Origin: a virus
Length of the DNA stretch: 27,227 bases
Strand: one strand, 5' to 3'
IMG/VR virus record: IMGVR_UViG_3300010370_000193
Location: 1 to 27,227 of that record
The notes below the pieces were generated by a model. It was given only the letters and a program-made list of their open reading frames with translations. It had not been told where the DNA came from and ran no database searches. The number at the start of each line of letters is the position of its first letter. Positions within the stretch are counted from its first letter, which is position 1. Made by a program: the position numbers and the translations under genes. Below are positions 1 to 27,227 of the stretch, in pieces.

Positions 1-1754
1 GTTAAGTTCTTAACAGTGCAATAACCGCCAGTTGTTTGACTAAACGGATAAATAATAACAAAGCTATTAGCGTTAACAACCTGGCTAACAGCGTATTCTC
101 CATTCAATGCGTTGCCACTTGTAAACTCTAAGTTGATTTTTGTATTCAGACTAAGGCCATGGGGTTCTTCCGTAACAACAGTAATGTTTGGTCCTGATTG
201 TGTATATGTTCCTTGCAGATTTAAAGGATCGTTGCCTTCATCATGAACCAACGACCACATAGCTGCATAAATATGTTTACACCAGCGCAGTTGGTAGTAA
301 GCAAGCAGTGGCCTGGAATATTCTGAGGTATCTTCATAAGTAGGCAATTGGTAGAAATTGTTGACAACTAAATAACCAAAGTCAGAGTAGACACCAAAAT
401 CGTCTCTTGTTTCAATTAAATTACCATCACGATCTAACCGGTAACCAGGCCGTACTGATCCTGCTTTTGTAGCTGGGAACTCTCGACGGCGCTTCTCATC
501 ATAGAAATTAAATGTTTCTCTTTTGAGGTAATCTTGACAAGTGCAATGATAGCGAACCTCTGTAGTCAAGTAACGTCCAACTTCAAAGCCACGATGAGCA
601 GGAACAATTGTTTTAGGAATCCCTTGGGTAGAAGCTAATCCTGTAGTTGGATCAAAGATGCGTGTCCCATAGCTATCGTCACGTTGAAACTTTACTTCAT
701 TAGTAACCAGATCTGTACCAGTGACCGTGTAGCCAACATAGTTTGTGTAATCAAATCCACGGATGCGCCGATTAACAACAAGGTTGCCGGATGCACTGCC
801 GCTAACTAACGTTTCAAAAGTAAATTGAGTAGAGCTAGTAACAGTAACTGTATAAAGACCAGAAGCAATCCCGCCACTAAGAACAGCAATAAAAACTTCA
901 ACACCAGTAGAAAGTCCGTGGTTTGTACTACAAGTAACAGTAACTGTAGATCCAGTCCTAGAGTAACTTGAAAACAAACCAGGATCACGTTCAATGACTC
1001 GATCAACAAGTCGCTCACCAGCAAAGAACGTAACTGGAGTGGGGATGGTCCGCAGGCGAACACGCTGCTCAACCCACTGAGGATCAGTAAAGGGTACAAC
1101 TTTTTTAGTAGTAACATTACCACTGGTTGACAGGGAACCAGAAGCAGTACATGTAAACGTGTTTGTTGTTACTGATGTAATAGATAATGTCTCGTTAACT
1201 CCTGCACCTGTAGTGAAATTTAAATAGATAGAGTCGTTAACAGAATAACCGTGTTCTTCAATCGTTACTGTTACAGTTGTTCCGCTCTGTAAATATGTTC
1301 CTGCTTCATCTTTCTGTAAATAGCGGACACCTAAAATGGGCAATCCAAAGTTGTAGAAATTAAATGAGTTGACATCACGGATTCCCACCATCTGCTCACC
1401 AATCTCACTGTGAGCTGATGGAAACGTAAACATCCGTGCAGGAATGAAGACGCCAGGGAACTGCTGGAAAGCACAGTACATCCTGAAGTCACCACGGGTA
1501 TTACGCCCCGTGGCGCCAGTCCCAAGTACACTTTGAGTAATCGTATAGAGTTCGTAACCTCGACGCCAACGCGTCCACATGGAGTCTTGGTTATAAAACC
1601 GAACTCGGCTTATTTGATTACGATCCTTTGGTTTGAAATCAAAGGAATCATCAATATCAAACGAATAGTTCCTAGATTCTTTCTTAATTTTATCCGAGAA
1701 AGAACCTAGGCCATTGTTGAAACTGCCGCCAAAACTGTCACGTTTTCTTGGCAT
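1..1754 (-). CDS. Large beta-rich virion protein, 3'-truncated by window edge
   Basis: Open frame from ATG at 1754 (beginning MPRKRDSFGG) with no stop through the left edge, so at least 584 residues are visible and the C-terminus is missing. AGAGGT six bases before the ATG is a good ribosome-binding site. Three copies of a roughly 63-residue beta-type repeat are seen at about residues 152-214, 264-327 and 520-583. The pattern is GTY-QSG-TVTVT, then HG-S, hydrophobic strands, and SGN at the end. The same repeat occurs once in the next gene upstream (1769-2542). HGLSTG-type repeats of this kind are common in phage adhesion and structural proteins. Between the repeats lie Tyr/Phe/Arg-rich stretches with no recognised fold. 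Its place at the distal end of the structural series fits a tail, fibre or vertex protein. The specific role is unknown. Confidence 0.8.
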   Translation of the reverse strand, partial: MPRKRDSFGGSFNNGLGSFSDKIKKESRNYSFDIDDSFDFKPKDRNQISRVRFYNQDSMWTRWRRGYELYTITQSVLGTGATGRNTRGDFRMYCAFQQFPGVFIPARMFTFPSAHSEIGEQMVGIRDVNSFNFYNFGLPILGVRYLQKDEAGTYLQSGTTVTVTIEEHGYSVNDSIYLNFTTGAGVNETLSITSVTTNTFTCTASGSLSTSGNVTTKKVVPFTDPQWVEQRVRLRTIPTPVTFFAGERLVDRVIERDPGLFSSYSRTGSTVTVTCSTNHGLSTGVEVFIAVLSGGIASGLYTVTVTSSTQFTFETLVSGSASGNLVVNRRIRGFDYTNYVGYTVTGTDLVTNEVKFQRDDSYGTRIFDPTTGLASTQGIPKTIVPAHRGFEVGRYLTTEVRYHCTCQDYLKRETFNFYDEKRRREFPATKAGSVRPGYRLDRDGNLIETRDDFGVYSDFGYLVVNNFYQLPTYEDTSEYSRPLLAYYQLRWCKHIYAAMWSLVHDEGNDPLNLQGTYTQSGPNITVVTEEPHGLSLNTKINLEFTSGNALNGEYAVSQVVNANSFVIIYPFSQTTGGYCTVKNL

Positions 1755-1768
1755 GTCAAACCTCTAAA

Positions 1769-2542
1769 TCAATAGTAACCGCCTTGTACGTTGATGTAGA
1801 ATCCATTTGTCAACGATGTTGTGCCGCTAACGGAAGCATACAGTGCTTGACCACGGGTCAAAACCAAGCCACGTGTTTTTGGCGCCAGCTCATTATTTGC
1901 AGATGTAAAGTTTGTACCAGCGTGAGGAACCGGGTGGTTAATATAAGGAAGAATTTTGTTTTGAGTTAAACTGTAGTTCTGGTTATCAGCAATAGCAGGG
2001 ATGCTAACAGTAAATAACGGGAAGAACTGGTTAGTGTTGGTAACACTGCTTGTTGCAACCAAGTAGAAACAAATATCAATTGGTTGATAAACGTTGACGT
2101 TACCAGAAGTTGTTAAGGTGCCTGCACTGGTAACTGTAAATGTTCCAGAGGTAACTGCACTTACAGTTGCCGTTTCATCTACTGCAGTACCACTGGTGTA
2201 GTCCAGATAAACTTTTTGACCAACCTTAAGATTGTGATTTGCTAGGGTAACAACTACAGCTGTTGTTCCTGACTGTGCATATGTACCGGCACCAGCTGTA
2301 GCTGCATCTAGAAAGATATTACGCTCTTTTGTGTAGCGAAGCCAGATCTCATCAATATAGGCACCACCAATAGAAGCATCTGTCAAAGAGGTATCAATAT
2401 CAATAACGTTTGTAGCGTTACCAACAGCAGTTGGAATTAAGCTTGTTGAAAACAGCTGACCAGAAGCTACCGTTAAAAGAGTGCTATTCAGTAACGGCCG
2501 ATCAACCATTGCCGGTTGCTTATTGGTTGAAGAGCTTGCCAT
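1769..2542 (-). CDS. Virion protein with inserted beta-repeat domain
   Basis: A 257-residue protein starting MASSSTNKQP. Residues about 1-80 and 155-257 form a host domain rich in Thr/Asn and short hydrophobic strands, ending NGFYINVQGGYY. Residues about 86-151 are one copy of the beta repeat (GTYAQSGTT..., HN-LKVG, TTSGNVNV) found three times in the downstream partial gene. That implies a modular insertion into an otherwise compact protein. No Shine-Dalgarno precedes the ATG. The gene lies 14 bases upstream of the large beta-repeat gene, so the two probably act in the same part of the virion. I do not recognise the host domain; a minor capsid or tail-associated protein is the likeliest role. 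Confidence 0.75.
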   Translation of the reverse strand: MASSSTNKQPAMVDRPLLNSTLLTVASGQLFSTSLIPTAVGNATNVIDIDTSLTDASIGGAYIDEIWLRYTKERNIFLDAATAGAGTYAQSGTTAVVVTLANHNLKVGQKVYLDYTSGTAVDETATVSAVTSGTFTVTSAGTLTTSGNVNVYQPIDICFYLVATSSVTNTNQFFPLFTVSIPAIADNQNYSLTQNKILPYINHPVPHAGTNFTSANNELAPKTRGLVLTRGQALYASVSGTTSLTNGFYINVQGGYY

Positions 2543-2591
2543 CGAGTAAAACTAACTAAAGTCTGCTAAAGCTATTGTAGCGTGCTTCTGT

Positions 2592-2813
2592 TTACGCAAA
2601 CAGCTTTGCAAAGATTGTTGGATCCAGTTGTCCTAGTCCTTTAATTCGATCGCCAGCAAAGCGACGACTGCCGGGAAGAGGCCGCTCCCCTGGCGGTGCA
2701 TCACCGGGCAACCCCCTTAGTCCAGGCTCACTGCTGCCTCGCAAAGCACCAAGGCCGCGACCTGCTGGCTCATCTGGAACAGTAGCAATGTTTAATTCAA
2801 AAGGATTGATCAC
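2592..2813 (-). CDS. Small Pro/Gly/Arg-rich protein, unknown function
   Basis: A 73-residue protein beginning MINPFEL from a GTG codon. The GTGA overlap with the stop of the gene at 2810-3010 supports that start by translational coupling. The centre is low-complexity (Gly, Pro, Arg, Ser) and probably disordered; the C-terminal 20 residues (ending FAKLFA) could be helical. No domain is recognised. It belongs to a run of four tightly overlapping small genes after the M23 lysin gene and may be a minor virion protein or assembly factor. Confidence 0.6.
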   Translation of the reverse strand: MINPFELNIATVPDEPAGRGLGALRGSSEPGLRGLPGDAPPGERPLPGSRRFAGDRIKGLGQLDPTIFAKLFA

Positions 2814-3010
2814 TCTTTGTCATCCCATTTTTGTAAATCTTTCTGTTCTTCTGTACGTTTACCTTTATAACCGCCACCTTGTTCTTTATATTTACGTGCA
2901 AGCATTTGAGCTTTGCGAGCACTCCATTTTCCTTTCTTAGTACCTGCAGTCTCTTTGTTCATGATCTCGTTTTTTAACCGCTCACGCAGACCAGGTTTTG
3001 TGTAGCTCAT
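2810..3010 (-). CDS. Small basic WSARKAQ-family protein
   Basis: A 66-residue, Lys/Arg-rich protein starting MSYTKPGLRERLKNEI. It carries the motifs KGKWSARKAQMLARKYK and GGGYKG followed by a Lys/Asp tail. This layout matches a small conserved family found in cyanophages and large algal viruses (I believe DUF5872-like; from memory, not searched). The function of that family is not known. The basic character suggests nucleic-acid contact, perhaps inside the capsid. It overlaps the upstream gene (3007-3288) by 4 nt and the downstream one by 4 nt, so it is cotranslated with its neighbours. Confidence 0.75.
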   Translation of the reverse strand: MSYTKPGLRERLKNEIMNKETAGTKKGKWSARKAQMLARKYKEQGGGYKGKRTEEQKDLQKWDDKE

Positions 3011-3288
3011 AATTGGTTTTGGATAGGGCGCTTGTTTAAAACAACAGAGGGGATGTTGTCCGTATGAGAACGATCAACTTCCCGCATATATGCAGGGTTG
3101 TTTAATTGAAAGCGAGGATCGTTACTACCATTGTAGCCAACAACATAAGAACATTTAGAGCTAGCTTCTTTCTGTTGTGGTTGAAAGGGATCTGCAAACT
3201 TAGCGGTTGTCAAAGCATAATCTCTGTACATATTTTCATATGTAACAGGAAGACTTGGACTGTAACCAGGAACAGCAGCTAATCTCAT
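3007..3288 (-). CDS. Small virion-region protein, unknown
   Basis: A 93-residue protein starting MRLAAVPGYSPSLPVTYENM. It is polar and aromatic-rich, with no predicted membrane segment and one Cys. The ATG overlaps the TGA of the M23-like gene (ATGA), and its own stop overlaps the next start, so it sits within a coupled cassette. No family is recognised. Context argues for a structural or virion-associated role, but nothing in the sequence fixes it. Confidence 0.65.
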   Translation of the reverse strand: MRLAAVPGYSPSLPVTYENMYRDYALTTAKFADPFQPQQKEASSKCSYVVGYNGSNDPRFQLNNPAYMREVDRSHTDNIPSVVLNKRPIQNQL

Positions 3289-3953
3289 GCAAAGTAATTA
3301 ACTCTTGGCATCTGAGTAACGCTTCTTGCCACATCAAATGTAGGCATTGGAACTGTTTTGCGAGTATACATATTCTCAACAAAACGGCTCAGCAGTTCTT
3401 TTGCAGGATCCTTAGATTGCTGTTCTTGTTGACCTAACGCTGAAGGGTCAATGTAGATGTTAATTGACTCAGGTGCATCACTCTGAGCAGGTTGCTGAGG
3501 GGGTTTAATTTGTGGAGTTTGTTGCTGCATCTCAAGGCTGACTGGCTTGCCGCCTTTGGTGTGCAACAACTCCACTTCAAATCCTTCTGGAGTCAAGATG
3601 GTGCCAAGGCCAGCTCCAGGTTTAAAGGTGCCTGGCCCTTCCCAATACAGCGGAGTGCCACCAGCAATCCCAAAGTCCACGCCACGGTGAAAAGTGGAGG
3701 CACCTGCAGTTGGTGCTGAGCGGGGACCAAACGGTGAGGTAACAGTAAAAGACGGTTTAAACGTCCCTTGCGTTTGGGTATACAACGGTGTACGTTGCTG
3801 ACCAATCTTTAACCGTTGAAGACCGCTACGCCAGGTTTCAGGGTTAATGTACTGCCCGTCTTTTTTAACACGCACATCAAGGTGCGGTCCTGTTGTGGGG
3901 AAGATATCTTCCCCAGCCTTTGCAACGTATCCAGCCGGAATAATGCCTGCCAT
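3285..3953 (-). CDS. Circularly permuted M23-type peptidase with C-terminal YF tag
   Basis: A 222-residue protein. Residues about 10-40 read AGYVAKAGEDIF-TTGPHLDVRVKKDG-YINP, matching the usual C-terminal end of M23 (LytM-type) endopeptidases (AG-I, GPHLHFEV, NG-VNP). The usual N-terminal core follows instead of preceding it: SPFGPRSAP, FHRGVDFGIAGGTPL, then VELLHTKGG. All four functional positions can be proposed: His and Asp of HRGVD, His of ELLH, and the HxH motif, here HLD, with Asp replacing the second His. A linker rich in Gln/Pro and a C-terminal segment with SINIYIDP and ending VARSVTQMPRVNYFA resembles the C-terminus of the adjacent lysozyme. Probably a virion-borne cell-wall hydrolase that cuts peptidoglycan cross-links during entry. 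Activity is uncertain because of the HLD change. Confidence 0.75.
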   Translation of the reverse strand: MAGIIPAGYVAKAGEDIFPTTGPHLDVRVKKDGQYINPETWRSGLQRLKIGQQRTPLYTQTQGTFKPSFTVTSPFGPRSAPTAGASTFHRGVDFGIAGGTPLYWEGPGTFKPGAGLGTILTPEGFEVELLHTKGGKPVSLEMQQQTPQIKPPQQPAQSDAPESINIYIDPSALGQQEQQSKDPAKELLSRFVENMYTRKTVPMPTFDVARSVTQMPRVNYFA

Positions 3954-3955
3954 AG

Positions 3956-4693
3956 TTACCCCATGTTGAAGTAATCAACACTTGGAACATTAGTTAACTC
4001 TGCTGCCATTTCCATTGGAGAAGGCAGAGAAGAACGTGGCCCAGCATTCCCACGGCGCATAAAGTTATACAGGAAATCAAAAGGAGTACTGCCACTCCCT
4101 GCTTCTTGCTTTTTACCACCAATAAAAATGTTTATGTTTGGTAAACCTTTTTGCTGTTGCTGTGGGGCTTGTGGTGGTTGTGCACCAGCCACAGCTGGGG
4201 CGGCGGGCTGTCCAGTTTTTTGTTGTTGATAATAGTTGTACAGGTCACCGAGTTTTTTAGAAGGTTGGCCATAGTAGCTTCCTCCACCAGATGTTGGCAA
4301 TGAAGCCCACTCTGGAGCAAGCTTGTTAATAACAGTTCCAAATTTTTCTCCTTTTAAGAATGGGTCTAATGCGCCACGTCGATCAATTAAACGTAAAGCA
4401 CCAAGATCTTGTGAGCGCGGATCAAAACTAGATAAACCTAGTTCTTTGGCAACGCCCTGCCAAGTAGGGGTTAAAAATTGATAGGCGCCAGCAGCGGTGC
4501 TTGTGTAGCCGCCACCAGTAATAGCTTTATCAGGGTGACGCCAACCTTTGGAAGTGTCAAACTTACCGCCACCAAACATTGTTTGATAGCCAGCAGTTCC
4601 TGGAGTTCCCTCTGCGTAGCGAATGGTGTTGAGAAGAGAGCGAACCTCAGGACGCTGAAGTAATTGTTCGTAGCGTTGGCGTGGTGTAGACAT
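3956..4693 (-). CDS. GH104-like lysozyme / lytic transglycosylase, virion lysin
   Basis: A 245-residue protein from ATG at 4693 (MSTPRQRYEQ). A longer frame begins at TTG 4741 but would overlap the previous gene by 44 nt. Residues about 10-125 carry the hallmarks of lambda-R/GH104 muramidases: NTIRYAEGT with the presumed catalytic Glu28, TMFGGGKF, HPDKAIT, the strongly conserved GYTSTAAGAYQFL, TWQGVAKELGL and RRGALDPFL. The enzyme cleaves the MurNAc-GlcNAc backbone. After a Gln/Pro linker the C-terminus has NINIFIGG and ends MAAELTNVPSVDYFNMG, a segment shared with the adjacent M23 protein. Position among structural genes, with no holin beside it, favours a virion-associated lysin over the timed lysis enzyme. 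Confidence 0.87.
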   Translation of the reverse strand: MSTPRQRYEQLLQRPEVRSLLNTIRYAEGTPGTAGYQTMFGGGKFDTSKGWRHPDKAITGGGYTSTAAGAYQFLTPTWQGVAKELGLSSFDPRSQDLGALRLIDRRGALDPFLKGEKFGTVINKLAPEWASLPTSGGGSYYGQPSKKLGDLYNYYQQQKTGQPAAPAVAGAQPPQAPQQQQKGLPNINIFIGGKKQEAGSGSTPFDFLYNFMRRGNAGPRSSLPSPMEMAAELTNVPSVDYFNMG

Positions 4694-4697
4694 TGGT

Positions 4698-5177
4698 TTA
4701 TCGGAAGTTGTACTCGAAGTGGATGCGGGTTCCGATGGCAACGTCTGCAGGTCCGGGTAGAGCTTGGATAAATTCAGCTCCTTCCCGCTCGAAGCGATAA
4801 CGGGCTTGCATAGGATTCCTATAGTTAGCCACGTATAAATGGAGAGCTAAGCGATCAGTTTCATAGAGATAAATTTCTGTCCAGGTTTTAAGTGTCTCTT
4901 TAAAATCAGTTGTTGTGATCGTCCGATCAACGTCACCAGCAATGTTTTCTAAGCGGTTACGGGGAACAGTATTGTTATTTGCACTGCCGGTCATATCGGT
5001 GCGTTTTTCAGCCTCATCGCACCGATTAACTTGTTCAACTAATTTCTGATACCAGAATGTATCTGGCACATTGTCGAGAGCTTCCTCAAGTCGAGCAAGA
5101 TCACCGGCAGGGATGGATGTGGTGTTATACCCTAGGTGCCAGCGAATCTTTGACTTGAGGAAGTTATCAAGTTGCAT
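4698..5177 (-). CDS. Probable head-completion or structural protein, unknown family
   Basis: A 159-residue soluble protein starting MQLDNFLKSKIRWHLGYN, predicted mostly helical in the first half with an aromatic beta-rich end (RIHFEYNFR). Its ATG overlaps the stop of the HhH gene by one base (TAATG), so the two are coupled. Length, acidic character and location between the decoration protein and lysin genes would fit a head-tail connector or head-completion protein. No signature is present that I can name, so this is inference from position only. Confidence 0.65.
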   Translation of the reverse strand: MQLDNFLKSKIRWHLGYNTTSIPAGDLARLEEALDNVPDTFWYQKLVEQVNRCDEAEKRTDMTGSANNNTVPRNRLENIAGDVDRTITTTDFKETLKTWTEIYLYETDRLALHLYVANYRNPMQARYRFEREGAEFIQALPGPADVAIGTRIHFEYNFR

Positions 5178-5617
5178 TACTCAACTCGAATAAGATTTTC
5201 TTTAATAATTTCATCCCAATCAACTCGTTTAATAGATTTGAGTTGATCTAAACGGACAAATTTTTCACCAGGCATTGAAGTTTGTAAATCTTTAATGTCT
5301 CGTGCTGTCTTTAATCCTACTCCAGGTAACGCATCTGCAATCTGCCGAGCACTAGCAGTATTAAGATTAATGCGTGTATCGAGTGGAAAAGTTTCTTTGT
5401 TTGTTGGAATAGGAGGATTGACGCCTTCTTCTTTCAGCTTTTGAGTCAAACGCTCTTCCGTAAAATCTTTTTCATTGGTTGCTCCAAGGTGAGGCATCAG
5501 ATCGTCACGATCAATGTAAAGAACCTCATCTTGCGCATCAATGCACATCATGATCCCGTCCCCGTGGTGCGAGATCATCTCCACAAGTTGGCCAGTTGGT
5601 TTGTATTGGTAGAGCAT
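5177..5617 (-). CDS. HhH (ComEA-like) DNA-binding domain protein
   Basis: A 146-residue protein. Residues about 1-75 are an unrecognised N-terminal domain (MLYQYKPTGQLVEMISHHGDG). The C-terminal part has RINLNTASARQIADALPGVG followed by LKTARDIKDLQ, the helix-hairpin-helix pattern of ComEA-type proteins (INLNTA, LPGVG, A--I), which contact the DNA phosphate backbone without sequence specificity. No nuclease residues are seen. It is the first gene after the capsid decoration gene and is coupled to the next gene. A virion-internal or portal-side DNA-binding role is plausible. The HhH call is strong; the role is inferred. Confidence 0.8.
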   Translation of the reverse strand: MLYQYKPTGQLVEMISHHGDGIMMCIDAQDEVLYIDRDDLMPHLGATNEKDFTEERLTQKLKEEGVNPPIPTNKETFPLDTRINLNTASARQIADALPGVGLKTARDIKDLQTSMPGEKFVRLDQLKSIKRVDWDEIIKENLIRVE

Positions 5618-5673
5618 TCGTTAAAATGACAACTACCAATACAATACCAACCTCAACTCAGCTAATCAATTGA

Positions 5674-6504
5674 TCAGCTGTCGGTACCGCCGACTTGCGA
5701 AGCAAAGTCGATAAAGCCTTGGATGTCATTCCAAGACACAGCGGCAGCCGGACGCAGATAGTTTACACGGCAGATCAGATAACCAGCCTTGCCAGCATCT
5801 TTGTCATCTTGGCTGATGAACACACCGTCACCGTTCACCGAAGTATCGGTGATGGCGTTGGTGTTGAACACCTTGAAGGTAGTGTCCGCAGTCACGCGGT
5901 ACATCAGGCTGTTAGCAAAGTCAGCAGCAACAATGCCGCCAGTTGTAACAGCGTTGGGGAAAGGCAGATAGCCGTTGGTGCCACCACCGCTAACAGCAGC
6001 AGAACCCTGAGTGAACAGGGAGCTGGAGGCAGTCAGATAGGATGTGGCGTTGGCAAGACCTGTACCCTGAGCCGAGGGGATACCCAGAGGGCTACCGGCG
6101 TTGTTCGGGCCAAAGACCAGCAGCTCAGTGGAGGTACCACCGATGTCTGCAGTCACAGGAGCAGCGGGGAAGCCAGCAAGGCCACCAGCGGGGATATCCT
6201 GAGCAACAGCAATCGAAGCACCGTACACGTAGGCAGGACGCTGAGTGCTGGCACGCACAGTCAGAGCTGTACGGTTGTCGCGGACGCGATCATCAGGACG
6301 GCGATCGGGGGAAGGAATGGTGATGTCAAAGCTCTTGTAGGAAGCTTTGTCAGCAGCCACGTTGTCAATCTTGACATAGCCGATCAGCTCATAGGCTTCA
6401 ACGCCAGGCCAACCAAGCACACCTTCGGTGTTGTAGGAGGACAGGCGGTTAACCTGATTACCGGGGAATAAAACTTCACCGGCTTGTTCTTTGTAAGCAG
6501 CCAT
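5674..6504 (-). CDS. Probable capsid decoration / second head protein
   Basis: A 276-residue Ala/Gly/Thr-rich protein (MAAYKEQAGEVLFPGNQVNR) just downstream of the capsid gene. It has the strongest ribosome-binding site in the window (AAGGAGG, eight bases before ATG), consistent with high expression. The DNA is more GC-rich and lower in A/T third positions than most neighbours, like the capsid gene. The middle (about residues 120-200) is Gly/Ser/Ala low-complexity; the flanking parts are beta-rich. An imperfect palindrome, GCTAATCAATTGATCAGC at 5661-5678, overlaps the stop codon. Location and expression signals point to a head decoration or cement protein; the fold is not recognised. Confidence 0.7.
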   Translation of the reverse strand: MAAYKEQAGEVLFPGNQVNRLSSYNTEGVLGWPGVEAYELIGYVKIDNVAADKASYKSFDITIPSPDRRPDDRVRDNRTALTVRASTQRPAYVYGASIAVAQDIPAGGLAGFPAAPVTADIGGTSTELLVFGPNNAGSPLGIPSAQGTGLANATSYLTASSSLFTQGSAAVSGGGTNGYLPFPNAVTTGGIVAADFANSLMYRVTADTTFKVFNTNAITDTSVNGDGVFISQDDKDAGKAGYLICRVNYLRPAAAVSWNDIQGFIDFASQVGGTDS

Positions 6505-6522
6505 AATTAATTACCTCCTTCC

Positions 6523-7661
6523 TCAAACAATGGTGAATGCGGTGGTAACAAAGTCCTTGTTCAGGTTAGCAAAACCGGCGTACAGCTGCCAAATCAGAAT
6601 GATGAAGCGGCTGAAATCGTCGTTGTTGTTGATAAGAACCTGAGCGTTAGGACCGCCGATACCAACACCCACAGCTTGGGGACCGAAGAACAGACCCGGA
6701 GGAGTGTCGTGGGAAACAGCGCCAGCACCATCACCGATATCAACCGTAATGGATTTGGAGGGGAAGTTGGTGGACTCGAAGAAACGCACGCCTTCAAACA
6801 CAAAGCCGGAAGGCATGGTGGGCTCACCACCAACAAATTGGGCTTGACCGTACTGACCACCGCCATAGATGGCAGCGTTGGGGTTCATGCCGCTCATCAA
6901 CGGGTTACCGCCAGCAAAGCCGGGATAACGAGCCACTTCACGGAAACCTTGATCAGCACGCAGATCCTTCATGAAGGAGGGATCAGCAATACAGCGATAG
7001 TAACCATCAGCGAAAACGGGCACGTTGCGCTTGCGGAGGCTCTTCACCACCTCAAGCAGGTCGGTCTTCACATTAAACTTGTAACGCTCCGAGGCATACT
7101 CGGTAGCGCTATAGGCAGTCAGAGCAGTGGCACTGGTCTTGGCCTTACCGTTGGGGTAGTAGTAACCACCTTGGGTATCAGAAGACTCACCACGGGACTC
7201 AGATTTGAACAGCTCGTCAATGAAGACGCGGTCACGCCAGCGGCGGTAGTCGTCAAGCAGCGTCAGCGAACCGATGGACTGGTGGAACATGTTGAGGTTC
7301 CCCGTGTCCAGCAGCAGGCGCTGAGCGGTCATCAGAGTCTCACGAGCAATCTTGAAGGTGCTCGGGAGGTTGGAGTTGTTCGGGTCTGCGGGACCGGTGT
7401 ACTCACGGAGCGACACCAGCACCTTGTCCTTGACAATGGAGCGGCTGTTAGCAGTACCGATGGTTTGATCCTGAGTACGCTCACGGTTAGTTTTCGTACC
7501 CGGATTACCCCAGAAGCGGTAGCGGTCTAACTGAACAGTTTGACCAGGCTGCTTAGTAAAATCGTGGACAACAACTGGCTCACAGGCCATTTCCACGATA
7601 TAAGCTGGGTGGGGACGGTATAACTCCGCGCCCAACAGCTTAGGAAAATCGTTCTCCTGAT
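6523..7661 (-). CDS. Major capsid protein, main exon (exon 2)
   Basis: A long open frame ending TTAFTIV. The first clearly capsid-like residues are PKLLGAELYRPHPAYIVEMA. It carries HDFTKQPGQTVQLDRYRFWG, VLVSLREYTGP and a long helical central region, a pattern I associate with the N4-gp56-type HK97-fold major capsid family; this was not searched. There is no ribosome-binding site or ATG at the 5' end of this frame. A TTG at 7635 gives a start only by default, and the frame stays open into intron sequence. The best model splices the 13-nt exon 8581-8569 to position 7661, giving an N-terminus MGQRYQENDFPKLL and 383 residues. The exact 3' splice site is uncertain by tens of bases. The next gene, with a strong Shine-Dalgarno, follows 18 nt downstream. 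Confidence 0.8.
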
Positions 7662-7830
7662 CTCCAATCTCTTGAAGGGGTGGACTATCTCTTCACCCTA
7701 TTAAGGGTGCTGGGCGCTAATGGCGTATTACAGATGAAGCGTCATCTACCGCCTAGTCTCTGCACCTTCCAACTACGAACTTAGTTGGCTTGGCTCAGGA
7801 TTACCCTCGACTTTACGTTAGGGCTTCCCT

Positions 7831-7837
7831 GAATTCA
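7831..7837. repeat. Left GAATTCA repeat flanking the endonuclease cassette
   Basis: GAATTCA here and again at 8480-8486 in the same orientation bracket a 649-bp segment holding the whole HNH gene. This copy directly precedes P4 on the RNA strand. Deleting one copy plus the segment would place the P3 strand (CTACGCT) next to GAATTCAGGG, the normal compact P3-J3/4-P4 arrangement. It could be a target-site duplication or a recombination scar; seven bases can also occur by chance. Confidence 0.5.
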
Positions 7838-7899
7838 CCCAGTGTTCACTGGCCAGTTACCTAGCCAGGCGACAACGTTGAGTACTCAGGTAAGGTGCT

Positions 7900-8460
7900 A
7901 TGCTTGGAACCAAGTTGTTAATAGACAACATGAAACCAAAACAAGTTCCTGGATTTGAAAACCTTTACTTTGATCAAACTGGACAGCCTTATCAAAAAAT
8001 TGGAGAAAATTTTGAAAAATTAGCTGTTAGTTTTACAAGTACGTATGATCGTGTTTCTGTTTTGCTAGATGGAAAAAAGAAACGTTACCACGTACATGTA
8101 CTAATGGCTGTAACTTTCCTGGATCTTGATCTATCCCTGCATGGAATAAAATCAACTTCTCTTCAGGTTGATCACAAAGACGGAAACAAAAGAAATAATT
8201 CTCTTGACAATCTTGAGGTTGTTACCAAAAGAGAGAACTACAACAGAGCTTTAAAAGCAGGTTGCTATTCCAAGAACGGTTACGTTAGCAAAGGGAAGGC
8301 TAAAAAATCTTTGAGAAGATTTTCGGAAGAGGACATCACAGAAATTAAAAACTTAAAATCTGAAGGACTCTCTTATCGGGAAATTGCAAAACGATTTGAA
8401 TGCAATCACCTAGCCATCTATCAAATCATCAAAGGAAATACCTATCAGGATCTGAGTTAG
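7900..8460 (+). CDS. HNH homing endonuclease, antisense within the capsid intron
   Basis: A 186-residue protein. Residues 64-72 (HVHVLMAVT) and 89-117 (QVDHKDGNKRNN then LDNLEVVTKRENYNRAL) form the HNH_3-type nuclease, with the VDHKDG metal-binding turn. Residues about 140-185 (RFSEEDITEIK, LSYREIAKRF) form a C-terminal helix-turn-helix of the sort that gives intron endonucleases site specificity. Start: ATG 7900 has AAGG four bases upstream; ATG 7930 (MKPKQVPGFE) is an alternative. The gene is A/T-rich compared with the capsid exon, in keeping with horizontal arrival. It runs opposite to the capsid gene and intron, so it needs its own promoter. It would cut an intronless capsid allele to spread the intron. 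Confidence 0.88.
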   Translation: MLGTKLLIDNMKPKQVPGFENLYFDQTGQPYQKIGENFEKLAVSFTSTYDRVSVLLDGKKKRYHVHVLMAVTFLDLDLSLHGIKSTSLQVDHKDGNKRNNSLDNLEVVTKRENYNRALKAGCYSKNGYVSKGKAKKSLRRFSEEDITEIKNLKSEGLSYREIAKRFECNHLAIYQIIKGNTYQDLS

Positions 8461-8479
8461 CTATCGATAAACATGTTAG

Positions 8480-8486
8480 GAATTCA
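8480..8486. repeat. Right GAATTCA repeat flanking the endonuclease cassette
   Basis: Second copy of GAATTCA, 20 bases after the HNH stop codon. On the intron RNA strand it follows the 5' strand of P3. Because GAATTC is self-complementary, the two copies could also pair in RNA and close the inserted segment as a side arm. Confidence 0.5.
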
Positions 8487-8568
8487 GCGTAGTATTTGGC
8501 TGAAACCAGGATCCAAGAGATCCCTGGAGCAAAGGCCGGCGGTTTCCCGGCGCCTCTGCAAACCTGGA

Positions 8569-8581
8569 ACCTTTGTCCCAT
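8569..8581 (-). CDS. Candidate capsid exon 1 (MGQR plus one base)
   Basis: ATGGGACAAAGGT, ending with the U of a good P1 helix. No other minus-strand start with a ribosome-binding site exists between the stop of the upstream gene (8625) and the intron. The ATG lies where transcription from the TATAAT box at 8594-8589 should begin, which would make the capsid message leaderless. Joining to 7661 keeps frame. This is a model built on intron folding, not a direct observation. Confidence 0.4.
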
Positions 8582-8588
8582 TGATAAA

Positions 8589-8618
8589 ATTATAGCAACA
8601 CTTACTTACTGCAGTTAA
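8589..8618 (-). promoter_or_regulatory. Sigma70-like promoter for the capsid gene
   Basis: On the minus strand TTAACT (8618-8613), an 18-base spacer, then a perfect TATAAT (8594-8589). Expected start of transcription is near 8582, one base before the candidate ATG of exon 1. A dedicated promoter suits the need for much capsid protein and agrees with the terminator at 10036-10066 separating this group from portal transcription. Confidence 0.6.
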
Positions 8619-8624
8619 TAAATT

Positions 8625-9284
8625 TTACAGTTTCTCGGCAAAAGAGCGTAAAAACCGTCCTGCGCCAAGGGCTGCTAACCCTGTTGCAGCTGGCGCCAAC
8701 AAATAATTGCTGACTTGGAGAGCACCTGTCGTAGGGGATGTTGTATAACCTGCCTCATTAACGTACTGCAAGCCACGGCGCGTTGCTTCCATTTCAGAAA
8801 GGATGCGTCCACTGTGGTTAAGGTAGTTGATTCCTAATGCAAGAGAAGCAGCACGCCGTGTCGATGGCGCCAAAGCAGCAGCACCAATTGCAGCAATACC
8901 GACAAGATTTGGATTTAAGCCAGCATATAAATTGGACTGAACCCAGCCCATTGGCCCGCCGCCTTGGGTAATTGATTGGTGCCCCAGCTCATGGCCCAAC
9001 GTGAACTGACTAGCTTTAGGGAAATTTAAAGAGACTCCTTCTGGAGTCGAGTAGCTAGATCCACTTGGCAGTGTATTAGCTGTTACATTTGGAGCTGCAT
9101 AACCAGTCAGTTCTTCATATTTGTTAAGAACATTCTGCCGATCAGAACGATTAAAAGCAGTGCCGCTCTCTTCTAATGCACGGTTCCGATAAGCGTTAGC
9201 GGCTGTGCCAACTAACTTGCTGGCGCCAGCAGCTGCAGCAAAAGCGGCAGCACCTTGCAGTGCGTAGCGTTCAGACTGGTTCAC
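8625..9284 (-). CDS. Putative Zn metallopeptidase (HELGH) upstream of the capsid gene
   Basis: A 219-residue protein from a GTG start; the GTGA overlap with the previous gene's stop supports it. Residues 94-103, FTLGHELGHQ, give a HExxH zinc site (His98, Glu99, His102). About 60 residues on, ILSEMEATRRGLQYV supplies candidate third-ligand Glu164 or Glu166, in a setting like YugP-type neutral zinc peptidases. Ala/Gly-rich hydrophobic stretches flank the site (residues 10-30, 127-142, and about 192-205). Maturation proteases often sit between scaffold and capsid genes, so prohead maturation is one possibility. An entry or lysis role is another. The motif is clear; substrate and activity are unknown. 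Confidence 0.7.
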   Translation of the reverse strand: MNQSERYALQGAAAFAAAAGASKLVGTAANAYRNRALEESGTAFNRSDRQNVLNKYEELTGYAAPNVTANTLPSGSSYSTPEGVSLNFPKASQFTLGHELGHQSITQGGGPMGWVQSNLYAGLNPNLVGIAAIGAAALAPSTRRAASLALGINYLNHSGRILSEMEATRRGLQYVNEAGYTTSPTTGALQVSNYLLAPAATGLAALGAGRFLRSFAEKL

Positions 9285-9484
9285 ATTGCTTCTGGATTAA
9301 CAAGCGGTTGCGTTGCTTGTTGGCTCATGACTTGGTTGCCCAGCGTGTACTGGTTTGCTCCTAGCGGACCAATCCTTGCGTAAGGATTGACTTTAGGCGG
9401 TTGCAAAGTAGACGCAGGTTGACGAATCTCTGGTGTAATAAAACCAGATAAAAATTCTTTGGCACTAGGTTTCTGTTTAGCCAT
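9281..9484 (-). CDS. Small Gln/Pro-rich protein, unknown
   Basis: A 67-residue protein (MAKQKPSAKEFLSGFITPEIRQ) ending NPEAM, with its stop overlapping the GTG of the metallopeptidase gene. It begins three bases after the stop of the 179-residue upstream gene, so the three genes form a coupled set between the 10.05-kb terminator and the capsid gene. Composition suggests an extended or disordered peptide. No family is recognised; a virion peptide or a partner of the adjacent peptidase would fit. Confidence 0.55.
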   Translation of the reverse strand: MAKQKPSAKEFLSGFITPEIRQPASTLQPPKVNPYARIGPLGANQYTLGNQVMSQQATQPLVNPEAM

Positions 9485-9487
9485 TAA

Positions 9488-10027
9488 TCATTCCTCAGGA
9501 GCAGCAAAGTCAGGTCCTAATGCTGCTCGCAACATTCGTTGATTTACCTGCGCTTGTTTAACACCAGCAACAGAACCTGCACTAATTTGCGTTAGTGGAG
9601 AACCAAAAACATTCATCGGAATATATCCCATCTGTAAATCAGCTGGCATTACGTTTCCACCATAGGTACCTTGTGCCGGTTGCCGATTGAGGTTATTTTT
9701 TGATGCAAGATCCATCAGTGCATAAACACCTGCATTGGCTCCCATACCGCCAACAAAAGCACCGGTCATGCCTGCACCAATAGCAGCTAACCCAACATCA
9801 CGTTTCTTCATAGCGCCTTTAGCACCGGCAGCAACGTCACTACCAAACTGTTGAACTGGTTGAGAAACAGTCTCTAAGAATTGACCAACCTTCTGTCCAA
9901 CTCCTCCTTTAGCTGCAAGTTGCTGACCTGCTTGCATAACTTGACCAGCCTTTTGTTCAATGCCGCGTGCAATACCACCGCCTAAATAAGCAGCTGCAGT
10001 TCGCGCTGACTCTGGAAAAATAGCCAT
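9488..10027 (-). CDS. Ala/Gly-rich membrane-prone protein, unknown
   Basis: A 179-residue protein starting MAIFPESARTAAAYLGGGIA. A helical Gln-rich part (residues 20-65) is followed by a Gly/Ala hydrophobic stretch (about 77-108, VGLAAIGAGMTGAFVGGMGA) that could cross or perturb a membrane. The C-terminus is polar and ends DFAAPEE. It is the first gene after a strong terminator, so it may start a transcript through the metallopeptidase gene. Similar Gly/Ala hydrophobic blocks occur in several other unknown proteins of this window. Function is not recognised. Confidence 0.6.
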   Translation of the reverse strand: MAIFPESARTAAAYLGGGIARGIEQKAGQVMQAGQQLAAKGGVGQKVGQFLETVSQPVQQFGSDVAAGAKGAMKKRDVGLAAIGAGMTGAFVGGMGANAGVYALMDLASKNNLNRQPAQGTYGGNVMPADLQMGYIPMNVFGSPLTQISAGSVAGVKQAQVNQRMLRAALGPDFAAPEE

Positions 10028-10035
10028 ATCAACCT

Positions 10036-10066
10036 AATAAAAAAGGGGCAGTTATTGCTACCCCTT
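10036..10066 (-). terminator. Strong intrinsic terminator after the portal/scaffold block
   Basis: Read on the minus strand, AAGGGGTAG, loop CAATAA, CTGCCCCTT gives a 9-bp stem with one G-U pair, followed by a U-run and then UAUUAGG. It lies 26 bases past the stop of the 321-residue gene and just before the ATG at 10027. It should end or attenuate transcripts arriving from the terminase and portal genes. Confidence 0.85.
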
Positions 10067-10091
10067 ATTCTAAACTCAATTGTTTTTTAGC

Positions 10092-11057
10092 TCATTCCAT
10101 CACCAGGAGTTTTTGGCGGAACACATTGGGATTGGTTTGAGCCATGGACAGATAGCGCCAGGCATTAGAAGGGTCCCGTTCAGCAACACTGCCAAAATTA
10201 TCCCAGAAGTTTTGCGTATCAATGTTACCAGTTGGGCTAGGAGGCACTGGTAAAGATTGACGCTCGGGAGCAACATTAGCCATTTGCTGAGGAGCAACAT
10301 AACCTGCCGGCACCATTGGCTGCTCATCAGCCACCGGGTAGGGGCCGTTAGGACCAAAGAACTCGCAGGTGTAATCTGCAAGAACATCTGGATCCGTCAG
10401 GATTGCCTCGTAGGCAGCGTGCTCATTGGAGAGTTCTTGCAGCAGTTGAACAGCTTCTGTTAACTGTTGATACCGTGCAATCAGGGCATCCTCCAGGGTG
10501 CAGGAATAGTCATTGAGCACAGCTGGTGCATCAGCACCAAAATGGTCAATGACTTCAATACTTTTAGGACTTACTCCGTTTTCGAGGAGCTGTTGTGTTG
10601 TTATTTCCCGCGAGGTTTGGGAAGAGCTGGGAGAGTAACCCTGGCTGGACGGATAAATCGGGGCTGCCGTATTGCTGCTGAAGCCCCCGGTCTGTTGGGA
10701 ACTGAAGCTGGCCGGGTCGATTCCCTGTGTCCCTACGGACTGTTGACCCTGGAACGGGAATTGAACTGGAGAACTCAGGAGCGACACCACCTTGTTGAAC
10801 GCTTCCTTGTACGGATTCTCCGCTGTAGGTTGGGCTTGCGGGTACGATTGGATAGGGGCGTAAGGTGCCGCCGAGATCTGTGCCTGCATCTGGGGCGCTG
10901 GGGCCTGCGCCGGTTGGTACGGTGCCACCCATTGGCTGGTTGTTGCCACCGGTGCCTGCGCTGCCGTCTGTTGCATCACCGGAGCCGCGTAGCTGGTCGG
11001 CGGGGTCGAATACTGTTGGGGTGCTGATTGGATCGGCGCTGCGGTATCGGCCTGCAT
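10092..11057 (-). CDS. Probable scaffold-like protein overlapping the portal gene
   Basis: A 321-residue protein starting MQADTAAPIQSAPQQ. The ATG at 11057 lies inside the portal gene and has AGAGG six bases upstream, so the start is credible. Residues 1-160 are Pro/Gln/Ala/Ser-rich and probably disordered. Residues about 165-235 are acidic and helical (SPKSIEVIDHFGADAPAVL, then a helix with EAVQLLQELSNEHAAYEAIL). The C-terminus (FWDNFGSVAERDPSNAWRYL) looks ordered. It lies between the portal and head genes, where scaffold genes are usual. The first 494 nt overlap the portal 3' end in another frame. The scaffold role is inferred from position and composition. Confidence 0.65.
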   Translation of the reverse strand: MQADTAAPIQSAPQQYSTPPTSYAAPVMQQTAAQAPVATTSQWVAPYQPAQAPAPQMQAQISAAPYAPIQSYPQAQPTAENPYKEAFNKVVSLLSSPVQFPFQGQQSVGTQGIDPASFSSQQTGGFSSNTAAPIYPSSQGYSPSSSQTSREITTQQLLENGVSPKSIEVIDHFGADAPAVLNDYSCTLEDALIARYQQLTEAVQLLQELSNEHAAYEAILTDPDVLADYTCEFFGPNGPYPVADEQPMVPAGYVAPQQMANVAPERQSLPVPPSPTGNIDTQNFWDNFGSVAERDPSNAWRYLSMAQTNPNVFRQKLLVME

Positions 11058-12792
11058 AAGTTACCTCTTTTTGGAGACTTTCGAGTGTTCGGTATAAGAA
11101 AGGAGTTAAATCCAAACGTGGATCTGCTGCAATAGGAAGATCCGGACGTTGTGGATGTGGTGTGCGCATTTCTTGATTAATAAGATCAAGGAATGTTGAG
11201 TACGCACGTTGCACTTGACCAACCATTCGGAATGGATAGCCAGACAACATCTCAGCTACTTCATCGTCAGTTTTGCTTGGGAACAAGTACTTGAGTGCCT
11301 CAATACTATCAACTCCCAACTCTTGTAAGTTACGAGTAAAGATAGACTGATTAACTTTGTCTTGAGGAGTGTCTTCATAGACAGGTCCCATCCAGCGCCA
11401 CATCACTGTGCGGTCACCGTCTGGCGCCAGGCCAATGACACCGTCTGGAATCTCTTTGCTATCAAAAGCTTTTTGCAGTGCTTTATCTAGACCCTTCTCA
11501 TACTTTGCTTTAGCTTTTTCATTTTTAGCAATGTCCTCATCTGTCGGATTATCTGGCAGCACAGGATAAACCAGGCCAGAAGCAACAGCCAATGATTTAC
11601 GGAAGAGTTGCTCTTCCTGATAGATCATCAGTTCAAAGCACCTGCAAATACCGTAGGTGTAAAGCTGCAAACACTTTTTCTTAGCAGTGGCGCTGACACG
11701 ACCGTAAGCAGATTTGATCTCAGTTGCTGTAACGTTTGTGATTGACAGGTCGTCAATACCGCCTAACGCCAGGCGAATCTCAGAACGAAGCTGATCAACA
11801 TAACGTGCTTGGTCTGTACTGATTGCGTTAGGAGTAATAAAACCAACGCGATCTGTTGGCTCCAGGTTGGCAATCACCCGTGGCACACGCAGACCTGTAC
11901 CTGGTAAACCAATGTAACCAGCTTGTTGGCGCTCAGTAGGATCCTGTTTAAAAGTTGAACTGGAGAGCGAGAACTCCGATTGGAATCCAGATTGACTGGC
12001 AATGCTCGGGCGCTGAACAGCGCCATCCTTTGCCGTCTCCACAATGTCGTGTTTAGGACGGGAGGAGAGCAGTGTTGGGTTACCAAAGAAGGAGAGGTTT
12101 GCCCGAATGTTCTTAACCATCTCATCGTGGGCAATGATCTGGTTTGCTAACCACTCGAACTCACCGCTGCCCTCTGTACCAAACGCATCAGGATTGTTTA
12201 AAACTTCAACGCAAGGAATGAAGCCAAGGGTATTTTCAACAGTGCGATCATCAAACGAGTTAAGGATATTTCCGTTTAATGAATCAAATGTTAGTTCTTG
12301 TTCACTATGCAGCTCTTGGATCTCTGTTGGCGTAATCCGCAGCCGCATATAACGCTTGTCTGTAACAAGGCCAACGCCACCAAAACCACGAGAGGATTTG
12401 ACCTTGTAAGCGTAGATAATGATGACCTCTTCTAAGTCACCCTCTGAAGAATAATATGTACGGTAAGCATCTTTATCAAACCAATACAAACGATATGTTT
12501 TCTTTGTTGGTCTGATATAAAAAAGACCCTTACCGTAAGAAAGGAAGCGATCCCAAATGGAATCTAATCGTGCATCAAGTTTGTTGAACTTGATAACTTG
12601 TTGAATGAAATCAAACCTCTGTGTACCAAAGTTATCTTGATTCGGATAAAACTCAACACCCTGCCTAATCCCAAACATCTTCATTTGGGAGAGGTGAGCA
12701 TTAATGAGCATCGTGTCTGCTGAGCCCGTGGATTCACGGTTCACAACAGCTTTGAGCATTCCTTCTAATGTGGACTGGCTCGATGTGCTCAT
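10564..12792 (-). CDS. Portal protein
   Basis: A 742-residue protein (MSTSSQSTLEGMLKAVVNRE) two genes after the large terminase. The size and the mix of helical and beta segments in residues 30-560 fit large podovirus-type portal proteins: LDARLDSIWDRFLSYGKGLF, VEVLNNPDAFGTEGSGEFEW, IIAHDEMVKNIRANLSFFG, then QYVDQLRSEIRLALGGI-type helices and CFELMIYQEEQLFRKSL. The portal forms the dodecameric DNA channel and terminase docking site. The last 160 residues are Gly/Pro/Ser/Gln-rich, disordered, and encoded in DNA that also codes the N-terminus of the next gene. The stop follows a Lys/Arg cluster (PRKRSKS). Family assignment is from general features and context; no single diagnostic motif exists. 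Confidence 0.8.
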   Translation of the reverse strand: MSTSSQSTLEGMLKAVVNRESTGSADTMLINAHLSQMKMFGIRQGVEFYPNQDNFGTQRFDFIQQVIKFNKLDARLDSIWDRFLSYGKGLFYIRPTKKTYRLYWFDKDAYRTYYSSEGDLEEVIIIYAYKVKSSRGFGGVGLVTDKRYMRLRITPTEIQELHSEQELTFDSLNGNILNSFDDRTVENTLGFIPCVEVLNNPDAFGTEGSGEFEWLANQIIAHDEMVKNIRANLSFFGNPTLLSSRPKHDIVETAKDGAVQRPSIASQSGFQSEFSLSSSTFKQDPTERQQAGYIGLPGTGLRVPRVIANLEPTDRVGFITPNAISTDQARYVDQLRSEIRLALGGIDDLSITNVTATEIKSAYGRVSATAKKKCLQLYTYGICRCFELMIYQEEQLFRKSLAVASGLVYPVLPDNPTDEDIAKNEKAKAKYEKGLDKALQKAFDSKEIPDGVIGLAPDGDRTVMWRWMGPVYEDTPQDKVNQSIFTRNLQELGVDSIEALKYLFPSKTDDEVAEMLSGYPFRMVGQVQRAYSTFLDLINQEMRTPHPQRPDLPIAADPRLDLTPFLYRTLESLQKEVTYAGRYRSADPISTPTVFDPADQLRGSGDATDGSAGTGGNNQPMGGTVPTGAGPSAPDAGTDLGGTLRPYPIVPASPTYSGESVQGSVQQGGVAPEFSSSIPVPGSTVRRDTGNRPGQLQFPTDRGLQQQYGSPDLSVQPGLLSQLFPNLAGNNNTTAPRKRSKS

Positions 12793-12805
12793 GTCAGATC
12801 AGTAA

Positions 12806-12991
12806 TCAGTTTTCTTCGGTCTCGTAACCAGTTTCAAGACGGCGCAGGGTAATTACGTCATCTTCAACTTCAATATCAAATTCAGTGCCAGGTTGCAGCG
12901 CCATGTCATGGCAAAGCTCGTCTGGTAATGAAATGATAGCTGAGCCGTAAGCATCCTGCTCAAGCTCAACTGTTAAATAACGAGTGCTCAT
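12806..12991 (-). CDS. AbrB/MazE-like swapped-hairpin DNA-binding protein
   Basis: A 61-residue protein. Residues 13-54 (DAYGSAIISLPDELCHDMAL then QPGTEFDIEVEDDVITLRRL) match the SpoVT/AbrB swapped-hairpin fold: a hydrophobic strand, IP-E or LPDEL helix, L-PG-E turn and two strands ending in RR. Such proteins dimerise and bind DNA as transition regulators or antitoxins. No toxin gene is next to it. It sits alone between terminase and portal, where a regulator is unexpected. It may control phage or host transcription late in infection, or coat packaged DNA. No clear Shine-Dalgarno is present. Confidence 0.75.
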   Translation of the reverse strand: MSTRYLTVELEQDAYGSAIISLPDELCHDMALQPGTEFDIEVEDDVITLRRLETGYETEEN

Positions 12992-13031
12992 GTGGGAGTA
13001 GTATCAGTCTAATTCCGTCAATACTATAACG

Positions 13032-14555
13032 TTAGTACTCCAATTCCAACTTGCCACGCGTCATCAAGCCATTGCATAGCCACACCAGAGAATCCACGCA
13101 ATCGTCATGAGAGCTAACCCCAAAGTTAATGATTTCATCGGTTAATGCAATAAACTTCCTGTATTTGTTAAAGAAGATTTTACGTTGCTCAAACAACCCC
13201 ATAATGCCCCTAAATCGAGCAAGTTTGTCGCCACGGAATCCTTTGACTGGATGCCAAATCAAGTTGTACAGTCCGTGATCAACTTGACAGATGCGCTTGA
13301 AGTCTGCTTCCAGGGAAGCCTGATAGGCAACAGCTTCTGACCAGATATCCACTGTTGATCCGGTTGGGAAATATTTGTCACCGTCTTTATAAACAATACC
13401 CCACTCATACATCATCTCCATGAGTGCATCTAGTTTGTCCAGATTGCCCATCAAACGGAGACGTTTGCAATCAATAATGTAAACCTTATCTTTAACGCGT
13501 CCTCCTAAAACAAACACGCTGTAATCATTCTTCTCTCTGACACCAGCAGAAAGATCAACGCCAACACCAAGAGTATCAAACTCAGTTGGAATCTTACTTT
13601 TGATAATCAGCTCAGGAGAGATAGATAACTCGCTTGTCTGAACAATTTGATTCTGATACTGAAAACTAAACGCAACAGGAGCCTGGCGCTTACGGTCTTG
13701 CAAGTAATCAAGCGACCACATCTCAGGCCAGTAGGAATGTTCATCACCATTCTCATCAATTGTGATGGCCGACTGAACAATCTGAACCCAGTCGTTATCT
13801 GGAGTAAATGTTGTCTTGTGGATATCGTCATGACGGAACCGTGTACCTAAGCAAACAGCACGAGCACCTTCAAACATAGTGGGAACGATAACTGAGTTCC
13901 AGTTATCTTCCATAGCTACACGGATGTCCCTGTTCTTAATATCATCAGCACTCTTGATAGCGTCATCAATAATACAAAGGTGCGAACGTTTAGATGTCAC
14001 AGCACCTTTTAAACCAGCGCAACAGATTGTAAATTCTTCTTCACCGGTAGATTTGATACCTGCAAACTTCCAATCAATACTCCAGTACTCATTGGAGTTG
14101 ATCCCTTTGGCAATCTTAACCATTGGGAAGATTTCTTTGTAGTACTTATTCTCTTCAATGATTCGTTTGATTGCTGCACTTTTAGGGCGTGCAACATCAA
14201 CGGTATAAGAGATGTACAGAATCTTCAGTGGTTTCTTTTTTAATGCGTGGATACCAATGGCCCATGCAGTAAACAAACCAAGGACTGTTGATTTTGCTGA
14301 GCCCCGTGGCGCCAGGATGTCAATGTTAGGGCCGGCGATACCAATCAAACACTCGCTGTCTGAGCCGGTGCACAGGTAGCGGTGCCACTCCTTGTGATGG
14401 CGAGCTGGCGGTTTCTCACCAACCACATCACAGAAGTAAGCAAAATCAACCTGTGCCCGCTCAATATCAATGTCGCTTGTTTTCTTAACAACCTGTTGCT
14501 TGGCGCCAGCGCGTGCGGTACGCCTGTAAACGCTATAAAGAGATGTGCCTGCCAT
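13032..14555 (-). CDS. terL: Terminase large subunit
   Basis: A 507-residue packaging motor. The ATPase has a Walker A-like LAPRGSAKST at residues 81-90 (Lys88) and Walker B with catalytic acid in LCIIDDAIKS (about 193-202). GTRFRHDD (about 237-244) is the coupling motif. The C-terminal RNase H-fold nuclease has GVGVDLSAG (Asp334), IDCKRL (about 361-366) and SSHDDCVDSLVWL (Asp484/485). Length and motif order are typical of tailed-phage TerL. The gene precedes an AbrB-like gene and portal and follows a possible small terminase. A TGGCGCCA octamer lies within the ATPase part (14307-14314). Confidence 0.95.
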   Translation of the reverse strand: MAGTSLYSVYRRTARAGAKQQVVKKTSDIDIERAQVDFAYFCDVVGEKPPARHHKEWHRYLCTGSDSECLIGIAGPNIDILAPRGSAKSTVLGLFTAWAIGIHALKKKPLKILYISYTVDVARPKSAAIKRIIEENKYYKEIFPMVKIAKGINSNEYWSIDWKFAGIKSTGEEEFTICCAGLKGAVTSKRSHLCIIDDAIKSADDIKNRDIRVAMEDNWNSVIVPTMFEGARAVCLGTRFRHDDIHKTTFTPDNDWVQIVQSAITIDENGDEHSYWPEMWSLDYLQDRKRQAPVAFSFQYQNQIVQTSELSISPELIIKSKIPTEFDTLGVGVDLSAGVREKNDYSVFVLGGRVKDKVYIIDCKRLRLMGNLDKLDALMEMMYEWGIVYKDGDKYFPTGSTVDIWSEAVAYQASLEADFKRICQVDHGLYNLIWHPVKGFRGDKLARFRGIMGLFEQRKIFFNKYRKFIALTDEIINFGVSSHDDCVDSLVWLCNGLMTRGKLELEY

Positions 14556-14578
14556 CCCCTTACCTTAGCGTAGTTAAC

Positions 14579-15064
14579 TTAGGACTCTTCTGCCAGGATT
14601 TTTGTCCACACTGCCATAACAGCATCCTGGAGTGGTCCTTCAATTGGATCGTCCTTGAAAATCAAAACAATTTCTCGCAATGCACGATCAGCGCCAGCAA
14701 GGATGAGGCCCTGTTTGTCAGAGACGTAGCGTTCATCTTGAATTTGTTTGATGGCACCACGAAGCTCTTTTTGAATCATGGCAATACGAGCAGTGCCATT
14801 ATCTTGTTTGACCATGCCAAGATCAATGGCTTGACGCAGCTTCTCCACGTCTTCTTGCATGTTGCCGACTTCAATTTCCAGGATCTGTTGAAGATTCTGT
14901 TTCTTAAAAGTTTGCTGTTGCCACTGATCGCAGTCAACAATGTTACCTGTATACCCAAGGAAGCGGGCATACAGGTACATTTGAATTGGTGAACTTTGTT
15001 TTTTACAGAATGTAAGAAAGGTTTCTTTTTCGTTAACGCTTAGAGTTTCTAACCAGTCAATCAT
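14579..15064 (-). CDS. Possible terminase small subunit
   Basis: A 161-residue, strongly helical protein (MIDWLETLSVNEKETFLTFC) with coiled-coil-like heptads from about residue 55 to 110 (QQILEIEVGNMQEDVEKLRQ, IQKELRGAIKQIQ). Its ATG overlaps the stop of the upstream repeat protein (ATGA) and it ends 23 bases before the TerL ATG. Position, size and helical content suit a small terminase, which recognises viral DNA and regulates TerL. No helix-turn-helix motif is obvious, so the call is provisional. Confidence 0.5.
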   Translation of the reverse strand: MIDWLETLSVNEKETFLTFCKKQSSPIQMYLYARFLGYTGNIVDCDQWQQQTFKKQNLQQILEIEVGNMQEDVEKLRQAIDLGMVKQDNGTARIAMIQKELRGAIKQIQDERYVSDKQGLILAGADRALREIVLIFKDDPIEGPLQDAVMAVWTKILAEES

Positions 15065-15993
15065 GCACGGAAAGCAGCTGAAGCCTGAGTGGCGTCCTTC
15101 TGCTCTTTATAGCGCCTAAACATCTCTTGTTGCAACTCTGTTTCCCGCTGCTGACGCGCCTGTTCAGCAACAGTCATCCGATCCTGTTGACCACGTGCTC
15201 CAATGTTTAAGCGTTCTTGCGAACCTTGTTCAATGGCGGTTAAGCGCGTTTGCTCACCAGTCAGGCCAATCTGGCGCTCTTGGCTCTCTGATGCAACACG
15301 TTGAGTTTCAATTTGACCACGGGCACTAGCTTCTGCAGCACCGATTTGTCCTCGTGCACCTTCTGCTGCTGCCCCTATCTGGCCGCGTGCAGACTCTGTT
15401 GCTGCAAAACGAGTGGCGCCAGCAGTTAAAGCAGTGGATTCAACAAGGCCTTGAGAACGCAGACGTTCTGATTCAATTTGACCACGGGCTCCTTCTGCTG
15501 CAGCACCGATCTGTCCTCTTGCGCCAGCTTCTGCTGCACCAATTTGACCACGAGCACCTTCTGCTGCTGCAAAACGCGTGGCACCAGCAGACTGTTCAGA
15601 CGCATACTTTGTTGCATCTGCTTGGGCAGTAATGCCTTGTAAACTTAAGTTGGCCTGTGCAAGTCTATTTTCTAATTCTTTTGCTTGAAATTTGTTATCT
15701 TGTAACCATTGATCAGCTTGTTGAGCCCTGTTAAACTCTTGCTGACCAATGGCCATAAGAGTTTCTAACTGAACAGTATCATCAAACTGAGATAAATAAC
15801 GAATACCGCCCTGAGTAATTATCTGAGGCGCATAAACATCGTAAAGCTTGCCAGCAGGAACCGAGTTATCAGGAGTACTAGGAGTACTCGGTGTTGAAGA
15901 ACCTTTATTTTTATTCTTATTCTTTTTTGAACTGCTCTCTTGTTTTTGTTTTTCAGCTATATTTTTTGCCTGGGCTTGTTTATTTTTTGCCAT
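15061..15993 (-). CDS. Helical ARGQIG-repeat protein
   Basis: A 310-residue protein. The first 50 residues are Lys/Gln/Asn/Ser-rich (MAKNKQAQAKNIAEKQKQES) and disordered. A middle part (about 52-125) is helical. Residues about 130-260 consist of repeated units such as GARGQIGAAAEGARGQI, GATRFAA-E and later ERQIGLTGEQTR, with roughly 11-residue periodicity. The C-terminal part is a charged helix (ELQQEMFRRYKEQKDATQ). The pattern suggests a long coiled coil or parallel helical rod. Its ATG overlaps the previous stop by one base (TAATG). A tail, internal core or scaffolding rod is possible; no family is recognised. Confidence 0.65.
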   Translation of the reverse strand: MAKNKQAQAKNIAEKQKQESSSKKNKNKNKGSSTPSTPSTPDNSVPAGKLYDVYAPQIITQGGIRYLSQFDDTVQLETLMAIGQQEFNRAQQADQWLQDNKFQAKELENRLAQANLSLQGITAQADATKYASEQSAGATRFAAAEGARGQIGAAEAGARGQIGAAAEGARGQIESERLRSQGLVESTALTAGATRFAATESARGQIGAAAEGARGQIGAAEASARGQIETQRVASESQERQIGLTGEQTRLTAIEQGSQERLNIGARGQQDRMTVAEQARQQRETELQQEMFRRYKEQKDATQASAAFRA

Positions 15994-16649
15994 TACGCCA
16001 TGCTCCGATAACCAGGTAACCTGAAGGCTTCACCGGCTGCCCGACGAACTTCAGCCAGTGCTCTTAAACTATCATTATAGCTAGCTGCTGCGCTAGTAGC
16101 CTGACCTTGCAGAATTTGATTGCGTTGTGCCTGGCGGGTTGGAGAATTGATGTCAGCAGCTAATCCCAGCTCATAATCTTTTTGCCGAAGTTGACGAGCT
16201 GCATCCAAGGACATCTTGCTATAGATTCCAGCAAAAGGAATGTTCATGATGTTTTGCTGAAGATCAGAACGCAACCGTTCGCCCTCTAGTGCACGGTAGT
16301 ACTGAGCAGCTTGGTCAACCGTTAACTGAGTATCAGGGATCTCAGGAACAGGCGGCTCAAACGGAGTAGGTGTAGATGGAGTCGTATCAATCTCCAAAGT
16401 TTTGTACTGAGGACTAGGTTCAAACGATCCAGTTAACCCTGCTTTTTCAGCAGTTGGTTGACTGTACAACGCTTTTAAATTTGACAAAGCAAGGTCAACG
16501 CCACGCTGACCCGTGCCAGTATCCATGCCGACAAATTTACCCTGATACTGTTTAAGAAAATCTGGGTTGAATTTATAGCTGGCAGAGAGCCCAGAAAAAT
16601 CTGGATTGAGATTGAAGTAGGGGTAAGGATTGTTAAAGGTTTGAGCCAC
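15993..16649 (-). CDS. Unknown virion-region protein
   Basis: A 218-residue protein beginning MAQTFNNPYPYFNLNPDFSG, from a GTG start with GAGG nine bases before it. The N-terminal 50 residues are aromatic and extended; residues about 60-100 are Pro/Thr-rich; residues 105-205 are helical (TVDQAAQYYRALEGERLRSD and SLRALAEVRRAAGEAFR). There is no membrane segment. It is coupled to the downstream repeat protein. No family is recognised; in this context it is likely a virion component. Confidence 0.6.
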   Translation of the reverse strand: MAQTFNNPYPYFNLNPDFSGLSASYKFNPDFLKQYQGKFVGMDTGTGQRGVDLALSNLKALYSQPTAEKAGLTGSFEPSPQYKTLEIDTTPSTPTPFEPPVPEIPDTQLTVDQAAQYYRALEGERLRSDLQQNIMNIPFAGIYSKMSLDAARQLRQKDYELGLAADINSPTRQAQRNQILQGQATSAAASYNDSLRALAEVRRAAGEAFRLPGYRSMA

Positions 16650-16664
16650 GTCTCAATACCTCTA

Positions 16665-17456
16665 TCAGAAGTAACGATACTGCTGAGCCATCGCATTACC
16701 AACGTTGGTCAGGAAACCTTCTGACATCCGCTGGGCACCAAGTTGACCTTGTTGACGCATGGCAGCATCAGTTTGCAGAGCAGTCGCTAACTGAGCAGCT
16801 TTGGCACCACGAACAAGATCAGCTTCTTTGGAGCGCTGAGCATAAGCTTCTTGATAAGGAGCATAACGCAAAGCGTTTAACATGCTTTGACGATATTGCT
16901 GATCTTCAAAGCGAAGCTGACTTTGAATTGCTCCTAAAGGATCTGCATAACCAGCAGCGCCAGGAGGACCATACTGCGAGAGATCTGCATTAGGAACATT
17001 AGGAACACCTGGCATATCAGCTTGTCCCATCCCTGTTGCTTGGCCAGTTAAACCAGCAGCTTTGCTAATGCCGCCTACGGCTTGACCAGCCATACCTGCA
17101 CCACCAGCGGCAAGGGCAGGAATCGCTAAACCGCCAGCAGCAAGGGCACCAACGCCAAGACCTTTAGCTAAAGCAGCCTTACCTAAAACCTGCTGACCAA
17201 TCGGGTTAATTGTGCTGGCGCCAGAGCGAGCTAACAGTTGAGAAGCTTTATAGGCTTCAGGGGCAACCCGAGCACCTAAAGCAGTACCAGCTAAACGAGT
17301 GCCGACCGCACTTGCAGCACCAGGAAGAATTGCACCTAACCCGCCACCAATCAAACCACCGGTTAATGTTTGGCCAAGGTCACCCTTGCTTCGACCATAA
17401 GCTTGAGCAGCGCCTCCAACTCCACCGAGTAAAGCACTAATAAGTAACGGGTTCAT
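16665..17456 (-). CDS. Gly/Ala-rich membrane-active protein
   Basis: A 263-residue protein with a strong ribosome-binding site (AGAAGGA before ATG 17456). Residues 1-60 (MNPLLISALLGGVGGAAQAY, LTGGLIGGGLGAILPGAASA) and about 95-140 (LGVGALAAGGLAIPALAAGG) are hydrophobic Gly/Ala blocks with glycine-zipper spacing, often seen in proteins that insert into membranes. The C-terminal 90 residues are polar and helical and end AMAQQYRYF, resembling the YF-ending tails of three other proteins here. It could be a virion protein released into the host envelope at entry. This is inference from composition. Confidence 0.6.
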   Translation of the reverse strand: MNPLLISALLGGVGGAAQAYGRSKGDLGQTLTGGLIGGGLGAILPGAASAVGTRLAGTALGARVAPEAYKASQLLARSGASTINPIGQQVLGKAALAKGLGVGALAAGGLAIPALAAGGAGMAGQAVGGISKAAGLTGQATGMGQADMPGVPNVPNADLSQYGPPGAAGYADPLGAIQSQLRFEDQQYRQSMLNALRYAPYQEAYAQRSKEADLVRGAKAAQLATALQTDAAMRQQGQLGAQRMSEGFLTNVGNAMAQQYRYF

Positions 17457-17511
17457 GCAAATAATCCTTCTTGATAATTATTTTAAATGGAGTGTATTTA
17501 ATAGAGATTAA

Positions 17512-18042
17512 TCAGAACATCCTGGCGCCAGCACCAACTAAACCTGCAATAGGCATTGCCAATGGACCAAACACACCAGTTGCCATGCCCAGGCCTGCAA
17601 GTGGTGCAGCTAAGCCGCCAATAATCCCTCCAACTCCACCGCCACCTCCACGTGTCTCTGTTGTCTGAGAGCGACGGGTAGCAGGATAAATGATCTGCAT
17701 ACTAGGGTCATTGTATGCAACTGTTGCTTGATTACCAGTGACAATCGGCTGACTACGAGAAGAGCGGCCTTGAGAAGATTGATAACCACGGGCAGCACTT
17801 ACAGCATCCATTGCTTTTGTAGCGGTACCAAGAATCTGCCCCCAGTCTGTTCCAGAGCGGGAAGAACGATCAGTCCAATCCCGACCGCTTAAACTTGGAT
17901 TAAACGAACCACCCCAATCAACGCTAGGAGTCTGGTTCCAATTAATACCGCTTGTATCGCTCCAGTTGTAACCAGAACCAGAGTTACCAAAAACACTGCC
18001 AGCAGACTTAGTCCAATCGTAAGTGTTTGTATCGAAGGCCAT
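17512..18042 (-). CDS. Trp-repeat protein with hydrophobic C-terminus
   Basis: A 176-residue protein. Residues 1-70 contain six spaced Trp motifs (YDWTKS, YNWSDT, INWNQT, VDWGGS, RDWTDR, TDWGQI) in a Ser/Gly/Asn-rich background. A polar middle is followed by a C-terminal hydrophobic Gly-rich stretch (about 133-175, GGIIGGLAAPLAGLGMATGV and MPIAGLVGAGARMF). The arrangement suggests a flexible, sticky N-terminus and a membrane-inserting end. The gene lies just before the Gly/Ala protein at 16665. No family is recognised. Confidence 0.6.
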   Translation of the reverse strand: MAFDTNTYDWTKSAGSVFGNSGSGYNWSDTSGINWNQTPSVDWGGSFNPSLSGRDWTDRSSRSGTDWGQILGTATKAMDAVSAARGYQSSQGRSSRSQPIVTGNQATVAYNDPSMQIIYPATRRSQTTETRGGGGGVGGIIGGLAAPLAGLGMATGVFGPLAMPIAGLVGAGARMF

Positions 18043-18043
18043 T

Positions 18044-19252
18044 TCAAGAGTTAACGTAAGGAATTAGTTGCTGCCAGCTTTGACTTTGTGGTTGACCTAA
18101 AGCTTCACCAGCTTGTTCAAAAGAACCGTACTTGTGTTTTAAATATTCTATCGGTTGTTCTTGTTTTAACCGTTGTTCTGCTTGAGCTTGAAATACTTTT
18201 TGGCTAGCTTTCTTTGCTAAATAACCTGCACCTAAACCAGCAGCAACTAAACCTAAAGATGTTGCAACATTGGGAGTTTTGATAACTTCAGGTTGACGTA
18301 AAGCTTTAACAACATCAGAGAGATCATCTGCTGCACGCTCAGATACTTTGCCAAGTTTGACGCCAGCACGAGCAACAGCCGCCTCTTGAGCAACTTCACT
18401 TGCAGCTCGTTGTGCTGCAGCAGTTGTACCTAAACTTGTTGTTGCCTGCTTCATAGATTCAGGCAGCGCTTGATACAGCGCTCCAGTTGTTCCTAACGCT
18501 GCAGCAGTACCGATAGCTGTTGAAGCTGTAACAGGGAAACCAAAGTAGCGAACCTCAGGTTCATTTAAACCTTTCATGGTTCCGCGAATAATTCCTAACG
18601 GACCAACAAAAGATTGGGTTTGAGGATCAATTGCACCCAAACCTTCTGGCTTCATGCGGGTGTATTTCAGGTACTCGCTGTACGTGGGGTAAGCAACATC
18701 AGGACGCTCTTCCTTAAAGGTCGAATAGGGCAGCGGATCACCCCGGCGACCCGTGAAGTAACGCAACACAGATTCCGCCATGGGGTTAGCTGATGTGCGT
18801 CCTGTTGGATCTTCTTCTTTGGAAACAGGAAGAATGCTTTTATAACCTGCTGGCCTCGATCCCTGCATGACATTACCAACAGCACCACCAAGGGCAGCAA
18901 CGGCAAAAGGAGTGCTGCGTCCTAGCAGATCTGTGGTTACAGGATCAAGCCCCATCTTCTCACCAGCAAGGCGGCCAACATTACGGCTGACAGCCAGCGT
19001 GTGGTTGAGGAACCAATAGGTACCACGGCTGGCGTCTGTAATTAAATCAAGGGCGCCAGTGGCAGCAGCCAGTGGCAGGTTACCTTGTTTGGCATAACCA
19101 ACAGCTTCTTTGATGCCGCCATAAACTGCACGAGGTCCAGAAGCACCACGGCCAATATTTAAACCTTGTTCTAAATAGGTACCAAACTCTTTTCCGAACT
19201 TCTGTAGTGCAAGTCCGCTATTAGAAAGATAGTTTAATACTTCAGCACGCAT
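18044..19252 (-). CDS. Large Ala/Gly-rich virion-region protein, unknown
   Basis: A 402-residue protein (MRAEVLNYLSNSGLALQKFG). Hydrophobic stretches occur near residues 114-128 (PFAVAALGGAVGNV), 245-265 (STAIGTAAALGTTGALYQAL) and 335-352 (VATSLGLVAAGLGAGYLAKK), with helical Ala-rich connectors such as AAAQRAASEVAQEAAVARAG. The start overlaps the previous stop (TGATG). It has no enzyme motif. Along with neighbours of similar composition it may be an internal protein ejected with the DNA. That role is inferred. Confidence 0.6.
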   Translation of the reverse strand: MRAEVLNYLSNSGLALQKFGKEFGTYLEQGLNIGRGASGPRAVYGGIKEAVGYAKQGNLPLAAATGALDLITDASRGTYWFLNHTLAVSRNVGRLAGEKMGLDPVTTDLLGRSTPFAVAALGGAVGNVMQGSRPAGYKSILPVSKEEDPTGRTSANPMAESVLRYFTGRRGDPLPYSTFKEERPDVAYPTYSEYLKYTRMKPEGLGAIDPQTQSFVGPLGIIRGTMKGLNEPEVRYFGFPVTASTAIGTAAALGTTGALYQALPESMKQATTSLGTTAAAQRAASEVAQEAAVARAGVKLGKVSERAADDLSDVVKALRQPEVIKTPNVATSLGLVAAGLGAGYLAKKASQKVFQAQAEQRLKQEQPIEYLKHKYGSFEQAGEALGQPQSQSWQQLIPYVNS

Positions 19253-19875
19253 CAGAAATACCGTGTTGTTGGTACATTAACCATTTGATTTGCAATGGCA
19301 AAAGGATCTGCAGAACCCTGTTGGCTAATGTGGTAGATATAGCTAGGGAATTTATAGTTGCGTGCATAGGTTAAATCCATCCGCCGTTGGTGCTCCAGTG
19401 CTTCTGGATCCATCATCTGCTGTTGAATGGCCTGCAGTTGAGCACCAGCAACATCCGCTTGCGTACCTGTCTGCTGGGTTTGACCACTTGTCGGGCTTTC
19501 AGGGAAGATGGCGCCAGTAACAGCGCGGGTTACCGGTTCTGTAATGGCAAGTGAACCAACTTGGCTAGCAGCTAACGACGCCAGGGCTTTACCAGGTCCT
19601 GTCAAGTTTGGATAGGCGGTCCCTAGTTGACTCTGAACAACACGCTCAACAGGAGCACTGACTGCACCAATGGTTGCTGAACGCACTAAGGAGGGACCAA
19701 GCGGACCGGGATCCATACCCAGTACACGAGGAACCCCTTGCTCTAGGGCCAGGTTAATACCGGAGCCAATCAAAGCTTCCCTGGTAAAAGCACCTTTGGC
19801 AAGCTGCGGACCAAGCTGCTTTCCTAAAGCAGTGCCGGCCATCCGCATACCAGATAAAACAGGAGCTAAGTTCAT
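19252..19875 (-). CDS. Virion-region protein carrying the C-terminal YF tag
   Basis: A 207-residue protein (MNLAPVLSGMRMAGTALGKQ). The first 140 residues are Ala/Gly/Pro-rich helices; residues 140-180 are Gln-rich and charged. The end, IANQMVNVPTTRYF, aligns with the ends of the M23-like (SVTQMPRVNYFA) and lysozyme (ELTNVPSVDYFNMG) proteins 15 kb away. The ATG overlaps the preceding stop (ATGA). The shared tail suggests assembly into the same virion site as the lysins. No domain is recognised. Confidence 0.6.
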   Translation of the reverse strand: MNLAPVLSGMRMAGTALGKQLGPQLAKGAFTREALIGSGINLALEQGVPRVLGMDPGPLGPSLVRSATIGAVSAPVERVVQSQLGTAYPNLTGPGKALASLAASQVGSLAITEPVTRAVTGAIFPESPTSGQTQQTGTQADVAGAQLQAIQQQMMDPEALEHQRRMDLTYARNYKFPSYIYHISQQGSADPFAIANQMVNVPTTRYF

Positions 19876-20291
19876 GAGATTGCTGTACCTTCTGAGCCAG
19901 GGAATTTTTCTGGTGCTGCCGCATTTTCCTGAACCAGAGAGGTTAACCCGTTAGGGTTTACACGATCATCTGGATTTAAAACAATGCTGCGATCGTAAGC
20001 ACTGATAAAGTTTTTTAGGTAGCCTTGGCCACTCGTTGCAAACGGATCTCTACCAGTGTTTGGAATAATCTGTTTGCTTGCTGGATCCTCAATAAGATCA
20101 ATCTTTTGATCAAAGGCGCCAAACTTCTTAGCAGGAAGTACTGGGTTTGTATCACGCAACTTTGCTAAATACGCATCTAAAAAAGATGGTCCAGCCATCT
20201 GCTGATCAGCAAATGGACCCAGCGATTTACCAGACTCTTTTGATTGAGTCTGGATGCGATTTAGATACGGAAGTTGCGTTTTAAACGCCAT
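19872..20291 (-). CDS. Small virion-region protein, unknown
   Basis: A 139-residue soluble, polar protein (MAFKTQLPYLNRIQTQSKES). It has mixed charge, no membrane segment and no recognised motif. Its stop overlaps the start of the downstream gene by 4 nt, and it begins 3 nt after the stop of the WIKGAIKKPGAF gene, so it is part of one coupled operon. Confidence 0.55.
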   Translation of the reverse strand: MAFKTQLPYLNRIQTQSKESGKSLGPFADQQMAGPSFLDAYLAKLRDTNPVLPAKKFGAFDQKIDLIEDPASKQIIPNTGRDPFATSGQGYLKNFISAYDRSIVLNPDDRVNPNGLTSLVQENAAAPEKFPGSEGTAIS

Positions 20292-20294
20292 GAA

Positions 20295-20495
20295 TTACTT
20301 TCCTTTCTTCTTACGAAGACCTGCTAATGTTTTTGCTAACTGAGCACGCTTAACAGTTTTTTCACTGTATTCACCAGGATTAGAAGTAACTTCTTTGGCA
20401 AACTCAGCAGTACTCATGCCGGCTTTTTCTGCTTGTGCAGAAAAGGCGCCAGGTTTTTTGATGGCGCCCTTGATCCAGTTTTTGTCTTCAGCCAT
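20295..20495 (-). CDS. Small conserved WIKGAIKKPGAF phage protein
   Basis: A 66-residue basic protein with NWIKGAIKKPGAFSAQAEKA, then GMSTAEFAKEV and TVKRAQLAKTLAGLRKKKGK. I recognise this small family as widespread in phages of many hosts, always of unknown function and often near structural genes. Its ATG overlaps the upstream stop by 8 nt. The Lys-rich end suggests nucleic-acid or membrane contact. Confidence 0.78.
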   Translation of the reverse strand: MAEDKNWIKGAIKKPGAFSAQAEKAGMSTAEFAKEVTSNPGEYSEKTVKRAQLAKTLAGLRKKKGK

Positions 20496-20928
20496 TGGCT
20501 AAGATTTGCTTAACTTCAGTGAAGGCTTCTTCTTTTGTTTTGCTGCCAGTGACAACTTCCGCCAGGATGTTGGAAGCTTTCATAGCAGCAGGTTCCTGCA
20601 TCATTGTTTCGTATTTACGAACTTTGTCTGCAGCAACTTGCGGAAGCCAACGCATAGCAGCTTCCTGTGCAACGTGCTTAATTTCCTTAACAGTTAACTG
20701 ATTATCAGCAACTGCTTCGATAACTAATTCGATTGCAAACTCAACATCCGATCCACTCCAAGAACGCATATTACGCTCTAACAGTGGATCAAGAATGTCA
20801 TAAACACGGGACAGCAATGTTCCGTATTTAAGAGCCTTGTTTGCCTCGATAAGTTGAACCGCAAATGTAGCTGCTGCAGTAAAAGCAGCACCTACAAGTA
20901 CAGCAAGGATTGGCTCCAAGGAAGTCAT
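20488..20928 (-). CDS. Single-membrane-segment protein, possible holin-like
   Basis: A 146-residue protein. Residues 7-27 (ILAVLVGAAFTAAATFAVQL) form one clear transmembrane helix, followed by helical, charged segments (LERNMRSWSGSDVEFAIELV, KEIKHVAQEAAMRWLPQVAA). One N-terminal membrane helix plus a helical body of this size resembles LLH-type phage holins, but a structural membrane-anchored protein is equally possible. No lysis enzyme lies beside it. The role is uncertain. Confidence 0.6.
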   Translation of the reverse strand: MTSLEPILAVLVGAAFTAAATFAVQLIEANKALKYGTLLSRVYDILDPLLERNMRSWSGSDVEFAIELVIEAVADNQLTVKEIKHVAQEAAMRWLPQVAADKVRKYETMMQEPAAMKASNILAEVVTGSKTKEEAFTEVKQILANG

Positions 20929-20959
20929 AGTATACCCCCAATAATGATTATTCTAAATG

Positions 20960-23230
20960 TCATAACTCACCACGCAGAGCTTTTTGCACCAGCTCCATTC
21001 GTTGACGAACAAGCTCACCAGCTTGAGCACGCGCACTACCTTCCGGTGCTGGACCCTGGCGAGAGAACCGCGTCCCTAACGCAGGATCGACACCAGAGGC
21101 ACTGATCCCACTGCCGCGTACAACGCTAGCAGGAAGCTCGGTACCCATGCGACCACGGACCCGTGCACCGCTTTGGCGCATTGCTTCAATCTGGCGGCGC
21201 TGCTTAGCAATCTGCTCACCACCCATTGCTGCTGTGCTGTAGGCCAGACCAGTCGTGGGGTCAATCACTTCAGGGGTTGCTTCTGCAATTGCCGCCAGGG
21301 CAGCAGGATCGAACGAGCGCGGATCAACAACATCTTGAGAGACACCTTTGAAGGTCCGCCCCTCGCGTCCCATAATGCGCTGAGGTTCAACAGCAGTACC
21401 GCGCATTGGGCGGACAGCACCACCAAGCACATCTTCCCGCTTGACCTGCCCTTCTGTTAACACTTCACCGGTATCAACATTTCGATACAGGTAAGGTGTT
21501 GCCTCCAGGGTAGAGCCTGGTTGTGTTGCAAATCCTTCTGCTGCCAGTGCTTCGCGGCGACGACCCACGCCACCAACTTCTTGACGGCCTGCGCCACCAG
21601 CAGCACGCATCTTGTAGTACTCACTGGTTGGCATACCTTCAACTTCAGGAACAACACGGGAGCCCACTACTTCCCCTGTAGCTTCACTAATGACCGGAAC
21701 TTCGCGGATCCCTTCTGTCACTTCAGGGCGCAGTTTGTATAGCATCCCAGAAGCTTGTGCTTGCTCTAAGCGGTTACGTGCAGCTTCAACAGAACCAGCT
21801 GATTGCCCAAGTAACTTTTTGGTGCTAGGTGCTAAACGCTGAAGTTCTGCTTGGCTTGGTTGATAAGTAGCAGGTACACCCAGTTGTTCTAATGCACGTG
21901 CTTTCAGTGCACCTTGCATATTAAGAGCAGCTTGCAGAGATTCAGCGCGGCTTTCAACAACAGGCACACCCGTTTGTGGATTAATGACCTGGCCAAAAGG
22001 TTGATAGAGAGAACCAGTAGAAACACTCTCACCCGATGGAAGTGTCACACGGATCGGTAATCCTGGAGACTCGCTATATGCAGAACGGATTACGCCAGGG
22101 TCGCCCGTTGCTTGAAAAATGTTTTCTGCTTGCTTCTGAACTGTGGCAACACGAGGATCACCAGAGAACCGGCGTTGCACTCCACTTAACGCACCAGCAG
22201 GCATTGGACGTTGCTCACCAAGCAAACCAGTTAACAGCGCAGTTTCAGCGGCACCTTCCTCTACTCCCCCTCGTGGAAGAGAAACAATCTTTTGCGAGCG
22301 GCCGCCAAACATACCAGCAGTTGGTACTTCTGCAGATTCAGCTAAACCTGCAACAGATGGCGCTTGCATGATCGGGCCGTAACCAATCTTGCGCGTAAAT
22401 CGATCAACACGCGAAGCAATGTCAGGATCCAGTCCGGCACCAGAAGTTTGGCTGCCAATAACACTCTGCATTGCTGGCGACGACACCATTTGCCCGCCAC
22501 CTGCCAGAGCAGATTCATGCCAGGGGTCTGGAACCCTGCTTTTAAGTGACTGTTGCACCCGCACTTCTGCAGGAACAACGTTTTGGCCGCGCACTAAACC
22601 AGGTGCAACGTCATCAAGCGTTGATGTTCCGTGGGTTGCTACAGCAGAAGCCCCTTCTGTAGGAGTACGCACCACAAATGCGGGGTCAGCTGCCTCTTCT
22701 GCTAGGCCAAGCGCCGATTTGATCCCAGATTTGGCGCGTTGCCCCAGGTTTTGCAGCATTCCGCCGACGCGACCGACGCCAATGTCACTGCCGGCTGCTT
22801 TTTGTACGCCATAAACGCCAGCAGCAAGGGCGCCGACCCCTAATGCCCCTAATGCAGCCTTTTCAAGGAGAGATTTTGGTCTGTCGGTACCGCTCATATC
22901 GGTATCAACAGCATTATCAGCGTAATGCCGGGTGTAATGCCGCCCCGTTAGGGTGTTATTGAGCTGGCCTGCAACCTTTGGGATGTTGTTATCAGGTGTA
23001 ACTGGGGATTGTAGTAAAGAATTATCACCATAGTGCCGTACAGAGATGGGTTGGTCATAGGCAACATCCCCTTGGAAGCTTTGAACTTCATCAAAACCCC
23101 TAATTTTTCCAAAGCCACGGTTGAAATCGTAGACCTCAGGTGCTAATCGAGCCTTTTCTTGAGGTGTACGAGGGTAAGCATTGCCAGTTAAAGACGCCCA
23201 AAGAGCATAATCTTGGGGAGATACGGGCAT
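20960..23230 (-). CDS. Large promoter-proximal virion-region protein, unknown
   Basis: A 756-residue protein (MPVSPQDYALWASLTGNAYP), the first minus-strand gene after the divergent region. Residues about 130-165 include one hydrophobic Gly/Ala stretch (KAALGALGVGALAAGVYGVQ). The rest is polar, with many Val-Pro, Gly and Arg turns and helical pieces (VEAARNRLEQAQASG, IAKQRRQIEAMRQSGARVRG). No enzymatic motif is seen. Its size, lead position and company of membrane-prone proteins recall large internal or ejected virion proteins. Nothing in the sequence proves that role. Confidence 0.65.
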   Translation of the reverse strand: MPVSPQDYALWASLTGNAYPRTPQEKARLAPEVYDFNRGFGKIRGFDEVQSFQGDVAYDQPISVRHYGDNSLLQSPVTPDNNIPKVAGQLNNTLTGRHYTRHYADNAVDTDMSGTDRPKSLLEKAALGALGVGALAAGVYGVQKAAGSDIGVGRVGGMLQNLGQRAKSGIKSALGLAEEAADPAFVVRTPTEGASAVATHGTSTLDDVAPGLVRGQNVVPAEVRVQQSLKSRVPDPWHESALAGGGQMVSSPAMQSVIGSQTSGAGLDPDIASRVDRFTRKIGYGPIMQAPSVAGLAESAEVPTAGMFGGRSQKIVSLPRGGVEEGAAETALLTGLLGEQRPMPAGALSGVQRRFSGDPRVATVQKQAENIFQATGDPGVIRSAYSESPGLPIRVTLPSGESVSTGSLYQPFGQVINPQTGVPVVESRAESLQAALNMQGALKARALEQLGVPATYQPSQAELQRLAPSTKKLLGQSAGSVEAARNRLEQAQASGMLYKLRPEVTEGIREVPVISEATGEVVGSRVVPEVEGMPTSEYYKMRAAGGAGRQEVGGVGRRREALAAEGFATQPGSTLEATPYLYRNVDTGEVLTEGQVKREDVLGGAVRPMRGTAVEPQRIMGREGRTFKGVSQDVVDPRSFDPAALAAIAEATPEVIDPTTGLAYSTAAMGGEQIAKQRRQIEAMRQSGARVRGRMGTELPASVVRGSGISASGVDPALGTRFSRQGPAPEGSARAQAGELVRQRMELVQKALRGEL

Positions 23231-23477
23231 CGTTATAAAAATATCTTGATATAAACGATTTTAGGCGCAATCAATACAGTATTATCTCCAGCAGAAGACC
23301 CCTAACGGCCTTAAAAAACAGCCCTTTTGGGGTGAAAATCGCGGCAGACATCAAGCTCGCTCCGCTCGCGGGAGAGCGTGAGAGGAAAAAAAGAAAGGGT
23401 GGGAGTGTATGCTCCCTGCGGTCGCAGACAGCCGTAAGAGAAAGTTCTATTCGGCTGTGTCCTTTGGTTTATTTACC
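23231..23477. promoter_or_regulatory. Divergent intergenic region between late and early modules
   Basis: No gene is supported here; a frame open from 23409 is better started at 23478. A/T-rich sequence at 23231-23290 offers candidate boxes for both directions: minus-strand TTGATT then TATATC about 15 bases later, and plus-strand TTGATA at 23255 with TATTAT at 23280. An imperfect inverted repeat ACCCC (23298-23302) / GGGGT (23329-23333) with inner GGC/GCC follows. After it come a GC hairpin CGCTC/GAGCG (23358-23378) and two abutting hairpins, GGGAG/CTCCC (23401-23416) and CTGCG/CGCAG (23416-23427). Both transcription units probably start here. Confidence 0.5.
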
Positions 23478-23636
23478 ATGACCTATCAAGTTGAGATTGC
23501 AAGCTACTCTGAGTTTGCACAGGCTTATCTGCAAGGCTGCGAAGAACGGTTCAGTTCTTACAGCGAAGCAGAAGATTATATCGCAACATTTGAAGAATGG
23601 GAGCAACCGATGCTTTGCATCCGAGAGTATAAGTGA
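23478..23636 (+). CDS. Small acidic protein, unknown
   Basis: A 52-residue protein starting MTYQVEIASYSEFAQAYLQG. The frame is open from 23409, but the upstream part reads through a hairpin pair and is poorly protein-like, so ATG 23478 (preceded by TTACC, no Shine-Dalgarno) is preferred. It is acidic and aromatic (EAEDYIATFEEWEQPMLCI), as are many short early phage proteins that bind host factors. No family is recognised. It leads the plus-strand module. Confidence 0.6.
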   Translation: MTYQVEIASYSEFAQAYLQGCEERFSSYSEAEDYIATFEEWEQPMLCIREYK

Positions 23637-23678
23637 ACGTTACCTCCGGGGGAGCAGCCGCTCCTTCCGGTCGCTTCC

Positions 23679-23701
23679 TAGGTACAATTACCTACCTTTT
23701 T
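23679..23701 (+). terminator. Intrinsic terminator after the 52-residue gene
   Basis: Six-bp perfect stem TAGGTA/TACCTA with a 4-base loop, then CC and five T residues. It is the second of two tandem hairpins 43 bases after the stop codon. The short A/T-rich stem suggests partial termination. Confidence 0.5.
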
Positions 23702-23867
23702 AACTCTCAACTGACGAACACCTGCTAACCTTCAAACTGTTTGTGTCCCAAAATACAACACCCTTGTACTACTTTTAATCCCCTTAAATCCCAGTCATAC
23801 CAACGCTTCTCAAGCTTTATTGGCCAGGCATCTCGTAGCGTCGAGACCGGGCCAAAAGTTTGCGCCT

Positions 23868-23902
23868 GTGGAAAACTCAGGGCTTTGAGCATAGTTTTCC
23901 AC
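23868..23902. repeat. Perfect 10-bp inverted repeat, DnaA-box-like arms
   Basis: GTGGAAAACT and AGTTTTCCAC separated by 15 bases. Each arm extended by one base (TGTGGAAAA) differs at one position from a consensus DnaA box in reverse orientation. It could be an operator, origin element or RNA hairpin; it has no U-run, so a terminator is less likely. Confidence 0.6.
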
Positions 23903-24076
23903 GTTCTTATCCCTCGTTCCGTTCCCTTCGGTCACTGTAGTTTTTATCTAATAAGAGAAAGTTTTAACAACGATTGTTCGATGATTGCCTCCAGGGACCG
24001 ATTAAAGGTCTCTAGATGCAGTCTTCTGACTGCTGCCTCCAGCGGAGATAGGCACCGCACAACGGAGCTAACCCTA

Positions 24077-24235
24077 GTGGTTAACCACAACTACCAGGTG
24101 ATCCTTGAGGATCTCATCGAGAATCTCCAGTCTGCAGGACAGGAGTATACCGACGAACAGGCAGAAGCCTGGGCCTGGGATCGGTTCTTCGAACAGTATC
24201 CAGAATACTGTGAACTTCCGGAGAACTACGGCTGA
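24077..24235 (+). CDS. Small acidic protein, unknown
   Basis: A 52-residue protein read from GTG 24077 (MVNHNYQVILEDLIENLQSA), with GGAG ten bases upstream. The upstream extension of the same frame is unconvincing, whereas this part is a typical acidic early-protein sequence (YTDEQAEAWAWDRFFEQYPE). It resembles the acidic, aromatic style of the 52-residue protein at 23478. The stop is followed by a hairpin pair. No family is recognised. Confidence 0.55.
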   Translation: MVNHNYQVILEDLIENLQSAGQEYTDEQAEAWAWDRFFEQYPEYCELPENYG

Positions 24236-24250
24236 TCCGTACAAGCGGGT

Positions 24251-24297
24251 CCGGAGGTGCAAACCCTCCGGCAGTTATTGCCTGCAGTTTTGCAGGC
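24251..24297 (+). promoter_or_regulatory. Tandem hairpin pair in the spacer
   Basis: CCGGAGG, loop TGCAAAC, CCTCCGG (24251-24271; 7 perfect bp) then GCCTGCA, loop GTTT, TGCAGGC (24280-24297; 7 perfect bp). The first looks like a tRNA T-arm but no tRNA can be built around it. It lies between two small genes. Confidence 0.7.
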
Positions 24298-24321
24298 ACC
24301 TTTGCACACCTTACCTCAGCT

Positions 24322-24498
24322 ATGAAGACTTTCTTCTATCTCTACGTTTGCTGCACTGCTGTGCTCTCCGTTGTTGCTACAACCACGGCAATCGAATTGA
24401 TTGACAAAGCCACCGCCAGGCAGTGCCGTAACCCTGTCGAGACGCAAGCGGTTAAGGACTGGTGCCGTGACAACCAGTACGAGATTGCGAATCGCTAA
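24322..24498 (+). CDS. Small exported or membrane-anchored Cys-containing protein
   Basis: A 58-residue protein starting MKTFFYLYVCCTAVLSVVAT. Residues 2-25 are a signal-like or membrane helix; the rest is polar with two Cys (ARQCRNPVE, DWCRDNQYEIANR), which could form a disulphide if exported. The ATG is preceded by CTCAGCT without a Shine-Dalgarno, like its neighbours. Spacing (24 bases after a hairpin pair, 62 before the next gene) fits the module. No family is recognised; it may act at the host envelope. Confidence 0.6.
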   Translation: MKTFFYLYVCCTAVLSVVATTTAIELIDKATARQCRNPVETQAVKDWCRDNQYEIANR

Positions 24499-24560
24499 TC
24501 AGTGACTCACATTCTCCTATCTTCTATTACCGTTTACCGTCACCTTCACCATTCATTACC

Positions 24561-24782
24561 ATGTCATTCTTCAACAATGTTGTCAAAGTCACCGTTGCCA
24601 GCGGTGCTGTTATTGGCGCCGCTGTTGCTTATGCTCGTCTCAATGATGAGCAACGAGACAAAGTTAAACGAGGTGTGAACTCTGTCCGCCGCAAGGTGGC
24701 AGAGGTTATCGCACCTAATGATGGTGCCTACACCATCCCGAAAGAAGTTGAGGAAGAGTTAAACGCTCTGCTCAACGATTGA
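24561..24782 (+). CDS. Small membrane protein, YtxH-like layout
   Basis: A 73-residue protein. Residues 7-26 (VVKVTVASGAVIGAAVAYAR) form one membrane helix, followed by a basic amphipathic helix (EQRDKVKRGVNSVRRKVAEV) and an acidic tail. The layout resembles small YtxH-type proteins, but the length is too short for a firm match. The ATG follows TTACC with no Shine-Dalgarno. It probably localises to the host cytoplasmic membrane. Confidence 0.65.
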   Translation: MSFFNNVVKVTVASGAVIGAAVAYARLNDEQRDKVKRGVNSVRRKVAEVIAPNDGAYTIPKEVEEELNALLND

Positions 24783-24793
24783 TGATCACACGG

Positions 24794-24829
24794 AGGGGAG
24801 CTTGCTCCCTTCTCTGTGGTCTTCACAGA
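24794..24829 (+). promoter_or_regulatory. Tandem hairpin pair in the spacer
   Basis: AGGGGAGC, loop TT, GCTCCCTT (24794-24811) then TCTGTG, loop GTCTT, CACAGA (24813-24829). The pair occupies the spacer between the genes ending at 24782 and starting at 24854, with no U-run after the second stem. Confidence 0.7.
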
Positions 24830-24853
24830 TCACGTTCCTTATTGTTTTGCATC

Positions 24854-25078
24854 ATGGAATCCTTCATCTACGCCAAGGGCAACGACGGTTATCTCGTCAC
24901 CATCCGTGGAGACTTCGCAGAGATGACTAAGGTTGACCTTGAGCAACACCGCTCCAAGTACATCCGTCTTGAAGCACCGGTGGATCACATCCGCCTCTCT
25001 GTCAAGAAGCTTCTCGACCAGGGCTACCGCCTGTTCAACCAGGTGGACCTGGAGTGGAAGCGCTTCATCGAAGCATAG
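24854..25078 (+). CDS. Small soluble protein, unknown
   Basis: A 74-residue protein (MESFIYAKGNDGYLVTIRGD). The frame is open further upstream, but ATG 24854 leaves the hairpin pair outside the coding region and gives a compact protein with beta strands then helices (VDHIRLSVKKLLDQGYRLFN). It has mixed charge and no membrane segment. No family is recognised; it is probably an early accessory protein. Confidence 0.62.
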   Translation: MESFIYAKGNDGYLVTIRGDFAEMTKVDLEQHRSKYIRLEAPVDHIRLSVKKLLDQGYRLFNQVDLEWKRFIEA

Positions 25079-25088
25079 AACGAAACCT

Positions 25089-25133
25089 GGGGAGCCTCAC
25101 CGCTCCCTTCGGTCGCTCCCTGACATAGGGAGC
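25089..25133 (+). promoter_or_regulatory. Tandem hairpins with interchangeable arms
   Basis: GGGAGC/GCTCCC (25090-25107) then GCTCCCT/AGGGAGC (25115-25133, loop GACAT). The arms are near-identical, so the first GGGAGC can pair instead with the second GCTCCC, and the first GCTCCC with the last GGGAGC. Mutually exclusive folds are typical of attenuators and RNA switches. The next gene begins 22 bases later. Confidence 0.65.
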
Positions 25134-25154
25134 CTGACGAGTTCCTGCTTTGCC

Positions 25155-25406
25155 ATGAAATTCAGCCTCTCTGAAATTATCCTCGACAACAAAGAGTTCA
25201 TTGCTGCATGTTCTGCAGTGCTCTTTGGTACCGGTTTCGGTTTGTTGGGTTGTGTTGTATTGAACAAAGTATTGAACAAACATGTACTCACAACATGTAA
25301 TAGGAATCTCAATGAAATTGTGGTTCTGAAGACTGCTGTGGGCGACAGTTATGGTTGCGTGTCTCGCAAGGTTCTGCAAGGACCTGCGGAGGCTCTGAAA
25401 CCATGA
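25155..25406 (+). CDS. Small membrane protein, unknown
   Basis: An 83-residue protein (MKFSLSEIILDNKEFIAACS). Residues 16-36 (ACSAVLFGTGFGLLGCVVLN) are a membrane helix; the C-terminal 45 residues are polar with two Cys. The stop codon overlaps the next start (ATGA at 25403), so translation is coupled to the 20-residue peptide gene that follows. No family is recognised. Confidence 0.6.
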   Translation: MKFSLSEIILDNKEFIAACSAVLFGTGFGLLGCVVLNKVLNKHVLTTCNRNLNEIVVLKTAVGDSYGCVSRKVLQGPAEALKP

Positions 25407-25465
25407 GAAAGATTCTTCTTTCTTCTGCAGTTTTAACTGCCATCATGTTGTTCTTTTGCCTGTAA
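25403..25465 (+). CDS. 20-residue hydrophobic micropeptide
   Basis: MRKILLSSAVLTAIMLFFCL: two basic residues, then a continuous hydrophobic run with a Cys next to last. It overlaps the upstream gene by 4 nt (ATGA) and the downstream gene by 1 nt (TAATG), strong evidence of a real coupled gene despite its size. It resembles a signal or lipoprotein leader, or a tiny membrane modulator. Function is unknown. Confidence 0.55.
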   Translation: MRKILLSSAVLTAIMLFFCL

Positions 25466-25737
25466 TGGAAGAAGTTACTTACAGCCATGACACCGTCTGG
25501 CTGCTGCTTCATTCTCTGCCAATCATGGATTACTCCAGGAAGAATGAGCCGCGCATGTGGCGAAAGTTCATGGAGCTTGTTGCAGATGAAACTGCACAAG
25601 GTTATCCGGATACCTGGAACACACCGTTCACAATCAACAAGATTGCGAGCGATCTAGGTTCCTACAAATTGCTTCTTGATATCTGGCTCCAGGTAGAAGA
25701 AGCAATGCCCGATGTCTACAATCCTATTCACAAATGA
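25465..25737 (+). CDS. Small helical protein, unknown
   Basis: A 90-residue protein (MEEVTYSHDTVWLLLHSLPI). A TTG nine bases upstream keeps the frame, but ATG 25465 overlaps the preceding stop as TAATG and is preferred. It is acidic and helical (RMWRKFMELVADETAQGYPD, KLLLDIWLQVEEAMPD), with no membrane segment. Its stop overlaps the next start (ATGA). No family is recognised. Confidence 0.62.
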   Translation: MEEVTYSHDTVWLLLHSLPIMDYSRKNEPRMWRKFMELVADETAQGYPDTWNTPFTINKIASDLGSYKLLLDIWLQVEEAMPDVYNPIHK

Positions 25738-25973
25738 ACTACACCTTTTACCTACCTGGAATTAACCAGCTGATTGGCATTAGCCAGGAGGACTGGGACT
25801 TCCTCTGTGAGCGTGCAGAGGAGAACAACGTTCTGCCTGCCACGCTTGCCTCTAGGATCATCGCCAACGAGTTGGCTCAGTGGCGTGATGAAATTCATTA
25901 TGCCGAGGAGCAGGAAGCTGCTCAAGCCAACCGAGAGATGAACATAGAGAAAGTTATAGAAGAGATTGTTTAA
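25734..25973 (+). CDS. Small acidic protein, unknown
   Basis: A 79-residue protein (MNYTFYLPGINQLIGISQED) whose ATG overlaps the upstream TGA. The middle, NNVLPATLASRIIANELAQW, loosely recalls ribbon-helix-helix or tail-anchoring helices. The C-terminal third is a Glu-rich helix. It is the last of four translationally coupled genes (25155-25973). The resemblance is not strong enough to claim DNA binding. Confidence 0.62.
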   Translation: MNYTFYLPGINQLIGISQEDWDFLCERAEENNVLPATLASRIIANELAQWRDEIHYAEEQEAAQANREMNIEKVIEEIV

Positions 25974-26005
25974 TCTTCTCTTTAGCTTTCCAGATGTCTG
26001 CACTT

Positions 26006-26047
26006 AGCCCATCCTTTGTGGTGGGCTTCCTGCAGACTTCGGTCTGC
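26006..26047 (+). promoter_or_regulatory. Tandem hairpins upstream of the SSB-like gene
   Basis: AGCCCA-T-CC / GG-TGGGCT (26006-26027) then GCAGAC, UUCG-type tetraloop TTCG, GTCTGC (26032-26047), followed by TTT. The start codon of the SSB-like gene is 23 bases downstream. A UUCG-capped stem is very stable and may shield or regulate the message. Confidence 0.7.
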
Positions 26048-26070
26048 TTTGCACACTCGCTAGACACCTC

Positions 26071-26478
26071 ATGTCTTCTGCTAACAACGGCAACCTTGTC
26101 GGTACCATCGTGTCCGACATCACGACTAAGAATCCTAACGATTCCCTGTCTGTGACTCAGTTCCGTGTTGCACCGCTCGACGCCAAGGAGGAGGATTCTC
26201 CTATCCCTGTGGTTGCTTACAACGGCGTCGGCCAGAACATCGCGCAGCGTTACAACAAGGGTGACACCGTTGCCCTTCAGACGCGTCTGCGTTATGTCAC
26301 CTGGATGACACCGGAAGGCGAGCCCCGTGGCCGCATGGAGGTCATCGTGACTTCTATCCTGACGGTCCGCCTGGGTCAGATCAGCACAGCACAGCGCACT
26401 GCTGAGGCTGCTGGCGTTGTTGAAGCCACTCCGCTTCGCAAGGCTGCTGAGCCCACCCTGGAGACCGTTCCCTTCTGA
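26071..26478 (+). CDS. SSB-like single-stranded DNA-binding protein
   Basis: A 135-residue protein. Residues 8-105 show the OB-fold layout of small SSB proteins: NLVGTIVSDITTKN, VTQFRVAPLD, IPVVAYNGVGQNIAQRYNKG, then DTVALQTRLRYVTWMTPEGE and MEVIVTSI. The pattern (first strand ending in a Gly-turn, central V-A-NG--QNIA-RY-KGD, later aromatic strand) fits the bacterial/phage SSB family. The C-terminus (EPTLETVPF) is short and acidic and ends in Pro-Phe, like the partner-binding SSB tail. It would coat ssDNA during replication. It follows a hairpin pair and has no obvious Shine-Dalgarno. Confidence 0.75.
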   Translation: MSSANNGNLVGTIVSDITTKNPNDSLSVTQFRVAPLDAKEEDSPIPVVAYNGVGQNIAQRYNKGDTVALQTRLRYVTWMTPEGEPRGRMEVIVTSILTVRLGQISTAQRTAEAAGVVEATPLRKAAEPTLETVPF

Positions 26479-26491
26479 TTTCTGCATCAAG

Positions 26492-26544
26492 GCCTGAGTA
26501 ACATCAGGCTTTCTTGCAGGATTCAATTCCTGCACAATCTTTTT
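26492..26544 (+). promoter_or_regulatory. Tandem hairpins after the SSB-like gene, second terminator-like
   Basis: GCCTGA, loop GTAACA, TCAGGC (26492-26509) then TGCAGGA, loop TTCAAT, TCCTGCA (26515-26534), followed by CAATC and five T residues. The first hairpin is trailed by TTTCTT. The second could act as an intrinsic terminator. Confidence 0.7.
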
Positions 26545-26557
26545 ATCTCCATGAATC

Positions 26558-26938
26558 ATGAAAGATCAAACAGCATTCCTCGATCTCCACCCTGTTGAGA
26601 TGGTGATCGTTTGTTTCCTCTTCATTGCTGCCGCAATTCTGAACTTATGCACACCCTCACTCGCTACTACGAAGACAGTGCAACCGAGCGCACAGAGCGA
26701 TTCGCCGGTTGGTATGATCGCTTTGTCGAGTTCGAAGGAGAGCCAACCACAATCACAGTCCACGAAGTCTGGCAAGCCTACGGCGGGCCAGAAGAAGGAG
26801 GCTGGTGGTACTCCTGCGGTGCGCCGATCAAGACGATCTGCATCTTCAGCCGCAGTCAAGCCATCCGGCTTCTCCACGAACTCCACGAAGAGTACAACTC
26901 GGAAGAGTTCGACGAACAAACCTACGACATCAGCCTGA
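26558..26938 (+). CDS. Membrane protein with basic Ser/Thr tail, overprinted
   Basis: A 126-residue frame (MKDQTAFLDLHPVEMVIVCF). Residues 13-34 are a credible membrane helix; residues 36-126 are Ser/Thr/Lys/Pro-rich and basic, encoded in DNA that also codes the next gene in another frame for 292 nt. Before 26647 only this frame is coding, which supports a real N-terminus. The tail may be a by-product of overprinting or a real extracytoplasmic extension. Confidence in the tail is modest. Confidence 0.45.
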   Translation: MKDQTAFLDLHPVEMVIVCFLFIAAAILNLCTPSLATTKTVQPSAQSDSPVGMIALSSSKESQPQSQSTKSGKPTAGQKKEAGGTPAVRRSRRSASSAAVKPSGFSTNSTKSTTRKSSTNKPTTSA

Positions 26939-26988
26939 GCCAAGGTTATGCCCAGTGGTACCCAGAAACTCGCCCGCACTATGAGTAA
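26647..26988 (+). CDS. Acidic soluble protein, unknown
   Basis: A 113-residue protein from ATG 26647 (MHTLTRYYEDSATERTERFA); the frame extends upstream to 26611 but that part overlaps the membrane-helix code of the previous gene. It is rich in Trp, Tyr and Glu, with beta-type motifs (ITVHEVWQAYGGPEEGGWWY) and a helix (SQAIRLLHELHEEYN). The composition is more protein-like than the overlapping frame. It overlaps the next start by 8 nt. No family is recognised. Confidence 0.62.
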   Translation: MHTLTRYYEDSATERTERFAGWYDRFVEFEGEPTTITVHEVWQAYGGPEEGGWWYSCGAPIKTICIFSRSQAIRLLHELHEEYNSEEFDEQTYDISLSQGYAQWYPETRPHYE

Positions 26989-27226
26989 TCAAAGTGTGGG
27001 CCTGACTGTTAACCAGCGCAACATCTATCAGTACTTCCTTGTTCATCAACGGAGGTACAAAGATACACCTTGTTTTGTACCCAAGGCACCGATGCAAAGC
27101 AGCAGGGTGCCTGATCATATCCGAGCGCTTGAAGCGCTAGAAGAGAAGAAACTGATCCGTGTGATTCGCAACCACGAACACTACACAAATTGGATCATTA
27201 AACCACCAGAAGCAAATAAGAATTAA
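26981..27226 (+). CDS. Winged-helix-like small DNA-binding protein
   Basis: An 81-residue protein from ATG 26981 (MSNQSVGLTVNQRNIYQYFL), inside the end of the previous gene (ATGAGTAA). The order of elements is helix (NQRNIYQYFLVHQRR), helix (SSRVPDHIRALEALEEKKLI), then a beta wing (RVIRNHEHYTNWII), which is the winged-helix layout of small transcription regulators. It may regulate the early-to-late switch or a host gene. The fold is inferred from the pattern only. The stop lies just inside the right edge. Confidence 0.58.
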   Translation: MSNQSVGLTVNQRNIYQYFLVHQRRYKDTPCFVPKAPMQSSRVPDHIRALEALEEKKLIRVIRNHEHYTNWIIKPPEANKN

Positions 27227-27227
27227 C

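Follow-up and report, generated by a model that had tools for sequence, protein, structure and literature searches.

A type II hammerhead ribozyme and two covarying RNA families as candidate mRNA-processing elements at the gene junctions of a cyanobacterial virus

The DNA analysed here (the window, 27,227 nucleotides) is a 27.2-kb virus record, IMG/VR IMGVR_UViG_3300010370_000193, described as a freshwater cyanobacterial virus. Its portal-like protein shared 52% identity with that of Synechococcus phage S-EIV1 (KJ410740), the sole phage record matched, and the DNA of the module considered below gave no match when compared by DNA similarity with phage records. The structural module lies on the minus strand, starting at 23230 and proceeding leftwards. 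From 23478 there is a plus-strand module of small genes (labelled A-I, K and N) and a single-strand DNA-binding protein (SSB). In syntenic IMG/VR relatives the shared genes showed about 40-83% protein identity; W denotes the window copy, and L005, L024, L027 and so on denote related loci. A search of the whole module against Rfam, at E up to 1, returned zero matches. The features are collected in Table 1.

Table 1: Genes and RNA elements of the plus-strand module in the window.
Feature	Position	Strand	Remarks
Weak hairpin pair	23401-23427	+	Divergent leader region; in none of the classes H, S and T
Gene A	23478-23636	+	
Hairpin like a hammerhead 5′ half (GAACGUUACC..GGUCGCUUCC), then terminator-like hairpin with U-run	23646-23703	+	Putative, judged from sequence
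Class S	23980-24033	+	Upstream of gene B; 41.4 bits; overlooked in the preliminary description
Gene B	24077-24235	+	GTG start assumed; L027 protein 92% identical
Class T	24231-24298	+	B-C spacer; 77.7 bits; contains gene B UGA stop (24233-24235)
Gene C	24322-24498	+	
Gene D	24561-24782	+	
Class S	24780-24834	+	D-E spacer; starts at gene D UGA stop; 58.1 bits
Gene E	24854-25078	+	
Class H, type II hammerhead ribozyme	25078-25144	+	Core bases, stems; between genes E and F
Gene F	25155-25406	+	
Gene H	25465-25737	+	
Gene I	25734-25973	+	
Class S	25993-26047	+	I-SSB spacer; UUCG loop on second hairpin; 53.2 bits
SSB gene	26071-26478	+	PF00436, E 2e-9; phrog_44
Class S	26476-26534	+	3′ of SSB; starts at SSB UGA stop; 52.1 bits

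A preliminary description of this DNA had listed seven pairs of tandem hairpins in the spacers of the module, and all seven were found to fold as it described. Hairpins with 5 bp or more and a folding energy of -6 kcal/mol or lower were counted and compared with 300 dinucleotide shuffles of the spacers. Two or more were present in 7 of the 8 spacers against a shuffled mean of 0.48 (maximum 3), and the total was 16 hairpins against 3.4 ± 1.7. The spacer between genes C and D (24499-24560) contained zero hairpins, in agreement with the description. Whole-spacer folding gave z values from -2.4 to -4.5 for the spacers at 23637, 24236, 24783, 25079, 25974 and 26479. The pair at 23401-23427 did not exceed chance, its second stem having 3 bp in the fold and its spacer z = -0.1. 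In the spacer at 23637 the listed pair 23646-23694 is present, and a conserved pair at 23993-24033 had been overlooked. The former resembles, in sequence, half of a degraded hammerhead with a terminator after it, and its hairpins (23646-23703) had no match in any search made here. The pairs had been taken as one repeated architecture with conserved structure and no conserved sequence. Instead, they resolve into three RNA classes (H, S and T), about one per junction, and each class has its own conserved bases once the relatives are aligned.

The hairpin pair at 25090-25133 exists as described, and its two hairpins are stems III and I of a type II hammerhead, class H. The element consists of stem II (GAAC/GUUC), GAAA, stem III (ACC..GGU), stem I (GCUCCC/GGGAGC) and CUGACGA, and the spacer reads in the order GAAC-GAAA-CC(stem III)GG-U-C / GCUCCC..GGGAGC-CUGACGA-GUUC. 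The core bases CUGANGA, GAAA and UH at the cleavage site are therefore all present in type II order, and the G of the UAG stop of gene E is the first base of stem II. Cleavage is predicted after C25114 (GGUC^GCUCCC), between the two hairpins, and H should self-cleave there. The full core was found in five lineages (W, L005, L024, L043 and L027, the last with two copies), and in 6 pairs of the stems both partners had changed, against 1.9 ± 1.0 in shuffled alignments and at most 1 in slid ones, a count from five sequences only. In L004 and L009 an HNH-type gene is inserted into H and the core bases are lost. The Rfam model RF02276 did not detect the window copy; the second copy of L027 (L027:1044) reached E 6e-4 and 26.4 bits, under the curated cut-off of 37, and a search of the phage records with the same model gave only noise. 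Stem III is longer in H than in the RF02276 model. We read the miss as narrowness of the model; the defining core and stems are present in H, which adds a member to a known family, intergenic phage hammerheads being known already. Type II hammerheads extend beyond this lineage, since the hammerhead pattern matched 82 stretches of varied phages in IMG/VR.

Aligning orthologous spacers revealed the plan of class S, GA-Y-X ... P2 hairpin ... X'-Y-UC ... X'', in which strand X' pairs either upstream with X, forming helix P1 that encloses the hairpin, or downstream with X''. P1 has a conserved pyrimidine mismatch. The pairs listed at 24794, 26006 and 26492 exist, and the second hairpin of each is the X':X'' pairing, that is, one of two mutually exclusive folds. 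A loose strand-exchange search was uninformative (54 matches on the window plus strand alone), and the descriptor was afterwards tightened by the GA-Y/Y-UC signature. In this form it found 4 copies with GA/UC ends in the window, all on the plus strand and all in module spacers. A model built from 24 copies, partly selected by pairing, detected S in every one of the 22 phage records searched, with one to four elements in each, S-EIV1 with E 1e-6 (E-values of home-made S and T models are rough). Over 91 further loci from IMG/VR phage relatives it gave 133 matches, 116 of them distinct; many contigs are near-duplicates, so that element counts do not equal independent events, and some loci had been fetched by S or T sequence patterns, which inflates the apparent sequence conservation. 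In 743 kb of other phage DNA the model had no matches.

The pairing in S was supported by 337 doubly changed pair cells against 79 ± 9 in shuffled and 118 in the best slid alignment, with the alignment itself fitted to the model. The test on X'' carries more weight, since the model leaves X'' unpaired: at least 6 bp between X'' and its own X' were possible in 94% of elements, against 34% after swapping X' between elements. Full pairing of X with X' occurred in 68%, against 13% when swapped. The three strands covary, for example as U/A/U, G/C/G and C/G/C at the first position, and the arm sequences differ among spacers within one genome. P1 was the more stable fold in 94 of the 101 elements, with a median advantage of 3.6 kcal/mol, and therefore the alternative fold, P3, is expected only once P1 has been opened or cut.

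Class T is a three-way junction followed by a hairpin. In the window it comprises P1 (24231-24234/24272-24275, GCUG/CAGU), P2 (AUCCG/CGGGU), P3 (24251-24271, loop UGCAAAC) and the downstream hairpin P4 (24279-24298), which in many relatives is a pseudoknot-like fold. The pattern matched at least 120 stretches in IMG/VR; its loop bases are fixed by the search pattern, and divergent copies found by the model differ there. Across 257 Gb of genomes of bacteria and archaea it had one match, with the P3 stem unpaired, which is about the chance expectation, and the T model had one match in 73 hammerhead-bearing loci of other phages. Doubly changed cells numbered 134; shuffled alignments gave 34 ± 6 and slid ones no more than 31. 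S-EIV1 carries two T elements as well as S. In KJ410740 the S copy lies at 42658-42719 on the minus strand, and the T copies lie at 43420-43504 and 43715-43798. Marine cyanopodoviruses of the T7-like kind have a single T ahead of early genes, upstream of the RNA polymerase. Twister-sister was considered for T on account of its UGCAA loop and had no Rfam support. When S and T elements were scanned against 4227 Rfam 15 models none was significant, and no paper on S, T or the hammerheads of this phage group was found in the open-licence literature. Both are covarying RNA families outside Rfam and appear to be specific to cyanophages. Compensatory changes in relatives, which the preliminary description had proposed as a check, were present in H, S and T.

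An element typically starts at the stop codon of the gene upstream and ends some 20 nt short of the next start. In S, the UGA in P1 terminates an ORF of 30 or more codons in 83 of 116 elements, against 14 and 12 in the other two frames, and P1 of T contains such an ORF stop in 80 of 105. Where a start was found (109 elements), it followed X'' of S by a median of 22 nt (10th-90th percentile 17-27). In locus L205 seven S and T elements are packed into about 2.5 kb, and in L207 eight, which approaches one for every gene boundary. S was also present in 42 of 65 loci scanned, most of them fetched by the T pattern. The classes replace one another at equivalent places. The E-F junction has S in L030 and H in the five hammerhead-bearing lineages; before SSB there is T in L027 and L028 and S in others, the upstream gene being different there; before gene D there is T in L004 and no element in the window. 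No junction strictly needs an element, considering that the HNH insertion destroyed H and that the C-D spacer is empty.

Taking into account that H should self-cleave between its two hairpins, we read all three classes as mRNA-processing junctions that leave a hairpin on each new end. To this reading, taken jointly with the proposal that H, S and T are interchangeable and that one structured RNA occupies most spaces of the small-gene cluster of S-EIV1-like cyanophages, we give about an even chance. Cutting of the polycistronic transcript would fall within the element, in the stretch separating its two hairpins, and yield an upstream message with a 3′ hairpin and a downstream message with a 5′ hairpin. 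H would cut itself after GGUC at 25114, and S and T may be cut by a host nuclease of the RNase III or RNase E type, or cut themselves. Cutting of S between P2 and X', or of T between P1 and P4, would give the same products as H, and in S the X' strand, released from X, would refold with X'' as the new 5′ hairpin. With the stop codon usually inside the base helix, the ribosome that terminates there would keep the element from closing, and cutting may wait for a pause in upstream translation. The full H core in five lineages, the compensatory changes of its stems and the H/S and T/S exchanges count in favour of processing, as do the two-way pairing of S, the greater stability of its P1 fold, the covariation of T and the position of S and T relative to the stop and start codons. 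Against it, cutting of S and T is deduced just from their replacing H and having two hairpins, the H-S exchange comes from one lineage (L030), the T-S exchange before SSB involves a different upstream gene, the loss of H to the HNH insertion and the empty C-D spacer show that a junction can do without an element, and S and T have no recognised catalytic core. Among the functions suggested earlier, processing or end protection was the best fit, given a hammerhead that another class replaces in a relative. The structures, the alternative pairing, the positions and the exchanges are established here; for S and T the cleavage itself is what we infer.

A bolder version of the processing reading, which we think rather doubtful, is that S or T, or both, represent a new class of small self-cleaving ribozyme, with up to three interchangeable, ribosome-gated cutters at these junctions. 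Neither showed a CUGANGA/GAAA hammerhead core in the aligned elements. With regard to the long irregular helix of RNase III sites, S forms roughly 17 conserved pairs, interrupted by a pyrimidine mismatch and an internal loop; T is made of short stems around a junction. Searches near hammerheads have turned up new self-cleaving RNAs before, and for that reason S and T are good candidates for assay.

Translational coupling, in which the ribosome terminating at the stop in P1 unfolds P1 and alters initiation of the next gene while S and T stay uncut, seems a tentative alternative of similarly low probability. It would account for the stop codon within the base helix of most S and T elements and for the narrow spacing to the next start, and Shine-Dalgarno-like motifs in only 18 of 109 S leaders fit with it. 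It is opposed by the position of the next start and the roughly 20 nt before it, outside both S folds, which makes masking of the start site unlikely, and by the hammerhead at an equivalent junction, for which coupling offers no obvious role. Somewhat less probable is that the hairpins merely protect or insulate, blocking exonucleases or folding between cistrons, with H an incidental resident. The very stable hairpins in almost all spacers and the tolerated HNH insertion agree with protection, which nevertheless leaves unexplained the three-strand covariation of S and the conserved loops and junction of T.

We consider transcription terminators or attenuators between the genes quite improbable: the alternative folds of S resemble an attenuator and the hairpin at 26515-26534 has a T-rich tail, but a U-rich tail was present in 3 of 116 S elements and TTTT in 1, which disfavours termination. 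That the elements act as DNA (operators, recombination or replication sites) is very hard to believe, for although X, X' and X'' are also inverted and direct repeats, X:X' has frequent G-U pairs (40/116 and 32/116 at two positions), an ORF stop on the same strand precedes 115 of 116 S elements nearby, and the arms vary between spacers of one genome. Selection at the RNA level, as had been proposed, is borne out by the compensatory changes, the G-U pairs, the orientation with the genes and the presence of the elements in relatives and in the isolate S-EIV1.

Considering that S and T share junctions with a hammerhead, and that one of them replaces H in a relative, these phages offer a testable context for phage hammerhead function. 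The role of the hammerhead at these junctions is probably the same as whatever S and T do, and a link between translation termination and mRNA processing, also testable, is suggested by where the stop codon lies in the base helix.

As a kind, RNA elements located at the junctions of phage genes are already known; the S and T families themselves lie outside Rfam. The manA, wcaG and PhotoRC-II motifs are likewise structured cyanophage RNAs, found in Rfam as leaders of metabolic genes (PMC2864571), whereas the S and T elements scanned gave no significant match to any Rfam family. By comparison with the type II hammerheads described as intergenic in phages PaP3 and Bcep176 (Perreault et al. 2011, PMC3088659; RF02276), H has the same permuted order (open stem II, closed stems III and I), lies between phage genes and carries the full core, while the loop I pseudoknot of that paper was not evident in it. 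S and T differ in being without the hammerhead core. With attenuators and bistable leaders S shares a strand, X', that pairs with either of two partners, and it differs in having no terminator U-run and in leaving the next start outside both folds. In T7, the early-gene spacers contain RNase III processing sites, irregular hairpins with internal loops, one per junction. Our elements are likewise intergenic, one per junction, and are proposed to split a polycistronic mRNA leaving hairpin ends. They differ from the T7 sites in the conserved competing third strand of S, in the three-way junction of T and in the stop codon within the base helix, and their cutting is a proposal; T also stands before early genes in T7-like cyanopodoviruses.

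Both in the window and in its closest relatives, a motif resembling CTTTGCAC is repeated 5-25 nt upstream of many start codons; it is infrequent in the wider set. The leaders which bear it have few Shine-Dalgarno motifs. The non-coding stretch CTTAAATCCCAGTCATACCAACGCTTCT (window about 23780-23802), almost identical to the related phage stretch L004 at about 1675-1705, may be a promoter region of the module.

Upstream of gene B, the sequence resembles a small pseudoknot. The same fold was present in many T elements (three-way junction RNAs), directly 3′ of the junction, and there it showed matching changes (GUGG/CCAC and GCAGG/CCUGC).

In the relatives L004 (3454-4022) and L009 (3468-4036), the stem I loop of the type II hammerhead between genes E and F is interrupted by an inserted gene encoding the HNH-like motif VDHIDRNGENN, and these hammerheads have lost their first core base together with part of stem I. 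The window itself contains an ORF with such an HNH-like motif; it is opposite in orientation to the surrounding structural genes and probably encodes a homing endonuclease. Many varied phage contigs (82 IMG/VR stretches, L052-L131) also contain sequences resembling type II hammerheads, their stem II being GGAC/GTCC, and some of these contigs have 3 or 4 copies within a few kb.

Locations of the features
Feature	Location	Strand	Basis
Gene F homologue, not annotated in the S-EIV1 record	KJ410740:43024-43188	minus	
ORF with HNH-like motif (VDHKDGNKRNN)	window 7900-8460	+	sequence motif
Pseudoknot-like sequence UGCCU-CCA-GCGG-AGAU-AGGCA-CCGC, upstream of gene B	window 24034-24058		
CTTTGCAC-like motif	window 24305, 24842, 25149, 26048; also relatives		

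The gene F homologue of Synechococcus phage S-EIV1 sits within the same gene cluster. Single T elements precede early genes in T7-like marine cyanopodoviruses (L171, L178, L184, L277 and similar loci), where an RNA polymerase gene lies downstream, its DNA being ~65% identical to that of Prochlorococcus P-SCSP1 phages.
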